A stretch of DNA of 64,000 nucleotides from Chitinophagaceae bacterium (lineage in GTDB: Bacteria > Bacteroidota > Bacteroidia > Chitinophagales > Chitinophagaceae). The DNA lies in assembly GCA_013140985.1 (NCBI GenBank), contig JABFRU010000023.1, positions 62,001-126,000 on the forward strand, in the 5' to 3' direction. Position 1 is the stretch's first letter, and every line of letters begins with the position of its first letter. This document shows, in pieces, positions 1 to 64,000 of this stretch. Position numbers and translations under genes: made by a program. The notes below the pieces were generated by a model. That model was not told the DNA's origin. It searched no databases and saw nothing but the letters and a program-made list of their open reading frames with translations.

Positions 1-1
1 A

Positions 2-439
2 GATGTCTATAATTTTGAAAAGTATGATACAAGGACCTCTCCTGCTCTTAATGCATGGGCCTGGGTGCAGCTATTAATGTTATTGGGTGTCATTGCTTAT
101 CTATTTGGCAATATTGCTTATATCAATTCTATTGACAGCAGTTATATCTATTGGTATGGCGCATATGTTTTTTTAACCGTGTATGCACTTACTGACCTGA
201 TGGACCGCAACCGTTCTGCTATTGCATGGGAAATTCTCCGCAGTGGACTCGGTCTTTATTTTTTATACTCGCAGGATGATTGGTTTGGCAGCAGTGTTTA
301 TCTTTCTTCGATAAAATATATTTTGGGAGGGTATTTTATTTTATCTATTACTATTACTGGTTGGTTTGTGATGAAGCATAGGAAAGAAGATATCATTCAA
401 GGCCCAGAGCTTATTAAAGAACCAGTATCCAAAATCTAG
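2..439 (+). CDS. Sterol-desaturase-type membrane enzyme, C-terminal part (5' end outside window)
   Basis: The frame is open from the first complete codon of the window, so the gene begins upstream and only its last about 145 residues are visible. They start with a stretch containing NFEKYDTRTSP and then four or five hydrophobic segments, ending in a charged tail. The KYDT element followed by aromatic membrane helices and a segment with DLMDRNRSAIAWEILR resembles, from memory, the C-terminal membrane domain of Bacteroidota sterol desaturase / alkylglycerol-monooxygenase-like proteins; the His-box catalytic part would lie outside the window. The GTG at 65 is probably not the true start. The family call is tentative; membrane location is well supported. 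Confidence 0.5.
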   Translation, partial: DVYNFEKYDTRTSPALNAWAWVQLLMLLGVIAYLFGNIAYINSIDSSYIYWYGAYVFLTVYALTDLMDRNRSAIAWEILRSGLGLYFLYSQDDWFGSSVYLSSIKYILGGYFILSITITGWFVMKHRKEDIIQGPELIKEPVSKI

Positions 440-480
440 TATCCGGCATCCCATTTTTTGTTTCTTAAAACTACCAGCAT

Positions 481-1650
481 ATGAAGACGGCTATATTTTT
501 TATTTCAATTTTCATCTTTCCATTGATCAGCCATAGCCAGATCACCCAAAAGGTCAGGAAAGTAGTGCCGGTGATGTCTCAGCAAATTGTTTATTTGGAT
601 GGAAGTGCAAAAGCTGCTTCCGGTGGCAAGTCAAGAGCTTATTATAAAATTGACCTTCCCAAAAACACCATCGAATGGTATTATATAGTAACAACATCTG
701 CAGAAAAAAGCGAAACCAAAACTTTTCTTGATCTTGTACCGCAACTGACAAGGCTTCTTGATCCCACAGGCGTAACGGTCCTTGCAGTTGCTGACATCAT
801 GGCTCCGCCAGGTTCTGCTACCTGTGCTGCCTATTTAATGGATAAAGCTAATGCCGATGCTTTTTCAGAGAAAGCAGATAACTCGGGTGGCAAAATATCC
901 TACGTCACTTCAGGAACAAGAGAGAATTTCAGGGAAGGAACTGTACAAATTAGAGATGCCATCTACGGAACCTATTATCTCGGGTTTAAAGATCCGGGCT
1001 CACCTGCAGGAATAATGATAGAATTTGAGGTCGCTGCCATTGTAGAAGAAGTTGTGGTAAATAATAAAGAATGGGCAAACGATATTAGAGAACAGCTTTA
1101 CGATAATTTTTATCAAAACTTAAGAGGCAAGAAATTTGAAGAGGAGGATGCAAAGGATATTGCCAACTGTTTGGTTTCGCAAATGACCTCGGAGAAAACG
1201 CCCGGAGAATATTATGCCATGAGTCAAAATGAGAAGGATTCTTTTATAGCTGAAAAACATATTGCCTGTTCCGCCAAATTTGTAGAACCCCAAAGCCCTG
1301 AATATGAAAAAGCAAGCAACTTTGCCAACCTGGGGTGGAAAGCATATGAAAATGGGAACATAGAAAGGTGTATTGAATTTAGCAAAGAGGCCCTTTCCTT
1401 AGACAGTTCGCTTGCCTTTGTAAAAACCAATCTGGGCTTATGTTATTTAATTAAGAATGACCAGGTCACTGCGACGAAATATTATACAGAGGCGCTTAGT
1501 GACATAAAGAAATTGAAACTCAGATCAGCCAGGAAAGAATATTTGACAACAGCGATCAAGTATATGGATGATGCGCTTAAGAAATATCCCGATATAAAAG
1601 GAAGTGAGGAGGTAAAGGCATTGTACCAGGAAGAGTTGAAAAAAATCTAG
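481..1650 (+). CDS. Secreted TPR-containing protein of unknown function
   Basis: The 389-residue product begins with a clear signal peptide (MKTAIFFISIFIFPLISHSQ), so it should be exported. The middle (about 40-200) is a beta-rich region that I do not recognise. The C-terminal third (about 275-380) is helical and carries TPR-like motifs, for example NLGWKAYENGNIERCIEFSK and TNLGLCYLIKNDQVTATKYY, a scaffold for protein-protein contacts. It follows the upstream membrane gene by 41 bases and may be co-transcribed with it. No enzymatic motif is visible. Confidence 0.75.
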   Translation: MKTAIFFISIFIFPLISHSQITQKVRKVVPVMSQQIVYLDGSAKAASGGKSRAYYKIDLPKNTIEWYYIVTTSAEKSETKTFLDLVPQLTRLLDPTGVTVLAVADIMAPPGSATCAAYLMDKANADAFSEKADNSGGKISYVTSGTRENFREGTVQIRDAIYGTYYLGFKDPGSPAGIMIEFEVAAIVEEVVVNNKEWANDIREQLYDNFYQNLRGKKFEEEDAKDIANCLVSQMTSEKTPGEYYAMSQNEKDSFIAEKHIACSAKFVEPQSPEYEKASNFANLGWKAYENGNIERCIEFSKEALSLDSSLAFVKTNLGLCYLIKNDQVTATKYYTEALSDIKKLKLRSARKEYLTTAIKYMDDALKKYPDIKGSEEVKALYQEELKKI

Positions 1651-1721
1651 CCAACATAACGGAATGGCGGATCATAAGTGATGTGTAAAAAAACACATCA
1701 GGACGTTTGCATTATCATTTA

Positions 1722-2300
1722 TCAACCCTGCTTCCGCAAATATTTTGTCAGGATAACGATAAGCTGACCTTCTATTCTTCCTTCTATCTGTTCGGTATTA
1801 TCTGATACCAGGCGGATATTACGTATTACAGTTCCTACTTTGGCATTCACCGCAGAGCCTTTTACATCAAGTGATTTAGTGAGTACCACATTGTCGCCAT
1901 TTTGCAGCAAAGCGCCGTAGCAATCTTTATGCAAGTCAACGGAGCTATCACTTTCATGATCGCCGCTGGCTTTGGCCCAGGCTAATTTTTCGTCGTCAAG
2001 ATATAGCATATCCAATTGTTCGGCAGCCCAACTTTCATTGCGTAACCGGTTCAGCATACGCCATGCCATTACCTGCACCGCCGGTACTTCACTCCACATA
2101 CTATTGGTCAGGCATTGCCAGTGCGGACTGTCAAGTTCTTCCTTCTTTTCTATCTGGGCTAAACATTTAGTACAAACCAATATGGCATCATCCATATTAC
2201 CCGTGGCGGGTGGAACTTCGTACACTTTTAAATGCCCGGTTGCATTACAGAGTTCGCATTTGTTGTCACTTCGCCTGCCGAGCAGTTCCTCTTGCTTCAT
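1722..2300 (-). CDS. phnA: PhnA / YjdM family zinc-ribbon protein
   Basis: The 192-residue product has the two halves of this family: an N-terminal zinc ribbon with CELC and CTKC pairs (about residues 16-46) and a C-terminal PhnA domain with DCYGALLQNGDNVVLTKSL, then GTVIRNIRLVSDN and IEGRIEGQLIVILTKYL. Despite the old name (alkylphosphonate uptake), the family has no established role in phosphonate metabolism. It stands alone and converges on the secreted TPR gene. A TACATTCG box at 2322-2329 on the minus strand lies 21 bases upstream of the start and could be a promoter -7 element. Identification is strong; function remains unknown. Confidence 0.88.
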   Translation of the reverse strand: MKQEELLGRRSDNKCELCNATGHLKVYEVPPATGNMDDAILVCTKCLAQIEKKEELDSPHWQCLTNSMWSEVPAVQVMAWRMLNRLRNESWAAEQLDMLYLDDEKLAWAKASGDHESDSSVDLHKDCYGALLQNGDNVVLTKSLDVKGSAVNAKVGTVIRNIRLVSDNTEQIEGRIEGQLIVILTKYLRKQG

Positions 2301-2709
2301 TCAATAATTGTTTAAGGGGGGCGAATGTAGCTAAATTATCTTCATTTCTAAATATTTATAAAGTAACTTTTAACTCTTGCCAATGCCCCGTTGCATGGCA
2401 CAACACAATGACATGATGAATCATACGTAATATGTGAAGACGCATATCAAAGCTTTTTTCCGCCCTTGCTGGTGTTAAACGAAGCGTTACCAACCACAAA
2501 TCCAACATTAACATTCAGCATTAAAACAATTCCCTTATTCCCGGTAAAAAACCTTATCTTCAGTGAAATCAGTATTTCAACATTCAGTCAGGACCGGTAT
2601 AATTCTTACTACGGACAAGTAAATTAATCTCCTCTTTTCTTTTTGTTGCCTTGCTTTTTACGACAACTGCTAACAACGGTATCACATTATTCATAATAAA
2701 AAAAAATAT
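2301..2709. other. Intergenic stretch without a recognisable gene
   Basis: About 410 bases between phnA and the next candidate gene. Short frames on both strands lack family resemblance and composition typical of this genome's proteins. It holds the probable phnA upstream region on its left side. No hairpin-plus-T terminator or RNA gene was recognised. Confidence 0.4.
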
Positions 2710-2997
2710 ATGCATTTTCACAAAGAAGATCTTAGCTGCACACATTACTACCCGTATGATGCTAAACAATTATTTACCGGCCAGCCTACCCGGCGCCTGT
2801 TTGACCGATTCAACGGCAGCCAGGTGCTTTTCCTCATTAATTTCTATGGATCATTGGCTGACAGGTTCACCCTGAAAGAGGGCCAGGCAATAGAGAAGCA
2901 AATAGCCACCCTTTTGCCAGTAGAAGCAAAGAGTGAGATATCCGTTTTCAACTGGATCCGCAATTCAGCAACGAGTTCCATACCCAGTATATTTTAA
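2710..2997 (+). CDS. Small hypothetical protein
   Basis: A 95-residue frame starting MHFHKEDLSC. Its second half (LFDRFNGSQVLFLINFYGSL and following charged helix, then SVFNWIRNS) reads like a folded alpha/beta protein rather than a shadow frame, and nothing competes with it on the other strand. No signal peptide and no family recognised. It precedes another small Bacteroidota-type protein by 133 bases in the same direction. The start is the first ATG after an A-rich run; confidence is moderate because it is short. Confidence 0.45.
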   Translation: MHFHKEDLSCTHYYPYDAKQLFTGQPTRRLFDRFNGSQVLFLINFYGSLADRFTLKEGQAIEKQIATLLPVEAKSEISVFNWIRNSATSSIPSIF

Positions 2998-3130
2998 AAT
3001 GTGTACCCGCACCTATGAACCCAATAACCCTATGTGAACTTTGTATAGACCTTTTGCGGTTTATACTCCTGGCGTTCCGGCTTGGCCCGAAACCAATATT
3101 TTAAACTTAACAACATAAAACAAGTATATT

Positions 3131-3382
3131 ATGACAATTGAAAAAGTAGGCGAATTCATTCAGAAGAAAAAAAAAGAGAATGCAATGGTGAAGATCAGTT
3201 TCAAGATACGCAGCTCGGTAAACGGGACCTTTATTAAGGCTGACGACTTTGAAGAACTGGGCAAGAAGAATCTCTGGAGATTTGTAAGCGAAAACTATAC
3301 AGAAGCCTTCAGCAAAACAAGGGATATGAACCTTTGCCGGATATTCAACGGCGCAGAATTTAAAAAATTAGAGTGGGCATAA
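3131..3382 (+). CDS. Small hypothetical protein, Chitinophagaceae type
   Basis: An 83-residue soluble protein without signal peptide or membrane segment. It opens with a lysine-rich helix (residues 5-17), then beta-like segments and the pattern GTFIKADDFEELGKKNLWRF, and ends with LCRIFNGAEFKKLEW. The amphipathic pattern and A-rich leader (ACAAGTATATT before ATG) support a real gene. It resembles short uncharacterised proteins I associate with Chitinophagaceae, but no function can be assigned. Confidence 0.65.
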   Translation: MTIEKVGEFIQKKKKENAMVKISFKIRSSVNGTFIKADDFEELGKKNLWRFVSENYTEAFSKTRDMNLCRIFNGAEFKKLEWA

Positions 3383-3502
3383 AATAGGGTTCAGGAACTG
3401 CGTAACCCAGATCCGTTTTTCTAAATGTTTGTTAACTACTGTTCTTCCTGTTTTGTTATTTTCCAAAAACAAAAGAACTTTAAGGAACCAAATCAAACAG
3501 CC

Positions 3503-3919
3503 ATGAAAAATATCTTTATTCCCATCCTTCTCCTTTTTGTACTTCTCAATATTAGTTGCAGCAAAGAAAGTTTTGATGAAAAAATTGTGGGCACATGGAA
3601 CATCGTTGATGTGGACCGTCACGGTTCGGGCAGCGATCCCGGTCATTTGCCTTTCAGGGAAGGACAATTTACTTTCAGCAGCGATGGTACGCTGATCTAT
3701 ACAAAAGCAGGCGTTACGTACAACGGCACCTGGAATATTCAGCGAAAAACTTTTGGTGATGATTCTTTCCAGGCTCTTGAAATAATGGTTATTGATTTTG
3801 CTACCCAGGTGGTGCTTAGCGAATATTATGATGATATCAACTTTTCAGGCGGCGCCAGTCGCATGAAAGCCTGCATCCATGAAGGAAGACATAGCTATAC
3901 AACGCATTTCAGGAAATAG
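3503..3919 (+). CDS. Lipoprotein with lipocalin-like domain
   Basis: The start at 3503 is chosen because it yields a classic lipoprotein signal: MKNIFIPILLLFVLLNISC with the lipobox Cys at residue 19; the upstream in-frame start at 3425 would bury this signal inside the protein. The mature part (about 119 residues) has KIVGTWNIVDVDR, FTFSSDGTLIY and YNGTWNIQ, a pattern typical of Bacteroidota lipocalin-like lipoproteins (beta strands, conserved GTW). It is probably anchored in the outer or inner membrane facing the periplasm. The ligand is unknown. Confidence 0.75.
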   Translation: MKNIFIPILLLFVLLNISCSKESFDEKIVGTWNIVDVDRHGSGSDPGHLPFREGQFTFSSDGTLIYTKAGVTYNGTWNIQRKTFGDDSFQALEIMVIDFATQVVLSEYYDDINFSGGASRMKACIHEGRHSYTTHFRK

Positions 3920-3926
3920 TTCATAG

Positions 3927-4616
3927 CTATAACCTTTTCAGCATATCAATATTAATCTCTGCCCTTGTCCTGAAGCCGATGGACTCATATAATCCGATGG
4001 CCGTTACATTTGTATTCAATACATGCAGGAAAGGAATGAATGAATTATCAAGAATGAGTTTCATCACATGCAGCATGATGGCTTTTGCATAGCCATGTCC
4101 GCGGAAATCAGGATGGGTGCATACAGCACTCACTTCCATATATGGCACCGGGTGCATTCGTTGCCCGGACATTGCAGCGAGCCTTCCATCAATAAAAATT
4201 CCAAAATAATTGCCGAATTCAATGGTGCGTTGTAAGAACGGACCGGGCTTTGTCAATGCTGTCAGCTCCAGCATTTGCGGGATATGTTCATCCGTCAATG
4301 GAACGATTAGATGACTGTTCTTTGTTACATATGTATCGACCGGGTATTCATAGATCATCTGGCAGCAGGGGTAATGCTTTAGCAGGCTCCATTTGCTTTC
4401 GTCATACTGTATTTTCTTCAATGAAGATATCCCTACTTTCTCTCCCGGGGGAATGAGGTCATATAGCTTTTGAAAGTTGATCTCATCACATTCTTTCATA
4501 GCGCCGAAAGGAGCAATATCAGCACGGTAGCGGCCCACATCGCCATTCAATACAGCGATATCTTTGTTGCCTGTAGTGATAGCGTTCCAGATCATATTAT
4601 CGAGAATATGCAGCAT
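3927..4616 (-). CDS. GNAT family N-acetyltransferase (FR47-like)
   Basis: A 229-residue cytoplasmic protein. The C-terminal half carries the GNAT acetyl-CoA site: strand with EVSAVCTHPDFRGHGYAKAI (the R-G-H-G-Y-A pyrophosphate loop, near residue 175) followed by NVTAIGLYESIGFR, the typical last helix and strand. The N-terminal half is the longer, less conserved extension seen in FR47-like members. It probably transfers an acetyl group from acetyl-CoA to an amine; the substrate cannot be told. It ends 8 bases from the converging lipoprotein gene and follows the VOC gene by 67 bases in the same direction. Confidence 0.85.
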   Translation of the reverse strand: MLHILDNMIWNAITTGNKDIAVLNGDVGRYRADIAPFGAMKECDEINFQKLYDLIPPGEKVGISSLKKIQYDESKWSLLKHYPCCQMIYEYPVDTYVTKNSHLIVPLTDEHIPQMLELTALTKPGPFLQRTIEFGNYFGIFIDGRLAAMSGQRMHPVPYMEVSAVCTHPDFRGHGYAKAIMLHVMKLILDNSFIPFLHVLNTNVTAIGLYESIGFRTRAEINIDMLKRL

Positions 4617-4683
4617 GGGTGCAACTTAAAAAGAAATTTATTGGGACTTGTGGAGCAGATATCAATTCATGGACTGTATCAGA

Positions 4684-5046
4684 TCATCCGCAGGAAAAAG
4701 TTATTCTGAAACCATTCAGGTCTTCGAACACCACTTCTTTTTTATTGCTAAAGGGTTCTTCATTCAGTTCAATGATCTTCGCTTTTGTTTTTAATCTTTC
4801 GATGAGATCGTTCAATGAATCTACCCTGAAAAAAAGACCGGCATCTTTTACGTCATTATTCTTTTCTGCAGGAAAAGGAAAGAGTATGAAGGCTGCATTC
4901 TCCCATTCAAGCTGCGCCCAGGTAAGTTTGGGAGCTTCCGGTTCCCAGTAACGGTTGCTGCCGGTACAGCGGAAGCCAAGGCTTTCATACCAGAGAACAG
5001 TTTCTTCAATATTGGTTACACCCAAAAAAGGAATGCAGACGGCCAT
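4684..5046 (-). CDS. VOC (glyoxalase/bleomycin-resistance) superfamily protein
   Basis: A 120-residue protein with the VOC beta-alpha-beta-beta-beta layout: IPFLGVTNIEETVLWYESLGF at the start, AAFILFPF in the middle and VVFEDLNGFRITFS at the end, with a Glu/Asp pattern consistent with one metal-binding module. Members dimerise to form dioxygenases, isomerases or antibiotic-binding proteins, so the substrate is open. It is downstream of the DUF885 peptidase gene in the same direction, across an inverted word repeat. Confidence 0.82.
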   Translation of the reverse strand: MAVCIPFLGVTNIEETVLWYESLGFRCTGSNRYWEPEAPKLTWAQLEWENAAFILFPFPAEKNNDVKDAGLFFRVDSLNDLIERLKTKAKIIELNEEPFSNKKEVVFEDLNGFRITFSCG

Positions 5047-5152
5047 AATTGAAATAAAAAATAAGTAATCAAAAATAAAGAATGAAAACGTGGTACCAAC
5101 CGGATACTTACTTATTAATTTCTTATTCGTTATTTCTTATTTTTTATTTTTT
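5047..5152. repeat. Inverted word repeat between DUF885 and VOC genes
   Basis: The left arm (about 5048-5084) is made of AAATAAAAAATAAG-type words, and the right arm (about 5108-5152) of their reverse complement (TTCTTATTCGTTATTTCTTA), around a non-repetitive centre. Read in gene direction, the first arm overlaps the last codons and stop codon of the DUF885 gene (5137-5139), and the second ends at the start of the VOC gene. Confidence 0.6.
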
Positions 5153-6870
5153 TCCACGACCCAATTGGCAACCATGCCTTCCAGTATTTTCAATGTAACA
5201 GTTCCCTGCGAAAGAATAAGGTCATGAAATTCACGGATGTCGAATTTATCCTTCAATGCATTCTCTGCAAGCCGGCGCAGCTCTTTTATTTTTAATTCAC
5301 CCATTTTATAGGCAAGGGCCTGGCCGGGCCATGAGATGTAACGATTGATCTCTGTATTCACTTCATGCAGTGACAAAGCCGTATTCTCCGATAAATATTT
5401 TACCGCCTCTTCTCTTGTCCATCCCTTGGCATGTAGCCCTACATCGATCACCAAACGGCAAGCCCTCCACATATCGTAGGTCAGTCTTCCGAATAAAGAA
5501 TAAGGATCTTTATAAAAACCCATTTCTGCGCCGAGGTATTCGCAATACAAACCCCAGCCCTCACCAAATGCATTCACATATAAATTTCTTCTGAACGCCG
5601 GCAAGCTATCGAGTTCCTGTGTCAATGCGATCTGCAAATGATGTCCCGGAACTGCTTCATGCATCGTCAGTGATTCAAGTGCATAGAGCGGACGGCTTTT
5701 GAGGTCGTAAGTATTCACCCAATAATGCCCTGCCCTCCTGCTGGTGACCGGAGCACCCGAATATCTTCCGGCGGTGTATGTTGGCGCAAGATGTGCAGGC
5801 ACCGGCTCAACTCCGTAAGGTTGTCTTGGCAGCCTGCCAAAGAATTGTGGCAACACTCCATCAGCTTTCTTGGCAATGAATGATGCTTCTTTTAATAATT
5901 CTTCGGGAGTTGTGGCATAAAACTTTGGATCGGTACGGAGATAAGCGATGAACTCCTGCATTGTTCCGGTGAAGTTTACCTTCTTCAGCACATCCTCCAT
6001 TTCATTTTTGATACGGTCCACTTCCCGCAAACCCAGGTAATATATATCTTCATAAGAAATATCCGTAGTAGTATAATGATGCACCAGTTCTTTATAATAA
6101 TCCAGGCCCTGGGGGAAATTAGAAACACCGATCGTTCTTCTTGTCCCGGGTAAATACTCTGTGTCAAAAAAAGTTTTGATCTTTTTATATCCTTCTATCG
6201 CATATTGCATCACAGCCTGCTTTCCTTCATCGCTTATCTTTTTCCAATCATCGTCACTGATAGCAAATGGCTTTTTTTGAAAGGGTTTCCAGAAAACACT
6301 TTTCTCAACATCGGTAACGATATGCTGAACATAGGTATTATGATAATTGTCGAGGATAATTCTTGGCTGGCTGATGCCCAGTTTCAACCCCGTGCGCATC
6401 AGGTTAAGATTCTCTTCTGCAAAACGGGGAATATCCTTCAGCCGTTTGATATAATTCTCAACATCCTTTTTACTACTCAATACCTGTGAGCCCATTCCGG
6501 CAAGACCTGTATGAAATCCTTCATCGGCCAAAATAGGGTTTAGGTACGCTTTATAATGATAAGAATAGATGTCATCTTCAATACTATACTTCAGTAATTC
6601 AAGATTGATCTGCTCCGAAAAAGCCAGCGAATTACTGTTGATCTTGTTCAATTCCTTATTTACCGAGTCATAGAAATTAAAGCGACGCAAAAAATCATCT
6701 TCCGCATTTGATCCCAACGGATGATTTAATGCACTATCCCGCTTTCTTTCCCTTTCCTGGAAATCATTAATGGCCCTGAGTACCCGGTTAATGCCGGCGT
6801 CTTTGGTTTGAGCGGGGAGTTGGGTTGACAGAAATAACAACAGCAATACATAACAAACTATTTTTTTCAT
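5137..6870 (-). CDS. Secreted DUF885 family metallopeptidase-like protein
   Basis: The start at 6870 gives a 577-residue protein with a signal peptide (MKKIVCYVLLLLFLSTQLPAQ); the longer frame to 6924 runs through a palindromic intergenic element and is rejected. The DUF885 hallmark HEAVPGHHLQ lies near residue 404 and FGEGWGLYCE near 435, resembling a zinc-site HExxxxH plus downstream Glu. Family members are thought to be periplasmic carboxypeptidases or dipeptidases. It begins 19 bases after the aldehyde dehydrogenase gene and is probably in the same operon, which suggests that it supplies amino acids or peptides to that pathway. Family call strong, activity inferred. Confidence 0.85.
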   Translation of the reverse strand: MKKIVCYVLLLLFLSTQLPAQTKDAGINRVLRAINDFQERERKRDSALNHPLGSNAEDDFLRRFNFYDSVNKELNKINSNSLAFSEQINLELLKYSIEDDIYSYHYKAYLNPILADEGFHTGLAGMGSQVLSSKKDVENYIKRLKDIPRFAEENLNLMRTGLKLGISQPRIILDNYHNTYVQHIVTDVEKSVFWKPFQKKPFAISDDDWKKISDEGKQAVMQYAIEGYKKIKTFFDTEYLPGTRRTIGVSNFPQGLDYYKELVHHYTTTDISYEDIYYLGLREVDRIKNEMEDVLKKVNFTGTMQEFIAYLRTDPKFYATTPEELLKEASFIAKKADGVLPQFFGRLPRQPYGVEPVPAHLAPTYTAGRYSGAPVTSRRAGHYWVNTYDLKSRPLYALESLTMHEAVPGHHLQIALTQELDSLPAFRRNLYVNAFGEGWGLYCEYLGAEMGFYKDPYSLFGRLTYDMWRACRLVIDVGLHAKGWTREEAVKYLSENTALSLHEVNTEINRYISWPGQALAYKMGELKIKELRRLAENALKDKFDIREFHDLILSQGTVTLKILEGMVANWVVEKNKK

Positions 6871-6889
6871 GCAGTTGGTTTTAAGATTG

Positions 6890-8377
6890 TCAAATTCCCC
6901 CTTTGGGGGATTGAGGGGTATCATTCACCGTTCTCCATATCCCCAATGGATTCTCATTCTTCAGTTCATCCGGCAATAATTCATTACTCCAATTTTGAAA
7001 AGCAATGGGTCTTGCAAAACGCCTGATCGCATCGGCACCAACAGAAGTAAATCTTGCATCAGTTGTAGATGGGAAAGGTCCGCCATGTTGCATACCCAGG
7101 CAAACCTCCACCCCTGTCGGCACACCATTCATAATAAATCGTCCGCAAATATCTTTTACCGCTTCTACCAAATCGTCGTTGTTTCTTACATCATCATCAG
7201 TTGCCATTAATGTGGCGGTCAATTGTCCTTCGATATGTTTGGCAACATCGATCATTTCATTGATATCCTTACAGCGAATGATCAGTGAATAAGGCCCGAA
7301 TACTTCCTGGTGAAGCAATGGATTATTGATAAATGCCGGTGCCGGTGCCGAAGCAATAGTGGGCAATCCCTGGTTAGTGACAGGTGCTGCAACAGAAACA
7401 GCCACCATCTCTACTTCTTCCTGTGATAAAGCATTGGCTCTTCTTTCTACATAATTCTTAAAGATGCCGGGGTTCAGCATATCACCGGGATTCATCTTTT
7501 TTATTTCATCGCTTATTGCAGCAATAAAAATTTGCAGATCATCATTGTCAATACCAATGATAAGACCCGGGTTGGTACAAAATTGTCCTGCACCCAATGT
7601 AATAGAACCGGCATATTGCTTCGCAACTTCAGCTGCAGCACTTTTCATTTTGCCTGCCAGCAAAAAAACTGGATTAATGCTGCTCATTTCTGCAAATACA
7701 GGTATTGGCTCCTTACGTTGATTGGCCCAATCGAATAATTGTTTGCCCCCGGCAAATGAACCGGTGAAGCCAACAGCTTTTGTATGCGGATGTTCAACCA
7801 GTGCTTTACCCACTTCAAATGATGCTCCATGTATATGGGAAAATATACCTGCAGGCATATAACAATTTACCGCTGCTTTTACAATAGCAGAAGCTACCAG
7901 CTCACTTGTTCTTGCATGAGCAGGGTGTGCTTTTACAATAACAGGGCAACCGGCTGCAAAAGCAGTGGCAGTATCGCCACCGGCGGTTGAATAGGCAAAC
8001 GGAAAGTTAGCAGCGCCAAAAACAACCACTGGTCCGAGTGGTACCAGCATTTTTCTTATGTCAGGTTTGGGTGGATTTTTTTCCGGAACAGCCGTATCAA
8101 TTCTTATCTCCATCCACTCTCCTCTTTCACAGGCATCGGCATAAGAAGTAAGCTGATACATTGTCCTTGCTCTTTCATTCCTCAATCTTGCTTCGGGCAA
8201 ATGAGTTTCTTCTCCGGCTATTCTCAATAATTCATCGCCGAGATTCTCTATTTCTTTTGCGATGGCCCGCATGAAACCGGCCCTTTGCCTCAATGAACAT
8301 TTGCGATAGACATGAAATGCTTTCCATGCAGATCCCATCACTGCATGTATTTCTTCTGTTGTTGCGTCAGTAAACAT
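6890..8377 (-). CDS. Aldehyde dehydrogenase, alpha-ketoglutarate semialdehyde (2,5-dioxovalerate) type
   Basis: A 495-residue NAD(P)-dependent aldehyde dehydrogenase. The catalytic Asn is in FGAANFPFAYS (about 124), the general-base Glu in FAEMSSINP (about 230) and the catalytic Cys in GAGQFCTNPGL (about 267). The sequence style (FGAANFPFAYSTAGGDTATA) is that of the ketoglutarate-semialdehyde branch, which oxidises 2,5-dioxopentanoate to 2-oxoglutarate in hydroxyproline, arabinose and glucarate breakdown. The upstream DapA-family gene fits this pathway. The last eight residues (PQSPKGGI) come from a palindromic intergenic element, so the C-terminus appears to have been extended or rewritten by it. 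Confidence 0.85.
   Translation of the reverse strand: MFTDATTEEIHAVMGSAWKAFHVYRKCSLRQRAGFMRAIAKEIENLGDELLRIAGEETHLPEARLRNERARTMYQLTSYADACERGEWMEIRIDTAVPEKNPPKPDIRKMLVPLGPVVVFGAANFPFAYSTAGGDTATAFAAGCPVIVKAHPAHARTSELVASAIVKAAVNCYMPAGIFSHIHGASFEVGKALVEHPHTKAVGFTGSFAGGKQLFDWANQRKEPIPVFAEMSSINPVFLLAGKMKSAAAEVAKQYAGSITLGAGQFCTNPGLIIGIDNDDLQIFIAAISDEIKKMNPGDMLNPGIFKNYVERRANALSQEEVEMVAVSVAAPVTNQGLPTIASAPAPAFINNPLLHQEVFGPYSLIIRCKDINEMIDVAKHIEGQLTATLMATDDDVRNNDDLVEAVKDICGRFIMNGVPTGVEVCLGMQHGGPFPSTTDARFTSVGADAIRRFARPIAFQNWSNELLPDELKNENPLGIWRTVNDTPQSPKGGI
6897..6909. repeat. CCCCC-TTT-GGGGG palindrome overlapping the dehydrogenase 3' end
   Basis: A perfect five-base-pair GC stem with a TTT centre, flanked by GATTGAGGGG. 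It lies within the last codons of the aldehyde dehydrogenase gene and 27 bases before the DUF885 start. It looks like a small dispersed intergenic element; a related GC-rich arm pair occurs near 49306-49411. Confidence 0.5.
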
Positions 8378-8399
8378 GTTGAAAATATTTTTGATCCTG

Positions 8400-8460
8400 G
8401 ATTTTAGATTGAGTTCCCGACATTTTGAAGAATCTTATGATTTACAGAAAATCTAAAATC
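8400..8460. repeat. Inverted repeat between DapA-family and dehydrogenase genes
   Basis: GATTTTAGATT at 8400-8410 is the exact reverse complement of AATCTAAAATC at 8450-8460. In gene direction the first arm contains the end of the stop codon of the DapA-family gene, and the second lies 23 bases before the dehydrogenase start. It is one of the stop-codon-anchored repeats of this window. Confidence 0.65.
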
Positions 8461-9355
8461 ACAGATAGGGTCTTTTTGAAATTCCATCCGTAATCACCTT
8501 CAAAATCCGTTCCCTTTCTTCTCCTTCCAGTATTAATCTTGGCGCCCTTACATATTCACTGCCAATTCTTGTTTGAGTGGCCGCCAGTTTAATATATTGT
8601 ACCAACTTTGGATGAATATCCAGTTCAAGCAGGGGCATGAACCAGCGATAAATTTTCGCAGCCTCGTCTATCCTTCCTGCTTTTACCAGTTTGTAAATCG
8701 CAACTGTTTCCCTGGGAAATGCACAAACCAATCCTGCCACCCATCCATCAGCACCCAAACAAAGCTCTTCCATCGCCAGCGTATCAACTCCGCAAAGGAT
8801 CTTGAAACGATCGCCAAACCTGTTCTTCATTCTTATCAGGTTTGTTACATCTCTCGAACTTTCTTTTAATGCTGTAACATTTTTACACCCGACAAGCTCA
8901 TCAAACATATCCGGTCTTGTATCAATTTTATAATCCACCGGGTTATTATAGATCATGATGGGCAAGGAAGTGGAATGCGCCACTGCTTTAAAAAAATGGA
9001 TCGTTTCCCTGTCATCGGTTTTATACCGCATCGGCGGCAACAGCATGATACCATCAGCGCCCCATTTTCTTACGTTGGCAGCCTGTTGAATGGCATCGCT
9101 TGTCCTGCTCTCAGCAATATTGACAATGACAGGGATCCTGCCATTTAGATACTCAACAGAAAATTCTGTCAGTTCTTCTTTTTCTTTTTCAGTGATCGTA
9201 CTGGCTTCACCTAAAGAACCGCCGATAATGATCCCATTCACCCCTGCTTCGAGCTGTGCAGCAAGGTTTTTTTCGAACATAGCAAGATCCAATTTATCAT
9301 CCTGTGTAAAAGGAGTAAGCAATGCAGGGAAAACGCCTTTCCATTCAAAAGACAT
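8459..9355 (-). CDS. Dihydrodipicolinate synthase (DapA) family lyase/deaminase
   Basis: A 298-residue TIM-barrel aldolase of the DapA/NAL superfamily. The Schiff-base Lys is in TALKESSRD (about 164) and the paired Tyr in IMIYNNPVDY (about 136); GGSLGEASTIT (about 45-55) is the substrate carboxylate loop, with S-L-G-E in place of the T-T-G-E of true DapA. With the adjacent ketoglutarate-semialdehyde dehydrogenase it most likely is either 1-pyrroline-4-hydroxy-2-carboxylate deaminase (hydroxyproline pathway) or 5-keto-4-deoxyglucarate dehydratase; both produce the semialdehyde. I favour hydroxyproline because a peptidase gene follows. Lysine biosynthesis is unlikely. Confidence 0.82.
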   Translation of the reverse strand: MSFEWKGVFPALLTPFTQDDKLDLAMFEKNLAAQLEAGVNGIIIGGSLGEASTITEKEKEELTEFSVEYLNGRIPVIVNIAESRTSDAIQQAANVRKWGADGIMLLPPMRYKTDDRETIHFFKAVAHSTSLPIMIYNNPVDYKIDTRPDMFDELVGCKNVTALKESSRDVTNLIRMKNRFGDRFKILCGVDTLAMEELCLGADGWVAGLVCAFPRETVAIYKLVKAGRIDEAAKIYRWFMPLLELDIHPKLVQYIKLAATQTRIGSEYVRAPRLILEGEERERILKVITDGISKRPYL

Positions 9356-9513
9356 AGTGCTGGTTTTAAAGGTTTAAAGATAAGTTATCCGGAAATCAGT
9401 TTCCGTTACTTTTCAAAGGCCAAATGTTTACAATAACCCCGTCTTTTGTATGAAAAAAATATCTAATTTTCCTGTACAATTTCCACAGGACTTCCAACCC
9501 AAAACATAAGCTC

Positions 9514-12500
9514 ATGAAAAGATTTTCTACCCTTCTTACAAGACTTGTTATTTTATTGGCTTTTCCGCTGTCATTATCCGCACAACTAAACCCTGGTTAC
9601 AGCATCCGGTTGCATTCAAGAGAATTTGTACCGGATCATATCAGCAATATCAATGTCCGGCAACCTTTGTCGAATAGCTATTATTCCGGCAAATCTTATG
9701 TAATACTGCAATTCGATGTATTGCCTGCAGATGCTGCTAAGCTTTCAATGAAAGAGAGTGGTATTGAGTTGATAGATTATATTCCAAACCTGGCCTATAC
9801 TGCAGCAGTTGACCCTAAGATCAAGCCTGAAATATTACGTCAGTTCGGTGTAAGAAGTATTTTCCAGTTGCTGCCGGCAGATAAAACAATTCCGGAAGTA
9901 TTGAGTAAACAAGTACCAGGATATGCAATGAGTGTTTTGGGCTATGCTGATGTATCAGTAACGACGTATGAAAAAATGGGCGCTGCTGAAATTTCCCTTT
10001 CCTTAAAAAAATTAGAGGCTGAAATACTGGAAGACATGCCCCAGTTCAGAACGTTTACTATAAGGGTTCCTGTTGAGAATCTGCCGCAATTAGTGTCATC
10101 AGGTTTTGTTCAATGGGTAGAATATGTCCAGGGACCAAGACAAGTTGAAAATCTTCCCGGAAGAACATTGCACAGGGTAAGTATTGTAAGCGATGGCGCA
10201 AGAAATTTAAAAGGCGATGGAATAAATGTGGGTATCTGGGATGAAGGCGCCATCAGCCAGCATATTGATTTTTTACCAGTTGGCCGTGTTACCCAGGTAG
10301 AAGCCGGTGCTACTTCGCAACATTCAACACATTGTTCCGGTACTATCCTTGGCCGTGGTTTGATCAATCCTACCGGAAGAGGCATGGCTCCCAATGCCAA
10401 TCTTTTCTCCTGGAATTTTGGCGGTAATATTCAAAATGAAATGACCGCAGGCATCCCTGCAAATAATTTAATTGTCAGCAGCCATTCTTATAACGATGGT
10501 GGTTCGGTAACCTGTGCTATTACCGGTACACAATTACAATATACCACTGTCAGCCGTAATACAGATCTGAACTTAAATAACTTTCCGACTCACCTCCATG
10601 TACATTCATCCGGTAATGCAGGAGCTACTTGTTCCGGTCAATATTTGACCATAACAGGAACAGGGAAATCTGCAAAAAATAATGTTGTTGTTGGTAATAT
10701 CACTTCAACAGAAGGTCTTTCAGGTTCCAGCAGTTGCGGTCCTGTGCATGACGGAAGAGTAAAACCTGAATTGGTAGCAATGGGCACCAGTGTGTTTTCT
10801 ACCAACAACTCGGTAAGTACTTATGTTACTATATCCGGTACATCCATGTCCACACCCGGCATAGCAGGTTCATTGGTTTTATTAGCACAGCGTTACAAAC
10901 AACTCAATGGAAATACGGTTCCTCCATCTACATTAGTAAAAAATGCTGCCTGTAATTCTGCCGAAGACCTTGGCAATACTGGTCCTGATTATCGTTTTGG
11001 TTTTGGCCGCATCAATGTATTGAGTGCTGTCAAAATATTTGAAGAAAATCGTTATGTAATGGGAGCCGGTCTTTCTACCGGTGGCAGCCATACAACAAAC
11101 ATCACAGTGCCTGCCGGCGCAACAAGACTCCGGGTGATGCTTACATGGAATGATCCGGCTGCTGCTGCCAATGTTACTACCGCTTTGATCAATAACCTTG
11201 ATCTTACGGTTGTCAATGGCGCTACTACTACTCTTCCGTGGATACTAAATAAAGATAATCCTGCTGCTGCTGCAACACAAGCTGTGGATAATGTCAGCAA
11301 TATTGAACAGGTAACGATCAATAATCCTCCGGCAGGTTCTTATGCTCTCAACGTAGTGGGTACATCTATACCAACAGGCCCGCAAACTTTTGCCTTGACA
11401 TGGATCGTTGACCAACCATATATAGAAGTTATTTATCCCAATGGCCCTGAGTCATTCAATCCGGGTTCAACAGAAGTCATTACATGGGATGCCGCAGGAA
11501 CCGGTACGCAAACTGTAGAGTATTCATTGAACAATGGCGCCAACTGGACCGTTATCAGCAGCTCTGTTCCCGCAGGTACCACAAGACTTTCATGGGCAGT
11601 ACCGGCAGGCACAAATACTTCAACAGCCCTGATCAGGGTTAGCAGTGGTGCATTAAATGATGTCAGTGATGGCCCTTTTAAAATATTAGGAACTGTTACC
11701 GGTTTTGCAAATGCCGGTGGCGCCACTTGTTCCGCAGGTGAAATAAATTTTACATGGACCGCCGTTACCAATGCTACTCACTATGATATTTACAGGCTTG
11801 ATAATGCAACAGGTGATTATGTTATTCAAGGTTCAAATATTACAGGAACAACTTATACAGCCGGCGGTTTGACACCAGGCACTGCTTATTGGTTTACTAT
11901 TGTTGCCAAAAACAATACAACGGGTTCAGCAGGCATAAGAGCAGTTGCTATTAATGTAACAGCTTCTTCAAGCGGTACTGGTTTGGGAGCAATGGGAAGT
12001 ATCAGCGGACTTGCCAATATTTGTGGTACACCCAGCGGTGTTCCTTATTCTATAAGCGCAGTATCAGGAGCTACTACATATACATGGACAGCTCCCCCCG
12101 GAGCTGCTGTTGCCAGTGGACAGGGAACAACAAATATTACGATCAACTATCTCGCAGGAAGTTCAAGCGGCAACGTTTCTGTTACTGCATCCAATGGAAC
12201 ATGTTCATCCACGCCGGGAACATTAGCGATCAATGTTGGCGGTTCCGGTAGTATTCCTGCACCATTGACCGGCGGCAACCAGTCGGTGACCGTTTGCCCC
12301 GGTGGTATTGTTCCTACTTTAACCGCCACAGCATCTGTTCCTCCCGGCCATACTGTTGTTTGGTATAATGCGCCTACCGGTGGATCAGTAGTAGCCAGTC
12401 CAACTTTAAGTGTTGCGGGAACAGTAACCTATTATGCAGCCAGCAGGGATAATACTACACTTTGCGAAAGCGCTACAAGAACACCCGTTACATTAACTAT

Positions 12501-13896
12501 CACACAGGTTCCTGCTGCTTCTATTTCAGCCGGCGGACCAGTTAGTTTCTGCCAGGGAGGAAATGTAGTATTAACGGCTAATACAGGTGGTTCTTATTTA
12601 TGGAGCAATGGCGCCACATCACAATCAATAACAGTTTCCGCTGCAGGATCCTATTCTGTAACTGTTACAACAGGTAGTTGTGTAAGCACTTCGCCTGTAA
12701 CAACCGTAACTGTAAACCCTGTGCCTACTGCTAATATCACAGCAGGCGGCGCTACTACATTCTGCCAGGGACTCAGTGTTGTGCTGACAGCTTCTGCAGG
12801 AAGCTCATGGTTATGGAGCAATGGAGCAACCACACAAGCTATTACCGTTACAACTTCAGGAAATTATACCGTTACTGTTACTAATGCAGCTGGTTGCAGC
12901 GCTGTATCGGCTGTTACTTCCGTAACTGTAAATCCAAATCCTCCTGCTGTTGTTACGGCCGGCGGGCCACTTACATTCTGCCAGGGTGGAAGTGTTACGC
13001 TGACTGCCAATGCAGGTACTTCTTATTTATGGAGCAATGGAGCAACATCACAAGCTATTACAGTAAGCGCTGTTGGAACACATAATCTTTCTGTGGCAGT
13101 AACACAGGCAAGTGGTTGTGTAAGCAACTCTCTTGTTACTACTGTAACAGTTAATCCAACCCCTGCAGCTAACATAACTGCAGGCGGCGCAACTACATTC
13201 TGCCAGGGCGGTAGTGTTGTATTGACAGCATCAGCAGGCAACTCATGGTTGTGGAGCAATGGAACTACTACCCAAGCTGCCACTATTACCACTTCAGGTT
13301 CTTATACTGTTGTAGTAACAGGTACTGGTGGATGCACCAATACATCTGCCCCTGCTGTAGTAACAGTTAGTCCAAACCCGGTGGTCAATATCACCGCATC
13401 GCCTTACAATAGTTTATTCCCCGGATTGAAAACAACATTGACAGCGAATGTTACACCTCCGGGCACTTATACGTATGCATGGTTTAAAAATGGTACGCTG
13501 ATAACCGGCGCTACATCCAATACGATCGCCAATGTTACCATGGCTGATGTCGGAAGTTACACTGTTGCAGTAGCCAATACAACCGGTTTGCCCTGCGGCA
13601 GCACATCACCGGCATTTGTACTGAAAGATTCAGTGACAACAAAACTCTTCATTTATCCAAGTCCTAACTCAGGAGAGTTTAAAGTGTCTTACTACACACC
13701 GGGTACGAATGTGAAGACCACACTCAGCATTTATGATGGCAAGGGAGCTTTGGTATATTCAAAAGAATACACCATCAACAGTCCTTATCAAACAATGGAT
13801 GTTGACCTGAGAAGATTCCAGCATGGAGTGTACCAGGTAGTGCTGCATGATGCAAGCGGCAAACAATTAGCGAATGGAAAAGTACTGACGCAATAA
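9514..13896 (+). CDS. Large secreted S8 (subtilisin-like) protease with Ig-like repeats and T9SS sorting domain
   Basis: A 1460-residue cell-surface or secreted protease. Residues 1-23 form a signal peptide; about 25-220 look like a prodomain; the S8 domain has Asp243 (GIWDEG), His273 (STHCSGT), oxyanion Asn368 (SSGNAG) and Ser444 (SGTSMSTPGIAG). A beta-sandwich follows (about 510-635), then Ig/FN3-like domains, then four tandem repeats of about 72 residues (1002-1292), each with TFCQG and LWSNG motifs. The end (about 1375-1460), from LFIYPSPNSGEFKVSYY to VLHDASGKQLANGKV, is a type A C-terminal sorting domain for the type IX secretion system. It is transcribed divergently from the DapA/dehydrogenase/DUF885 operon. 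A rho-independent terminator follows. Confidence 0.92.
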   Translation: MKRFSTLLTRLVILLAFPLSLSAQLNPGYSIRLHSREFVPDHISNINVRQPLSNSYYSGKSYVILQFDVLPADAAKLSMKESGIELIDYIPNLAYTAAVDPKIKPEILRQFGVRSIFQLLPADKTIPEVLSKQVPGYAMSVLGYADVSVTTYEKMGAAEISLSLKKLEAEILEDMPQFRTFTIRVPVENLPQLVSSGFVQWVEYVQGPRQVENLPGRTLHRVSIVSDGARNLKGDGINVGIWDEGAISQHIDFLPVGRVTQVEAGATSQHSTHCSGTILGRGLINPTGRGMAPNANLFSWNFGGNIQNEMTAGIPANNLIVSSHSYNDGGSVTCAITGTQLQYTTVSRNTDLNLNNFPTHLHVHSSGNAGATCSGQYLTITGTGKSAKNNVVVGNITSTEGLSGSSSCGPVHDGRVKPELVAMGTSVFSTNNSVSTYVTISGTSMSTPGIAGSLVLLAQRYKQLNGNTVPPSTLVKNAACNSAEDLGNTGPDYRFGFGRINVLSAVKIFEENRYVMGAGLSTGGSHTTNITVPAGATRLRVMLTWNDPAAAANVTTALINNLDLTVVNGATTTLPWILNKDNPAAAATQAVDNVSNIEQVTINNPPAGSYALNVVGTSIPTGPQTFALTWIVDQPYIEVIYPNGPESFNPGSTEVITWDAAGTGTQTVEYSLNNGANWTVISSSVPAGTTRLSWAVPAGTNTSTALIRVSSGALNDVSDGPFKILGTVTGFANAGGATCSAGEINFTWTAVTNATHYDIYRLDNATGDYVIQGSNITGTTYTAGGLTPGTAYWFTIVAKNNTTGSAGIRAVAINVTASSSGTGLGAMGSISGLANICGTPSGVPYSISAVSGATTYTWTAPPGAAVASGQGTTNITINYLAGSSSGNVSVTASNGTCSSTPGTLAINVGGSGSIPAPLTGGNQSVTVCPGGIVPTLTATASVPPGHTVVWYNAPTGGSVVASPTLSVAGTVTYYAASRDNTTLCESATRTPVTLTITQVPAASISAGGPVSFCQGGNVVLTANTGGSYLWSNGATSQSITVSAAGSYSVTVTTGSCVSTSPVTTVTVNPVPTANITAGGATTFCQGLSVVLTASAGSSWLWSNGATTQAITVTTSGNYTVTVTNAAGCSAVSAVTSVTVNPNPPAVVTAGGPLTFCQGGSVTLTANAGTSYLWSNGATSQAITVSAVGTHNLSVAVTQASGCVSNSLVTTVTVNPTPAANITAGGATTFCQGGSVVLTASAGNSWLWSNGTTTQAATITTSGSYTVVVTGTGGCTNTSAPAVVTVSPNPVVNITASPYNSLFPGLKTTLTANVTPPGTYTYAWFKNGTLITGATSNTIANVTMADVGSYTVAVANTTGLPCGSTSPAFVLKDSVTTKLFIYPSPNSGEFKVSYYTPGTNVKTTLSIYDGKGALVYSKEYTINSPYQTMDVDLRRFQHGVYQVVLHDASGKQLANGKVLTQ
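12517..13389 (+). repeat. Four tandem repeats (about 72 codons each) within the subtilase gene
   Basis: Four consecutive units share the order SAGG/TAGG, TFCQGG, VLTA, LWSNGATSQ, TVTV and a closing TVTVNP. Several segments are almost the same at DNA level (ACATTCTGCCAGGG recurs in three units, and TTATGGAGCAATGG in three), which points to recent duplication or gene conversion. They probably form a rod of Ig-like domains holding the catalytic domain away from the cell. Confidence 0.85.
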
Positions 13897-13915
13897 GAAA
13901 TAGTTTTATAATAAG

Positions 13916-13947
13916 AAGCCCCGGCATTTATCGTCGGGGCTTTCTTA
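13916..13947 (+). terminator. Rho-independent terminator of the subtilase gene
   Basis: AAGCCCCGGC and GTCGGGGCTT can pair (one G-T wobble) around the seven-base loop ATTTATC, followed by TCTTATTTTT. It lies 20 bases after the stop codon. The same ATTTATC loop appears in a hairpin at 52882-52898. Confidence 0.8.
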
Positions 13948-13980
13948 TTTTTATCATTCCTGTCTCAATAGAAAATCAAT

Positions 13981-13988
13981 TAAATTTG
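13981..13988 (+). promoter_or_regulatory. Candidate promoter -7 box (TAAATTTG)
   Basis: A perfect TAnnTTTG match ending four bases before the ATG of the YdeI-like gene, just after a terminator. No clear TTTG at the -33 spacing is seen. If used, the transcript would be leaderless or nearly so. Confidence 0.35.
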
Positions 13989-13992
13989 GTAC

Positions 13993-14571
13993 ATGAACCC
14001 AAAAGTTGACTGGTACTTCGAAAAAAATGAAAAATGGCAGTCAGCCATAAAGAAGTTGAGAACGATCATTCTTGACTGCGGGCTGAATGAAGAATTAAAA
14101 TGGGGCTGCCCCTGTTACATGTTTGAGAACAGTAATATTGTTTTGATACATGTATTCAAAGAATACTGTGCGGTCTTATTTTTCAAAGGCGCTTTGTTAA
14201 GTGATGCCAATGATATGCTTGTTCAGCAAACAAAGAATGTGCAGGCGGCAAGACAGATGCGTTTCACCAGTGCGAAAGAAGTAACAGAAATGGAACGCAT
14301 CCTGAAAACGTATATCTATGAAGCCATTGAAGTGGAAAAGGCTGGCATGAAAGTGAAACTTAAAAAGACCACAGAGTTCAGCATGCCGGAAGAGTTTCAA
14401 AAGAGATTAACTAAGAACGCTGCTTTGAAGAAAGCATTCCATGCATTGACACCGGGACGGCAAAGAGGATACCTGCTTTATTTCTCTGCAGCCAAACAAT
14501 CTAAAACAAGGGAAGCAAGGATCGAAAAATATTTGAAGCCCATTCTTACTGGAAAGGGCTTAAATGATTAG
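13993..14571 (+). CDS. YdeI/OmpD-associated family protein with DUF1801-like N-terminus
   Basis: A 192-residue soluble protein. The N-terminal part (about 10-105: ELKWGCPCYMF, VLIHVFKEYCAVLFFKGALL) matches the DUF1801 fold. The C-terminal part (about 130-190: MPEEFQKRL, ALKKAFHALTPGRQRGYLLY and AKQSKTREARIEK) is the YdeI/OmpD-associated signature. The family has been linked to protection from bacteriocins or stress, but no biochemical role is established. It is followed after two bases by the DUF4256 gene, so the two probably form an operon. Confidence 0.85.
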   Translation: MNPKVDWYFEKNEKWQSAIKKLRTIILDCGLNEELKWGCPCYMFENSNIVLIHVFKEYCAVLFFKGALLSDANDMLVQQTKNVQAARQMRFTSAKEVTEMERILKTYIYEAIEVEKAGMKVKLKKTTEFSMPEEFQKRLTKNAALKKAFHALTPGRQRGYLLYFSAAKQSKTREARIEKYLKPILTGKGLND

Positions 14572-14573
14572 TT

Positions 14574-15134
14574 ATGTCAAAAACAAAATTATCAGCAGAA
14601 CAAACCAAAGAGCTGCTCAAAACATTGAAGACCCGTTTTGAGAAGAACATGAACCGCCATAAAGGAATTGAATGGGTCAAGGCAGAAGCAAGGTTGCAAG
14701 CCAATGCCGGAAAACTATGGTCGCTTAATGCCATGGAAGAAACAGGCGGTGAACCGGATATTGTTGCTCTTGATAAAAAGACCGGTGAATACATTTTTTA
14801 TGATTGTTCGGCGGAAAGTCCTAAAGGCCGCAGAAGTGTTTGTTATGATCATGAAGCATTGGAAAAAAGAAAAGAACATAAACCAGCTGACAGCGCTGTA
14901 AACATGGCAGCCGATATGGGTATTGAGTTGCTAACGGAAGAACAATACCATGACCTGCAAAAACTGGGAAGCTTTGATGCAAAAACATCAAGCTGGCTGA
15001 ATACACCTGCTGCTATCAGGAAATTGGGTGGCGCTATCTCCGGTGAGTTTCGTTTTGGCCGTGTGTTCATATATGCCAATGGTGCGGAATCTTATTTTGG
15101 GGCGAGGGGATTTCGGGGTTGGTTAAGGGTATAG
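14574..15134 (+). CDS. DUF4256 domain-containing protein
   Basis: A 186-residue soluble protein occupying the whole DUF4256 length: an N-terminal helix pair (LLKTLKTRFEKNMNRHKGIE), then ALDKKTGEYIFYDCSAESPK, a conserved block with GRRSVCYDHEALEKRKEHKP, and a C-terminal GEFRFGRVFIYANGAESYF. No known activity. It is tightly coupled to the YdeI-like gene upstream and is the last gene before the integron-like cassettes. Confidence 0.85.
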   Translation: MSKTKLSAEQTKELLKTLKTRFEKNMNRHKGIEWVKAEARLQANAGKLWSLNAMEETGGEPDIVALDKKTGEYIFYDCSAESPKGRRSVCYDHEALEKRKEHKPADSAVNMAADMGIELLTEEQYHDLQKLGSFDAKTSSWLNTPAAIRKLGGAISGEFRFGRVFIYANGAESYFGARGFRGWLRV

Positions 15135-15219
15135 GTTTTTTCTTTCTATCCAATTTACTTGTTCACTTTTCAATTGAGGATCAGGATAATTCTGTGCAAG
15201 AAGTGGCGTATATTTAAGT
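15135..15219. other. Left flank of the cassette array
   Basis: This 85-base AT-rich spacer lies between the DUF4256 stop codon and the first cassette boundary (G|TTAGCAGC at 15220). I see no integrase gene, no attI-like pair of direct repeats and no upstream attC in it, so the first cassette looks inserted at a secondary site. Confidence 0.4.
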
Positions 15220-15220
15220 G

Positions 15221-16001
15221 TTAGCAGCAAGCCTTTACTCAGATGCGACTTAACTTCTTAATATTCTCAATTCTAATAGTCGGGAATTGCTCCGGACAAA
15301 AATCTATTCCCATATTATATGATACGACGGATCAAATTTTCAAATTCATAGATTTATCAAGAATAGATACCGTTTCATTATGGAACTATGAGTTAGATCT
15401 GGAATGGAAAGGATATAAGAATGATACTATTGAGCCTCCAATTGGACGACTATCATTTTTTAGGGGAAAGCCTATTACGAATTATTGGGATCAAGTTCGA
15501 CGCCCCTACTTGCGTTATAATATTTACTCTATTAACGATTCATTGACTGCGAATAAAGAATCAAAATATATCAAACAAATTTCGAGTTGTTTCCCTTTAC
15601 GAGGAGGTGACAAAATACGGGTTGGTAATTTCATTTTTGTTAACTCTGATGTTTGCTCTGGAGATATAGATAAAAAAGGGAATGAAATATGTAGGCCCCT
15701 CGTTAACTACATTATGGGCTTGATTGATGAAAGGAAAACAAACTCTATTCAAGAATTGGTTGACCAAATACAACTGCAAAAAGGCGTTCTAGATTTTTAG
15801 TATGCCTGCTGCTAACATTCAGTTTTGCGTCAGCAGGGGGCGACGAATAAATCCTCATCTTAGTACTACTATCCGCTACATATCCGACTGACCGAACACA
15901 GATGAGCAACAGAATATATTTTCAACTTCAGTATCTTTAATCGGATGCAGTTCCGGGCTGGACGTTTTCCAAATGCCCTGCCGAACGCAAAGCTGTGGCC
16001 G
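15221..16001 (+). mobile_element. Integron-like gene cassette 1
   Basis: The unit starts at G|TTAGCAGCA (15220-15229) and its ORF is followed by TGCTGCTAAC (15807-15816), the exact reverse complement. This is the relation expected between the start of an integrated cassette and the R'' box of its own attC site. The ORF begins 22 bases after the boundary and fills most of the unit. It ends at G|TTATAGGC (16001), where the next cassette begins. No integrase is in the window. Confidence 0.6.
15243..15800 (+). CDS. Cassette-borne hypothetical exported protein
   Basis: A 185-residue protein beginning MRLNFLIFSILIVGNCSGQ: a short hydrophobic signal with a Cys at residue 16, although Asn at -1 makes the lipobox non-canonical. 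The rest is polar and beta-rich (SLWNYELDLEWKGY, FFRGKPITNYWDQVRR), with two Cys in FVNSDVCSGDIDKKGNEIC. No family recognised. Its base composition is more AT-rich than its neighbours. It is the only gene of cassette 1 and has no promoter of its own that I can see. Confidence 0.65.
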   Translation: MRLNFLIFSILIVGNCSGQKSIPILYDTTDQIFKFIDLSRIDTVSLWNYELDLEWKGYKNDTIEPPIGRLSFFRGKPITNYWDQVRRPYLRYNIYSINDSLTANKESKYIKQISSCFPLRGGDKIRVGNFIFVNSDVCSGDIDKKGNEICRPLVNYIMGLIDERKTNSIQELVDQIQLQKGVLDF

Positions 16002-16007
16002 TTATAG
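15807..16007 (+). repeat. attC-like recombination site 1
   Basis: R'' is GCTGCTAAC (15808-15816) and R' is GTTATAG (16001-16007). Inside, TTTGCGTCAGCAGGG (15824-15838) pairs with CCCTGCCGAACGCAAA (15976-15991) with one extra unpaired base, as the L''/L' stem of an attC would. Spacers of about 7 and 9 bases separate the boxes. About 135 bases lie between the inner boxes. No Bacteroidota attC model could be run. Confidence 0.6.
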
Positions 16008-16914
16008 GCAACTTTAAACAAACACTCCAAGAATTATAATGGCAGCAGACGATTGGTACAGAAATAAAAATTGGGACGACACAATCGAAACTGAGTTTGA
16101 AGCTCGACTAAAACGTTCCAGAGGAGCATCGAATAAAGCGCAGTATCTAAGAATTCAGGCAAGTTATCTGCTTGACAGTTCTGATAAAAACAATCAGCTC
16201 GTTGGGCTTCGACTGATGAATCGAATGATAACTGATTTCCCAACTGAGGAATTTAGTGTAATCTTCGGAATAGAACAATTAGGTGACTATTATTTTAAGA
16301 CTGGTGTCTATGATAAGGCAGAACACTATTTTCGTATTGTGACCGACCATTATAAAAATAAAAATTCAAGAAGTGGAACAAGTGCAACAGCAGACTTGAA
16401 ACTTGCAGAGACAATCTTGAATTCTAATCAATCAAATAAACTTAACGAAGCCTACAAACTTTGCAAAGACTACCCTTTAGACGAGTTGACTTTTAATAAT
16501 GACAAATTTTATTACGCTGAGCTTTTGGCTCAACTGTGTGATAAAATGAATAAAAATCATGAGGCAAAAGAGTACGCAAAAATTGCCATAGAAATTTCTA
16601 AAATCACACAACCGCAATTAAGCAGACACAAAACAATTGGACTAGTACATGCAACAGACAATCAATTGCGGACACTTGAACAAATTATCAACGAGTAAAA
16701 CAGCTGCCTATAACATGGGGTCCTATGTATATAGGCATTAGAGAGGGATCATATCGTTCAATTTTATTTCTTTTGAAAGCAAGAGATAAATGAATGGTTG
16801 TTTTCAATTATCCCCCGCCTTCGCCAGATATTTACTTCCCAGCCGAGTCTCACCCTATTAAACTTCCAAACCAAATAACTCTTGCGGTGGACCCGGCGTG
16901 ATAAAGTCCGGCCG
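16002..16914 (+). mobile_element. Integron-like gene cassette 2
   Basis: The unit starts at G|TTATAGGCA (16001-16010); after its ORF comes TGCCTATAAC (16705-16714), again the exact reverse complement of its own start. The ORF begins 38 bases after the boundary. The presumed right end is GTTAAAC (16914-16920), which like the site before it is preceded by GGCC. The same polarity and layout as cassette 1 argue against chance. Confidence 0.55.
16039..16698 (+). CDS. Cassette-borne helical repeat (TPR-like) protein
   Basis: A 219-residue soluble, almost wholly helical protein with no signal peptide. It opens MAADDWYRNKNWDDTIETEF and continues with TPR-like helix pairs (YFKTGVYDKAEHYFRIVTDH, YYAELLAQLCDKMNKNHEAK), suggesting a protein-binding scaffold. 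No catalytic motif is visible. As a single-gene cassette with start and stop close to the cassette ends it fits the integron pattern. Function unknown. Confidence 0.7.
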   Translation: MAADDWYRNKNWDDTIETEFEARLKRSRGASNKAQYLRIQASYLLDSSDKNNQLVGLRLMNRMITDFPTEEFSVIFGIEQLGDYYFKTGVYDKAEHYFRIVTDHYKNKNSRSGTSATADLKLAETILNSNQSNKLNEAYKLCKDYPLDELTFNNDKFYYAELLAQLCDKMNKNHEAKEYAKIAIEISKITQPQLSRHKTIGLVHATDNQLRTLEQIINE

Positions 16915-16920
16915 TTAAAC
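16705..16920 (+). repeat. attC-like recombination site 2 (weaker)
   Basis: R'' is GCCTATAAC (16706-16714) and the candidate R' is GTTAAAC (16914-16920), preceded by GGCC as in site 1. The length (about 215) is close to that of site 1. GGGTCC (16718-16723) can pair with GGACCC (16889-16894), but the 3' spacer is longer than usual, so this site may be degenerate or its right end may be misplaced. Confidence 0.4.
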
Positions 16921-16965
16921 TCCTTTATTACTAAACACTGCTGGCCGGAACATCGCCGGGAAAGA

Positions 16966-19032
16966 TCATAACCCCTTCACATAATCATAGATCGCCTGTT
17001 GTGCAGCAAGCAAAGGCTGCCCGGCAGCAGCGATGCGCTGGTTCTCCAGGTTATCTTTAAAGAATACAGCTTTGCAGTTATCACTCAATTGCAGTTGTAA
17101 TATCTTATTGATCTCAGCAGAAAGTTGTTCGTCATGAACAGGGAATACCACTTCGATACGGCTGTGCAGGTTGCGGTTCATCCAGTCGGCGCTGCCCATA
17201 TAATATTCCGGCCGGCCATTATTATGAAATACAAATACCCTTGCATGTTCCAGGTAACGATCAACAATACGGTGCACCGTGATATTCTCACTTTGCTTTT
17301 CTACCCCGGCTGCAAGGCAACAAATACTTCTTACGATCAGTTTCACCTTCACTCCTGCCCTGCTGGCATCATACAAACGGGCAATCATATCTTTTTCCTG
17401 CAGGTTGTTCAGCTTGATGATGATCTCTGCGGGCAATCCTTTTTTTGCATTCTCAATTTCCCGGTCTATTAATTTATTGAAACGTTTGATCAAATTGAAC
17501 TGAGAGACCAGTAAATGCTGAAAAGGTATCTTATTGTAGTCGGCAGGCTGTTTGCGGCTTTGTAAATATCCAAACAGCCATTCCAGTTCCAAACTGAATT
17601 CAGGATTGGATGTAAAGAAAACATGATCGGTGTAAAAACGCCCGGTGGCTTCATTAAAATTACCGGTAGCCATAAAAGAATAATTCTGCCATTGTTTGTT
17701 CTCCCATCTTTTTACCAGCGCCACTTTTGCATGCACCTTTAAACCGGGAATACTGTTGATGATCTTTATACCGGCTGCTTTCATTTTCTTTGACCATTGC
17801 AGGTTATTGGCTTCATCAAATCTTGCTTTCAGCTCAACGAATACTGTTACTTTTTTCCCATTCCTTGCTGCGCTGATCAGTGCATTGACGATATGTGAGT
17901 TGGCAGCAACACGATAAAGCGTTACATAAATTTCTTTTACCGCAGGGTCAATAGCCGCTTCATTGAAAAAGCGAAGTATATAATTGTAGGAATGATAAGG
18001 AAGATGCAGCAACTTTTCTTTTTCAGTAATAGAACTGAAAACTGAACGATCTGTTGTAAAACCCGGGTGCGGAACGGAAGGCCATGAACCATATGTCAAC
18101 TTACCTCTTTGCGGATTGGGCAAACTTCCAAGATCTTTCAAATTATGATAACGGCCGCCATCCACCATTTCTTCTTCCCGTAGTTCCAGGTAATCTCTCA
18201 AAAATTCTTTTATACCAGCCGGCATCGCATGATCATATAAAAAACGGGTAGAATGTCCCAGTTCTCTTTTCAATAACTGTTTTTCGATCTTCTCAGCAAT
18301 ATCACCTGCAAATTCATCCTGCAGGTCCATTTCTGCATCCCTTGTCAGCTTCACACTATAGGCGCCATGAATGATATAACCGGGAAAAACTTCCTGCAGG
18401 TTCTCTTTGATAACATCATCCAAAAAGATGATATGGTCGTCGCCATTAACAGCCGGTAATTCCATGAACCTTGGCAACTGCGCAGAAGGAACATTCAATA
18501 AAGCATACTGGTGTTTCCCCGGTTGTGTTGCTGATTCAATATCAGCAATAAAATAAAGTGAGTTGTTCTCTAAAAAAACATTGGCCTGGTTGTCTTTCAG
18601 CAAAATAAGCGGCTGCAAAAAAGACAATACTTTGGAAAGAAAATATTCCCGTATCGTTTCTTTGTGTTCATCTTTTACCAGGTCTCCATAATAAAGATGA
18701 ATATGATTTTGTTTTAATTCGGGCAATATTTGCCGGGTAAGAATTCTGCCAAACTCTTCCTGGTGCTGGAAAACGGTGGCCTGCACCTGGTGGGTCAATT
18801 CTTTCGGATATTCTTCTCTCAATGTTGTTTTCCTGGCCGAAATGCTGGTAAATGCAAAGATCGCCGGCATTCTCACCCGGAAGAATTCATCGAGATTGGA
18901 AGAAAAAATAGATAAAAAAGAAATGCGGCTGTACAGCGGCACTGTTTTGTCCGCTGCTTCCATCAATACCCGGTAATTAAAGCTAAGCCAGCTGAGGTCC
19001 CGGTTCAGAAAGACATATTTATCATCTCCCAT
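16966..19032 (-). CDS. ppk1: Polyphosphate kinase 1
   Basis: This cytoplasmic or membrane-associated enzyme reversibly polymerises the terminal phosphate of ATP into polyphosphate. The start at 19032 (MGDDKYVFLNRDLSWLSFNY) matches the family; the frame upstream to 19146 reads through a word-repeat element and gives an unlikely FK/LK-rich leader. The 688-residue product has the N-terminal FLNRDLSWLSFN block, SSNLDEFFRVRMPA, the catalytic histidine region SIPGLKVHAKVALV, and the C-terminal block VHRIVDRYLEHARVFVF. It lies downstream of the DUF3667 gene in the same direction, 113 bases away across the repeat. Confidence 0.95.
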   Translation of the reverse strand: MGDDKYVFLNRDLSWLSFNYRVLMEAADKTVPLYSRISFLSIFSSNLDEFFRVRMPAIFAFTSISARKTTLREEYPKELTHQVQATVFQHQEEFGRILTRQILPELKQNHIHLYYGDLVKDEHKETIREYFLSKVLSFLQPLILLKDNQANVFLENNSLYFIADIESATQPGKHQYALLNVPSAQLPRFMELPAVNGDDHIIFLDDVIKENLQEVFPGYIIHGAYSVKLTRDAEMDLQDEFAGDIAEKIEKQLLKRELGHSTRFLYDHAMPAGIKEFLRDYLELREEEMVDGGRYHNLKDLGSLPNPQRGKLTYGSWPSVPHPGFTTDRSVFSSITEKEKLLHLPYHSYNYILRFFNEAAIDPAVKEIYVTLYRVAANSHIVNALISAARNGKKVTVFVELKARFDEANNLQWSKKMKAAGIKIINSIPGLKVHAKVALVKRWENKQWQNYSFMATGNFNEATGRFYTDHVFFTSNPEFSLELEWLFGYLQSRKQPADYNKIPFQHLLVSQFNLIKRFNKLIDREIENAKKGLPAEIIIKLNNLQEKDMIARLYDASRAGVKVKLIVRSICCLAAGVEKQSENITVHRIVDRYLEHARVFVFHNNGRPEYYMGSADWMNRNLHSRIEVVFPVHDEQLSAEINKILQLQLSDNCKAVFFKDNLENQRIAAAGQPLLAAQQAIYDYVKGL

Positions 19033-19055
19033 TATAGCCAGTTTTGAACTAAGAT

Positions 19056-19140
19056 AAGGTTTAAGGGGTTTAAAAAGTTCAAAAAGTTTAAGAAGTTTAT
19101 TCAACACCTTAACCCTCCTGAACCTCCTGAACTTTTTTAA
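19056..19140. repeat. Inverted word repeat between DUF3667 and ppk1
   Basis: The left side is made of GTTTAAAAAGTTC-type words and the right side of their approximate reverse complement (CCTCCTGAACCTCCTGAAC). In gene direction the first arm begins about six bases after the DUF3667 stop codon, and the second ends about 23 bases before ppk1. The element creates a spurious 38-codon extension of the ppk1 frame. Confidence 0.55.
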
Positions 19141-19145
19141 TTTCA

Positions 19146-19967
19146 CTACAGGTATTGCAATACTATTGAAGCTCCTCCGTGATAGACATAGATGTAATAA
19201 AACACAAGGATCAGCACCATTCCTATCAACCCGGCCAGCCAGAGCACCAGCAATATTTTAAAATAACCACCGCTTGTTTTATATCCAAAGAATTTTTTTA
19301 ATCCCCATGCATAATAAAAGCTTTCCATGCTGATTGCTGCAAGAGTAAGATAACTATGGATATTACTATCCCTGGTCATGGCCAGCCCGGGTGAAATAAG
19401 TACACCATGGACCATACTGATAAAAGCAGTAAGCAATATAAATGCAACGGCGGTCTCGGCCATATTCCTGCCACGGCGCTGGAAGAACAGCCAAAGGAAA
19501 AAGGCAAAGAAGGGAGCTGTTATCAGCGTTCCGAAATTCATGTTGCGGTTAAAGAACCCCTGTATCTGAGCCTCCCGTTTCACTGTGAGCCGGTATATAT
19601 CTTTTGTTTCCTCACCGGGTATGCGATCCAGCACATATTCTTTCGGCACAGCAGAAATTGCTGCGTAAGGTTTGATCCAGCTATTCATCAGCACCATGAA
19701 AGCAACGCAGATGGCAAGAAAACTAAAAGGGTTGAAATATTTTTTTCTTTTCCCCTCTGCAAATTCAGTTACTACATGGCCGGGCCTGGTGGCTAATCCT
19801 TTCAGCAGATTCAGTATCCCCTTCTCTGCATTAAAAATATATTGCAAAAAATCCTTTATAAGTACCCTGACAGTAATGCGGGGAAGTTTATTCTTCTGGC
19901 CACAACCGGGACAAAATTTTTGACCGGGTGAAACGATCGTATTGCAATTAGGACATGCTTCTTGCAT
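19146..19967 (-). CDS. DUF3667 zinc-ribbon membrane protein
   Basis: A 273-residue inner-membrane protein. Residues 5-25 form a zinc ribbon (CPNCNTIVSPGQKFCPGCGQ); then comes a short amphipathic block (VLIKDFLQYIFNAEKGILN) and the conserved LATRPGHVVTEFAEGKRKKY, typical of DUF3667. Four or five hydrophobic segments follow, with a soluble loop between the first two. No function is known for the family. It is the first gene of a probable operon with ppk1. Confidence 0.88.
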   Translation of the reverse strand: MQEACPNCNTIVSPGQKFCPGCGQKNKLPRITVRVLIKDFLQYIFNAEKGILNLLKGLATRPGHVVTEFAEGKRKKYFNPFSFLAICVAFMVLMNSWIKPYAAISAVPKEYVLDRIPGEETKDIYRLTVKREAQIQGFFNRNMNFGTLITAPFFAFFLWLFFQRRGRNMAETAVAFILLTAFISMVHGVLISPGLAMTRDSNIHSYLTLAAISMESFYYAWGLKKFFGYKTSGGYFKILLVLWLAGLIGMVLILVFYYIYVYHGGASIVLQYL

Positions 19968-20010
19968 GCCCTTAAGTTATTAAAAAAAGGTTGAGTAGCA
20001 GTAAGCAGGT

Positions 20011-20352
20011 CTATTTCGGTAAAAATTTTTCAGCGAGTTTAGGCGGCGCTGTGGTACAATAAGCAACCGTCAGTGCATCTTTGAACATTGTCTTTCTTAC
20101 TTTTTTCAAATTGACAAATGTGAAGCCCATGCGGCCCCAGCCGCCGGGGACAGGATAGATAACAGATTTATCAAAGGCGCAGAATACCGATTGATCTGCC
20201 AGGGTAAGTTTCAAACTAACGGTCATATCCTTTTCTGAAAGGGTGGCGAATATTTTTTTCTTCACCCTGAAAGCTTTCCTTTCAAAATGCGGATGCTCGT
20301 CCGTTTCCGGAAAGGACAGCGCTAAAAGCCTGACTGTTTTTGCAGTGACCAT
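20011..20352 (-). CDS. MmcQ/YjbR family DNA-binding-fold protein
   Basis: A 113-residue protein of the CyaY-like/MmcQ-YjbR fold. Recognisable are LALSFPETDEHPHFERKAFR near the start, VKKKIFATLSEKDMTVSLKL, and the late VPGGWGRMGFTFVNL with the conserved G-W-G. Some members bind DNA in vitro; the physiological role is unclear. It sits alone, 43 bases from DUF3667 in the same direction, and its start is preceded closely by a TAATTTTG box. Confidence 0.88.
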   Translation of the reverse strand: MVTAKTVRLLALSFPETDEHPHFERKAFRVKKKIFATLSEKDMTVSLKLTLADQSVFCAFDKSVIYPVPGGWGRMGFTFVNLKKVRKTMFKDALTVAYCTTAPPKLAEKFLPK

Positions 20353-20358
20353 TCAGAA

Positions 20359-20366
20359 CAAAATTA
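20359..20366 (-). promoter_or_regulatory. Candidate promoter -7 box (TAATTTTG)
   Basis: A perfect TAnnTTTG match on the minus strand that ends six bases before the MmcQ/YjbR start codon, which would give an almost leaderless transcript. No clear -33 TTTG is seen. Confidence 0.35.
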
Positions 20367-20442
20367 CGGCCCTTTTAACATCATACCTGACAAATATCAT
20401 AATCGTTTTTAAGATGGTTTAGTAGTTTGGCAGCTATCGTTC

Positions 20443-20820
20443 ATGAAGCGGCTAATTCTTATTATATCATCTGTATTTTTTTTAAGCAGTTCAACCGAAT
20501 TGCATGAATTGATACGCCTGCCTCTTTTATTAAAGCATTACGTTCAACACCGTTCAGCTGAGCCGTCTCTTTTCTTTTTTGATTTTCTGAAACTACATTA
20601 TTCCACAAATCACCCAAATGACAATGACAACAGTGAGGATAATGATCTCCCATTTAAATCAAGCGCCGGCTTAACACATATTGATACACCCATTCCGTTA
20701 TGCAGAATGATTTTCAGGGAACCATTTTTTTTACCTGCCCTGAAAAACAGGCCCTGGTATATAGAAGCTATTCCGGATAATACCTCTTTTTCCGTATTCC
20801 ATCCTCCCCGATTTTCCTGA
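20443..20820 (+). CDS. Small exported protein with acidic Asp/Asn/Glu tract
   Basis: A 125-residue protein beginning MKRLILIISSVFFLSSS (signal peptide or anchor), then LHELIRLPLLLKHYVQHR and LHYSTNHPNDNDNSEDNDLP, a His- and Asp-rich tract that could bind metal. I associate this pattern with small Bacteroidota proteins encoded ahead of metal-efflux genes, but no efflux gene is here; that link is from memory. It precedes a four-helix membrane protein by 71 bases in the same direction, so the two may act together. Confidence 0.65.
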   Translation: MKRLILIISSVFFLSSSTELHELIRLPLLLKHYVQHRSAEPSLFFFDFLKLHYSTNHPNDNDNSEDNDLPFKSSAGLTHIDTPIPLCRMIFREPFFLPALKNRPWYIEAIPDNTSFSVFHPPRFS

Positions 20821-20891
20821 TCATTCCCTCAGCGGTGATGACGATTGGCAATTCCGTCGTCCATTTTTAAAACTATATAAAACTTATTATT

Positions 20892-21377
20892 ATGAATGCA
20901 GCACAAATTCATTTGGCGCTAAATCATGCGCCACTATTTCTTTCCATCTTTGGAGGTATATTACTCCTGCTCGGTATGATCAGAAAAAATCAGTCTTTTA
21001 AGAACTTGTCTTTATACCTGATGATCGCCGCTGCTATTTTTACAGCCCCTGTTTTCCTTACAGGAGAAGGCACTGAAGAGTTAGTAGAACATCTCCAGGG
21101 GGTTAATGAAAATGCTATCGAAAGACATGAGGATATGGCAAAAATATCCCTCCTGGTAATTATCGTTACAGGTGTTGTTGCGCTTACAGGTCTTTTTTTC
21201 CGAAAAAAAGCTGGTCTCACAAAGTTGATCTTGGGTATTGCCCTGGTCCTTTCCCTGGCATCATTCGGCACCATGGCACAAACCGCACATCTGGGTGGTC
21301 TTATCCGGCATAGTGAATTACAAAATGGCTCACCCGTCAATGAACAAGATGAAAACGAATCTGAAGAAGATGATTAA
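20892..21377 (+). CDS. Four-helix membrane protein, DUF2231-like
   Basis: A 161-residue protein with four hydrophobic helices (about 10-30, 38-58, 84-106, 112-134). His residues sit in the first and after the last (HLALNHAPLFLS, TAHLGGLIRHSEL), and a polar loop GEGTEELVEHLQGVNENAIERH joins the second and third. This resembles the DUF2231 type, sometimes compared with small di-haem membrane proteins. The C-terminus is strongly acidic (NEQDENESEEDD). It is followed by a terminator and forms a likely two-gene unit with the preceding small exported protein. Confidence 0.7.
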   Translation: MNAAQIHLALNHAPLFLSIFGGILLLLGMIRKNQSFKNLSLYLMIAAAIFTAPVFLTGEGTEELVEHLQGVNENAIERHEDMAKISLLVIIVTGVVALTGLFFRKKAGLTKLILGIALVLSLASFGTMAQTAHLGGLIRHSELQNGSPVNEQDENESEEDD

Positions 21378-21436
21378 GTTTAGATAACGATCTGTGTTGA
21401 GAAAGTTGTTCAGTAATGAAAAAAATAATCGTTTCA

Positions 21437-21461
21437 AGAGGGCCCCTGCCCTCTTTTTTTT
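21437..21461 (+). terminator. Rho-independent terminator
   Basis: A perfect seven-base-pair stem AGAGGGC / GCCCTCT with loop CCCT, followed directly by seven T. It ends the 20443-21377 unit, 59 bases after the stop codon, and insulates the next gene. Confidence 0.88.
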
Positions 21462-21494
21462 AAAGCTATTCAAAAATACTCTTTATTTTGTCGT

Positions 21495-22076
21495 ATGACT
21501 AAAACAAGACTAGAAGCTTTCAGCGATGCAGTGATCGCCATTATCATCACCATTATGATACTGGAACTACGGCCGCCTCACAGCACCGAATGGAGTGAAT
21601 TGAAAAAACTCTGGCCTGCTTTTCTGAGTTATATTGTAAGTTTTACCATGCTGGGTATCTATTGGGGCAATCATCATCACCTGGTACATACGATCAAAGA
21701 AGTGCGGGGCGGGATCATCTGGGCCAATCTTCACTTATTATTCTGGTTATCTCTTATACCTTTTGCTACTGCCTGGATGGGTGAAAATCATTTTGAAAAG
21801 ATCACCGTTGCTGCTTATGCACTGCTTGCCAATCTCTGTGGTATTGCCTATTATATCCTTTTACTAATAATAAAGAAATGTAACCCGGGAAACAATGCCC
21901 TGCTGGAAGTATTGAATAAACAGTCCAAAAAAGGAATGATCTCCTGCATTGTTTATACAGTGGCTATCGGCGCTGCAGTAATAGATGCAAGAATTGGCGG
22001 GGCACTGATCATATTAGTTGCCATCATGTGGTTGATACCTGACAGGAATAATGAGAGGGCCGTGAAAGAACATTAA
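21495..22076 (+). CDS. TMEM175 (DUF1211) family potassium channel-like protein
   Basis: A 193-residue integral membrane protein with about five to six helices. The family hallmark R-x-x-x-F-S-D is present in the first helix (MTKTRLEAFSDAVIAIIITI), and the later GIYWGNHHHLVHTI block is typical. Bacterial members form tetrameric K+-selective leak channels in which the first helix lines the pore. It starts 33 bases after a terminator and its stop overlaps the stop of converging rimO by four bases. Confidence 0.9.
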   Translation: MTKTRLEAFSDAVIAIIITIMILELRPPHSTEWSELKKLWPAFLSYIVSFTMLGIYWGNHHHLVHTIKEVRGGIIWANLHLLFWLSLIPFATAWMGENHFEKITVAAYALLANLCGIAYYILLLIIKKCNPGNNALLEVLNKQSKKGMISCIVYTVAIGAAVIDARIGGALIILVAIMWLIPDRNNERAVKEH

Positions 22077-23380
22077 ACTACTTCCCCTCCGAGGTCATAG
22101 TCGTAGGCTTTGGTGATCTTTACATTCACAAATTCACCAACCGGTAACTTCTTAGATGAATGAATGACCACTTCATTGTCCACTTCAACCGAATCAAATT
22201 CAGTACGGCCTACATAACGGCCTGCTTCTTTTTTGTCTATAAGCGTTTTAAAAATCTTTCCTACTTTCTCCTGGTTCAGTTCATAAGAGATTTCCTGCTG
22301 CAATTCCATGATCTCCTGCGCCCTTCTTTCTTTTTCTTCTGCCGGCACATCATCATTCAAAGCAAAACCACTGGTACCTTCTTCATGAGAATAAGTAAAG
22401 ATGCCGACACGGTCAAAGCGCTGTCTTTGTAAAAACCCTTTTAACTCTTCTACATCATCTTCTGTCTCGCCGGGAAATCCTGCGATCAATGTAGTACGTA
22501 AACAAATACCCGGTACTTTTTCCCGTATGCCAGCAATCAGGTCTTCCATTTCCTCCCTTGTGATCTGCCGTTTCATAGCGGCCAGCATATTATTAGCCGC
22601 ATGTTGCAAAGGCATATCAAGATAATTGCAGATATTTTCTCTTTGCCTTATCACATCCAGTATTTCCATAGGGAATTTGGATGGATACGCATAATGCAGA
22701 CGTATCCATTCCAGGCCTTTTACATCAGCCAAACGGTTAAGCAGATCGCCCAACATTCTTCTCTTGTAAATATCAAGACCGTAATAAGTAAGTTCCTGTG
22801 CGATCAGCATCACTTCCTTCACACCTTTCTTTACTAATCCTTCTGCTTCTTTTACTAACTCTTCAATTGGCTTGCTGATATGCTGGCCTCTCATCAATGG
22901 TATTGCACAAAAAGAACAGGTGCGGTTACAACCTTCTGATATTTTTAAATAAGCATAATGCTGTGGCGTTGCCAAAAATCGTTCGCCGACCAATTCCGTT
23001 TTATAATCCGCTTCAAATTGCTTTAAGATCAGCGGTAATTCCATGGTGCCGAAATATGCATCCACTTCAGGTATTTCTGCTTCTAAATTATTTTTATATC
23101 GTTCGCTTAAGCACCCGGTGACATATACTTTATCCAGCTTTCCTCTTTTCTTTAATTCAACCTGGTTAAGAATAGTGTTGATACTTTCTTCCTTTGCTTT
23201 TTCAATAAAGCCGCAGGTATTTACCACAACAATGTTATGATCTGATTTTTTATTCTCATGCACCACATCAATATCATTGGCCACCAGCTGACCACTCAGC
23301 ACTTCGCTGTCAACCATATTCTTGCTGCACCCGAGGGTGATGATATTGACCTTATCTTTTTTAAGCGTTTTCGTCTTCAT
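22073..23380 (-). CDS. rimO: Ribosomal protein S12 methylthiotransferase RimO
   Basis: A 435-residue radical-SAM enzyme that adds a methylthio group to an Asp of ribosomal protein S12. The N-terminal UPF0004 domain has its three cluster cysteines in ITLGCSKN, VNTCGF and VTGCLSERY. The radical-SAM motif is EGCNRTCSFCAIP, preceded by YLKISEGC, and a TRAM domain closes the protein (KEAGRYVGRTEFDSVEVDNE). In Bacteroidota the gene commonly lies near ftsY, as here; the LpxR-like gene is inserted between on the other strand. Confidence 0.95.
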   Translation of the reverse strand: MKTKTLKKDKVNIITLGCSKNMVDSEVLSGQLVANDIDVVHENKKSDHNIVVVNTCGFIEKAKEESINTILNQVELKKRGKLDKVYVTGCLSERYKNNLEAEIPEVDAYFGTMELPLILKQFEADYKTELVGERFLATPQHYAYLKISEGCNRTCSFCAIPLMRGQHISKPIEELVKEAEGLVKKGVKEVMLIAQELTYYGLDIYKRRMLGDLLNRLADVKGLEWIRLHYAYPSKFPMEILDVIRQRENICNYLDMPLQHAANNMLAAMKRQITREEMEDLIAGIREKVPGICLRTTLIAGFPGETEDDVEELKGFLQRQRFDRVGIFTYSHEEGTSGFALNDDVPAEEKERRAQEIMELQQEISYELNQEKVGKIFKTLIDKKEAGRYVGRTEFDSVEVDNEVVIHSSKKLPVGEFVNVKITKAYDYDLGGEVV

Positions 23381-23402
23381 AAATCCAGCTGTAAGCGGGT
23401 CG

Positions 23403-23433
23403 CAAAGGTAATTATAAATGGCGGGGGAACGAA
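23403..23433 (-). promoter_or_regulatory. Candidate rimO promoter
   Basis: On the minus strand TTCG (one mismatch to TTTG) is followed after 19 bases by a perfect TACCTTTG, the Bacteroidota -33/-7 arrangement, ending 22 bases before the rimO start. Confidence 0.5.
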
Positions 23434-23484
23434 GTCCGTAAAAAACTTCTTACCTTTTATACCAGCTTTAAAACAATTGGCTTA

Positions 23485-24459
23485 GTGAAACAGTGGATAA
23501 TTTATTTGTCTTGTCTTTTTGCAGCAACCGTAACATACCCGCAGGATACGATTCATACATTTTTACGGCTATCTGCCGACAATGATGCACTCATTCCAAC
23601 CAATAATGCAACAGATTGGGGATATACCAGTGGCATAAGGGTTGACCTGTTTCATTCTTCCCCTACTTTGCGGGGGTATTTTCAAGGTTTCAACGTTTAT
23701 GACCACAATGACCGTTTCAATACAGCAGGATGGGGTATCATGCAAAAAATATATGCACCGAAAAAAACAAACCTGGCAATACCAGATAAGAACGACTATC
23801 CTTATTCAGGTGCATTGTTCCTCATTCGTAGTTTTCATTCTTCCTATTCAAAAAGAAAACTCAACGTATTATCAGAGTGTGTTGCCGGTATAATGGGCCC
23901 GGCATCTTTAGGAGAACAAACACATCGCTTTTTTCACCGACTCATCAAAGATCCCGCACCAATGGGCTGGGATCATCAATTACCAACCGATCTGTTGCTC
24001 AACTTTAATTTACAGGCAGAAAAGTTTTTGACCGGTAGCAAAAATGTTGGCCTTATTGGTACGAGCCAGGTCCGGTGCGGAACAATGAACGATGATCTTT
24101 CAGTTGGCTTGCAATTGCAGCTTGGCAGTACAGAAAATTATTTTAAAGGTTTGACCAATCAATCTTTTGCAAAAAACAAACCTAAGTTTTTCTTTTCGAT
24201 AAAAACTTCTGCTGATCTTATCCTTTATAATGCTTTATTACAGGGAGGGCTGCTTAATAAAAGATCGCCTGTTCATGACATGAATTCAACATCCGGTACT
24301 GACAGAAAACTAAACCATTTGAGAGGAAACGCCGAGATATTCTTTCTTTTCTCCTTAAAAAAATTTGCGGTATCTGCTTCACAAAAATTTTCAACTTCAG
24401 AACTCAAAAATTACGGATCGCATAGTTTCGGAAATATCTCTGTGTATAAAACCTTATGA
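23485..24459 (+). CDS. LpxR-like lipid A deacylase (DUF2219)
   Basis: A 324-residue outer-membrane protein starting at GTG (23485), which gives the signal peptide MKQWIIYLSCLFAATVTYPQ. The family pattern is clear: FLRLSADNDALIPTNNATDWGYTSG near the start (the N-D and T-D-x-x-Y-T-x-G features around the active site) and alternating aromatic strands ending in a C-terminal barrel strand. LpxR removes the 3'-acyloxyacyl chain of lipid A. Its stop overlaps the converging ftsY stop by six bases. Family strong, exact activity inferred. Confidence 0.82.
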   Translation: MKQWIIYLSCLFAATVTYPQDTIHTFLRLSADNDALIPTNNATDWGYTSGIRVDLFHSSPTLRGYFQGFNVYDHNDRFNTAGWGIMQKIYAPKKTNLAIPDKNDYPYSGALFLIRSFHSSYSKRKLNVLSECVAGIMGPASLGEQTHRFFHRLIKDPAPMGWDHQLPTDLLLNFNLQAEKFLTGSKNVGLIGTSQVRCGTMNDDLSVGLQLQLGSTENYFKGLTNQSFAKNKPKFFFSIKTSADLILYNALLQGGLLNKRSPVHDMNSTSGTDRKLNHLRGNAEIFFLFSLKKFAVSASQKFSTSELKNYGSHSFGNISVYKTL

Positions 24460-25416
24460 TTTGAGATTGAACAGGCTGTCAACAAATTCATGCTTATCGA
24501 AAACAAGCAGGTCTTCCATCTTCTCTCCTACTCCGATAAACTTCACCGGTATTTTAAATTGATCAGCAATGGCGAGAACAACACCGCCTTTGGCAGTTCC
24601 ATCCAGTTTGGTAATGGCTAAAGCCGTAACATCAGTGGCTGCCGTGAAATGTTTCGCCTGCTCCAGGGCATTTTGTCCTGTACTTCCATCCAGCACCAGC
24701 AACACTTCATGCGGCGCATCAGGAATTGTTTTTTGTATCACTCTTTTGATCTTACTTAGTTCATCCATCAGGTGGGCTTTATTATGCAGGCGACCAGCAG
24801 TATCAATTAAAACTACTTCGCTTTTTTTAGCAATGGCACTTTGAACCGTATCAAATGCAACAGCAGCAGGATCGCTGCCCATATCTTGTTTTACTATCGG
24901 CACCCCAACTCTTTCACTCCATATCGTCAACTGATCAACAGCAGCCGCCCTGAATGTATCGGCGGCACCGAGTAATACTTCTTTACCGGCTTTTTTAAAG
25001 TTATAGGCCAGCTTGCCGATGGTGGTTGTTTTGCCAACACCGTTTACCCCAACAACTAATATAATGTATGGTGTGGCCGGCAATTCGGAGTCGAAAGCAT
25101 AACTATTTGATTCAGGCACATCTGTCAGCAATGCCTCAATTTCTTCCTGCAGCATCTTATTCAGTTCTGCAGCGTTCATGTATTTGTCTTTGGCAGCTCT
25201 TTTTTCTATCCTGTCAATGATCTTAACGGTTGTTTCAATGCCAACATCGGCTCCTACCAAAGCTTCTTCGAGATTATCCAGCACCTCTTCATCAACAGTG
25301 CTTTTACCCGTTATAGCTCTTGATATTTTTGCAAAGAAGCCTTCCTTGGTTTTTTTCAAACCCTCATCAAGGCTCTCTTTTTCTTTTTTGCCGAATATTT
25401 TATTGAAAAATCCCAT
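24454..25416 (-). CDS. ftsY: Signal recognition particle receptor FtsY
   Basis: A 320-residue SRP GTPase that docks ribosome-SRP complexes at the inner membrane. G-motifs are visible: GVNGVGKTTTIGKLA (P-loop), DTFRAAAVDQL, DTAGRLHNK and TKLDGTAKGG. The N-domain (about 15-100) precedes the GTPase domain, and only a short charged leader (FGKKEKESLDEGL) replaces the long acidic A-domain of Escherichia coli, as is usual in this phylum. It is the last gene of the rpmB-rpmG-DUF4295-ftsY cluster. Confidence 0.97.
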   Translation of the reverse strand: MGFFNKIFGKKEKESLDEGLKKTKEGFFAKISRAITGKSTVDEEVLDNLEEALVGADVGIETTVKIIDRIEKRAAKDKYMNAAELNKMLQEEIEALLTDVPESNSYAFDSELPATPYIILVVGVNGVGKTTTIGKLAYNFKKAGKEVLLGAADTFRAAAVDQLTIWSERVGVPIVKQDMGSDPAAVAFDTVQSAIAKKSEVVLIDTAGRLHNKAHLMDELSKIKRVIQKTIPDAPHEVLLVLDGSTGQNALEQAKHFTAATDVTALAITKLDGTAKGGVVLAIADQFKIPVKFIGVGEKMEDLLVFDKHEFVDSLFNLKS

Positions 25417-25420
25417 AGTA

Positions 25421-25533
25421 GTGAATTGTGAATGGTGAATCGTGAATGGAGTCTCAAAGTTCCGTATTTCGGGATATTTTAATGTTTTCCCGGTTTGCGG
25501 AGATCATTGACGATTCACCATTGACCATTCACG
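25421..25533. repeat. Inverted word repeat upstream of ftsY
   Basis: Four copies of a GTGAAT(T/G/C)G-type word at 25421-25449 face the complementary words GACGATTCACCATTGACCATT at about 25509-25533. The element fills the gap between DUF4295 and ftsY; here the outer arm is about 54 bases from the DUF4295 stop codon. Confidence 0.65.
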
Positions 25534-25586
25534 AAAAAAGCCATTCGTAGCAACGAACAGCTTTCAAATATTATACGGGCACATTT

Positions 25587-25760
25587 TTATTTCTGCGCTA
25601 AAAATTCTTTCACTTTGTCTTTGTGAACGATCGCTTCTTTAAAAGTGTAAGCGCCTGTTTTAGGACTGCGTACCGCTTTGATCACTTTTGACCAGTTCTT
25701 TGCTTCGGCGGCTGCTCTTGCATCCTTACTCTTGATCGCCGTTTTTGCTGCTTTTGCCAT
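25587..25760 (-). CDS. DUF4295 family small basic protein
   Basis: A 57-residue protein, MAKAAKTAIKSKDARAAAEA at its start and VHKDKVKEFLAQK at its end, with AVRSPKTGAYTFKE in the middle. This small, basic, Bacteroidota-restricted family is encoded directly after rpmG and is probably ribosome-associated, an inference from its neighbourhood and charge. It was found by reading the gap between rpmG and ftsY; the start is the only reasonable ATG. Confidence 0.9.
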   Translation of the reverse strand: MAKAAKTAIKSKDARAAAEAKNWSKVIKAVRSPKTGAYTFKEAIVHKDKVKEFLAQK

Positions 25761-25771
25761 TGTTTATAATT

Positions 25772-25836
25772 TGAAAATGTGGAAATGTGATAAATAGTTG
25801 GTTGATGTGCGTGGGTCATTTTCACATCATCACATC
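25772..25836. repeat. Inverted word repeat between rpmG and DUF4295
   Basis: TGAAAATGTGGAAATGTGA (25772-25790) faces CATTTTCACATCATCACATC (25817-25836). In gene direction the first arm begins about eight bases after the rpmG stop codon. The words resemble those in the lemA-M48 gap at 48264-48350. Confidence 0.65.
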
Positions 25837-25843
25837 CCCCCTT

Positions 25844-26026
25844 TTATTTAATTTCTTTGTGAACAGTTATTTTTTTTAAGATTGGGTTGTATTTTTTCAA
25901 CTCCATTCTTTCAGGATTATTCTTTTTATTCTTTACCGTGATATAACGGCTGGTACCTGGCTGACCGCTGTTCTTATGCTCGGTGCACTCAAGAATTACC
26001 TGTACCCTGTTTCCTTTCTTTGCCAT
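25844..26026 (-). CDS. rpmG: 50S ribosomal protein L33
   Basis: A 60-residue protein with the L33 core: [33 protein letters not shown] and a final [13 protein letters not shown]. The form lacks the second pair of zinc-binding cysteines (C-minus type, one Cys in LECTEH). It follows rpmB by 24 bases. Confidence 0.97.
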
Positions 26027-26050
26027 TTTCTAAATGTTTTATTCGTTGGG

Positions 26051-26287
26051 TTAAATGTGTTGACCCTGGGATCTCAGCTCTTTTACTACATTATACAATC
26101 CTCTTTTATTGATGGTACGGATCGCATCAGTTGTAAGTTTCAATGTGATCCATTTATCTTCTTCAACCAGGTAAAATCTTTTTTTCTGCAGGTTGGGCAG
26201 AAAACGACGCTTGGTCTTGATGTTGGAATGAGACACTTTGTGCCCGCCAACCGGAACTTTACCTGTAACCTGACAAACTCTGGCCAT
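26051..26287 (-). CDS. rpmB: 50S ribosomal protein L28
   Basis: A 78-residue protein starting MARVCQVTGKVPVGGHKVSH, the L28 signature, with KTKRRFLPNLQKKRF following and TTDAIRTINKRGLYNVV at the end. It is the first gene of the ribosomal cluster and has a strong -7 box upstream. Confidence 0.97.
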   Translation of the reverse strand: MARVCQVTGKVPVGGHKVSHSNIKTKRRFLPNLQKKRFYLVEEDKWITLKLTTDAIRTINKRGLYNVVKELRSQGQHI

Positions 26288-26311
26288 GATTAATACTAAA
26301 ATTTAGGACGG

Positions 26312-26319
26312 CAAAGGTA
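26312..26319 (-). promoter_or_regulatory. Candidate promoter -7 box of the rpmB cluster
   Basis: A perfect TACCTTTG on the minus strand, followed by C, ends 24 bases before the rpmB start codon. The -33 region is T-rich but without an exact TTTG. Confidence 0.5.
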
Positions 26320-26436
26320 GGGGGAAAAAGGGAGAAATAAAGAATGAGAAATGAGAAATTTAGAAGAATTCTGCCTCAACTTTCCCACAACTGTGGAAAG
26401 GCCCTATCCACTGGTTTCCAGGCCATAAATATCGGT

Positions 26437-28875
26437 TTAATTACCTGTTCCAACCCGGTCTGTCTCATCAGTTGCTCCACCAGCAGAACGCTTAATTGCC
26501 TTCATAGCTTTGCCAAAGCGCCAGCTAAACGTAAGCCTGACCACCCGGGAATCCCATTTGATCCAGAAAGGTTCGTCAGAGTTCTCAAAATTCGAATACC
26601 CGGAATAGTTCTGTGTATGAAATATATCACGGATGTTCAGCCTGAGTGTCCCTTTGTTTTGCAAGATCTGTTTTGAGATACCGGCACCCAATTCCCCTTG
26701 CGGAGTTAACCATTCCTGCAGGTCTATCTGGCTTTTTGATAAATAATATCCGCTTATTTCCGCTGACCATCCTTTTCCAAATTGAAACTGGTTAGTAAGA
26801 CTAAAATTCACCTGGTTGATGGTGGCTTTTAGGGGCGCCCAAACAAATCCTTTGATTATTTTATGATTATATACCACTGTACTTGTTATGCTCCACCATT
26901 TGGTGACAGGCGTTTGAAGAGTTGCAGTGATCCCGATATTATGAAAGGTTCCCACATTTCCCCTTGTATAAATAATGATGTTCTTGTTTACGTTACTGCT
27001 ATTAGAATCAATAATGAATATCTGGGAGAAATAATCTTTTAAATAACTGTAAGAAATGCCGGTGGAAAGGAGTTGTTTATAGTTATGTGTCAACTCAAAA
27101 TTCCAGGTGTACTGTGGCCTGATGAATGGGTTGCCTCCTTCATAAGTGTATTTATTTAATGTTACAAAGAAAGGGTTCAGGTGTTGAAATGCAGGTCTGT
27201 CAATTCTTCTTCCAAAGCGAAAGGTGAAAGTATTATTTGAATCCACCTCATAAGAAACAAAGGCAGAAGGAAATAAACTCCCATAATTTTTTTTGAAAGC
27301 AGAATCTTTTACAACTGTATTACCAAGCTGGTGTGCTTTGTATGATGTTAGCTCATACCTGAGCCCCAACTGCCAATGCCATTTATCTTTTTGCTTGTCG
27401 AAACTGGTATAAGCCGAATGAATTTTTTCATCATACAAAAAATGATTGCTGCGGCCCGGGTCGTCCTGCCAGCTGCTCCCATTTTGAAAATAATATTCGG
27501 CCAGGTTATCAGTATTGGTACTTGCCGTTTTTAATCCCGCTTCCCAAAGCAGCTCCTTAAACCTTCTTGAATAATCAATTTTTGCAGTGAATATCTTTAA
27601 CCCGGATGGAATGTTGCCCTTTGTTGCCTGCACAGTACTACCCGGGGTACTTAACTGTGTTTGAAAATACTGATCTCCATTGATATCAAAATTGATAAAA
27701 TCAACATCAGCCAGTATTTCGCTATTAGCATTGAAGCTATGCTTAACATTAAAATTAAGACCGGCTCTTTGAAAACGAATATGTCTTATACCAGAGGTGT
27801 TGATCGTTGAATCAATAACATAGGATGGCGACATCCAGTCAATAGTACTTAAACTGTTTATATCCCTCTTGGTTAAATTGCCTGTGAAAACAACCCCTAA
27901 TGTTGTATGCTGACCTGCAAAAAAATCTATTCCCGTCTTTAAATTATGCGAGGTAATATTCGTCCGGTTGACATTTGGCTGTTGCAATAACAATGAATCG
28001 TTGCCATTGGAATCAAAATATTTCCGCAAAGCATCAATTTTCATTCTTTCTTTACCCAATCTTATTCCATAATTAGCAAACAGGTTGAATTTCCCGCTCC
28101 TGTAATTCAGGTTGAGGCTGTTATTACTTTTTGTAAAAAAACCTTGTCCCAGGCTAAGACTTACTGATCCATTAAAACCTTTTTGTTTATTTGTTTTTGT
28201 TTTGATGTTAATGATGCCTGCATTTCCTGCCGCATCATATTTTGCACCGGGATTATCGATCAGTTCAATAGTGCCTACCTGCGAAGCACTCATCCCGGAG
28301 AGATAAGCCTGGAGATCTGTACCACTAAGCTGTGTCTGTTTTCCATCTATCAGCACCATCACAGAGGGTTTGCCTTTCATAATGATCGTTCCGTCTCTGC
28401 CAATAGTAATGCCGGGTGATTTTTCCAGTATATCCATAACAGTAGCGCCGGCACCGGTGATCGATGCTTCTACATTCACAACCGTTTTATCTGGCAAAAA
28501 CTGAATAGCAGGTTTTTTTGCAGTAACCGAAACATCTTTGAGCACAGCAGCGTCTGGTTGCAATGTTATGATCTCGTCGATCGAGGTCTTATTTTTAAGA
28601 TCGGCGTTTACCAGCATTGTCTGATACCCGATATTGGTTACACGAATAATATATTCTCCCGGAGACAATGACTTGAATTGAGCATTGCCTAACGCATCGG
28701 TAACTTCAATTGTAATAACCGAAGAATCTGTTCTCAGCAAGCTAACGGTAGCTTTATGTAAAGGAGTTTTATCTGCAGCGAGGACAGACACATTGATACG
28801 ATGGCCTTGCACGGGTTGTGCAGCCACACCAAAACAACTAAACAACAAAATGTATCCTAACAGGGCTTTTCTCAT
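26437..28875 (-). CDS. Outer-membrane beta-barrel receptor-like protein (CarboxypepD-reg plus TonB-dependent-type barrel)
   Basis: The start at 28875 gives signal peptide MRKALLGYILLFSCFGVAAQ; the ATG at 28890 would add five polar residues. About 25-105 is a carboxypeptidase-regulatory-like domain (GNAQFKSLSPGEYIIRVTNIGYQ); about 115-215 is a plug-like domain (PDKTVVNVEASITG, SPGITIGRDGTIIMKGKPSV, GAKYDAAGNAGIINIKTK); the rest is a barrel of the outer membrane beta-barrel family (FGRRIDRPAFQHLNPF motif). Such proteins lack a fully conserved TonB-dependent C-terminus, so the ligand and energy coupling are uncertain. Confidence 0.87.
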   Translation of the reverse strand: MRKALLGYILLFSCFGVAAQPVQGHRINVSVLAADKTPLHKATVSLLRTDSSVITIEVTDALGNAQFKSLSPGEYIIRVTNIGYQTMLVNADLKNKTSIDEIITLQPDAAVLKDVSVTAKKPAIQFLPDKTVVNVEASITGAGATVMDILEKSPGITIGRDGTIIMKGKPSVMVLIDGKQTQLSGTDLQAYLSGMSASQVGTIELIDNPGAKYDAAGNAGIINIKTKTNKQKGFNGSVSLSLGQGFFTKSNNSLNLNYRSGKFNLFANYGIRLGKERMKIDALRKYFDSNGNDSLLLQQPNVNRTNITSHNLKTGIDFFAGQHTTLGVVFTGNLTKRDINSLSTIDWMSPSYVIDSTINTSGIRHIRFQRAGLNFNVKHSFNANSEILADVDFINFDINGDQYFQTQLSTPGSTVQATKGNIPSGLKIFTAKIDYSRRFKELLWEAGLKTASTNTDNLAEYYFQNGSSWQDDPGRSNHFLYDEKIHSAYTSFDKQKDKWHWQLGLRYELTSYKAHQLGNTVVKDSAFKKNYGSLFPSAFVSYEVDSNNTFTFRFGRRIDRPAFQHLNPFFVTLNKYTYEGGNPFIRPQYTWNFELTHNYKQLLSTGISYSYLKDYFSQIFIIDSNSSNVNKNIIIYTRGNVGTFHNIGITATLQTPVTKWWSITSTVVYNHKIIKGFVWAPLKATINQVNFSLTNQFQFGKGWSAEISGYYLSKSQIDLQEWLTPQGELGAGISKQILQNKGTLRLNIRDIFHTQNYSGYSNFENSDEPFWIKWDSRVVRLTFSWRFGKAMKAIKRSAGGATDETDRVGTGN

Positions 28876-28957
28876 TAAAAAATCAGTCACCGAAAATATC
28901 CAAACTATAGTAGTCTTTTTTTATTTTTTTTGCTAACGGCAGTAAAGGCTGATGGGT

Positions 28958-28989
28958 TTTGTATGATTGCCTGCTTTACAGTAGCTTCG
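28958..28989 (+). promoter_or_regulatory. Candidate lpdA promoter
   Basis: TTTG (28958-28961), 20 bases, then TAGCTTCG (28982-28989), one mismatch from TAnnTTTG. This is the Bacteroidota -33/-7 geometry; the start codon is 48 bases further on. Confidence 0.5.
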
Positions 28990-29037
28990 CAACGCAAATC
29001 GTAATTTTACAATTCGTAAATCTCAAATAGTTATAAT

Positions 29038-30441
29038 ATGGCCTACGATGTAGTGGTTCTCGGAAGCGGCCCCGGTGGTTATGTGGCTGCTATCCGGGCT
29101 TCCCAGCTTGGATTTAAAACAGCAGTTATTGAGAAGGAAAGTCTTGGTGGCATTTGTCTCAACTGGGGTTGTATCCCCACCAAAGCCTTGCTAAAAAGTG
29201 CCCAGGTATATGATTATATCAAGCATGCAAAAGATTTCGGGCTGGAAGCCAGCGGCACCCCCAATTTTGAAGCCGTTATCAAAAGAAGCCGTGGCGTTGC
29301 TGATAAAATGAGCAAAGGTGTTCAGTTTCTGATGAAGAAGAATAAGATAGATGTGATCATGGGTTTTGGAAAACTAATTGCCAAAGGCAAATTAGAGGTA
29401 ACTGATAAGGATGGCAAAAAACAAACGGTAGAAGCAAAGCATATTATTATAGCAACCGGCGGACGCAGCCGTGAATTACCTGCGATGAAGATCGATGGAA
29501 AGAAGATCATCGGTTACCGTGAAGCAATGGTGCTTCCTCAATTACCCAAATCAATGATCGTTGTAGGAAGTGGCGCTATCGGCGTTGAATTCGGTTATTT
29601 CTACAATAGTATGGGTTCCAAAGTAACCGTTGTTGAGTTCATGCCGAAAATAGTGCCCGTAGAAGATGATGATATCTCAAAAGAACTGGAAAAGAATTTA
29701 AAGAAGCAAGGCATTACTGTGATGACAAGCAGTGAAGTAACTTCCGTTGATACTTCTGGAAATGGTGTGATCGCAAAAGTAAAAACGGCTACTGGTGAAG
29801 TAATTCTTGAAGCAGATGTTTTACTAAGCGCTGTTGGTGTTGCTGCCAATATCGAAGGCATCGGTTTGGAAACAGTAGGAGTGAAAACAGATAAAGGAAG
29901 AATTGCCGTTGATAAATACGGGCAGACAAGTGTACCGGGCATCTATGCCATCGGCGATTGTTCTCCCGGCCAGGCATTGGCACATGTGGCCAGCAAAGAA
30001 GGTATCGTTTGTGCAGAAGCCATCGGGTATAATGAGAATAAGTACCATCATCAGCCTGAGCCGATAGACTATAATAATATTCCGGGCTGTACGTATTGTG
30101 TTCCTGAAATCGCTTCTGTTGGTTATACAGAAAAAGCTGCTAAAGAAGCAGGTTATGAAATTAAAGTCGGCAAATTCCCGTTGAGTGCAAGCGGCAAAGC
30201 TTCTGCTGCCGGCCATCTGGAAGGTTTCATCAAAGTAATTTTTGACGCCAAATACGGCGAATGGCTGGGCACCCACATGATCGGGTATAATGTAACCGAA
30301 ATGATCGCCGAAACAGTTACTGCCCGTAAATTAGAAACTACTTATCATGAAGTGCTGAATGCGATCCACCCCCATCCTACTATCAGTGAAAGTGTGAAGG
30401 ATGCTATTGAAGTGGCGTATGGTGAGGCGATACATTTATAA
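29038..30441 (+). CDS. lpdA: Dihydrolipoyl dehydrogenase (E3)
   Basis: A 467-residue FAD-dependent disulfide reductase that reoxidises dihydrolipoamide of 2-oxoacid dehydrogenase or glycine-cleavage complexes. It has the N-terminal FAD site VVLGSGPGGYVAAI, the redox disulfide GGICLNWGCIPTKALL (Cys40/Cys45), the NAD site IVVGSGAIGVEFGYF, the second FAD motif IYAIGDCSPG, and the dimer-interface catalytic pair HPHPTISE near the C-terminus. It stands as a single gene with a good promoter. Confidence 0.96.
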   Translation: MAYDVVVLGSGPGGYVAAIRASQLGFKTAVIEKESLGGICLNWGCIPTKALLKSAQVYDYIKHAKDFGLEASGTPNFEAVIKRSRGVADKMSKGVQFLMKKNKIDVIMGFGKLIAKGKLEVTDKDGKKQTVEAKHIIIATGGRSRELPAMKIDGKKIIGYREAMVLPQLPKSMIVVGSGAIGVEFGYFYNSMGSKVTVVEFMPKIVPVEDDDISKELEKNLKKQGITVMTSSEVTSVDTSGNGVIAKVKTATGEVILEADVLLSAVGVAANIEGIGLETVGVKTDKGRIAVDKYGQTSVPGIYAIGDCSPGQALAHVASKEGIVCAEAIGYNENKYHHQPEPIDYNNIPGCTYCVPEIASVGYTEKAAKEAGYEIKVGKFPLSASGKASAAGHLEGFIKVIFDAKYGEWLGTHMIGYNVTEMIAETVTARKLETTYHEVLNAIHPHPTISESVKDAIEVAYGEAIHL

Positions 30442-30621
30442 ATAAGGAATAAGAAATTAGAAATAAATAATAAGAAAGGGTTACCGGGAGACTGGTGATC
30501 CTTTTTTGTTTGAAAATTGTACTTTTTGAATAGCCAAAACCATCCATAATGAAATTGCTATTATCTTCTTTCTTATCGAGCATCCACTTGTTTCGGATCA
30601 ATGCTCAAGACATATACTGAT
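30442..30621. other. Spacer between lpdA and the DUF4304 gene
   Basis: It starts directly after the lpdA stop codon with AATAAGGAATAAGAAAT-type words; a partial complement (CTTCTTTCTTATC) lies near 30566-30578. It may be a decayed word repeat. No terminator is evident. Confidence 0.35.
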
Positions 30622-31062
30622 ATGATTGAATTAAAAACATTTAAAAAAATCGTTGGCGATTATCTTTCTGGAAAAGAGTTCCTTAAAAAAGGTAGTTATT
30701 ATTATCTTTTTTTAAAGGAATTGATAATTGTAATTGGATTTCAAAAGTCCAATTATTCCAATGGATATTATATAAACATAGGATACATCATTTCTGAGTT
30801 AAATCCCAATCTTCTATTACCAAGGGATGTAGATGGAGATATAAGAGCAAGGTTTAGTATAGAGTCAGATGGGGAAAAAATCGACTTCTTTGACTTGTAT
30901 AAAATAACAAATGATGCAGTAGTTTCTTCCCTTGAAGAGAATAGTAAACTTTATGTTACTGGAATTACTACAGTAGAAAACCTGAGGTTGCTTTTAGAAA
31001 AAAATCCAATAATGTTATATCAAACAAAATTGGTTGCAAAGCAGTTTTTAAACCTTGAATAA
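30622..31062 (+). CDS. DUF4304 domain-containing protein
   Basis: A 146-residue cytoplasmic protein (153 from the alternative ATG at 30601). The layout fits DUF4304: FKKIVGDYLSGKEFLKKGSY, then LIIVIGFQKSNYSNGYYINI and DGDIRARFSIESDGEKIDFF. The family is widespread, often in accessory DNA, with no known activity. The gene is noticeably more AT-rich than lpdA and the receptor gene on either side, suggesting acquisition by transfer. It ends at a bidirectional terminator. Confidence 0.78.
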   Translation: MIELKTFKKIVGDYLSGKEFLKKGSYYYLFLKELIIVIGFQKSNYSNGYYINIGYIISELNPNLLLPRDVDGDIRARFSIESDGEKIDFFDLYKITNDAVVSSLEENSKLYVTGITTVENLRLLLEKNPIMLYQTKLVAKQFLNLE

Positions 31063-31095
31063 AGAATCCTCATAGTGCTGCCATCTCAAAAAACA

Positions 31096-31121
31096 AAATC
31101 CCCCGCAAAAGCGGGGGATTT
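31096..31121. terminator. Bidirectional terminator between converging genes
   Basis: A perfect 11-base-pair stem AAATCCCCCGC / GCGGGGGATTT with loop AAAA. A-rich sequence on the left and T-rich on the right let it end both the DUF4304 transcript and the TonB-dependent receptor transcript. Confidence 0.92.
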
Positions 31122-31152
31122 ATTTTATACTTAGTATAACCCAATTTCCGGA

Positions 31153-34128
31153 TTACAGGTTGAATCCATAACTGATATAGTACAGACCACCAACATAGGG
31201 ACTGCCATAACCTGTGCGGTAATAATTATTACCCAGGTTAGTACCGCCTACACGGAATGTGCTCTTGGTATTGGCTGGCTTATAAGAGATCTGTGCATCC
31301 ACCCATGTAAAGTAAGGCAGTGTTCCTGTAGCAAATGTTCCTTCGTAGTAATTGTTATCCTGCCATTTGGCTACAACGTTGAAACCGATATTGTGGCACA
31401 CATTCTCATTTCTTAACCCGATATTATAACGGTACTTCGGTGCATTGAAATAAGTAACAGAACCGGCTGGCACATCTCTCAGCTCATCTGAGAAAAGATT
31501 TCCGTAAAGGGTATAACCTTTAAATGCCTGGTATTCTACTCCGATACCCCAGCCAAATGCTTTTACATCAGTCGTTGAATTCTGAACATAGGAAAGGCTG
31601 TTGCTGGTGAAAGGTGAATAGATCTCATATTTATACAGGTTTCTTGCCTGCACCACTGCTTCATTCAGCAGGAAATCTTTATATACACTGTAATAAGCAT
31701 AAGCATCCACTATCAGCTTTTTTGAAATGATACCCTTGTAACCTATCTCAAAAGAATTTACTGTTTCAGGTGTTACTTCCTTGAATTGCGCCTGCACCAG
31801 CAATGCTGAGTCAGCAATGCTTCCGCCGGCTTTACGATAGTTCAATACGCTGGCTGCAGTATAGCCCGGTCTTGTAGTACTGAGTTTATAGTAATCCTGG
31901 AATTCAGGAAGACATCCGATCAGGAAGCTTGATCCACCGCCCAACTGGAGACTGATCACCTGGTTTTGATTGGAAGGGAAGCGATAAGCGTTCTGGAATG
32001 ATAAACGCAGGTAATTATCCTTCGCAACTTTAATAGTGGCAGTAGCCCTTGGTGTGAACTTACCATCAAAGTTTGTTTGCTTATCAAAACGACCAGAAAC
32101 CGTAAGTGTCAATACATCGTTCAGTAATTTTTTGCGAAGCTGAACAAAACCACCTTTTTCTGTGATCTTAATAGCACCGGTGGTGTCGGCGAAAATCGTT
32201 CCCTGTGAATTCAATACCCACTGTTTCCAACTGGCACCAACCAATACTTCTAATTTATCAGAAAAATGCATGGCATCAGAGAAGTTAAGTTGTCCTTCTG
32301 CAGCCCACAGGTCAGACCTGTCGAGGAACATTGAACCACCGGGTCTGTTAACAGCAGTCGTTTTAATTTTTTTAATAGCCGCGTCATAAGCAGGAGTTCC
32401 CGGAACAAGACGGTTTACTTCAACAACGGAACGGGCAGCAGTATGCAATTGCATATCACTGCGGAATAAACCAGCATTGGCTTCCTGCCTGCGGGTTTCT
32501 GAGAAAGTTCCTATGTAAGTAGGGAACCATGTGCCACTTGGATTATACGTTTCATTAAGAAAAGCTCCAACAGCACCTGCAATGTATGACTCACCTGAGT
32601 TTTCCTGTGTTGTATATCCACGAAGGAACCAATTGGGAGCTTTGAACTCCAATTTATGCTGTGCAACTTTGAAATTGCGGAGTGAATAACGTTCTGCTCC
32701 TGTATAAACTGTAGTACCTGTTCCAAAATAGGTGTTCCAGGATGCTTCGATCTTATCAGTTATTTTATAATGAAGGCCTGCGTTCAACTTTACATTCAAT
32801 GAGCCATAATCTACCAGCAGTTTTTCTTCATAACCCTGTCTTGAGATACTTGCTCCATTAAAATATTTATTCTTGAACCCATTATAGAACGGGAACATAT
32901 TATCAATTTGAGGCTTGATAGCAGGATTGTTCAATGTTCCTAATACAAGTGCACCAAAAGGGGCAAAAGTGTAAAATCCGGCTACCTGGGCATTAGTAGG
33001 ATAAACCGGGTTGCCGATCGCATTGTAGTAAATGTTCATAAGCGATACTACATCCAAAGCACCACCGGTTGCATTCAGGATACCTCTTCTTGTCTGATCC
33101 TGTACTAAAAAAGCAAAACCTGCCATATCAGCACTGGTCTCATCCCCATAAATATTGATACCATTGAAGTTTGGATCACTTAAACGATTACCGCCGGCCA
33201 CTTTGCTCAGGATACCGATCTGTGTTTTATTCCTGTAATCATCGGCCTGCCAGTCGCTTCCTTTTATTAATTCTGTGCTGAGTTTAATAGCTAATTTGTT
33301 TTTAATAACTTTTGCATAACGGAATGCCCAGTTGTAATAGGGGGCTGCTGATCTTTGTCTGCCATCAACATGTGTGATACCTTGTTTGATATTATAACTA
33401 AGCCCCTGGTATTTGAAAGGATTTTTGCTGTTGATCAAAACAGTTCCATTCATACCACCAGAGCCATATAGTGCAGAAGATGCTCCTGAGAGCAATTCCA
33501 CATTATCCATATCAATATCTGAGATTCCAACGATAGTGCTCACAGAGAAATTAAGTCCGGGTGCCTGGTTATCCATTCCGTCCACCAATTGATTCAAACG
33601 GGTATTACCACTGCTTACAAAACCACGGGTAGTTACAGTACGAAAAGTCAGGCTGGCTGTATGAACATCGACCCCTTTCAGGTTACCTAAAGCTTCATAC
33701 ACCGTAGGAGCGGCCAGGTTTTTTATAGCCGAGGCACTGATCCTTTCAACAGTTACCGGAGCTTCGAGTATTCGGGTAGGAACTCTGTTAGCCGAAACAA
33801 CTACTTCCTGGCCAAGAGCATTACTGACTTTAAAATCGACATTAGCGGGTTGAGCTGCATCAGTTACTGTCACTTCCTGGTTCTCGTATCCAATGGAACT
33901 AAACACAAGAACAACAGGCAGTTTGGAAACAGTAATACTATATGCCCCGTTCTGATCGGTATATGTACCACTGCTTGTACCCTTAACAATTACAGAAACT
34001 GCAGGAACTGATTCTTTTGATGTGCTGTTGCTTACTGTGCCTTTGATGGTAACTTTTTGTGCATTAGCGGCTAACGAAAAAAGTCCGGCAACCAGCAAGG
34101 CGAATAAAAAGCGGTAGCTTTTTCTCAT
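31153..34128 (-). CDS. TonB-dependent receptor
   Basis: A 991-residue outer-membrane receptor. Signal peptide MRKSYRFLFALLVAGLFSLA; carboxypeptidase-regulatory-like domain about 25-110 (VKGTSSGTYTDQNGAYSITV, VFSSIGYENQEVTV); plug about 110-235 (EVVVSANRVPTRILEAPVTV at the start, then LSGASSALYGSGGMNGTVLI); 22-stranded barrel to a C-terminal aromatic strand (GLYYISYGFNL). No TonB-box or SusD partner gene is adjacent, so it is more like a single-gene siderophore, vitamin or peptide receptor than a SusC of a polysaccharide locus. Substrate unknown. Confidence 0.9.
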   Translation of the reverse strand: MRKSYRFLFALLVAGLFSLAANAQKVTIKGTVSNSTSKESVPAVSVIVKGTSSGTYTDQNGAYSITVSKLPVVLVFSSIGYENQEVTVTDAAQPANVDFKVSNALGQEVVVSANRVPTRILEAPVTVERISASAIKNLAAPTVYEALGNLKGVDVHTASLTFRTVTTRGFVSSGNTRLNQLVDGMDNQAPGLNFSVSTIVGISDIDMDNVELLSGASSALYGSGGMNGTVLINSKNPFKYQGLSYNIKQGITHVDGRQRSAAPYYNWAFRYAKVIKNKLAIKLSTELIKGSDWQADDYRNKTQIGILSKVAGGNRLSDPNFNGINIYGDETSADMAGFAFLVQDQTRRGILNATGGALDVVSLMNIYYNAIGNPVYPTNAQVAGFYTFAPFGALVLGTLNNPAIKPQIDNMFPFYNGFKNKYFNGASISRQGYEEKLLVDYGSLNVKLNAGLHYKITDKIEASWNTYFGTGTTVYTGAERYSLRNFKVAQHKLEFKAPNWFLRGYTTQENSGESYIAGAVGAFLNETYNPSGTWFPTYIGTFSETRRQEANAGLFRSDMQLHTAARSVVEVNRLVPGTPAYDAAIKKIKTTAVNRPGGSMFLDRSDLWAAEGQLNFSDAMHFSDKLEVLVGASWKQWVLNSQGTIFADTTGAIKITEKGGFVQLRKKLLNDVLTLTVSGRFDKQTNFDGKFTPRATATIKVAKDNYLRLSFQNAYRFPSNQNQVISLQLGGGSSFLIGCLPEFQDYYKLSTTRPGYTAASVLNYRKAGGSIADSALLVQAQFKEVTPETVNSFEIGYKGIISKKLIVDAYAYYSVYKDFLLNEAVVQARNLYKYEIYSPFTSNSLSYVQNSTTDVKAFGWGIGVEYQAFKGYTLYGNLFSDELRDVPAGSVTYFNAPKYRYNIGLRNENVCHNIGFNVVAKWQDNNYYEGTFATGTLPYFTWVDAQISYKPANTKSTFRVGGTNLGNNYYRTGYGSPYVGGLYYISYGFNL

Positions 34129-34217
34129 AATCTGGGAATTTTAGTTTTGGAATTTGACGGAAAAATAAGCATTGTAAACTTTATCTAAAAATTTAATTTT
34201 TAAGCTAAAAGGATAAA

Positions 34218-35207
34218 ATGTTGAAATCTTCAGACGCCCCGAATTCCCCTGTTCTTCTCCCCTTCTTACTTTCGGGTATGGCTCCGTTTTCTTTCCCCGG
34301 ACAGACCCGGTTTTACAAAGGCAAGGTGAGGGATGTTTATACCATCAACGACGAACTGCTGGTGATGATAGCTTCCGACCGTATTTCGGCCTTTGATGTC
34401 ATTTTGCCCCGCCCGATACCCTTCAAAGGACAGGTATTAAACCAGATCGCCTCTTTTATGCTGGCTGCTACTGCTGATATTTGTCCAAATTGGTTATTGG
34501 AAGTACCGGCGCCTACTGTTTCTATTGGGAAAAAATGTGACCCGTTCAAAATTGAAATGGTGGTAAGAGGAAATCTTACCGGTCATGCCTGGCGAACCTA
34601 TTCAGCAGGAAAAAGAATCCTGTGCGGCGCCGCTATGCCGGATGGAATGAAAGAGAATGACCATTTTCCCTCTCCTGTTATCACTCCAAGTACTAAAGCG
34701 GCTGAAGGACATGACGAAGATATTTCACCGGAAGAGATCATCAATACCGGTCTTGCTACCGCAGATGAATGGCAAATTTTGAGTGACTATGCATTGAAAC
34801 TTTTTGAAAGAGGAAAAGAAATTGCAGCCAAACAAGGTTTGATACTGGTGGATACCAAATATGAATTTGGAAAATTGGATGGAGAAATTGTGTTGATGGA
34901 TGAGATCCACACCCCTGACAGCTCAAGATATTTTTATATTGATGGTTTCGAAGAGAGACAATCAAAAGGCGAAAGACAAAAACAATTGAGCAAAGAATTT
35001 GTAAGGGAATGGTTGATCGTAAATGATTTTATGGGAAAGGAAGGGCAAACTGTTCCGGAAATGAAAGATGAATGGGTGGATACCATTTCAAAAAGATATA
35101 TTGAACTCTACGAAAAAGTGATCGGTGAAAAATTTGTACCGGTAACCCTAAGTGATGATGAAACTTACCGTTTAATATTACAATCATTAGAAAAGCTACA
35201 GGCATGA
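34218..35207 (+). CDS. purC: Phosphoribosylaminoimidazole-succinocarboxamide synthase
   Basis: This ATP-dependent ligase of purine synthesis joins CAIR and aspartate to make SAICAR. Diagnostic blocks: [90 protein letters not shown] and the closing HTPDSSRYF. The 329-residue frame may start at 34218 (preceded by AAAGGATAAA) or at the ATG 34278, which leaves the usual few residues before the first conserved block. Its stop overlaps the start of the next gene by four bases (ATGA), indicating translational coupling. Confidence 0.95.
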
Positions 35208-36064
35208 AGATCGTTTTTATCGGTGCAACGGGGATGTTAGGCAAACCAGTCGCCCAACAACTCATTGCTGAAGGGCATGAGCTGACATTATTGGGGAGGA
35301 ATGAGAATAAACTAAAAGAATTATTTCCATTAGCAACTATTATCCAGGGAGATATTTTTGATAAGAGTAGCCTGATAAAAGCATTTGCAGGACAAGATGC
35401 CGTTTATATGAATTTATCTGTTGGCCAATCCTCCAAAGAAAAGGATCCGCAACCCGAAAGAGAAGGCATTGAGAATATATTGGCAGTTGCCAAAGAAACA
35501 ACCATTCGGCGGATAGCCTGCATTTCATCGCTGGTGCATCTTTACCAGGGCATGAATGGTTACAACTGGTGGGCTTTTCGTATCAAACAAGACGCTGTTA
35601 AAAGAATAAAGAACTCCGGCATTCCTTATACCCTCTTCTACCCTTCTACTTTTATGGAAACATTTCCCTATCAAATGATGCAGGGAAAGAAAATAGCCGC
35701 TATGGGAAGATCATTGATGCCAATGTGGTTCATTGCTGCTGATGATTATGCTAAACAAGTGGCAAGATCATTCACAATACTAAAGGATGAGAGCAGAGAA
35801 TACAATGTGCAGGGTCCCGGTCCATATACGTTTGAAGAAGCAACGAAAGTTTTTATTGCTAATTATCAAAAAGCAAAATTGTCTGTATTAAGAATGCCAT
35901 TGGGGTTGGCAAAATTTATTGGCAGTTTCAATCAAAAACTAAATTATGTGTGGCATATCTGCGAAGCATTGAACAAATACCCTGAAAAATTTGAAAGCCA
36001 GCAAACCTGGGATGAATTGGGTAAACCTACCATCCGGCTTGCTGACTTTGCAAAAAATCTGTAA
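35204..36064 (+). CDS. NAD(P)-binding Rossmann protein, NmrA/atypical SDR type
   Basis: A 286-residue cytoplasmic protein. The dinucleotide-binding motif [14 protein letters not shown] is at residues 7-20, followed by the acidic/basic switch [10 protein letters not shown] and [20 protein letters not shown], typical of NAD(P)H-binding atypical short-chain dehydrogenases. A classical YxxxK pair is not evident, so it may act as a redox sensor or a non-standard reductase. It is coupled to purC through the ATGA overlap, but a role in purine synthesis is not implied by the fold. Confidence 0.82.
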
Positions 36065-36074
36065 TTATTACGGC

Positions 36075-36515
36075 TTACTTCGCTTCAAAAGTTTTAGATC
36101 CTTTTCCATTGTCAGGTTTACTAAATACTCTTGTTGCTTCTCCGTTCTTCAGCGGGCAATAATAATCCAGTGCGTCCTGTGCCTCTGTATAGGTCAGCCA
36201 GTAATCGGTAACTGTCCCGGTAAATGTGAACCCTGCGGAACGGTTATAAAAATCCCGGGTACCGGTATAACTCAGGTCGCCATAGATAATACTTCTCTCA
36301 GAAGGTTTGTAATTACCATAGGCCCGCATAATGGTGTAGCCATCGTATGTTTCTACAACATAATAACTACAGTAAGCATCGCTATAGACTACTTCGCCTC
36401 TTTCTTTGGAGAGCCAGTAGTTTTCGTTGGGTCCTCCGTAATAAACATCTCCTTTGGTACAACTGACCAAAAATATTGTTACGGTCAACATTGATAGAGT
36501 AAAGATCTTTTTCAT
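36075..36515 (-). CDS. Hypothetical lipoprotein
   Basis: The start at 36515 gives lipoprotein signal MKKIFTLSMLTVTIFLVSC with Cys at residue 19; the longer frame to 36542 would put nine polar residues in front. The 146-residue product is rich in Tyr and Asp (YYGGPNENYWL, YVVETYDGYTIMRAYGNY, TYTEAQDALDYYCP), probably a beta-sandwich. No family recognised. It converges with the NAD(P)-binding gene, 10 bases apart, and diverges from the lactonase gene. Confidence 0.72.
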   Translation of the reverse strand: MKKIFTLSMLTVTIFLVSCTKGDVYYGGPNENYWLSKERGEVVYSDAYCSYYVVETYDGYTIMRAYGNYKPSERSIIYGDLSYTGTRDFYNRSAGFTFTGTVTDYWLTYTEAQDALDYYCPLKNGEATRVFSKPDNGKGSKTFEAK

Positions 36516-36625
36516 GTTATTAATTTTTATGGTTCGGGTCAAATAATGAGAAGATTATGCCAGCCGTAGTTTGCACTTTGTTAAAATCCTTTGAAATAAG
36601 GATATTCGTTCTCTAAATCCAACAA

Positions 36626-37747
36626 GTGAAACTGATCATAACTCTTCTTTGCTCATTATCATTTCTTTCTTCGAAGGCGCAGGAATATTATTTGCTGGTG
36701 GGCACATATGATTCTCCGAAAAGCGAAGGCATTTATGTTTATAAATTTAACAGTAGTGATGGATCAACAACGGAGATAAGTCATGTTAAAATTTCCAATC
36801 CATCATTCCTGGCTGTTTCTCCCGATGAAAAATATGTGTACGCAGTGGGAGAAATGGCTGATAGCATGGGCAAAGCCGGCAAGGTCAGTTCTTTTTCTTT
36901 TGATAAAAAAACAGGAACACTTTCTTTGCTGAGCCAGCAATCATCCGAAGGAAATAATCCCTGCTATGTTACTGTGGACAAAACAGGTAACTGGGTTTTT
37001 GCCGGCAATTACAGCAGCGGGAATTTTTCAATTCTTCCTTCAAAGAATGGAGTACTGGGCAAAGCGAAACAAACAATTCAGCATACAGGCTCCGGGCCTG
37101 ACACCGCAAGACAAAAGTCGCCACATGTGCATGGAATTTTTTTAAAGCCGGATAATAGCGGCATTTATGTTACTGATCTTGGCATTGATAAAATAATGCG
37201 TTACCAGTTTGACAGCAAAACAGGAAAGCTATCGGCTGATAAATTCCCTTCCTCTGCTACGTCGCCGGGCAATGGTCCGAGACATTTGGATATCCACCCC
37301 AATAAAAAATATTTATACCTGCTTAATGAAATGAGCGGATCCATTGATGTATTACAACCCTGGCCTAATGGAGATATTGCAGCTATACAAACTATTTCTG
37401 CATTGCCGCTTTACTATAAAGGCCCGGCCGGTAGTGCTGATATACATGTTTCTCCCGATGGAAAATTTTTATACGCAAGTAACAGGGGTTTGTCAAATAC
37501 GATCGCCATTTTTTCAATTGACCAGGCCAATGGGCATTTAACATTAATAGGCCATGTGCCAAGCGCCGGGGAAAGGCCCCGCAATTTCAACTTCGATCCT
37601 TCAGGAAAATTTTTATTGGTAGCTAACCAGGCCAGCGATGAGATCACCATTTTTATACGGGATACCGAAACAGGGGTCCTTTATTATACCATTAAAAGAG
37701 TTTTAGTGGGCAAACCTGTTTGTATTAAATGGATCAGCATGAATTAG
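36626..37747 (+). CDS. Secreted lactonase of the 6-phosphogluconolactonase (YbhE) beta-propeller family
   Basis: A 373-residue seven-bladed propeller protein, started at GTG (36626) because this gives the signal peptide MKLIITLLCSLSFLSSKAQ. The family opening YYLLVGTYDSPKSEGIYVYK, blade repeats ending in Y-A-V/L, the conserved HVHGIFLKPDNSGIYVTDLG, GNGPRHLDIHPNKKYLYLLN and GERPRNFNFDPSGKFLLVAN are present. Cytoplasmic members hydrolyse 6-phosphogluconolactone; an exported one probably acts on another lactone. The assignment to a family is firm, the substrate is not. Confidence 0.88.
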   Translation: MKLIITLLCSLSFLSSKAQEYYLLVGTYDSPKSEGIYVYKFNSSDGSTTEISHVKISNPSFLAVSPDEKYVYAVGEMADSMGKAGKVSSFSFDKKTGTLSLLSQQSSEGNNPCYVTVDKTGNWVFAGNYSSGNFSILPSKNGVLGKAKQTIQHTGSGPDTARQKSPHVHGIFLKPDNSGIYVTDLGIDKIMRYQFDSKTGKLSADKFPSSATSPGNGPRHLDIHPNKKYLYLLNEMSGSIDVLQPWPNGDIAAIQTISALPLYYKGPAGSADIHVSPDGKFLYASNRGLSNTIAIFSIDQANGHLTLIGHVPSAGERPRNFNFDPSGKFLLVANQASDEITIFIRDTETGVLYYTIKRVLVGKPVCIKWISMN

Positions 37748-37818
37748 TTTTCTTCTTCCTTCCTGGCGGAAAATAATAAGACCGCAAAAACGTTACTGTA
37801 ACAAACTCCTGGATGGGT

Positions 37819-38874
37819 ATGAAAAAAGTCTTATTTCTTGTTTTACTGTTCGTCATCTCCTGCTTTTATACTCATGGACAGTCGATCACAGGTGTATGGA
37901 GAGGAAAAATAAGCCGGCAGAAAGTAGAGCTGAAGATCATTCAGAATGGTGATAGCCTGACCGGAACATCTTATTACTACGAGTCCGCTAACAATTACCG
38001 TCGCTATAGTATCAAAGGATATTTTGACAAACATACAAATAGTGCAGTATGGTGGGATGATCGCCTGATAGAAGAAAGATCAGGCCGCATGAGTATCGCA
38101 TCTCCCGGTAAAATACCGATGCTTTCTACAGCCGACTTCAATTGTCCGGGTGGTGGAAAGATGATGTTAGATGGAAAGGCAGAAAAAAAGGAAGACAGGG
38201 GAAAGCCTGCAGGCGATGTGGACCTTGATAAAACAACCAGTTCCGGTTTTGAAGATGAATGGGATTTTGTGATCGACAATTATACCGTTGGCGCCAACGA
38301 TCCTGAAATTATCGACAGTATCGATCTTCTTACGAAAACACTGCCCGTCGCAACGCCTGTCTCAAATCCCATTGCTGTAACGGATCCGAAAACTGTTCCT
38401 GTTGTTGAAAAAGAAAAAAAAATACAACCAGCTGAAAAGCCCGTGCAACAGGCAGCAAAAACAAAAGAGTTGCCTGTGGCAACAATGACAGATCCTGTAA
38501 AAGCTCCGACAATAGAAGAAAAATTTTTCAGCCGTGAAAAGATACTTATCAGGGAAATCCCTGTTACTGGCGATTCAATTGAGATCCGCTTTTATGATAA
38601 TGCTGAAATTGACGGCGATTCGATCTCGCTTTTCCTGAATAATGATCTGCTGTTCCGGCATATTCGTCTAACCGGCAACGCTTATACAATAAAATTGGCT
38701 GTGAATACATTGAAAGAAACGAATGAGCTCACTATGGTAGCAGAGAACCTGGGTGCTATTCCGCCCAACACTTCTTATATGATAACGATCGTCAATGGTC
38801 AGCGCTTTGAAGCTTTCTTATCCAGTACGGAAGGAAGTAGTGCAATGATACGGCTTACAAAAAAGCAGGACTAG
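37819..38874 (+). CDS. Hypothetical secreted two-domain protein
   Basis: A 351-residue exported protein (MKKVLFLVLLFVISCFYTHG signal; an in-frame ATG six bases earlier is less likely). The N-terminal domain (about 20-110), SITGVWRGKISRQKVELKII and following strands, looks lipocalin-like. A low-complexity linker rich in Pro, Val, Lys and Thr (about 165-235) leads to a C-terminal beta domain (about 240-350: EIRFYDNAEIDGDSISLFLN, LRETNEL-type strand, AENLGAIPPNTSYMITI). I have the impression of a C-terminal domain recurring in Chitinophagaceae secreted proteins, but have no function for it. Confidence 0.7.
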   Translation: MKKVLFLVLLFVISCFYTHGQSITGVWRGKISRQKVELKIIQNGDSLTGTSYYYESANNYRRYSIKGYFDKHTNSAVWWDDRLIEERSGRMSIASPGKIPMLSTADFNCPGGGKMMLDGKAEKKEDRGKPAGDVDLDKTTSSGFEDEWDFVIDNYTVGANDPEIIDSIDLLTKTLPVATPVSNPIAVTDPKTVPVVEKEKKIQPAEKPVQQAAKTKELPVATMTDPVKAPTIEEKFFSREKILIREIPVTGDSIEIRFYDNAEIDGDSISLFLNNDLLFRHIRLTGNAYTIKLAVNTLKETNELTMVAENLGAIPPNTSYMITIVNGQRFEAFLSSTEGSSAMIRLTKKQD

Positions 38875-38917
38875 TCGTACTGATTGTTTAGGTGAATTAA
38901 TTTGTTCCGGCAAAGTA

Positions 38918-39952
38918 TTACCGGCCGTTACGTTTTAGTCTTGCTGCTTTTGATTTATTGAAAACATTTCTTCCTTTATCAATACCGCTACGGAGTTTTT
39001 TTTGTTCTTCAGCAGGCAGGTGAATGAAGCTTTGACATTCTGTACCGCAGGTTCCCTCATACTTTATCTTGCAGGCATCACATTGTATGAATAAAAGATG
39101 ACAGGCATCATTCACACAATTCACATGAGTATCGGCAGGCTTGCCGCATTGATGGCATTGAGAAATGATCTCATCAGTAACTCTTTCGCCCAATCGCTGA
39201 TCGAAAACAAAATTCTTCCCATGAAATTTTATATCCAATCTTTTTTCTTTGGCCTGGTTCACATAGTGGATGATACCCCCTTCCAGGTGAAAAACATTTT
39301 TAAATCCCCTGTGCAGCATATAGGCTGAGGCTTTTTCGCAACGGATGCCACCCGTGCAATACATGATGATGTTCTTGTCTTTGTTTTCCTTCATCATGTC
39401 TGCTGCCATCGGTAACTGCTCCCGGAAAGTATCACTGGGCACTTCGATCGCTTTTTCAAAATGCCCTACTTCATATTCATAATGATTCCGCATATCAATG
39501 ATGATCGTATCCGGGTCATTGGTCAGCTGATTGAATTGTTCTGCATTGACATATTTGCCTCTATTGGCCATATCAAATGCGGGGTCGCTAATGCCATCTG
39601 CAACGATCTTATTCCGCACTTTTATATCCAGTACATAAAAACTTTTGCCGTCATCATCTACAGCAACATTCAACCGAATCCCATGCAGTGGTTCATAAGA
39701 ATAAAGGTATGATCTCAATGATTCAAGATTTGCAGAGGGCACACTTATTTGGGCATTAATGCCTTCATGCGCCAAATAAATTCTACCCAGCACATCCATC
39801 TCTTTCAGTTTTATATAAAGCTCATTTCGAAACGCCAACGGTTCGTAAATTTTGAAATAACAATAAAACGAAATGGTGATTCTTGGTGTAGGATCGTTCT
39901 GAATACGTTCTTTCAACTCCCGCCGGGAAATACGGTTATGCAATTGCGCCAT
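38918..39952 (-). CDS. trhO: tRNA uridine-34 hydroxylase TrhO (YceA, rhodanese-like)
   Basis: A 344-residue cytoplasmic protein that uses O2 to form 5-hydroxyuridine at the wobble base of tRNAs. An N-terminal acylphosphatase-like domain ([16 protein letters not shown]) precedes the rhodanese domain (about 130-230) with active-site Cys199 in [15 protein letters not shown]-terminal Cys-rich segment ([30 protein letters not shown]) probably binds zinc, as in longer members of the family. A promoter-like TAGCTTTG box lies 68 bases upstream. Confidence 0.93.
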
Positions 39953-40020
39953 GATGTTTGAATTTTTATCCTGTGCTTGCAGAATCCCAATAGCAGGTTG
40001 GGTAAAATTCTAAAGCGTGG

Positions 40021-40052
40021 CAAAGCTAACAAATGTCGAACAGATGAACAAG
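40021..40052 (-). promoter_or_regulatory. Candidate trhO promoter
   Basis: On the minus strand CTTG, 20 bases, then a perfect TAGCTTTG followed by C. The -7 box is at 40021-40028, 68 bases before the trhO start. Confidence 0.45.
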
Positions 40053-40204
40053 GAACAGATGAATGATGAAGTCGAAAGTCATTTATAATTCGCTACTTCT
40101 CATTTACCTTATTAAGCCCTAAAATATAAAAAGAAAATTCTGAATAGCAGGGTCTGTAACTTCGAAATTAGATATGCTTTATTCATCTGTTCAGCATTCA
40201 TCAT
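40033..40204. repeat. Inverted word repeat between DUF5686 gene and trhO
   Basis: GAACAGATGAACAAGGAACA at 40039-40058 plus GATGAATGATGAA face the complementary words TTCATCTGTTCAGCATTCAT at 40182-40201. In gene direction the first arm contains the stop codon of the DUF5686 gene. About 110 bases separate the arms. Confidence 0.6.
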
Positions 40205-42678
40205 GGCCAATCATCCCTCCTGGCTCTTGACAAACCGAAACCGATACGAATGCCATTGTTCCATTTTTTGCCATTAAGATAAGATTGCACAAAATCGACA
40301 CGAAAACGTTTGAAGATATTATCAATACCAGCAAACCATTCATAATAATATTTATTATTGTTGATATAAAATGCATTGGCCCCGGTAACGAGGTAAACGT
40401 TGAGTCTTCGGATGCCAGGAATTTTATTGGTCAAAAATCCTTTCAGGTTGTATTCAACATGTCCCTGCAAATAAAATTTGTCTTTATTGCTGAATTGATA
40501 GATCGGCAACAACTGGAAACTGTTCATATATTCCGTAGCCATCGTTGAAATGTTACCATTGAAATGTTTGTAATCCGGCACCTGTAAATTACTGCCGGTA
40601 TCAATAAATCCACCTGCCATCAGGCGATACCTAAAGTTTCCTGCCAATTTGAAATTGATATTATCCGAAACCCCCACATTCCATTTACTAAAATTGGCAT
40701 CGCTCCCAAAAACATTTTTTATCCCGATCGTATATCCTGCAGAGAAAACAGGGAGTTTAGAACCAACATTGATCTTTCTATCGGCCAGCTCTATATAACG
40801 GCTACCCGGCTGCCATGTCACTCCCAGCACAAGCATAAAAACCTGGTGACGTTTTATATTCTCATTCATTATCTCATAAGGATAATTAGGAGTGTATTGA
40901 CGATCATTCTTATCTCTCCATGTATAATTGGTCCGGTTATCAAGCGGCATCCTGTCCTGGTATTGAAACCCTGTGACCAACGAAAAGCCATCTCCTATTC
41001 CACGGCGGTAACTGCCCCGCAGATACCAGGCTTCGTAAGTCTTTAAACGATTATCTTCCTCTAACAAACTTGAAGTTGTATTGGATCTTTCGCTGATCGG
41101 GCTGTTGGCATTGAATTGAAAAACTCTTTTACCACCCGATAACATGACAGATGAAAAATATTTTTTCCCGAATGTATAGCTCGCCGTAAGATGGCTATTG
41201 AAATGGTTGTTGGCAAATCCATAACGAATGACCGGAGATATTTGTATCCTTCTCCGGCTGATCGCACCGCTGTCCAATCTTTTTGACCAATGAAAGCCAG
41301 TGCTGACCACTAAACCTTCGGCAGGATTAAAATTGACGTTCTCCATTACAGGAAGGATACTGACAAAAGTTCTTTTTTTAGAATTACTGAATCCCTGGCC
41401 GAGCAATAACAGGTTTTGTAAAGTTATCTTGTTTCTTTTTTTATCCAGTGAATCAAGATAACGGGGATCTTTTCTCACTTCCAGCAAACTGTCTTTTACC
41501 CGGTAATCATTCACTTCATCTTCCATCAATGCAATGGGCCGGTTCTTTTCCCAATATTCATCCGTTCTTTTATTGGAGCTGTCAGTGTATTTGAGAATAA
41601 CATTATTGAATGTTTTCCTGGTGAATCCAGGATCTATATCAGCGTCGGTATAAACATTCACAAAATTGCCATAAGAATCAAACCCTAATATTTTGATAGC
41701 GGCATACATTACCTGGCTGCTGAAGAACCATGTGTCTTTATCAATTGGCCGGTAGAGCTGTTCTATTCTCAACGTATCAAGCAGCTCCATTTGCGATTCC
41801 TTCAACAATTGCAACTTGACTGAATGAATACGCCAATCTCCTTCAATGATGTCAATATAACCACTGAATAGCGGCTCGTATTTCCTTTTTGGAATTACCT
41901 TAATATGATTCACCAAATTACTGTCTTCAAAATAAGTTCCTTCCAATTTATACTTATAATAATTCAATGCATTCTCACTGATGGGTGAAATAAATCCTCT
42001 TGGATTCAGGCCACTACCTATTTGTATAGTATTATTATAAAAGGAATAAAACTGCGGAGCGCTTAATCCAAAACCATTATCACTGCCGCTTACCTTAGAT
42101 GAAACGACCTCTATTTTTACCTTATTGGGTCTGCTTACCTTGTACTTCGATATGGTTTCGGATAAATAAAGGATCTTTTTTTTGCTGGTATCCCCATCTT
42201 CAAAATCAACTTTCTGTCCCAGTATCTTTTTAGGATAATCTCTTAACCTTACTTGTCCCTTTGTATAGACCATACATTCAAACTCCCCTGGCTGGTTCTT
42301 ATAAAACTCTCTTTTCTTAATGGCATTGCGGATAACCTCATAGGCCGGATCTTCCTTATTACTTACGATCACTTCACTCATCAGCATTTCCTGCACTTTC
42401 AATACAAAATTTATTTCATGATCATCATTGGTTACAGTAATTGATGCTTCCTGTTTGCCAAAACCAACATGCTGGCAAACCAGTGTATATTTTCCCGGCT
42501 CCAGCTTCAAAGAATATTTTCCTTCACTGTTGGCATTTACACCTTTGGTGCTGCCTTTTACAAAAATGGAAGAATTGGAAAGCGGTTTGCCTGTTGTATC
42601 CGTTACAACTCCTTTTATTTTTTGGGAATAAGAAAGTAAAGAACAAAATAAAAAAAGAATGAGGAGGTGTGGTTTCAT
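40201..42678 (-). CDS. DUF5686 outer-membrane protein with carboxypeptidase-regulatory-like domain
   Basis: Started at 42678 (MKPHLLILFLFCSLLSYSQ signal peptide); the frame to 42726 adds 16 residues of no signal character. An 825-residue exported protein: regulatory-like beta-sandwich about 20-105 (VVTDTTGKPLSNSSIFVKGS, GVNANSEGKYSLKLEPGKY), then a long DUF5686 region (AYEVIRNAIKKREFYKNQPG, EFECMVYTKGQVRL) and a C-terminal barrel rich in aromatic strands (GNFRYRLMAGGFID, YYYEWFAGIDNIFKRFRVDF). Common in Bacteroidota; role unknown, possibly cell-envelope assembly or transport. Confidence 0.88.
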   Translation of the reverse strand: MKPHLLILFLFCSLLSYSQKIKGVVTDTTGKPLSNSSIFVKGSTKGVNANSEGKYSLKLEPGKYTLVCQHVGFGKQEASITVTNDDHEINFVLKVQEMLMSEVIVSNKEDPAYEVIRNAIKKREFYKNQPGEFECMVYTKGQVRLRDYPKKILGQKVDFEDGDTSKKKILYLSETISKYKVSRPNKVKIEVVSSKVSGSDNGFGLSAPQFYSFYNNTIQIGSGLNPRGFISPISENALNYYKYKLEGTYFEDSNLVNHIKVIPKRKYEPLFSGYIDIIEGDWRIHSVKLQLLKESQMELLDTLRIEQLYRPIDKDTWFFSSQVMYAAIKILGFDSYGNFVNVYTDADIDPGFTRKTFNNVILKYTDSSNKRTDEYWEKNRPIALMEDEVNDYRVKDSLLEVRKDPRYLDSLDKKRNKITLQNLLLLGQGFSNSKKRTFVSILPVMENVNFNPAEGLVVSTGFHWSKRLDSGAISRRRIQISPVIRYGFANNHFNSHLTASYTFGKKYFSSVMLSGGKRVFQFNANSPISERSNTTSSLLEEDNRLKTYEAWYLRGSYRRGIGDGFSLVTGFQYQDRMPLDNRTNYTWRDKNDRQYTPNYPYEIMNENIKRHQVFMLVLGVTWQPGSRYIELADRKINVGSKLPVFSAGYTIGIKNVFGSDANFSKWNVGVSDNINFKLAGNFRYRLMAGGFIDTGSNLQVPDYKHFNGNISTMATEYMNSFQLLPIYQFSNKDKFYLQGHVEYNLKGFLTNKIPGIRRLNVYLVTGANAFYINNNKYYYEWFAGIDNIFKRFRVDFVQSYLNGKKWNNGIRIGFGLSRARRDDWP

Positions 42679-42766
42679 AAGTGAGCGGTAAGACAATATA
42701 ACGAGGCCGGCCGGAACAGGTAACAATTATTCCATTTGTTCAGAAACTTTTAACATCAATACCGGA

Positions 42767-42869
42767 GTTTAAAGGTTTAAAAGTTCAAGGTTGGGTCTCA
42801 ACTATCCCGAATACCCATTGCAAAACACGAAACATTAAACCTTTGAACTTCTTAAACTTTTCAAACTTC
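42767..42869. repeat. Inverted word repeat between two minus-strand genes
   Basis: GTTTAAAGGTTTAAAAGTTC (42767-42786) faces AACCTTTGAACTTCTTAAAC-type words at about 42833-42869. In gene direction the first arm overlaps the last codons and stop codon of the small membrane-protein gene (42861-42863). The words resemble those between DUF3667 and ppk1. Confidence 0.65.
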
Positions 42870-43241
42870 TTTTTTTGATGCCCGGAGATAACTGCCACTC
42901 ATCGCAGCAAAGCCAGCGACCAATCCTCCTACCAATCCAGTAACGAGTATCAGTAGTATTGAATTGCCCCCAAGTGGAAGAATCCCTGCAATTTTTTTGG
43001 AGAGAACCCCGTTATTCTTCATATCTATCCACCATGCAAGAGCAACCCATAAAATAAATAAACCAAGAAACCCTGAAAGAAATGCTTTCCATCCTTTCTG
43101 GTGTACCAGTACTGCTACCAGCAATGAAGTAATAGCTATACCCCACCACGGTAAAAATAATCCGCTGATAAAACCGAGTAATGCTGTTAGCACTGTTGCT
43201 ACGAGGAATTTCATGCTGCTGGTAAGTTGATTATTGCCCAT
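42861..43241 (-). CDS. Small four-helix membrane protein
   Basis: A 126-residue inner-membrane protein with hydrophobic segments at about 12-30, 32-48, 52-70 and 92-115. Basic residues (HQKGWKAF, MKNNGVLSKKIAG) lie in the loops. No family recognised. It begins three bases after the stop codon of the penicillin-acylase-family gene upstream, so the two are co-transcribed. The last codons (KKEV) fall within an inverted word repeat. Confidence 0.72.
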   Translation of the reverse strand: MGNNQLTSSMKFLVATVLTALLGFISGLFLPWWGIAITSLLVAVLVHQKGWKAFLSGFLGLFILWVALAWWIDMKNNGVLSKKIAGILPLGGNSILLILVTGLVGGLVAGFAAMSGSYLRASKKEV

Positions 43242-43244
43242 TGT

Positions 43245-45713
43245 CTATTTCTTATTGAATTTCATCGTCCATTTGATATCCTTACTTGCCCTGTCTGCAT
43301 CATGCATAAACCAAAGCTTATAATATTTTCCTTCCACCCAATTATCCACCATATTATCATAATACTTGCTGCCGGGATTACCGCTTTGCCCTCCGGGATA
43401 AACACCATAGGCTTCCGTTTCATTTGTTAACTGAACCACCATTCTCCAACTGGGGCCATGGCTTCCCTTTATTGCATTAACAATATCGCCGCTGCCTCCC
43501 ACATGCAATTTTGTTCGGGCAAAAGGCAAGAGAACTTTCTTTGCTGATTTATCTGTGATGTGATAAATGCCTGCTTTATTTTTTTTATACCATTCAAGTG
43601 AAAATTTTTCAGGATCTTTTTTCATTAATGAATCAGTTACCGCAACAAAGCCTTTAAAAGTATATGTAACTACACGACTCAATTTCTTTTTCAGGTCTTT
43701 GATGCGGCTATTTACAAATTCTAAGGTGCTGTCTTTTTTAAGCAATTCCATTACTGTTTGTTCATCAGGTTCTTTGAAACGGTCTTTTGCTTTAAGAATG
43801 TCTTCCATAAATAAGTTGATCCTGACGACCAGCCACCAACTATTATATAATGTCTGACCTTTTGAATCCGGTGAAGCCATCATGTCCCAGTTCTTTACTA
43901 TATCAAGATATTCTTTCTCTTTTGCGTTTAGTTTATCTTCTTCAATATTTTTTAATAAAATGGGCACTACATCTTCAGCAGTTGTATTGAAATAATTATT
44001 CTGCAGCTTCATCATATCATCCGGTGTAATGCCAGTCATTGATGATAATTTGTTATTGATCGTAATTCCTCTTGCCGTAATATAACTGCCGGGTATAAAA
44101 TAAGGATAGGTTGAATCAACCGGCCGCTGATTGGCGCTTTGTAAAAAACCTTGTTCCGGGTTTTTGCTGTGCGGATTCTCCATTTGCGGAATAAATCCCT
44201 GCCACATATAACTGCTGTCCTCTCCCGGCATCACATACAAACCCTGCCGGTTCCAGCGGGCAGGAAACTTTCCCTGTTGCCAGATAGCAATATCACCGGA
44301 TTTGGATGCAAATACAAAATTCTGACCCGGGCATTCAAATGATCTTATTGCATTTTCATAGTCATCATAATTCTTTGCCCGGTTCAGTTTATAAAATGTC
44401 ATGCCTTCATTACTGGGATCATGTGCTACCCAGCGAACAGCAAGATTTTTTTTAGAAGCTGAATCATCCGGAAAACTTTCATCATACATCACCGGGCCAA
44501 AAATGGTATAGGCAACTGTATCATGCAACGTTTTACCACCTTTTACTTTTATTGTCTCCGGTCGCAAGTCTGTCTTCGTCCATTGACCATTGAACCAATA
44601 CTCATTTTTTGATCTGTCCCTGAATTTTATTTCATAATAATCCTTTACATCCCGCTGTGCATTCGTAACACCCCATGCAATGCTATCATTAAAACCAATG
44701 ATCACAAACGGGCTTCCCGGGAGAGAAACCCCATACGCATTGGAGGTTGGTGTTTGCAATTGCATCTCGTACCAGATAGAAGGCAATGATAATTCAAGAT
44801 GCGGGTCATTACATAGTATTGGCGCTTTGCTTTGTGTTTTACTTCCTGCCACCACCCAGTTATTACTGCCATTGCTTCTCTCCGATTCAGACACCGGTCT
44901 TGTGGCAACGACAGACCTGTTTTGAAAATACAATGAATCAGCAGTAGCTGGTTGTACAGGAACGATACCGGGCGGATCGAACACAGTCCCCCTGGGGACG
45001 ATCGGCATTAATGAATCCGGCACCTGCGGATAGATCAGCTTCATATCTTCCTCGGTAAAAAATGCTTTGGCGTTTGTATTGGGCAGATCACTTTCTGTTT
45101 CTCCTGAAAGCATTTTCGCCATCATCTTTAATAACAAAGCAGTCCGGATATTACTCCATTTCTCCGGTTTAAAATTCATCAGCTTATACTCCACCGGAAT
45201 TTTTGCTTCAGTTAATGAGCTGATATAAGCATTCACCCCATTTGTATAGGCATCAAACATGGCTTTTGACTGCGGATCTTTTTCAATTTCTTTTACAGCA
45301 TTCTCCGCTGCGAAACGCATTCCAAGCCTTCTTTGTCTTTGATCAAAATCAATTGCTTTTTTCCCGGCGATCTCACTGGCCCTGCCTTCGGCTGCCTTTG
45401 TTTGCAGGTCCATCTGGAACAACCGGAATTTTGCATGTAAATAGCCTTGTATGAAATAAAGGTCTTCGTCATTCTCTGCAAATACATGCGGTACTAATCG
45501 TTCATCAAAATATACTTCGGCTTTGCCTTTCAGGTTGGCAAATTCCAGGTCAGCATCAAAACTTTGATTCTTGGGTTCTGCATTTTGCCAGAAGCCATGC
45601 TGGGGGCTAATGAATTTTCCCAATGGCATAGGCAATGGCCCAATGGGACGATTAAAAACAAAAACCAAACCTGCCGTAACTACAGCCGAAATAGCAAAGG
45701 GGACTATACGCAT
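43245..45713 (-). CDS. Penicillin acylase (Ntn-hydrolase) family protein
   Basis: The start at 45713 (MRIVPFAISAVVTAGLVFVF, a membrane anchor or signal) is preferred; a TATCTTTC box lies 17 bases upstream, and the longer frame to 45839 would cross it. The 822-residue precursor has an alpha-subunit part opening with VYFDERLVPHVFAENDEDLY, and the autocleavage site before the nucleophile Ser in RSNGSNNWVVAG, then CNDPHLELSLPSIWYEMQLQ and GFNDSIAWGVTNAQRDVKDY. Family enzymes hydrolyse amides such as beta-lactams or acyl-homoserine lactones in the periplasm; the substrate cannot be read from sequence. Confidence 0.92.
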   Translation of the reverse strand: MRIVPFAISAVVTAGLVFVFNRPIGPLPMPLGKFISPQHGFWQNAEPKNQSFDADLEFANLKGKAEVYFDERLVPHVFAENDEDLYFIQGYLHAKFRLFQMDLQTKAAEGRASEIAGKKAIDFDQRQRRLGMRFAAENAVKEIEKDPQSKAMFDAYTNGVNAYISSLTEAKIPVEYKLMNFKPEKWSNIRTALLLKMMAKMLSGETESDLPNTNAKAFFTEEDMKLIYPQVPDSLMPIVPRGTVFDPPGIVPVQPATADSLYFQNRSVVATRPVSESERSNGSNNWVVAGSKTQSKAPILCNDPHLELSLPSIWYEMQLQTPTSNAYGVSLPGSPFVIIGFNDSIAWGVTNAQRDVKDYYEIKFRDRSKNEYWFNGQWTKTDLRPETIKVKGGKTLHDTVAYTIFGPVMYDESFPDDSASKKNLAVRWVAHDPSNEGMTFYKLNRAKNYDDYENAIRSFECPGQNFVFASKSGDIAIWQQGKFPARWNRQGLYVMPGEDSSYMWQGFIPQMENPHSKNPEQGFLQSANQRPVDSTYPYFIPGSYITARGITINNKLSSMTGITPDDMMKLQNNYFNTTAEDVVPILLKNIEEDKLNAKEKEYLDIVKNWDMMASPDSKGQTLYNSWWLVVRINLFMEDILKAKDRFKEPDEQTVMELLKKDSTLEFVNSRIKDLKKKLSRVVTYTFKGFVAVTDSLMKKDPEKFSLEWYKKNKAGIYHITDKSAKKVLLPFARTKLHVGGSGDIVNAIKGSHGPSWRMVVQLTNETEAYGVYPGGQSGNPGSKYYDNMVDNWVEGKYYKLWFMHDADRASKDIKWTMKFNKK

Positions 45714-45866
45714 AAACGATGAATGTTGGCGAAAGATAAAAAAGAAGCTGCAAACCGTAAGGAAGAAGTTTTCAGCCAATACCAACATCTTGGTATATGC
45801 GGCTGACAAAAACATCTTACCTTTTGATACATAATTCATCCACCTCTTCCTTCAAATTATTGTCAT

Positions 45867-47612
45867 ATGAAAAAGATAGCTGCCTTCCTCTTCATTTTTT
45901 TTGCAGGAAAAATTAATTCTCCGGCGCAAATACCTGCGACAACCAAAGAAGCTTTTTTCAAGGAGTGGAACTATGGACCAACTAATGTATTCGGGTTGGT
46001 CAAACTGGACAACCTCACGGAACGATCTTATTACAAGATCATCAAAACAGATGCTTCCACCAGCAAGGTTTACTCTTACAATGCTGCCGGTGTACAAACC
46101 GGTATGATCACTTTTCGTTTTACTAACGGCAAAATAACACAAATGGCCCGCACCGACCGCTGGGGTGATACCTACGAGATCACCAAATTCACTTTGGCTG
46201 GCCCCGATCAATTCATAGTGACAAGGAAAAGCTCCGGAAAAAATAGTTTTCTCCCCTGCAAAGCAGCAAAATATATTTACAAGAATGGCCTGCTGTCAGA
46301 AATTCAGTACCTCGATTACTACAATAAAATATTTCCTTACAGCGACGGTGTGGCTATTATCCGGTATAAAAGATATACAGATAAGAACCGCTATTCATAT
46401 GCTTATGAAGTAAGTTATTTCGATGAAAAAGCACAACCTGTCATTTCTCAAAGCAACGATTATCACAAAGTGGTGTATGAATATGATCAGCGGATCAATA
46501 ACCTTTCCAGTGCAATCTATGGTACCAGCGGCGAACCGGTGACAAATCGTTTTGGAAGATTTAAAAGTAAAAATGAGTACGACAGTTATGACCAGCAAAC
46601 CAGGAATACTACGTATGGGATTAATGATGAACCTGTTGCCAATTCATACGGAGTGGCAGGCTCTTCTGCTGAATTTAAAAATGGTTTTACGATCAAAACC
46701 ACCCGTTTTGATCAACATTTCAAAACTGCCCGTGCATCTGCGGCCGGCGATGGCATCGCTATCATAAAATATGAGAACGATGACCGGGGCAATGAAATAA
46801 AACGATCCTTCTTTGATGAGAACGATCAGCCCATCGATGGCCATTCAGGCTATCATTCCATTACTTATACCTATGATCCGCTGGATATGCTGACCTCCAG
46901 TTCTTACTATGATAAATATGGCAACAGGGCCCATGACAGGAATGGTATTCATAAATACACTTATATAAGAGATGATAAAGGCCGCCTGATCCAAAAAGCA
47001 TATTATGATAACAGCAATAATGCAGTTAAAGATCCATCCGATGAAGTCTATATGGTAAAATATAAATATGATGAACAGGGCCGGGAAATTTCGGAATCAT
47101 ATTGGGAAAACAACACTACTAAAATGAAAAGATGGAACGGGTTCCATGAAGAGGTCACCAAGTACAATGATGATGGCCTCGAAACCGAATATTCTTTTTA
47201 TGATGAGAACGGGAAACTCTATGTGAGCAGTTCCGGGTATTCAAGAGTGGTGGTCTTATATGGCTCCAATGCAAGAATGACCGAAAGAAAATACCTGAAC
47301 GGTAATGATGGTATAATGATGAAAGAAAGCCTTGTCAATGGCTTTTGTTCCATCAAATTCAGTTATGACAATAAGGGACTCATTAATAATATCCGGTATT
47401 TTGATGGCAATGGCAGTCCCGTAAATGCAACTTCATATCTCAACAATGAAGACCTGGTCTTCCATAAAATTGAATTTGTTTACACCGGCAGCCGGATCAC
47501 CGCACAAAAACACTATTTAAAGGACAGCGAGACACCCTCTAAGATCATCGACTGCCTGAAAAACGACTATATCGCCACCGGTGGCGTTTCACAGGGCTAT
47601 AAGAACAAATAA
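45867..47612 (+). CDS. Secreted protein built from about eleven 32-33-residue repeats
   Basis: A 581-residue exported protein (signal MKKIAAFLFIFFAGKINSPA). From about residue 170 to 530 a repeat of 32-33 residues recurs, best seen at residues 302, 334, 366, 399, 431, 464 and 497: a Y-x-Y-D-x-x-G turn, a short strand with S/A-Y-Y/F-D, an N-G or E-N-G turn and a G-x-H/Y ending. The Y-D turn recalls RHS/YD repeats, but the period is longer and there is no RHS core or toxin tip. A beta-solenoid or propeller is likely. It ends at a terminator. Confidence 0.75.
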   Translation: MKKIAAFLFIFFAGKINSPAQIPATTKEAFFKEWNYGPTNVFGLVKLDNLTERSYYKIIKTDASTSKVYSYNAAGVQTGMITFRFTNGKITQMARTDRWGDTYEITKFTLAGPDQFIVTRKSSGKNSFLPCKAAKYIYKNGLLSEIQYLDYYNKIFPYSDGVAIIRYKRYTDKNRYSYAYEVSYFDEKAQPVISQSNDYHKVVYEYDQRINNLSSAIYGTSGEPVTNRFGRFKSKNEYDSYDQQTRNTTYGINDEPVANSYGVAGSSAEFKNGFTIKTTRFDQHFKTARASAAGDGIAIIKYENDDRGNEIKRSFFDENDQPIDGHSGYHSITYTYDPLDMLTSSSYYDKYGNRAHDRNGIHKYTYIRDDKGRLIQKAYYDNSNNAVKDPSDEVYMVKYKYDEQGREISESYWENNTTKMKRWNGFHEEVTKYNDDGLETEYSFYDENGKLYVSSSGYSRVVVLYGSNARMTERKYLNGNDGIMMKESLVNGFCSIKFSYDNKGLINNIRYFDGNGSPVNATSYLNNEDLVFHKIEFVYTGSRITAQKHYLKDSETPSKIIDCLKNDYIATGGVSQGYKNK

Positions 47613-47638
47613 GACTGGTCAAAAAATAATTTTCAGCA

Positions 47639-47675
47639 AAATCGCATCGCCTGCTGCGGATGCGATTTCTTTTTC
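47639..47675 (+). terminator. Rho-independent terminator of the repeat-protein gene
   Basis: AAATCGCATC pairs perfectly with GATGCGATTT around a ten-base centre (GCCTGCTGCG), followed by CTTTTTC. It lies 27 bases after the stop codon. Confidence 0.82.
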
Positions 47676-47706
47676 GCTAATTTCATATCCAATTAAAAAA
47701 TAAACC

Positions 47707-48264
47707 ATGGTATTTATTGTAATCGGCGTTATACTGCTCATCGTAATATGGGTGATCAGCTTATATAATGGACTTGTTCGCCTGAGGAACCGCAGGCAAA
47801 ATGCATTTGCAGATATTGATGTCCAGCTTCGCCAGCGGCATGACCTGGTGCCACAATTAGTAGAAACGGTAAAAGGTTATGCTACACATGAAAGAGAATT
47901 GCTCTTGAAAGTGACAGAGGCCCGTACAGCTGCGATGGCTGCCACCACAATTGATGATAAAATAAAAGCGGAACAACAACTCTCTGCGGCTTTGGCCGGA
48001 TTAAAAGTGCAGGTAGAAGCTTATCCTGATCTGAAAGCCAATCAAAACTTTTTACAATTGCAAGAAGAACTCAGCGATATCGAGAACAAACTGGCTGCAG
48101 CAAGACGTTTCTTCAATGCTGCTACTACTGAATACAACAATGCTGTGGAATCTTTTCCCGGCAATATGATCGCAAGGAATTTTGGATTCAAGAGAGAGAT
48201 CATGTTTGACCTCGGTACCGATACCCGGAAGAACATGGAAGAGCCTCCGAAGATCCAGTTTTAA
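47707..48264 (+). CDS. lemA: LemA family protein
   Basis: A 185-residue protein with one N-terminal membrane anchor (about 2-20) and a helical bundle outside. The family core is unmistakable: YNGLVRLRNRRQNAFADIDV, QLRQRHDLVPQLVETVKGYA, HERELLLKVTEARTAA and FPGNMIARNFGFKRE. LemA proteins are often encoded beside M48 proteases and are thought to act in envelope quality control. That arrangement is present here. Confidence 0.94.
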   Translation: MVFIVIGVILLIVIWVISLYNGLVRLRNRRQNAFADIDVQLRQRHDLVPQLVETVKGYATHERELLLKVTEARTAAMAATTIDDKIKAEQQLSAALAGLKVQVEAYPDLKANQNFLQLQEELSDIENKLAAARRFFNAATTEYNNAVESFPGNMIARNFGFKREIMFDLGTDTRKNMEEPPKIQF

Positions 48265-48350
48265 ATGTGAGAATATGGAAGTGTGAGAATATGAAAATGA
48301 TATAGTGTGATGAAGAAACCATTTTTCACATTCCCACACTTTCACATTAC
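48264..48350. repeat. Inverted word repeat between lemA and the M48 gene
   Basis: AATGTGAGAATATGGAAGTG and related words (48264-48299) face TTTCACATTCCCACACTTTC (48324-48343). The first arm begins exactly at the lemA stop codon; the second ends 17 bases before the M48 start. TGA triplets recur in the first arm. Confidence 0.7.
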
Positions 48351-48366
48351 CTAATTTGCTCTTATC

Positions 48367-49302
48367 ATGCAATACGTTGGTTTAGACAGGCAGATCCGCA
48401 AGAACAATTTCAATTCAATTCTTTTGCTGATAGCATTCCCGGTATTATTACTGGGGATGTTTTATTTATTCTTCTATTTCATTGCAGAAAAAGGACAAGA
48501 CCCCAATGAACTTTTTTTACAGACAATGCCTTTTGTATTGATCGGTGTTGGCATCTGGTTCCTTATTGCATGGGCCGGCCATGCTGCATTTATCCGTATG
48601 GCAACAGGCAGCAAACCTTTGGATCGCGTAGAAAATAAAAGAGTCTATAACCTGGTAGAAAACCTATGTATATCACAAGGCATGAGAATGCCCGGAGTGT
48701 ATATCATAGAAGATGATTCGCTGAATGCTTTTGCCAGCGGCATTGGCGCAAGATCCTACTCCATTTCTTTATCAAGAGGAATGATCAGCAAATTAGATGA
48801 TGATGAACTGGAGGGTGTGATAGCACATGAACTGACACATATAAAAAACAGGGATGTGCGGCTGTTGATCATATCCATCATCTTTGTCGGCATATTTGCT
48901 TTTCTCGCAGAAGTTGCATTCAGAAGCCTGCGTCATGTCGGTTCCGGTAAAAAGAGCAGCAAAGACAGTAAAGGAAGCGGTGCTATTATCTTAATTGCGA
49001 TCGTAATTACCGCTATCGCTTATTTTCTTTCGATACTATTACGTTTCGGTATCAGCCGTAAAAGAGAATACCTCGCCGATGCCGGCAGCGCTGAAATGAC
49101 AAAGAAGCCTTATGCATTGGCCAATGCATTGAGAAAAATTTCCGGTGATCCGCTGATCGAAGCAGTTGAAAGCAGGGATGTCGCCCAATTATTTATTGAT
49201 AATCCCAAACCATCTGCCCATAAATCAGCTTCGTGGGATAATATGTTTGCTACGCATCCGCCAATTGAGAAGAGGATTGAATTATTGGAACAGTTTGTAT
49301 AA
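48367..49302 (+). CDS. M48 family membrane metalloprotease (HtpX-like)
   Basis: A 311-residue inner-membrane zinc protease. The active-site motif HELTH is at about 154-158 (EGVIAHELTHIKNRDVRL), with the third ligand Glu in SRKREYLADAGSAEMT (about 238). Two hydrophobic helices lie near the N-terminus (about 17-40 and 54-75) and two in the centre (about 166-185, 204-225). Like HtpX it probably degrades misfolded membrane proteins. It pairs with lemA. Confidence 0.92.
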   Translation: MQYVGLDRQIRKNNFNSILLLIAFPVLLLGMFYLFFYFIAEKGQDPNELFLQTMPFVLIGVGIWFLIAWAGHAAFIRMATGSKPLDRVENKRVYNLVENLCISQGMRMPGVYIIEDDSLNAFASGIGARSYSISLSRGMISKLDDDELEGVIAHELTHIKNRDVRLLIISIIFVGIFAFLAEVAFRSLRHVGSGKKSSKDSKGSGAIILIAIVITAIAYFLSILLRFGISRKREYLADAGSAEMTKKPYALANALRKISGDPLIEAVESRDVAQLFIDNPKPSAHKSASWDNMFATHPPIEKRIELLEQFV

Positions 49303-49305
49303 AAA

Positions 49306-49411
49306 GCCTCCCCAAACCCCTCCGGAGCAGGGGTTTTAAACTCCGATACCTGTAATGATTTTTTGAATTCGCAGACTCCATGAACCCTCCCTTCGGAGGG
49401 CAGGGAGGCCT
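49306..49411. repeat. GC-rich inverted repeat between converging genes
   Basis: GCCTCCCCAAACCCCTCCGG (49306-49325), with GAGCAGGGGTTTT, faces GAACCCTCCCTTCGGAGGGC and CAGGGAGGCCTCCC near 49381-49415. Each arm is itself a small palindrome. Because it lies between convergent genes it may serve as terminator for both. Confidence 0.6.
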
Positions 49412-49413
49412 CC

Positions 49414-50067
49414 CTACTTCTTTCCAACGATCATCGGTACAAAAGAAAAATGATCGAATACTTCTTCCTTCAACGCACCGTTCTCCAGTTTAGTCAATCG
49501 CATCATTTGCTGTATATCGCCACTGCCTAATGGCAATACCATCATGCCGCCCGGTTTTAATTGATCAATTAATTTTTGTGGTACTTCCGGCGCTGCTGCA
49601 GTGATCAGCACCCGGTCGAAAGGGGCATAGGTAGGCAAGCCCTCATATCCATCTCCATAAAAAAATTTAATGGTGGGATATTTTTTTAGCAGGTCAAATT
49701 TTTTATTGGCTTCAAATAATTTCTTTTGCCGTTCGATAGTATATACCTGCACTCCCATTTCTGCTAATACCACTGCCTGGTAAGCGCTGCCGGTTCCTAT
49801 CTCCAGCACTTTCATAAAAGGTTTTAGTTCGAGCAACTGACTTTGGTAAGCAACTGTATAGGGCTGAGAAATTGTTTGTCCTTCACCAATGGGAAAAGCC
49901 CTGTCTTCATAAGCCAGTTCATCAAAAGCAGAATCCAAAAAATAATGACGGGGGACTTCCAATATAGCATCCAATACTCTTTCATCACTGATGCCTTTGG
50001 ATTGAATGCCCTGTACTAATTTTTTTCGGAGGCCTTTGTGCCTGTAATGGTCTTCGGTGGGTCGCAT
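49414..50067 (-). CDS. pcm: Protein-L-isoaspartate O-methyltransferase
   Basis: A 217-residue SAM-dependent methyltransferase that starts repair of isoaspartyl damage in proteins. The start at 50067 (MRPTEDHYRHKGLRKKLVQG) fits the family; the longer frame to 50166 is not conserved in style. It has the PIMT signatures VPRHYFLDSAFDELAYEDRA, IGEGQTISQPYTVA, the SAM site VLEIGTGSAYQAVVLAEMG, and DRVLITAAAPEVPQ. It follows the DoxX gene by 43 bases in the same direction. Confidence 0.95.
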   Translation of the reverse strand: MRPTEDHYRHKGLRKKLVQGIQSKGISDERVLDAILEVPRHYFLDSAFDELAYEDRAFPIGEGQTISQPYTVAYQSQLLELKPFMKVLEIGTGSAYQAVVLAEMGVQVYTIERQKKLFEANKKFDLLKKYPTIKFFYGDGYEGLPTYAPFDRVLITAAAPEVPQKLIDQLKPGGMMVLPLGSGDIQQMMRLTKLENGALKEEVFDHFSFVPMIVGKK

Positions 50068-50110
50068 AAGGCCACAAAATAAACTAAAGAGAACAAATTT
50101 GTGAATTGAC

Positions 50111-50521
50111 TTACAGCACCGGCCTGATATTCCTCTCCTCTTTTCTTTCGGCAATATAAATAGCAATAAGAACAGTGATAAGCACTACGCTGTATTCCAT
50201 TCCACCCAATGTATAGCCTACCACAAACCAGCCATTTTGAAAATGAACCGTAATGACGCCGGTAATGAGGATAATTATTTCTCCAATACAAAATATTTTT
50301 ACTACCCGACGGATCACCATCAGAAACCCACCGGTGATCTCAAAAATTGTAACAGCCCATGCCCAATAGAATCCGCCAGGGAACCCTTTACTATCCAAAA
50401 AATTTCCAAAACCGGGAAGTGAATAATCAATGAGCCTCATAGCACCATGTGCCATGAATACAAGACCTATTGCCATTCTTATAATAGCGATGGATAAAGA
50501 GGGTTTTAATAGTGCCGGCAT
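50111..50521 (-). CDS. DoxX family membrane protein
   Basis: A 136-residue four-helix inner-membrane protein, started at 50521 (MPALLKPSLSIAIIRMAIGL). The DoxX pattern is visible: RMAIGLVFMAHGAMRLIDYS in helix 1, then GGFYWAWAVTIFEITGGFLM in helix 2 with the conserved E-x-x-G-G, and two further helices. Members include small quinone-linked oxidoreductase subunits and uncharacterised proteins. Confidence 0.85.
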   Translation of the reverse strand: MPALLKPSLSIAIIRMAIGLVFMAHGAMRLIDYSLPGFGNFLDSKGFPGGFYWAWAVTIFEITGGFLMVIRRVVKIFCIGEIIILITGVITVHFQNGWFVVGYTLGGMEYSVVLITVLIAIYIAERKEERNIRPVL

Positions 50522-50620
50522 GCTACTAATTTTCAGCACTGATGCTGTACACCGAAAAGTTACACAATGAACAAATAATAAAAACAAGTAGATTCGTTAC
50601 ATAGCTATAAATCCTAAATC

Positions 50621-51037
50621 ATGAGAGCTATTATATCGGCGTTCATTTTTTTTACCATTGCTTCAGGATGTCAAAGTAAAAAGAAGCCGCCCACGACATT
50701 TACGGCAGCTATTTACTTGTCTCAATTCGATTCTTCACAGGTCAATAAAGACATAGAGTTCTTCAAAAGCCTTCCTTATGTTTTAGAAGCAACATTTTTT
50801 ACAAAAGAGCAAATGAAATCTGCTTTTTTAGAAAAATATGGAGATCCCGATTCAACAAGGAAAGACCTGCAACACTATGATGCCTATAAAGTAAAAATAG
50901 ATTTCGACAAATTCAATGCTGATGAAAGAAAAAGCTTTATTGATGAGCTTCAAACAAATATTAAATACTACAGATCATATAATTTTCCCGTCCTGATACA
51001 TAAAGGAAGGCATAATGAAGGAGGTGGCTTCCTATAG
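50621..51037 (+). CDS. Lipoprotein resembling an isolated FtsX extracellular domain
   Basis: A 138-residue lipoprotein (MRAIISAFIFFTIASGC; Cys17 is the likely acylation site). The mature part, FTAAIYLSQFDSSQVNKDIE, LPYVLEATFFTKEQMKSAFL, EKYGD and a following VKIDFDKFNADERKSF, has the order of the FtsX periplasmic domain: a strand, a helix, V-x-x-x-x-F-F/V-[ST]-K-E-x-x-x-x-x-F, then a strand. There is no permease part, so it would be a stand-alone surface module. The likeness is my reading and may be coincidental. Confidence 0.6.
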   Translation: MRAIISAFIFFTIASGCQSKKKPPTTFTAAIYLSQFDSSQVNKDIEFFKSLPYVLEATFFTKEQMKSAFLEKYGDPDSTRKDLQHYDAYKVKIDFDKFNADERKSFIDELQTNIKYYRSYNFPVLIHKGRHNEGGGFL

Positions 51038-52753
51038 TTTCATATCTGTAATAACCGCCTTTATTTTTCCATCCAATTCCTTATTCACTCTCTCAAAATC
51101 AGCCGCATTCTTCAGTTCGGTATTCACACTAAAATAAAATTTGATCTTCGGTTCCGTACCACTCGGTCTTGCCGAAATACTGCTCATATCCTCTGTTACA
51201 AATTGCAATACATTTGATTTAGGCAGATCCAGTTTCCATTCTTCGCCTGTTGCCAGGTTCTTTTCTACCTGCAATTCATAATCCCGCAACATTACAACAG
51301 GAGAGCCATTTATTGTTTTCGGAGGATTGTTTCGATAGTCTTCCATCATGGCTGCGATCTGCTGCTGGCCATCCATTCCTTTTTTAGTTATAGAAATAAG
51401 ATGTTCTTTATAAAAACCATACTGCACATAAAGATCGATCATCTTTTCATAGAGGCTTCTCCCCTTTTCTTTTTCATAAGCCGCCATTTCGCATAATAAT
51501 GCAACAGCGCTTACCCCATCTTTATCTCTTATCTTATCGCCGATCATCAATCCAAAACTTTCTTCGCCTCCGATGATGTAATTTTCTTTTCCTTCTTTCT
51601 GTCGTATCAGTTCAGCGATCCATTTGAACCCGGTCAGCACACGATAACAGCCCACCTGGTTTCTCGCTGCAATGGCATCAATCATCGGTGTAGTAACGAT
51701 AGTAGTGATCACCATATCATTCGGCTTTGCAATTCCTTTTGCTTTTCTTGCTTCGATCAGGTAATTAAAAGCCAAAACAGCAGTTTGATTGCCATTCATC
51801 AGCACCCATTTGCCATCATTATCCTTTACACCAATTGCAATACGATCAGCATCAGGGTCGGTACCACAAAGAATATCTGCATCTAATTTTTCCGCCAGCT
51901 TCAATCCCAAACTCATGGCTTCACTTTCTTCGGGATTCGGATAAACCACTGTTGGAAAATTTCCATCAGGGTTGCTTTGCTCCTCTACGATATGAATATT
52001 CTTAAATCCGAACCGCTCCAGCACCGGCGGCACCATTTTAATACCGGTGCCATGTATCGGAGTATAAACGATCTTCATGTCGCTGTGCTTCGCAATGATC
52101 TCCGGATATATGCTCAACCCCCTCACCATCTCCATATATTGTTCATCCAATTCCTTACCAATAGCAGTAATATTCTCTTCTCCCCCGCTCCACTTCACAT
52201 CATCTACCGATGCGATCTTGTCCACTTCCCTGATCACATTCTTATCATGCGGCGGCACCAATTGCGAACCATCATTCCAATATGCTTTATACCCGTTATA
52301 TTCTTTTGGATTATGCGATGCAGTGCAAACCACACCGCCCTGGCAATTCAATGTGCGGATAGCAAAAGATAATTCAGGTGTTGGGCGCATATCTTCAAAC
52401 AAAAAAACTTTAATACCATTAGCAGCAAAAACATTGGCAGCTGTTTCGGCAAAGAAGCGGCTATTGTTGCGGCTGTCATGCGCAATAGCAACTCTCACAT
52501 CATTACCAAAACATTGCTTGAGATAATTGGCATAACCCTGCGTCGCCATTCCCACCGTGTATTTATTCATCCGGTTAGTACCCACACCCATGATGCCCCG
52601 CAGACCTCCGGTACCGAACTCGAGATTTTTATAAAAAGCATCCTCCAGATCTTCCGGCTTTGCCTGCTGCAAAAACTTTATCTCATCTTTTGTGTGCTGG
52701 TCAAAATTTCCGTTGAGCCATGCATCCACTTTGGCCTGTATTGTTTCGTTCAT
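51032..52753 (-). CDS. Phospho-sugar mutase (phosphoglucomutase/phosphomannomutase family)
   Basis: A 573-residue alpha-D-phosphohexomutase that moves phosphate between C1 and C6 of hexoses. Active-site Ser lies in VVCTASHNPKEYNGYKAYW; the metal loop is GTDPDADRIAIG, the sugar-binding loop GGEESFGLMIGD, and the phosphate-binding loop SARPSGTEPKIKFY at the end. The length fits the PGM2-like bacterial form. Its stop overlaps that of the converging lipoprotein gene by six bases. Confidence 0.95.
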   Translation of the reverse strand: MNETIQAKVDAWLNGNFDQHTKDEIKFLQQAKPEDLEDAFYKNLEFGTGGLRGIMGVGTNRMNKYTVGMATQGYANYLKQCFGNDVRVAIAHDSRNNSRFFAETAANVFAANGIKVFLFEDMRPTPELSFAIRTLNCQGGVVCTASHNPKEYNGYKAYWNDGSQLVPPHDKNVIREVDKIASVDDVKWSGGEENITAIGKELDEQYMEMVRGLSIYPEIIAKHSDMKIVYTPIHGTGIKMVPPVLERFGFKNIHIVEEQSNPDGNFPTVVYPNPEESEAMSLGLKLAEKLDADILCGTDPDADRIAIGVKDNDGKWVLMNGNQTAVLAFNYLIEARKAKGIAKPNDMVITTIVTTPMIDAIAARNQVGCYRVLTGFKWIAELIRQKEGKENYIIGGEESFGLMIGDKIRDKDGVSAVALLCEMAAYEKEKGRSLYEKMIDLYVQYGFYKEHLISITKKGMDGQQQIAAMMEDYRNNPPKTINGSPVVMLRDYELQVEKNLATGEEWKLDLPKSNVLQFVTEDMSSISARPSGTEPKIKFYFSVNTELKNAADFERVNKELDGKIKAVITDMKL

Positions 52754-52860
52754 GATCTTTGTTAAATATTTAGCTCTAAGATATTGAATTCCATCTTTTC
52801 AATCTGTTTCTGAATGGGTGACGTAAATTTGTTGTTTATGAACCCAGCTGAATTACTATG

Positions 52861-52898
52861 CCGACGCTTGCGGTCGGCATACCGACATTTATCGTCGG
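52861..52898. repeat. Tandem hairpins CCGAC-n7-GTCGG
   Basis: Two stems of the same sequence, CCGACGCTTGCGGTCGG (52861-52877) and CCGACATTTATCGTCGG (52882-52898), follow each other four bases apart, each with a seven-base loop. The second shares its ATTTATC loop and GTCGGG stem with the terminator at 13916. It lies in the upstream region of the DUF2279 gene. Confidence 0.7.
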
Positions 52899-52951
52899 GA
52901 CTATCATCGTCCCTTGTGTTACTCACTTCATCGTTCCGATCATTATTCGGC

Positions 52952-54055
52952 ATGTTGCTGGTTACTTTATTTATTTCAAACAATTCCTGGTCCCAGGCCG
53001 ACAGTTGCAACAGCATTGATACAAGCAATAAAGATCAATTGGAATTATCAACAGATTGGGGCGGCGGCCATGGAGGAGAGCCCGGTGTTACATTCAACAA
53101 CTTCTCGATCTATAAAATATCCGGCAATAAAAATTGGGATCTGCTTGATTCATCCAGCGGAAAATTTTTGAAATGGGATACGCTGAAAAAAAACCGGCTT
53201 ACACCTCAGCAAAAGAAAAGACGCACCTGGATCATCGGTGCAGGCAATATTGTTGGCTACAGCACCGCCATGATCGGTCTCTATTCCGCCTGGTATAAAG
53301 ATTACCCGCAAACCAGTTTTCATTCATTCAACGATTGGCCCGAATGGAAACAAGTGGACAAGGTCGGGCATTTATATTCGGCTTATGTAGAAAGCCGTGG
53401 CAGCATGGAGCTCTGGCGATGGACAGGCATCGACAGAAAAAAAAGAATATGGATCGGTGGTATGAGCGGCGCTTTTTATCAAACAGTGATCGAAGTGCTC
53501 GATGGTTTCAGCGCTGAATGGGGATGGAGCTGGGCCGATTTTGGCGCCAACATTCTGGGAAGTGGTATGTTGGTCGCACAGGAGTTAGCATGGGATGATC
53601 AGCGCATCAAACTCAAATTCTCTTTTCATAAAAAAACATACGATGATCCCCAGTTGAACCAACGAAGCGATGTTTTATTCGGAAAAGGAGCTGCCGAACG
53701 TTTTTTAAAAGATTACAATGGTCAAACCTATTGGGCCAGCATCAACCTGAAACCTTTTTTAAAGAATGACAAGTTTCCGGCCTGGCTTTCTATAGCTGTC
53801 GGTTATGGCGCTGAAGGAATGTTTGGCGGCACAGAAAATCTTTCTAAAGATCCGGGCGGCAATATTACTTTCAGCAGACCTGATATAAAAAGGTATCGTC
53901 AATGGTATTTATCCCCGGATATTGACCTGAGTAAAATAAAAACAAAGAGTAAAGCCCTGAATTTCATTTTTACCTTCCTGAGTGCATTCAAATTCCCGAT
54001 GCCGTCCATTGAATTCTCGAATGGGAAATTCAAAGCACATGCTATTCATTTCTGA
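52952..54055 (+). CDS. DUF2279 family exported protein
   Basis: The start at 52952 gives signal MLLVTLFISNNSWSQ and a 367-residue protein. The in-frame ATG at 52814 would translate two tandem hairpins into an Arg/Ser-rich leader and is unlikely. The DUF2279 core is KVGHLYSAYVESRGSMELWR, GGMSGAFYQTVIEVLDGFSA and EWGWSWADFGANILGSGMLV, with hydrophobic stretches that may insert in a membrane, followed by a long C-terminal region with outer-membrane-like strands. Function unknown. Confidence 0.82.
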   Translation: MLLVTLFISNNSWSQADSCNSIDTSNKDQLELSTDWGGGHGGEPGVTFNNFSIYKISGNKNWDLLDSSSGKFLKWDTLKKNRLTPQQKKRRTWIIGAGNIVGYSTAMIGLYSAWYKDYPQTSFHSFNDWPEWKQVDKVGHLYSAYVESRGSMELWRWTGIDRKKRIWIGGMSGAFYQTVIEVLDGFSAEWGWSWADFGANILGSGMLVAQELAWDDQRIKLKFSFHKKTYDDPQLNQRSDVLFGKGAAERFLKDYNGQTYWASINLKPFLKNDKFPAWLSIAVGYGAEGMFGGTENLSKDPGGNITFSRPDIKRYRQWYLSPDIDLSKIKTKSKALNFIFTFLSAFKFPMPSIEFSNGKFKAHAIHF

Positions 54056-54137
54056 CGGATGAGTTGATTTTGCATAAAAGCAGTTTGATTTCCGGCAGAA
54101 GCAAAAAAAAATTACATTCGCATTAAATAATTCCAGT

Positions 54138-54551
54138 ATGAAAAAGCATCTTTTCATTCCTGTACTCCTTCTGTTCATTGTTTTGATAGGTGCTTGTAAA
54201 AAAGACAGTGATTCCTCTCCGCCCGCTACCGACACTTCACTTTCCGCCATTGTAATTGATTTTCCAACTGCCGGCACCCTGTATATTAACGGGTCTTCAA
54301 TTACTATCACCGGAACGATCGTCGATAATGATAATCTAAACCAGGCCAGGGTAGAGATAAGGAATAAGATCACTAATGCTATCTACAATCAACAACAATC
54401 ATCCACAGGAACTGTATCATTTTATCGTTTCACCTGGAACTGGACCGTGGCCGGTATCACTGGCCCCACCCAGGGGACGGTTAAAATAATTTCGAAGGAC
54501 AAAAATGGTTTCGAAGTTTCCAAGCAGGTGGATATCCTGCTTGATAATTGA
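54138..54551 (+). CDS. Lipoprotein with single Ig-like domain
   Basis: A 137-residue lipoprotein: MKKHLFIPVLLLFIVLIGAC with Cys20 as lipid site, a short KKDSDSSPPATDTS linker, then one beta-sandwich (IVIDFPTAGTLYINGSSITI, ITGTIVDNDNLNQARVEIRN, TVKIISKDKNGFEVSKQVDI). The pattern resembles DUF4625-like Ig domains in Bacteroidota. It lies 10 bases upstream of the membrane Fe-S protein gene in the same direction, but no functional link is evident. Confidence 0.75.
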   Translation: MKKHLFIPVLLLFIVLIGACKKDSDSSPPATDTSLSAIVIDFPTAGTLYINGSSITITGTIVDNDNLNQARVEIRNKITNAIYNQQQSSTGTVSFYRFTWNWTVAGITGPTQGTVKIISKDKNGFEVSKQVDILLDN

Positions 54552-54561
54552 TACGATCATT

Positions 54562-55887
54562 ATGCAAATTGCCCAACAAATCCTGTTCATTCTCCTCAGC
54601 ATTGTTTCTATCTGGTTTTTTTCAAAAAAAGTAAAAGAGATCAGTCGCAATATCAAACTGGGAAGAGACGAATATCTCAATGATAATAAACCCCGGCGAT
54701 GGAAAAACCTATTGTTGCTGGCATTCGGGCAAAAAAAAATGTTTCGCAATCCGTTGGTAGCAGTAATGCACTTCTTTGTGTATGCCGGTTTCATCATTAT
54801 CAATATTGAAGTTTTAGAAATTGTACTGGATGGAATAGTTGGCAAACACCGTTTATTTGCTGAGCCACTTGGCGGATTCTATACTTTTCTTATCAATTCA
54901 TTTGAGATACTGGCTTTGCTGGTATTATTGGGCTGTGCCATCTTCCTTGTCCGTCGGAATATTATCAAACTGAAACGTTTTATCAGCAAAGACCTTGACG
55001 GATGGCCCAGAAGTGATGCGAATTATATCCTGATCACTGAAATTGTTTTGATGTCCTTGTTCCTTACTCTCAATGCCAGCGATACGTTATTGCAGGCAAG
55101 AGGATCTGAACATTATGCTGCTAATCCAACCGGTAATTTTATTTTATCACAGTATCTGCATCCGCTTTTAAATGGCATCAGCACCGAAGGGCTTGAAATA
55201 ATTGAAAGGACTTGCTGGTGGCTGCACATCGCAGGCATCTTTGCATTCCTGAACTATCTCCCCTACTCCAAACACCTGCATATCATTCTTGCTTTTCCCA
55301 ATGCCTGGTATGCAAGACTGGAACCAATGGGAAAGATGGAGAACATGGAATCCATACAAAACGAAGTATTGTATGCCATGCAACCCGAAAAAGCCCCAAC
55401 CGGTGAGCAGGCAGTTGCTCCGCAAAAATTCGGGGCAAAGGATATCATGGATCTTAGCTGGAAGAATTTGATGGATGCGTATAGTTGTACTGAATGCGGA
55501 AGATGTTCCGCTGCATGTCCTGCAAACATGACTGGTAAATTATTATCACCCCGGAAAATAATGATGGATACCCGTGACAGGATGGAAGAAGTGGGTAAGA
55601 ACATCAATACAAATAAAGAATTCAAAGAAGATGGCAAGACATTACTGCATGATTATATCTCTGTAGAAGAACTCCGTGCCTGCACTACTTGTAATGCCTG
55701 TGTGCAGGAATGCCCGGTGAGTATTAGCCCGCTGGATATAATCTTACAACTGCGCCGTCACCTGGTAATGGAAGAAAGTAATTCGCCGCAGGAATGGACA
55801 GCGATGTTCAGCAATGTTGAAAACAATTTTGCGCCATGGAAATTTAGCCCGGATGAAAGAGATAAGTGGGCAGAAGAGATGCAATAG
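54562..55887 (+). CDS. Membrane-bound (Fe-S) oxidoreductase subunit, cytochrome-b-like N-terminus with two [4Fe-4S] clusters
   Basis: A 441-residue inner-membrane protein; 54562 is chosen because the first helix (MQIAQQILFILLSIVSIWFF) starts there. It has about five helices (3-22, 72-95, 113-137, 160-180, 228-245) with His residues that could hold haem (MHFFVYAG, WWLHIAGIFAFLNYLPYSKH), as in nitrate-reductase gamma-like proteins. Two ferredoxin-type sites follow: CTECGRCSAACP and CTTCNACVQECP. The usual partner is a CCG-domain protein; a candidate lies about 7 kb downstream (62981). Together they may pass electrons between quinones and an unknown acceptor. Confidence 0.87.
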   Translation: MQIAQQILFILLSIVSIWFFSKKVKEISRNIKLGRDEYLNDNKPRRWKNLLLLAFGQKKMFRNPLVAVMHFFVYAGFIIINIEVLEIVLDGIVGKHRLFAEPLGGFYTFLINSFEILALLVLLGCAIFLVRRNIIKLKRFISKDLDGWPRSDANYILITEIVLMSLFLTLNASDTLLQARGSEHYAANPTGNFILSQYLHPLLNGISTEGLEIIERTCWWLHIAGIFAFLNYLPYSKHLHIILAFPNAWYARLEPMGKMENMESIQNEVLYAMQPEKAPTGEQAVAPQKFGAKDIMDLSWKNLMDAYSCTECGRCSAACPANMTGKLLSPRKIMMDTRDRMEEVGKNINTNKEFKEDGKTLLHDYISVEELRACTTCNACVQECPVSISPLDIILQLRRHLVMEESNSPQEWTAMFSNVENNFAPWKFSPDERDKWAEEMQ

Positions 55888-55926
55888 ATTTTGTAAATTG
55901 TGGTCCGATATCCACGAAACTACCAC

Positions 55927-57486
55927 ATGAATATTCTTAACCGACGGGTAAAATTTTATTTTCTCTCTTTCCTCAAACACGACTTCAAAGCAAGTATTAC
56001 CGTATTCTTTGTAGCCCTGCCTCTTTGCCTGGGCATTTCTTTAGCATCCGGCGCACCGGTATATTCAGGTTTACTTTCTGGTATTATTGGTGGTCTTGTA
56101 GTCACACTCATCAGCAATTCACATATCAGTGTAAGCGGGCCGGCCGCTGGTCTGACGGCCATATGTGCCGCTGCTATTACTGAGCTCGGGACTATTGATA
56201 TATTTTTTTTATCCGTTGCTATTGCAGGTATTTTACAAATATTATTAGGGGTATTAAAGTTGGGAGGTTTTACGCATTTCATTCCTTCTACAGTTATTAA
56301 AGGAATGCTGGCAGCTATTGGCATTATTCTTATTTCCAAACAAGTACCTTTTTTACTTGGCTATGACCAGGCAGATTTTTGGACAAAAGAATTGTTCAAT
56401 GTTATTTCATTCAGCAATGCTTTTGAACATGTAAAAAATATTTATCATCACACTTCGAAAGGTGCCATTGTAATTGCCCTTTCTTCACTCGGGTTGCTGA
56501 TCCTCTGGAAAAGAACCATGGCGAAAAGAATACCTTTTCTGCCCACATCATTTGTGGTAGTGTTATTTGGAATACTGGCAGCAATTTTATTCAATGAATT
56601 TGTTCCGGCCCTGGCATTAACGCCTTCACAATTTGTGAATGTGCCGGATAATATGTTCTCTCAAATAAAATTACCGGATTACCATTCAATGCTCAGCAAT
56701 GCTGCTATCTGGAAAAATGCACTCATTATCTGTATCGTTGCCTCCCTTGAAACTTTGCTAAGCATTGAAGCAGTAGATAAGATAGATCCTTATAACCGCA
56801 TCACTCCTCAAAACAGGGAACTTATAGCACAGGGATCGGGGAATTTTCTAAGTGGCATCTTAGGTGGATTACCCATCACAGCAGTTATAGTAAGAAGCTC
56901 TGCTAATGCTGAAGCCGGCGCCCGAACAAAATTATCCGGCTTCTTTCATGGCATCTGGCTGCTGCTCTTTGTTTTTCTGCTGGCATCACTTATTAATCTT
57001 ATCCCCTACTGTGTACTTGCAGTGATCCTTATAAGGACCGGCTATAATCTTGCAAAACCTAAAATGATCCGTTCGGTCTATAAATTAGGAAGAGAGCAGT
57101 TCATGCCCTTTATAGTAACAGTTATTGCTATCCTTTTCACCGATCTGTTGATCGGAGTTGGCATTGGAGTGGCCTATGCCGGTTATTACATGTTTAAAAA
57201 TACTTATAAAGCTGGTTTTACATTGGCAAAACGCACCGAGGGCCATATTACTCATTACCACTTTCATATGGCCATCAATGTAAGCTTCATCAATAAAAAA
57301 AGACTTAAAGATGAATTGGAGAAGATACCTGATTATTCAGTAGTACATATTGATGCTGAACATAGCGTCTATATTGATTATGATGTGTCAGAAGTTATCA
57401 ATGAATTCAAAGCAAAAGCACATCATAAACATATTGAATTAAAATTATCGGGCATCCCGGATGTAGAAACGATCGGGATGCATTAG
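55927..57486 (+). CDS. SulP family inorganic anion transporter
   Basis: A 519-residue inner-membrane transporter, started at 55927 (MNILNRRVKFYFLSFLKHDF). The SulP signature is FVALPLCLGISLASGAPVYS in the first helix, followed by GLLSGIIGGLVVTLISNSHI and VSGPAAGLTAICAAA; ten or more helices follow, with GNFLSGILGGLPITAVIVRS in the later half. The C-terminal 80 residues form a short STAS-like domain (VVHIDAEHSVYIDYDVSEVI). Substrates could be bicarbonate or sulfate; no carbonic anhydrase or sulfate gene is adjacent. Confidence 0.92.
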   Translation: MNILNRRVKFYFLSFLKHDFKASITVFFVALPLCLGISLASGAPVYSGLLSGIIGGLVVTLISNSHISVSGPAAGLTAICAAAITELGTIDIFFLSVAIAGILQILLGVLKLGGFTHFIPSTVIKGMLAAIGIILISKQVPFLLGYDQADFWTKELFNVISFSNAFEHVKNIYHHTSKGAIVIALSSLGLLILWKRTMAKRIPFLPTSFVVVLFGILAAILFNEFVPALALTPSQFVNVPDNMFSQIKLPDYHSMLSNAAIWKNALIICIVASLETLLSIEAVDKIDPYNRITPQNRELIAQGSGNFLSGILGGLPITAVIVRSSANAEAGARTKLSGFFHGIWLLLFVFLLASLINLIPYCVLAVILIRTGYNLAKPKMIRSVYKLGREQFMPFIVTVIAILFTDLLIGVGIGVAYAGYYMFKNTYKAGFTLAKRTEGHITHYHFHMAINVSFINKKRLKDELEKIPDYSVVHIDAEHSVYIDYDVSEVINEFKAKAHHKHIELKLSGIPDVETIGMH

Positions 57487-57502
57487 AGCAAAATAAATCA
57501 AC

Positions 57503-57832
57503 ATGAAACTATCCTATTTTCCCTTTCAAACCCTCGACTGGTCAGCTGTTCACAAAGAAGAACGCAAAGGCGAAACGGGCCTTGCATACTGGCAGGTGCA
57601 TATGATGAATGATACCCGTGTAAGACTGGTTGAATATTCACCCGGCTATAAAGCCGATCACTGGTGCAGCAAGGGCCATATTATTCATTGCCTGGAAGGT
57701 GAAATGGATACTGAACTGGAAGATGGCCGCATCTTCAAACTAACAAAAGGCATGACCTATTTTGTAGGCGATGATTGTGAAGCACACCGCAGCTCAACAG
57801 AAAAAGGATGTAAACTTTTTGTGGTAGATTGA
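57503..57832 (+). CDS. DHCW-motif cupin-fold protein
   Basis: A 109-residue single-domain cupin. Cupin motif 1 is visible as GYKADHWCSKGHIIHCLEGE, with the D-H-W-C sequence that characterises this small group (D-H-C-W in many relatives), and motif 2 as KLTKGMTYFVGDDCEAHRSS. Metal ligands are probably the His residues in these blocks. No activity is known. It follows the SulP gene by 16 bases and is probably co-transcribed. Confidence 0.85.
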   Translation: MKLSYFPFQTLDWSAVHKEERKGETGLAYWQVHMMNDTRVRLVEYSPGYKADHWCSKGHIIHCLEGEMDTELEDGRIFKLTKGMTYFVGDDCEAHRSSTEKGCKLFVVD

Positions 57833-57834
57833 AC

Positions 57835-58689
57835 TTAATACAGTTTCATAAACACATCCTTCACCAGTCCATAATTATTATCGGATACAAAATGATTGGC
57901 GCCGGGAATGATCGTCATTGAAATACTTTTTGCATTGACCAGCATCTTTTTTGAATACCCGGCATTGCTGACAGGAACCAGCCCGTCTTTATCTCCATGC
58001 AGGATAACTACCGGGCAAATGACCTCATCATAATGATCGTCAAGTTCTTTTAATTCTTTTTTTAAATGCCATAGCTCCTGGTTGGATGGCCGCCATGCAC
58101 CAGGCAATAAATATTTCAATGGAGACTTATACAAAACAGGCCGCCATTTTTCCGGTTTCTCTGCTGCAGGATCCAATGCGGCGGCGATCAATACAAGACC
58201 CGAAAACATTCCCGGATTATCAACAGCCAGTTTGACGATCATCGGGCCTCCATAAGAACGCCCGGCTGCATAAATTGGTTTTCCATTCTGCAATTTTTTC
58301 AATAACACACTTATGATGGTTGATTGTTCCTGTAAACTTTTTACATGTCCGAATTCACTGTAACCAAAACCCGGCCTGTCAACAGACACCATCCGGTATT
58401 TACTCAAGAGGTCCTTATCGTACATATACCGCATGAACTTTACCCATCCACCCGGACTTCCATGCACAAATAACAAAGTAGGCAAAGTATCACTACCGGT
58501 CTTTGCATAATGAAGATCAAAGCCGTCTGCTTTGATCGTTTCAGTAAAAAGCTCAACACCCTTTTCAGCAAATTTCTTTTTTGCCTTGCTGTCGCTGATG
58601 CGAAACTTCATGGCAACCTGTGCATAGATGATCCACCCAACAAGCAAAGCAAGAAATATCCACCCAACTCTCTTTAACCATTTCCTCAT
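57835..58689 (-). CDS. Membrane-anchored alpha/beta hydrolase
   Basis: A 284-residue hydrolase with an N-terminal anchor (WIFLALLVGWIIYAQVAM), so the catalytic domain probably faces the periplasm. Oxyanion motif LLFVHGSPGGWVKF, nucleophile Ser in AAGRSYGGPMIVK, Asp in ILHGDKDGLVPV and His in IPGANHFVSDN complete the triad. It starts at the base next to the LysE stop codon, so it is the last gene of the LysE/ATP-grasp operon and may process the exported product. Confidence 0.88.
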   Translation of the reverse strand: MRKWLKRVGWIFLALLVGWIIYAQVAMKFRISDSKAKKKFAEKGVELFTETIKADGFDLHYAKTGSDTLPTLLFVHGSPGGWVKFMRYMYDKDLLSKYRMVSVDRPGFGYSEFGHVKSLQEQSTIISVLLKKLQNGKPIYAAGRSYGGPMIVKLAVDNPGMFSGLVLIAAALDPAAEKPEKWRPVLYKSPLKYLLPGAWRPSNQELWHLKKELKELDDHYDEVICPVVILHGDKDGLVPVSNAGYSKKMLVNAKSISMTIIPGANHFVSDNNYGLVKDVFMKLY

Positions 58690-59325
58690 TTAATTACCTC
58701 CGATCGGTTTATAGATCATGTTATATAATTGCCACAAAGCAGCGAGAATAAAAACAACTCCCATAAAAGTGTTCAGTTGTTTATTACTGGCTTTCATTTT
58801 TGAGATGGCCCATTTGCCACCATAGATATAAACGGCCAATCCGCCAATGGAACCGACAGCAGCGCCGCCGGTAAAAAAATTAAAATCAGTAAAAGTTGTT
58901 TGTAACACATTCCCCTGGATGAGTTGTGTGCTCCAGATGAACCAGAAAGGTATCTGCACAGGATTGATAGCCGATATGCTTACGCCCAATACAAAGCGGT
59001 CGAGTTTATTATTCAGCAATAATCCTTTTTTCTCTCCTGTTTGTTTTCTTGCCATGATCAAGCTCAGAATTCCCAATGCCAGGAAAACAACTACTGTAAG
59101 CCATCCCATAATTTTAAAGACCAGGCTATTTTCTACTATCCAGTCCATGGCAGTTAATGCAAGGCGGAGATAGATCATTTCAACCAATACAATACCCAAC
59201 GCATATTTCCATGCATTCTTTAATCCCTCCTGCACGGCAAGCTGTGTGGCAGTAAGGTTCATATTACCAAATGGTAATTGCCCGAGAAAACTTATTAATA
59301 AAGCGGAAAAGAGAACCTGTATCAT
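58690..59325 (-). CDS. LysE-type exporter, paralogue A
   Basis: A 211-residue six-helix inner-membrane protein of the LysE/RhtB amino-acid exporter superfamily. Helix 1 carries LISFLGQLPFGNMNLTATQL instead of the usual P-G-P motif, then VEMIYLRLALTAMDWI in helix 2 and SISAINPVQIPFWFIW in helix 4. The same positions are conserved in the second LysE-type protein of this operon (60450-61172), which shows common descent. It is co-directional with the adjacent ATP-grasp and hydrolase genes; the exported substrate is unknown. Confidence 0.85.
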   Translation of the reverse strand: MIQVLFSALLISFLGQLPFGNMNLTATQLAVQEGLKNAWKYALGIVLVEMIYLRLALTAMDWIVENSLVFKIMGWLTVVVFLALGILSLIMARKQTGEKKGLLLNNKLDRFVLGVSISAINPVQIPFWFIWSTQLIQGNVLQTTFTDFNFFTGGAAVGSIGGLAVYIYGGKWAISKMKASNKQLNTFMGVVFILAALWQLYNMIYKPIGGN

Positions 59326-59328
59326 GTC

Positions 59329-59399
59329 AGATAAAAGTGAAAAGATAATAGATAAAAGTGATTGCTTACTCTGGTGCTATAGTTTTTATCTTTTATCTT
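59329..59399. repeat. Inverted word repeat between ATP-grasp B and LysE A
   Basis: AGATAAAAGTGAAAAGATAA and GATAAAAGTGA (59329-59361) face AGTTTTTATCTTTTATCTT (59381-59399). In gene direction the first arm begins at the stop codon of ATP-grasp B. Confidence 0.65.
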
Positions 59400-60453
59400 A
59401 AGGTATTGTCTTATCTATCGCACTCATTCTTTTAAAATTCTTTTTTGCTTTTTGCATAAAGCGGTATCCTTTCCAAAAACTCCAGTAGGGAACACCTTTT
59501 TTATGATTGATCTTGCCGATACGGTATAAATGCCGCCAATGCCTCACAATTTCTTTTAACGCACTACCGTAACTCATATTCCTGTCAAATACATGAGTAA
59601 TAGCAGCACCGGCACCATTGTATTCAAGAATAAAAATATTTTTCCCATTCTTCAGGTCTTCCAGCGATGTGCATTTGATGTCGTATCGCCCGAAGTAAAA
59701 CTGCCCGGCCTCATTGCTGATCGTATCAAATACATCGCAGAGTTGCTGATCTATCTCATGATTCAGGTTAACGAATTTTGCGCCTGTATTATGATTGCCT
59801 GCCCTGTTCAGCAAATATTTTTCGGTTACCGGAATGATCTTATTCCAGTTACTCTCATGTTTTTTCTTTAATTGTGCGACTTTATGCCTTGCAACCGGGT
59901 GTGCTGCCACTAATGCATCCAATGTTTTGTTCCCGTCACCTATCACATGCAAATAATCTTTCACAATAAGCCCGGTGATGATACCTTTTGTTTCACCCGG
60001 GTAACGGATATGAAATACACTGTACTCATACAATTCTTCATTAATGAATTTTTGCAGGATATAATTCTCCCCTACTTTGCCATGATAGTTTTGTAATTCA
60101 TCCTCACTTTTTATGATCCGGAATAATACACCTGCCATTCCAGAATCTGGCTTTACTACAACCGGGAAATTCAACCCGGCCTGCTGCATTTCATTTTTCA
60201 CTTTTTCCATATCAACTGCAGGCTCTATCATCAATGTAGTGGGGTAACTCCATTTGGGCAATTGATCATACATTTCTTTTTTACTCCCGCCTTCAAAGCC
60301 CGCAAATATCAAACTGGGATTGACAGGGGTGAAATACCAGAAATGTCTTGCCTTGACAGCATACCATAACCAGAAAATGTCAATGGGCAGATAGATCACA
60401 TCATAAGACCACCGCTCCCAGTTAACTATTTTTTGAAAAAAAGCTTTCATCAA
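59398..60453 (-). CDS. ATP-grasp ligase, paralogue B
   Basis: A 351-residue protein that probably forms an amide or peptide bond through an acyl-phosphate. The aromatic, interfacial N-terminus (NWERWSYDVIYLPIDIFWLW) suggests membrane contact. Then come SLIFAGFEGGSKKEMYDQLP, the nucleotide-binding strand NFPVVVKPDSGMAGVLFR, GDGNKTLDALV, and the metal site GRYDIKCTSLEDLKNG with FILEYNGAGA (acidic and Asn ligands), ending KGVPYWSFWKGYRF. It is a paralogue of the protein at 61286-62329. Its start overlaps the stop of LysE B by four bases, so the pair is translationally coupled. Confidence 0.82.
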   Translation of the reverse strand: MMKAFFQKIVNWERWSYDVIYLPIDIFWLWYAVKARHFWYFTPVNPSLIFAGFEGGSKKEMYDQLPKWSYPTTLMIEPAVDMEKVKNEMQQAGLNFPVVVKPDSGMAGVLFRIIKSEDELQNYHGKVGENYILQKFINEELYEYSVFHIRYPGETKGIITGLIVKDYLHVIGDGNKTLDALVAAHPVARHKVAQLKKKHESNWNKIIPVTEKYLLNRAGNHNTGAKFVNLNHEIDQQLCDVFDTISNEAGQFYFGRYDIKCTSLEDLKNGKNIFILEYNGAGAAITHVFDRNMSYGSALKEIVRHWRHLYRIGKINHKKGVPYWSFWKGYRFMQKAKKNFKRMSAIDKTIP

Positions 60454-61172
60454 TCATTTGCTATTTCTGTCTTCTCTAATTGTTCTCTTTTCTTTTCTAT
60501 TTCTTCCTTTATCACTTCCGGGTTGGTGAGTTGCTCAACCGGGTCTCTTTTCTTCAGCATTTTTATTATTTGAAAAATAGCTGTCGCCAAAAAAATACCA
60601 CCGATCACCCAACTTACAATATGCTGGTTCCTGTTGATCGTATCTGCGATCAGCACTCCGCCAAAAATAAATATACAATTGCCAATAAAAGTACCAATGC
60701 CGATACCCAATATATAGGTATTGTAATGATCTTTCCGTGGCAGCAATATTTTTTTAGTAAACAATACTGTACTCCATCCCAGCCAGAATGGGATCTGCCC
60801 GGGACTGACCGCACACATAGCAGCACCCAATATGAATTTTGGCAGTGAACTGTCAAGCACTGCATTTTTTTGTTCTCCCGGGTGCAAAGCCGCATAAAAA
60901 CTAAAAGCAGCCAATGCTAATACGATCGCCAGTGTAACGTATTCTAAAATTTTGAAAAGTAGTTTTTGTTTCCGTATCCAGTCCAAAGCGACCAATGAAA
61001 AACGGACATACATCATTTCCACCATTAATGAACCGAATGAAAATAACATGGCGGCGCCAATGCCGTCTGATATGGATATCTGCATGGCGGCTATATTCAT
61101 CGTAGCCAAGGGAAGAGAACCGAGAAAACTAATGAGCAATCCGACACCGAAGATTTTCAACAAAGGCCGCAT
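60450..61172 (-). CDS. LysE-type exporter, paralogue B, with charged C-terminal tail
   Basis: A 240-residue six-helix exporter. It matches paralogue A at LLISFLGSLPLATMNIAAMQ, VEMMYVRFSLVALDWI and MCAVSPGQIPFWLGW. It differs by a 35-residue tail (DPVEQLTNPEVIKEEIEKKR and onward), a likely coiled or helical cytosolic segment that could contact the ligase. It is coupled to ATP-grasp B by a four-base overlap. Substrate unknown. Confidence 0.83.
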   Translation of the reverse strand: MRPLLKIFGVGLLISFLGSLPLATMNIAAMQISISDGIGAAMLFSFGSLMVEMMYVRFSLVALDWIRKQKLLFKILEYVTLAIVLALAAFSFYAALHPGEQKNAVLDSSLPKFILGAAMCAVSPGQIPFWLGWSTVLFTKKILLPRKDHYNTYILGIGIGTFIGNCIFIFGGVLIADTINRNQHIVSWVIGGIFLATAIFQIIKMLKKRDPVEQLTNPEVIKEEIEKKREQLEKTEIAND

Positions 61173-61196
61173 GGGAACGAAAATACGAAAGAAAAC

Positions 61197-61285
61197 AGCT
61201 AGTAGCGAGTGGAGTGAGGCTTATGATAAAATGACATCTTCGGCTGCATACGATACATGCTAGCTACTAGCTACTTCCTACTGGC
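61197..61285. repeat. Inverted word repeat between ATP-grasp A and LysE B
   Basis: AGCTAGTAGCGAGTGGAG (61197-61214) faces TGCTAGCTACTAGCTACTTC (61258-61277). In gene direction the first arm starts within a few bases of the ATP-grasp A stop codon (TAG, 61286-61288). The word AGTAGCT is repeated within each arm. Confidence 0.65.
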
Positions 61286-62329
61286 CTAATCATATTTCTC
61301 CAGCAACTTAAAATGCCTGTTCGCATTGCGGAGATATTGATACCCTCTTTTGAAGCTCCAGTAGGGAGTACCATTTTTATGATTATAACGGCTGATGCGG
61401 AACAACATTTTCCAATGATGAAGAATAACGCCGTAGGCCTTCCAGATACTCATATTGCAATCATAAATATGATTGGGCTCGGCGCCACAACCATTGAATT
61501 CAAGTATCAGGAAATTCTTTCCCTGTTTCAGATCTTCAATGGAATTGGTTTTGATATCATAACGGCCGTAGAAAAATTTATCTGTATAATGACTCAGTTC
61601 ATCAAATACTTTCAGCAAATTTTCATCGATCTCTTTATACAAGTTAGTAAAATGTGCCCCCCGGTTATGATTGCCTGCATAAGACAAATAAAACGTTTCC
61701 TCTTCATGCAATACCCGGTCAAAGCGATGACCATGGCGATGCTCCATTTCCGGCATCCTGTGTTTTGCCCTTGGATGTTTCCCGATCAATTGTTGTAAAG
61801 TAGAAACGCCATCACCTTTTACCTGCAACAATTCTTTATCAATGAAACCGCTTACTACCCCTGATTGCTGTGTGGGGTGACGATAATAAAACACACTAAC
61901 TTCTACCGGCATTTCAACAAGATCCTGGACAATATATTCAACAGGAACTCTTTCATGATATTTTTTTAGCTGCTCCTCGTTATCAATTTTCCGGAAGAGT
62001 ATTCCTTTCATACCTACATCCGGTTTTACAATAAACGGAAAGGTGAAACCAGCTTCATCTATTTTCTTTTTTACTTCTTCGTAGGGCCAGTCATGCATCA
62101 CAAATTTGGTGCGGGGAACCAAATGCGGCGGCAACTGGTCATACATTTCCTTTTTTCCTTCGCCATGAAAACCGCCGAATGTTATGGTGGGATTGGATGA
62201 ACTGAAATACCAGATGGACCAGCTGCGGATGCAGTACCATGCCCACACCGGGAAAAGCGGGGAATAGAGTACATAAAAATTCCAGAGTTCCCAGTTCGTT
62301 AACCGTTGAAAAATTTTTTTGATCCTCAT
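61286..62329 (-). CDS. ATP-grasp ligase, paralogue A
   Basis: A 347-residue homologue of the protein at 59398-60453, first gene of the operon. The shared order is NWELWNFYVLYSPLFPVWAW (aromatic N-terminus), TITFGGFHGEGKKEMYDQLP, FPFIVKPDVGMKGILFRKI, GDGVSTLQQLIGKHPRAKHR, GRYDIKTNSIEDLKQGKN, ILEFNGCGAEPNHIYDCNMS and NGTPYWSFKRGYQYL. All expected ATP and metal residues are kept in both copies, so both are probably active. Differences in the central block (YYRHPTQQSGVVSGF against HIRYPGETKGIITGL) may reflect different substrates. The ligated compounds are unknown. Confidence 0.82.
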   Translation of the reverse strand: MRIKKIFQRLTNWELWNFYVLYSPLFPVWAWYCIRSWSIWYFSSSNPTITFGGFHGEGKKEMYDQLPPHLVPRTKFVMHDWPYEEVKKKIDEAGFTFPFIVKPDVGMKGILFRKIDNEEQLKKYHERVPVEYIVQDLVEMPVEVSVFYYRHPTQQSGVVSGFIDKELLQVKGDGVSTLQQLIGKHPRAKHRMPEMEHRHGHRFDRVLHEEETFYLSYAGNHNRGAHFTNLYKEIDENLLKVFDELSHYTDKFFYGRYDIKTNSIEDLKQGKNFLILEFNGCGAEPNHIYDCNMSIWKAYGVILHHWKMLFRISRYNHKNGTPYWSFKRGYQYLRNANRHFKLLEKYD

Positions 62330-62359
62330 CAGAAATGCTAAGATAAAAGTTACAGCATA

Positions 62360-62367
62360 TAATTTTG
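62360..62367 (+). promoter_or_regulatory. Candidate promoter -7 box (TAATTTTG)
   Basis: A perfect TAnnTTTG followed by C, 48 bases before the start of the next plus-strand gene, in the space between divergent genes. The -33 element is not clear. Confidence 0.4.
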
Positions 62368-62415
62368 CAAATTAATATATAAAGGTTTAGATTTAATCCA
62401 ACTAATACCATAGAA

Positions 62416-62934
62416 ATGCTTAAACAGTTCTCTCTGTTTTTTACCGTGTTTTGTATGGCAACATCATTTACTGCCTATGCAACTCCGGTAGTCAACCCGG
62501 TTGAAAAAATAACTCCGCAACAAATCCTTCTTAAGAAGATAACTGATCTTAAAATAAAAGACCTGCAGAAACTAACAGGCAGAAAGTTTACACTGAAAGA
62601 AAAGATCGGTTTTGGAATATTGAAACTTAAGCTAAAGCAACAGCTTAAACATACACCTGCAGATGGATCAAAAAAAGGAGAAACAGCCTTGATCTTCGGC
62701 ATTGGATCATTGGCCATACTTTTCCTGGCTACCGTTGTTCCTGGTGCCCTCTTTGCCTCTTTTATAGCAGCTATCATTGCCATCATACTTGGCGGCTCTG
62801 CCAGAAAAAAAGATCCTTCTGATAAAAAAGCCAAAACGGCAAAGCTATTGGGATGGATCACTCTGGGATTGATCGCTGCCCTGATGATTGTTATCTTTAT
62901 AGCCCTTTCTAATTGGTCGTGGGGATGGGGATAA
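62416..62934 (+). CDS. Exported or membrane protein with two C-terminal helices
   Basis: A 172-residue protein: signal peptide MLKQFSLFFTVFCMATSFTA, a basic helical region (about 30-80; KKITDLKIKDLQKLTGRKFT, then LKLKLKQQLKH), and two or three hydrophobic helices (about 92-125 and 143-165) separated by ARKKDPSDKKAKTAK. This resembles small DUF4190-like membrane proteins common in Bacteroidota. No function assigned. It lies between the divergent ATP-grasp operon and the CCG-domain Fe-S gene. Confidence 0.7.
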   Translation: MLKQFSLFFTVFCMATSFTAYATPVVNPVEKITPQQILLKKITDLKIKDLQKLTGRKFTLKEKIGFGILKLKLKQQLKHTPADGSKKGETALIFGIGSLAILFLATVVPGALFASFIAAIIAIILGGSARKKDPSDKKAKTAKLLGWITLGLIAALMIVIFIALSNWSWGWG

Positions 62935-62980
62935 ATGATGTGTTTTCACTAATATTGTGGCGGATCAACTATTAACGGAT

Positions 62981-63757
62981 ATGCATGTTCCAACCGTAGC
63001 TGAACTGGTTGCCAATGGTCAAAGTCCTGAAGTATTATTCTGGGTAGGTTGCGCCGGCAGTTTTGATCAGCGGGCACAAAAAATAACCAAAGCCTTTGCA
63101 ACGATCTTACATAAAGTTGGTATCAACTATGCCATTTTGGGCAAAGAAGAGATGTGCACCGGCGACCCGGTACGGAGAGCCGGCAATGAATTCATGTTCC
63201 AGATGATGGCGTACCAGAATATTCAAACGCTGAACAATTATGGTATCAAAAAGATAGTAACGGCCTGCCCTCATTGTTTTAATATCATTAAAAATGAATA
63301 TGCTGAGTTAGGCGGAAAGTATGAGGTCATTCATCACACTACATTTTTACAACAACTGATCAATGAAGGAAAAATAAAATTGAAAGAAGGCGGAAGTTTT
63401 AAAGGAAAGAAGATCACCTATCATGACAGTTGCTATCTCGGCCGGGCCAATGATATTTATGAAGCGCCAAGAAAAGTGCTGGAAGCTTTGGATGCAGAGT
63501 TAGTGGAAATGAAACGTTGCCGCAGCAATGGTCTTTGTTGCGGTGCCGGCGGCGCACAGATGTTCAAGGAAGAAGAAAAGGGTACAATAAGAGTGAATGC
63601 AGAACGCAGTAATGAGGCCATTGAAACAGGCAGTAATATTATCGCAGCCGCCTGTCCTTTTTGCAATACGATGCTGACGGATGGAGTAAAGCTGGCGGAG
63701 AAAGAAGAATCCGTTAAAGTGCTGGATATAGCAGAGCTTATTGCGCAGTCGATTTGA
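62981..63757 (+). CDS. (Fe-S)-binding protein with CCG domains (heterodisulfide-reductase subunit B-like)
   Basis: A 258-residue cytoplasmic protein; ATG 62981 gives the typical MHVPTVAELVANGQSPEVLF opening, while GTG 62957 adds eight residues. It has two cysteine-rich CCG repeats: FWVGCAGSFD with TACPHCFN in the first, and YHDSCYLGR, GLCCGAGGAQMF and AACPFCNTM in the second, which in relatives bind a non-cubane Fe-S cluster or similar. The membrane partner with two [4Fe-4S] clusters is probably the protein at 54562-55887. It is followed by a word repeat and a further gene. Confidence 0.9.
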   Translation: MHVPTVAELVANGQSPEVLFWVGCAGSFDQRAQKITKAFATILHKVGINYAILGKEEMCTGDPVRRAGNEFMFQMMAYQNIQTLNNYGIKKIVTACPHCFNIIKNEYAELGGKYEVIHHTTFLQQLINEGKIKLKEGGSFKGKKITYHDSCYLGRANDIYEAPRKVLEALDAELVEMKRCRSNGLCCGAGGAQMFKEEEKGTIRVNAERSNEAIETGSNIIAAACPFCNTMLTDGVKLAEKEESVKVLDIAELIAQSI

Positions 63758-63856
63758 GATAAAAACTAAAAGATAATAACTAATAGTTCTTCAAGTCCGG
63801 AGTTTTCACTTGTAAACGACCCTCACTTTTATCTGTTAGTTTTTATCTATTATCTA
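63758..63856. repeat. Inverted word repeat after the CCG-domain gene
   Basis: GATAAAAACTAAAAGATAAT with AACTAATAG (about 63757-63785) faces CTTTTATCTGTTAGTTTTTA and TCTATTATCTA (about 63826-63856). The first arm begins directly at the stop codon, and the second runs into the -7 box of the next gene. TAA and TAG triplets abound. Confidence 0.7.
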
Positions 63857-63862
63857 CCTTTG
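63855..63862 (+). promoter_or_regulatory. Candidate promoter -7 box (TACCTTTG)
   Basis: A perfect TAnnTTTG followed by C that ends four bases before the ATG at 63867. If active, the transcript would be leaderless. No exact -33 TTTG is present. Confidence 0.4.
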
Positions 63863-63866
63863 CTTC

Positions 63867-64000
63867 ATGAGTTTCGAATACAAACATCTTCTCGACAATA
63901 ATTTTCATCCCGGTTCAAGAGTGTGGGTCTATCAATGCAGCCGTTTATTTTCTTTGAACGAAGCACTGGAAATTGAAGAAATGCTGAATGAATTCACACA
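63867..64000 (+). CDS. Start of a conserved Bacteroidota protein (annotated elsewhere as ABC transporter ATPase), truncated by window end
   Basis: The first 44 residues are visible: MSFEYKHLLDNNFHPGSRVW, then VYQCSRLFSLNEALEIEEML and NEFT. This matches my memory of a roughly 160-residue Bacteroidota family that databases often name ABC transporter ATPase although no Walker motifs are typical of it. It is commonly encoded after the CCG-domain Fe-S protein, as here. The 3' part lies outside the window. Confidence 0.7.
   Translation, partial: MSFEYKHLLDNNFHPGSRVWVYQCSRLFSLNEALEIEEMLNEFT

Follow-up and report, generated by a model that had tools for sequence, protein, structure and literature searches.

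Organization of the operon

The window, that is, the whole 64-kb stretch of DNA that was analysed, contains an operon predicted to encode two ligase-transporter pairs and a hydrolase (Table 1). The coordinates of the open reading frames bear out the five minus-strand genes and the gene order given in a preliminary description of the sequence, as well as the tight packing it had claimed: exporter B and ligase B overlap by 4 nt, and exporter A and the hydrolase abut. The remaining gaps measure 113 nt (ligase A/exporter B) and 72 nt (ligase B/exporter A). The length of ligase B is counted from a TTG start codon, the second codon being ATG. Promoter-like sites numbered 4 against 13.9 expected and terminator-like sites 8 against 4.9; the window gave no tRNA or Rfam match, and a Pfam profile search found no acyltransferase gene among the five genes of the operon. 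The gene order is repeated in one second genome. Homologues of ligase A recur in 68 of 147 genomes of the same family and in 56 of 296 genomes of the phylum, the window genome being included in both counts, so that the operon is not a chance arrangement.

Table 1. Genes of the operon, with positions in the window
Feature	Position	Strand	Length	Basis and remarks
Ligase A, predicted ATP-grasp amide ligase	61286..62329	-	347 aa	Opens the operon; paired with exporter B
Exporter B, LysE-type translocator	60450..61172	-	240 aa	PF01810; tree
Ligase B, ATP-grasp paralogue of ligase A	59398..60453	-	351 aa	44% identity to ligase A; motifs KPDSG, GRYDI, EYNG
Exporter A, LysE-type translocator	58690..59325	-	211 aa	PF01810; tree
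Alpha/beta hydrolase with N-terminal hydrophobic anchor	57835..58689	-	284 aa	PF00561

Ligases, exporters and hydrolase

Both ligases are full-length ATP-grasp proteins, with the fold extending across most of the polypeptide. The AlphaFold2 model of ligase A (pLDDT 93.8) has cyanophycin synthetase as its top match among solved structures, and its structural neighbours also include LysX/ArgX, RimK and D-Ala-D-Ala ligase, all of which form peptide or amide bonds. The motifs KKEMYDQLP, GRYDIK and PYWSF are present in both ligases, as first described, and so are the expected ATP and metal residues: K102, R256, D258, E277 and N279, which we take to be the nucleotide and metal positions of the family, are invariant in a 53-row alignment (A2). 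Neither ligase reached the cut-off of a curated family in Pfam or NCBIfam, all Pfam matches being sub-threshold. Assignment to the RimK family (PF08443) was rejected at 18.4 bits for ligase B and 13.9 bits for ligase A against a gathering cut-off of 21; two fused relatives exceed this cut-off, with 22.2 and 23.3 bits. Cyanophycin synthetase (TIGR02068) was rejected at 19.1 and 13.6 bits against 850, the window ligases being single-domain proteins of 347-351 aa; ligase A lacks the other domains of that enzyme and has instead a conserved aromatic N-terminus and a transporter partner. The family profile weakly matches L-amino acid ligase (E 0.006). No orthologue among characterised enzymes, the finding that would have spoken against the preliminary description, was detected. 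We regard the two as uncharacterised, probably amide-forming ligases.

Both exporters exceed the cut-off of 25.6 bits for LysE (PF01810), exporter A with 56.1 and exporter B with 36.3 bits, and are 33% identical to each other. Amino-acid export is the classical function of the LysE family, whose characterised members export free amino acids. The window type differs from known LysE/RhtB exporters in being partnered, or in relatives fused, with a ligase and in reaching no NCBIfam cut-off. Of the motifs said to be shared by the two exporters, PxQIPFW is indeed common to both, while another matches only in part (VEMMYVRFSLVALDWI versus VEMIYLRLALTAMDWI). In the tree, exporter B falls mostly among partners of ligase-A-type ligases, and exporter A among partners of ligase-B-type ligases (8-row clade, support 100/99).

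The hydrolase matches Abhydrolase_1 (63 bits), with GRSYG at position 143 and a hydrophobic N-terminal anchor at residues 7-29 (hydropathy maximum 2.02); its sequence indicates that it is probably periplasmic. It is found in 38 of the 147 family genomes (E <= 1e-40), 28 of which also have the ligase, an association that departs from chance (Fisher 7.8e-5). A gene of this hydrolase was found next to the ligase only in the window and at L102 and L213, among the 181 loci defined below. In the 27 other family genomes with both genes, they lie on different contigs (23/27) or more than 200 kb apart (4/27), and a role as fixed member of the operon was rejected on these counts.

Ligases and transporters are coupled across genomes

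To place the pairing in a wider context, we collected 210 ligase open reading frames and merged those with identical last 200 residues into 181 distinct loci, including the two of the window. A LysE gene lies near or is fused to the ligase at 92 of these loci, a count obtained with neighbour models made from close relatives, which may miss distantly related proteins. At 22 further loci a DedA/VTT domain is fused to the ligase. No locus has both (0/181; Fisher 3.7e-8, with mutually related, hence non-independent, rows), and 67 of the 181 show neither within 4.5 kb, most of the loci L001-L058 having flanks of only about 1.5 kb. LysE and ligase form a single polypeptide at two loci (L031 and L202), and the ligase is fused to TANGO2 at four, including one in Chitinophaga arvensicola. 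Ligase and LysE sequences also co-vary (Mantel r 0.73 over 82 pairs, with 0 of 1000 permutations as high). The co-occurrence of ligases and exporters that the preliminary description proposed to check thus holds widely, and pairing, mutual exclusion of LysE and DedA, and fusion are all features of the family.

Ligase-transporter pairs were found in Bacteroidota, Acidobacteriota and Planctomycetota; in one Bdellovibrionales metagenome-assembled genome the ligase is present and a transporter was not seen. By eye, a Crp/Fnr-like regulator gene lies directly 3' of the ligase at L088 and L141, and precedes LysE at L141. The preliminary description suggested that a ligase-exporter pair was duplicated. 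The two pairs are old paralogues, and each type also occurs singly in other genomes, so they need not reflect a local tandem duplication.

Long fused relatives adjoin aminolipid-type genes

In 25 phylum genomes the ligase forms the C-terminal part of a frame longer than 800 aa, and all 8 of these frames that were inspected have a hydrolase-DedA-ligase make-up. In one Rhodothermia polypeptide, Abhydrolase, VTT/DedA and ATP-grasp score 88, 64 and 23 Pfam bits, all over cut-off; the closest NCBIfam family of its DedA part is UptA, at 54 bits against a cut-off of 250. All 25 genomes carry a PF13444 (OlsB-type) acyltransferase gene 2661-3313 nt upstream on the same strand, which is the linkage to the ligase sought as a mark of the OlsB/GlsB pathway. 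Ligase neighbours at L175 and L110 match NCBIfam OlsB (134 and 138 bits) and that at L160 matches OlsA (138 bits), each under the equivalog cut-off. The ligase is therefore linked to OlsB/OlsA-type genes in other lineages. The hydrolase homologue at L102 scores 279 bits to the window hydrolase and 21 bits to the fused form; judged by their sequences, the two kinds of hydrolase have only the superfamily in common.

Search for aminolipid-type genes in the window genome

No PF13444 match, and hence no OlsB/GlsB-type acyltransferase by that measure, was found in the window genome. The same holds for 11 others of the 31 phylum genomes whose ligase lies in a shorter frame. The window genome encodes three proteins resembling OlsH, a GH3-type lyso-ornithine-lipid synthetase (PMC12493201); these score 323-426 bits against a cut-off of 620, belong to another enzyme family (PF03321) than the ligases and lie outside the operon, one of them next to a LysE gene. 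At least three GH3 proteins, counted by eye, occur in 15 of 15 PF13444-negative and 1 of 10 PF13444-positive genomes (Fisher 4.9e-6, kinship ignored); 25 of 27 genomes were used, G083 and G086 being left out for want of a PF13444 result and G442, with a match under cut-off, being scored as negative. The replacement of the acyltransferase by GH3 proteins is a correlation across these 25 genomes.

Chitinophaga, apparently of the same family as the window genome, makes Gly-Ser (m/z 431.31) and Gly-Ser-Orn (m/z 545.39) lipids (PMC8433624). The whole genome of C. arvensicola has one ligase, which lends no support to the idea that Chitinophaga uses a ligase for each of the two residues. Since the genus nevertheless makes a tripeptide lipid, one ligase per residue misfits it unless a further enzyme takes part. 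A role as universal flavolipin serine ligase is not supported either: no homologue of ligase A was found in 83 of the 127 phylum genomes that have PF13444, and profile A1, run over the 296 phylum genomes, added no full-length members to those found with ligase A, among the best seven or fewer candidates per genome. Gly-Ser lipid makers without the ligase family must use a different enzyme.

Discussion

DedA-fused relatives and adjoining aminolipid genes suggest that the operon builds and moves amino-acid-bearing membrane lipids. We favour, at a little under an even chance, a mechanism in which each ligase adds one residue to an N-acyl-amino-acid (amino)lipid and the product crosses the membrane by way of LysE or DedA. 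The ligase would use ATP to activate a carboxylate and couple this to an amino acid through the latter's amino group. The carboxylate most likely belongs to an N-acyl amino acid bound to the membrane, and the product would then be a lipo-dipeptide or lipo-tripeptide at the cytoplasmic face. The partner LysE would then take this product across the inner membrane, a task that the DedA/VTT domain would have in fused relatives, and the anchored hydrolase may cleave an ester or amide bond at the outer face. We infer the lipid substrate in the window genome, the amino acids added, the direction of transport and the hydrolase reaction.

The preliminary description had the operon make and export an amino-acid conjugate. 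Coupling of ligase and transporter, seen as co-occurrence, co-variation and fusion, upholds this in part; the product is more plausibly a lipid than a small soluble molecule, because fused and operonic relatives point there. A soluble dipeptide or amino-acid conjugate (a signal, a siderophore-like compound or an antimicrobial), made by the ligases, exported by LysE and matured by the hydrolase, is a rather unlikely product. The classical function of LysE, the commonest partner, would fit such a product, as would the D-Ala-D-Ala ligase-like fold, the weak L-amino acid ligase match and an operon without acyltransferase; yet DedA replaces LysE in fused forms, PF13444 adjoins every long form, and we judge presence in nearly half of the family genomes broad for a special metabolite. 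Modification of a carrier lipid or cell-wall precursor is improbable: the DedA part resembles the undecaprenyl-phosphate transporter UptA and the fold is common to D-Ala-D-Ala ligases, but the UptA cut-off is missed, the neighbours tested are aminolipid-type acyltransferases and no wall genes, and ligase A homologues are limited to 56 of the 296 phylum genomes. An overflow system without a dedicated product, in which amino acids in excess are condensed by the ligase and LysE lowers the pool, is likewise improbable: it agrees with the function of the LysE family and with the Crp/Fnr-like regulators but leaves the OlsB/OlsA linkage and the DedA and TANGO2 fusions unexplained.

Aminolipid extension is further favoured by the TANGO2 fusions, the GH3/LysE neighbours, the amide-forming structural relatives and the lipids of Chitinophaga. 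Against it count the lack of PF13444 in the window genome, the loci without transporter, the single ligase of C. arvensicola, the distant kinship of the two hydrolase types and the free amino acids that characterised LysE proteins carry; DedA could also carry another lipid. Human TANGO2 binds acyl-CoA (PMC11867700), which fits a lipid context, and a heme-carrier role reported for a bacterial TANGO2 (PMC10470608) counts against. A broader scheme, in which aminolipid-extending ligases with a LysE or DedA lipid transporter form a general class and the two pairs of the window add successive residues, as in the Gly-Ser-Orn lipids of Chitinophaga, is doubtful.

Among known systems, the MprF-type aminoacyl-lipid synthase and flippase (PMC11980842) comes near. 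The two would be alike in joining a synthase to a transporter for an amino-acid-bearing lipid, at times in one protein. MprF uses aminoacyl-tRNA, whereas the window system would rely on an ATP-grasp enzyme with LysE or DedA as transporter. The OlsBA, OlsF and GlsBA pathways and flavolipin (lipids 430 and 654) resemble the system in the OlsB-like and OlsA-like genes upstream of fused ligase relatives, and differ in having no ATP-grasp ligase among the pathway enzymes compared. Their dipeptide lipids require one more amide bond, and the gene that puts serine onto the Gly-Ser lipid was marked '??' in December 2025 (PMC12746155). Among the literature matches listed, titles and abstract openings tied no ATP-grasp ligase to DedA, LysE or aminolipids, and the one paper among them with both ATP-grasp and an aminolipid term has it in its reference list.

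The glycine and Gly-Ser lipids that Bacteroidota make act through TLR2 of the host, and they have been found in human arteries. For the enzyme adding the second amino acid, the present family of transporter-coupled ligases, with its ties to aminolipid genes, offers a concrete candidate in part of the phylum at least. If this is true, the scope of LysE transporters would extend to lipids, and the TANGO2 proteins of bacteria, which are related to a human disease gene, would gain a lipid context.

Organization of the operon and its surroundings

The preliminary description placed five genes on one strand in the order ligase A, exporter B, ligase B, exporter A and α/β hydrolase, which was confirmed. 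In the paralogous ATP-grasp ligases A (347 aa) and B (351 aa), the motifs KPD(V/S)G, GRYDI, E(F/Y)NG, GNHN(R/T)GA and PYWSF stand at equivalent positions. The tight packing noted earlier also holds: 4 nt are common to the stop of exporter B and the start of ligase B (TTG), and the hydrolase abuts exporter A. Exporters A and B score 56.1 and 36.3 bits with Pfam LysE (cut-off 25.6). The last gene encodes an α/β hydrolase (Pfam, 63 bits) that contains GRSYG and has a hydrophobic segment at its N-terminus. Searching the window genome with ligase A retrieved only itself and ligase B; the ligase profile gave one further weak match (E 1.9e-9) in an 886-aa frame.

Genes for Fe-S electron transfer lie near the operon, and in 14 of the 21 Chitinophagaceae-type loci that were compared a CCG-domain gene lies close to the ligase. 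Curated family searches with the 172-aa protein gave nothing over cut-off.

Coordinates of the operon, its neighbours and related features
Feature	Location	Strand	Remarks
Five-gene operon	window 57835-62329	-	
Fer4 membrane protein and CCG-domain protein (Fe-S electron transfer)	window 54505-55887 and 62957-63757	+	flank the operon on either side
DHCW-motif cupin	window 57503-57832	+	NF038084, 165 bits; adjoins operon 3' end
172-aa protein	window 62416-62934	+	divergent from ligase A; signal-like N-terminus, hydrophobic C-terminal half (by eye)
GH3 OlsH-like synthetase, then LysE gene, then transglycosylase-family gene	L218:7327-10257 (window genome contig C63)		
Crp/Fnr-like regulator genes	L088:8408-9106; L141:5335-6033		just 3' of ligase in two relatives (by eye)

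Ligases are paired with one of two transporter families

Ligase A homologues occur in 68 of 147 genomes of the same family and 56 of 296 of the phylum. The family of the window is probably Chitinophagaceae, as its rows cluster with named members of that family. A degenerate-pattern scan matched at least 119 stretches, the matches listed including Flavobacterium, Tenacibaculum, Dyadobacter, Pedobacter, Chitinophaga arvensicola, Balneolaceae and Rhodothermia, as well as Acidobacteriota, Planctomycetota and Bdellovibrionales. At locus L185, no ligase was seen among the frames checked by eye.

The expectation that exporters and ligases co-occur was borne out in a survey of 181 distinct ligase loci, counting LysE genes fused to the ligase or at most 4.5 kb away. 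LysE was present in 92 of them (85 on the same strand, 5 on the opposite strand, 2 fused), and 70 of the 85 same-strand genes lie within 150 nt of the ligase. A DedA/VTT transporter domain is fused to the ligase in 22 loci; none has both LysE and DedA, and 67 have neither. This mutual exclusion has a Fisher probability of 3.7e-8 over the 181 loci, whose rows are related and flanks unequal. Distances between ligases co-vary with those between their LysE partners (Mantel r 0.73, 0 of 1000 permutations, 82 pairs). In four loci (L130, L146, L174 and L177) the ligase is on one strand and the DinB-like and LysE genes are on the other, which suggests operon rearrangement in Lutibacter, Lutimonas and their relatives.

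Every member of the exporter A clade (8 rows in the tree) is partnered with a ligase of the ligase B clade. The larger exporter B clade is partnered mostly by ligase-A-type enzymes, together with some common-type ligases and a single one of ligase B type (L030). A Sphingobacteriales MAG (L213) shows the identical order of ligases and exporters, followed by the first 111 residues of a window-type hydrolase (138 bits), which is truncated at the locus edge. The proposed duplication of a ligase-exporter pair is thus genuine as paralogy, but it is old.

Gene fusions join ligase, transporter, hydrolase and TANGO2

Seventeen of the 22 DedA loci encode a hydrolase-DedA-ligase fusion; a Rhodothermia example matches Abhydrolase_1, VTT_dom and RimK (88, 64 and 23.3 bits). 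The other five, from Acidobacteriota or Planctomycetota, are DedA-ligase fusions, each with a TANGO2 gene nearby. LysE is fused to the ligase in L031 and a Winogradskyella MAG (L202). TANGO2 is fused to the ligase N-terminus in L052, Dyadobacter soli (L120), C. arvensicola (L182) and Pedobacter (L186, truncated at the edge of the locus). Nearby genes often include a DinB-like one (92 of 181 loci) or TANGO2 (77 of 181). By the usual reasoning on gene fusions, ligase, membrane transporter, hydrolase and TANGO2 serve one function. The structure model of the hydrolase-DedA-ligase protein (pLDDT 79.4, pTM 0.48) runs from a helix through the hydrolase and the helical DedA part to the ligase. The consensus has a basic stretch ahead of the ligase, so the hydrolase is likely periplasmic and the ligase cytoplasmic.

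Linkage to aminolipid genes

The genes tested upstream of the ligase in the fused clades include a PF13444 acyltransferase (L175, 93 bits; top NCBIfam OlsB, 134 bits), a second gene with OlsB on top (L110, 138 bits), a PF01553 acyltransferase (L160; top NCBIfam OlsA, 138 bits) and a DinB-like protein; none exceeded an NCBIfam equivalog cut-off. Among the sampled phylum genomes, 25 encode the ligase within an open frame longer than 800 aa (hydrolase-DedA-ligase make-up inspected in 8), and in each of these 25 a PF13444 gene lies 2661-3313 nt upstream on the same strand. With models built in this analysis, OlsB-like and OlsA-like neighbours were found at 16 and 14 of 22 DedA-type loci, but at none of the 92 LysE loci or the 67 remaining ones.

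A profile search found no PF13444 protein in the window genome, one of 12 such genomes among the 31 of the phylum with a shorter-frame ligase. It encodes three GH3 proteins scoring 323-426 bits with NCBIfam OlsH (cut-off 620), a protein that in a planctomycete is described as serving the formation of ornithine lipids (PMC12493201). In 7 of the 8 genomes examined, the corresponding GH3 paralogue has a LysE gene next to it (G021 being the exception, and the strand being opposite in G435); GH3-LysE neighbours also occur in C. arvensicola and others. At least three GH3 genes are present in 15/15 PF13444-negative genomes versus 1/10 PF13444-positive ones; by this correlation, a GH3 enzyme could provide the N-acyl amino acid in the window genome.

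Proposed role

Gly-Ser and Gly-Ser-Orn lipids are produced in the genus Chitinophaga, where 23 of 25 strains were reported to contain Gly-Ser lipid 430 (PMC8433624); the main text of that paper does not mention C. arvensicola. The gene for serine ligation is described as still to be identified (PMC12746155). C. arvensicola, in which a PF13444 search found none, has a single ligase, the TANGO2 fusion, next to a LysE gene; a second enzyme would therefore be needed there for one amide bond of the two, unless the ligase acts twice.

Among the literature matches listed, no title or abstract opening linked an ATP-grasp ligase to aminolipids, DedA or LysE. Both the fold and the transporter families are already known; their combination and probable role are undescribed in the literature searched. 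The fold, the transporter pairing, the fusions and the gene linkage were observed; the lipid substrate, the amino acids added, the transport direction and the hydrolase action are inferred. Most likely, each ligase would extend an N-acyl-amino-acid lipid by a single amino acid on the inner side of the membrane, after which the LysE partner would carry the product across, where the hydrolase may act; the two ligase-LysE pairs of the window could allow two successive residue additions.
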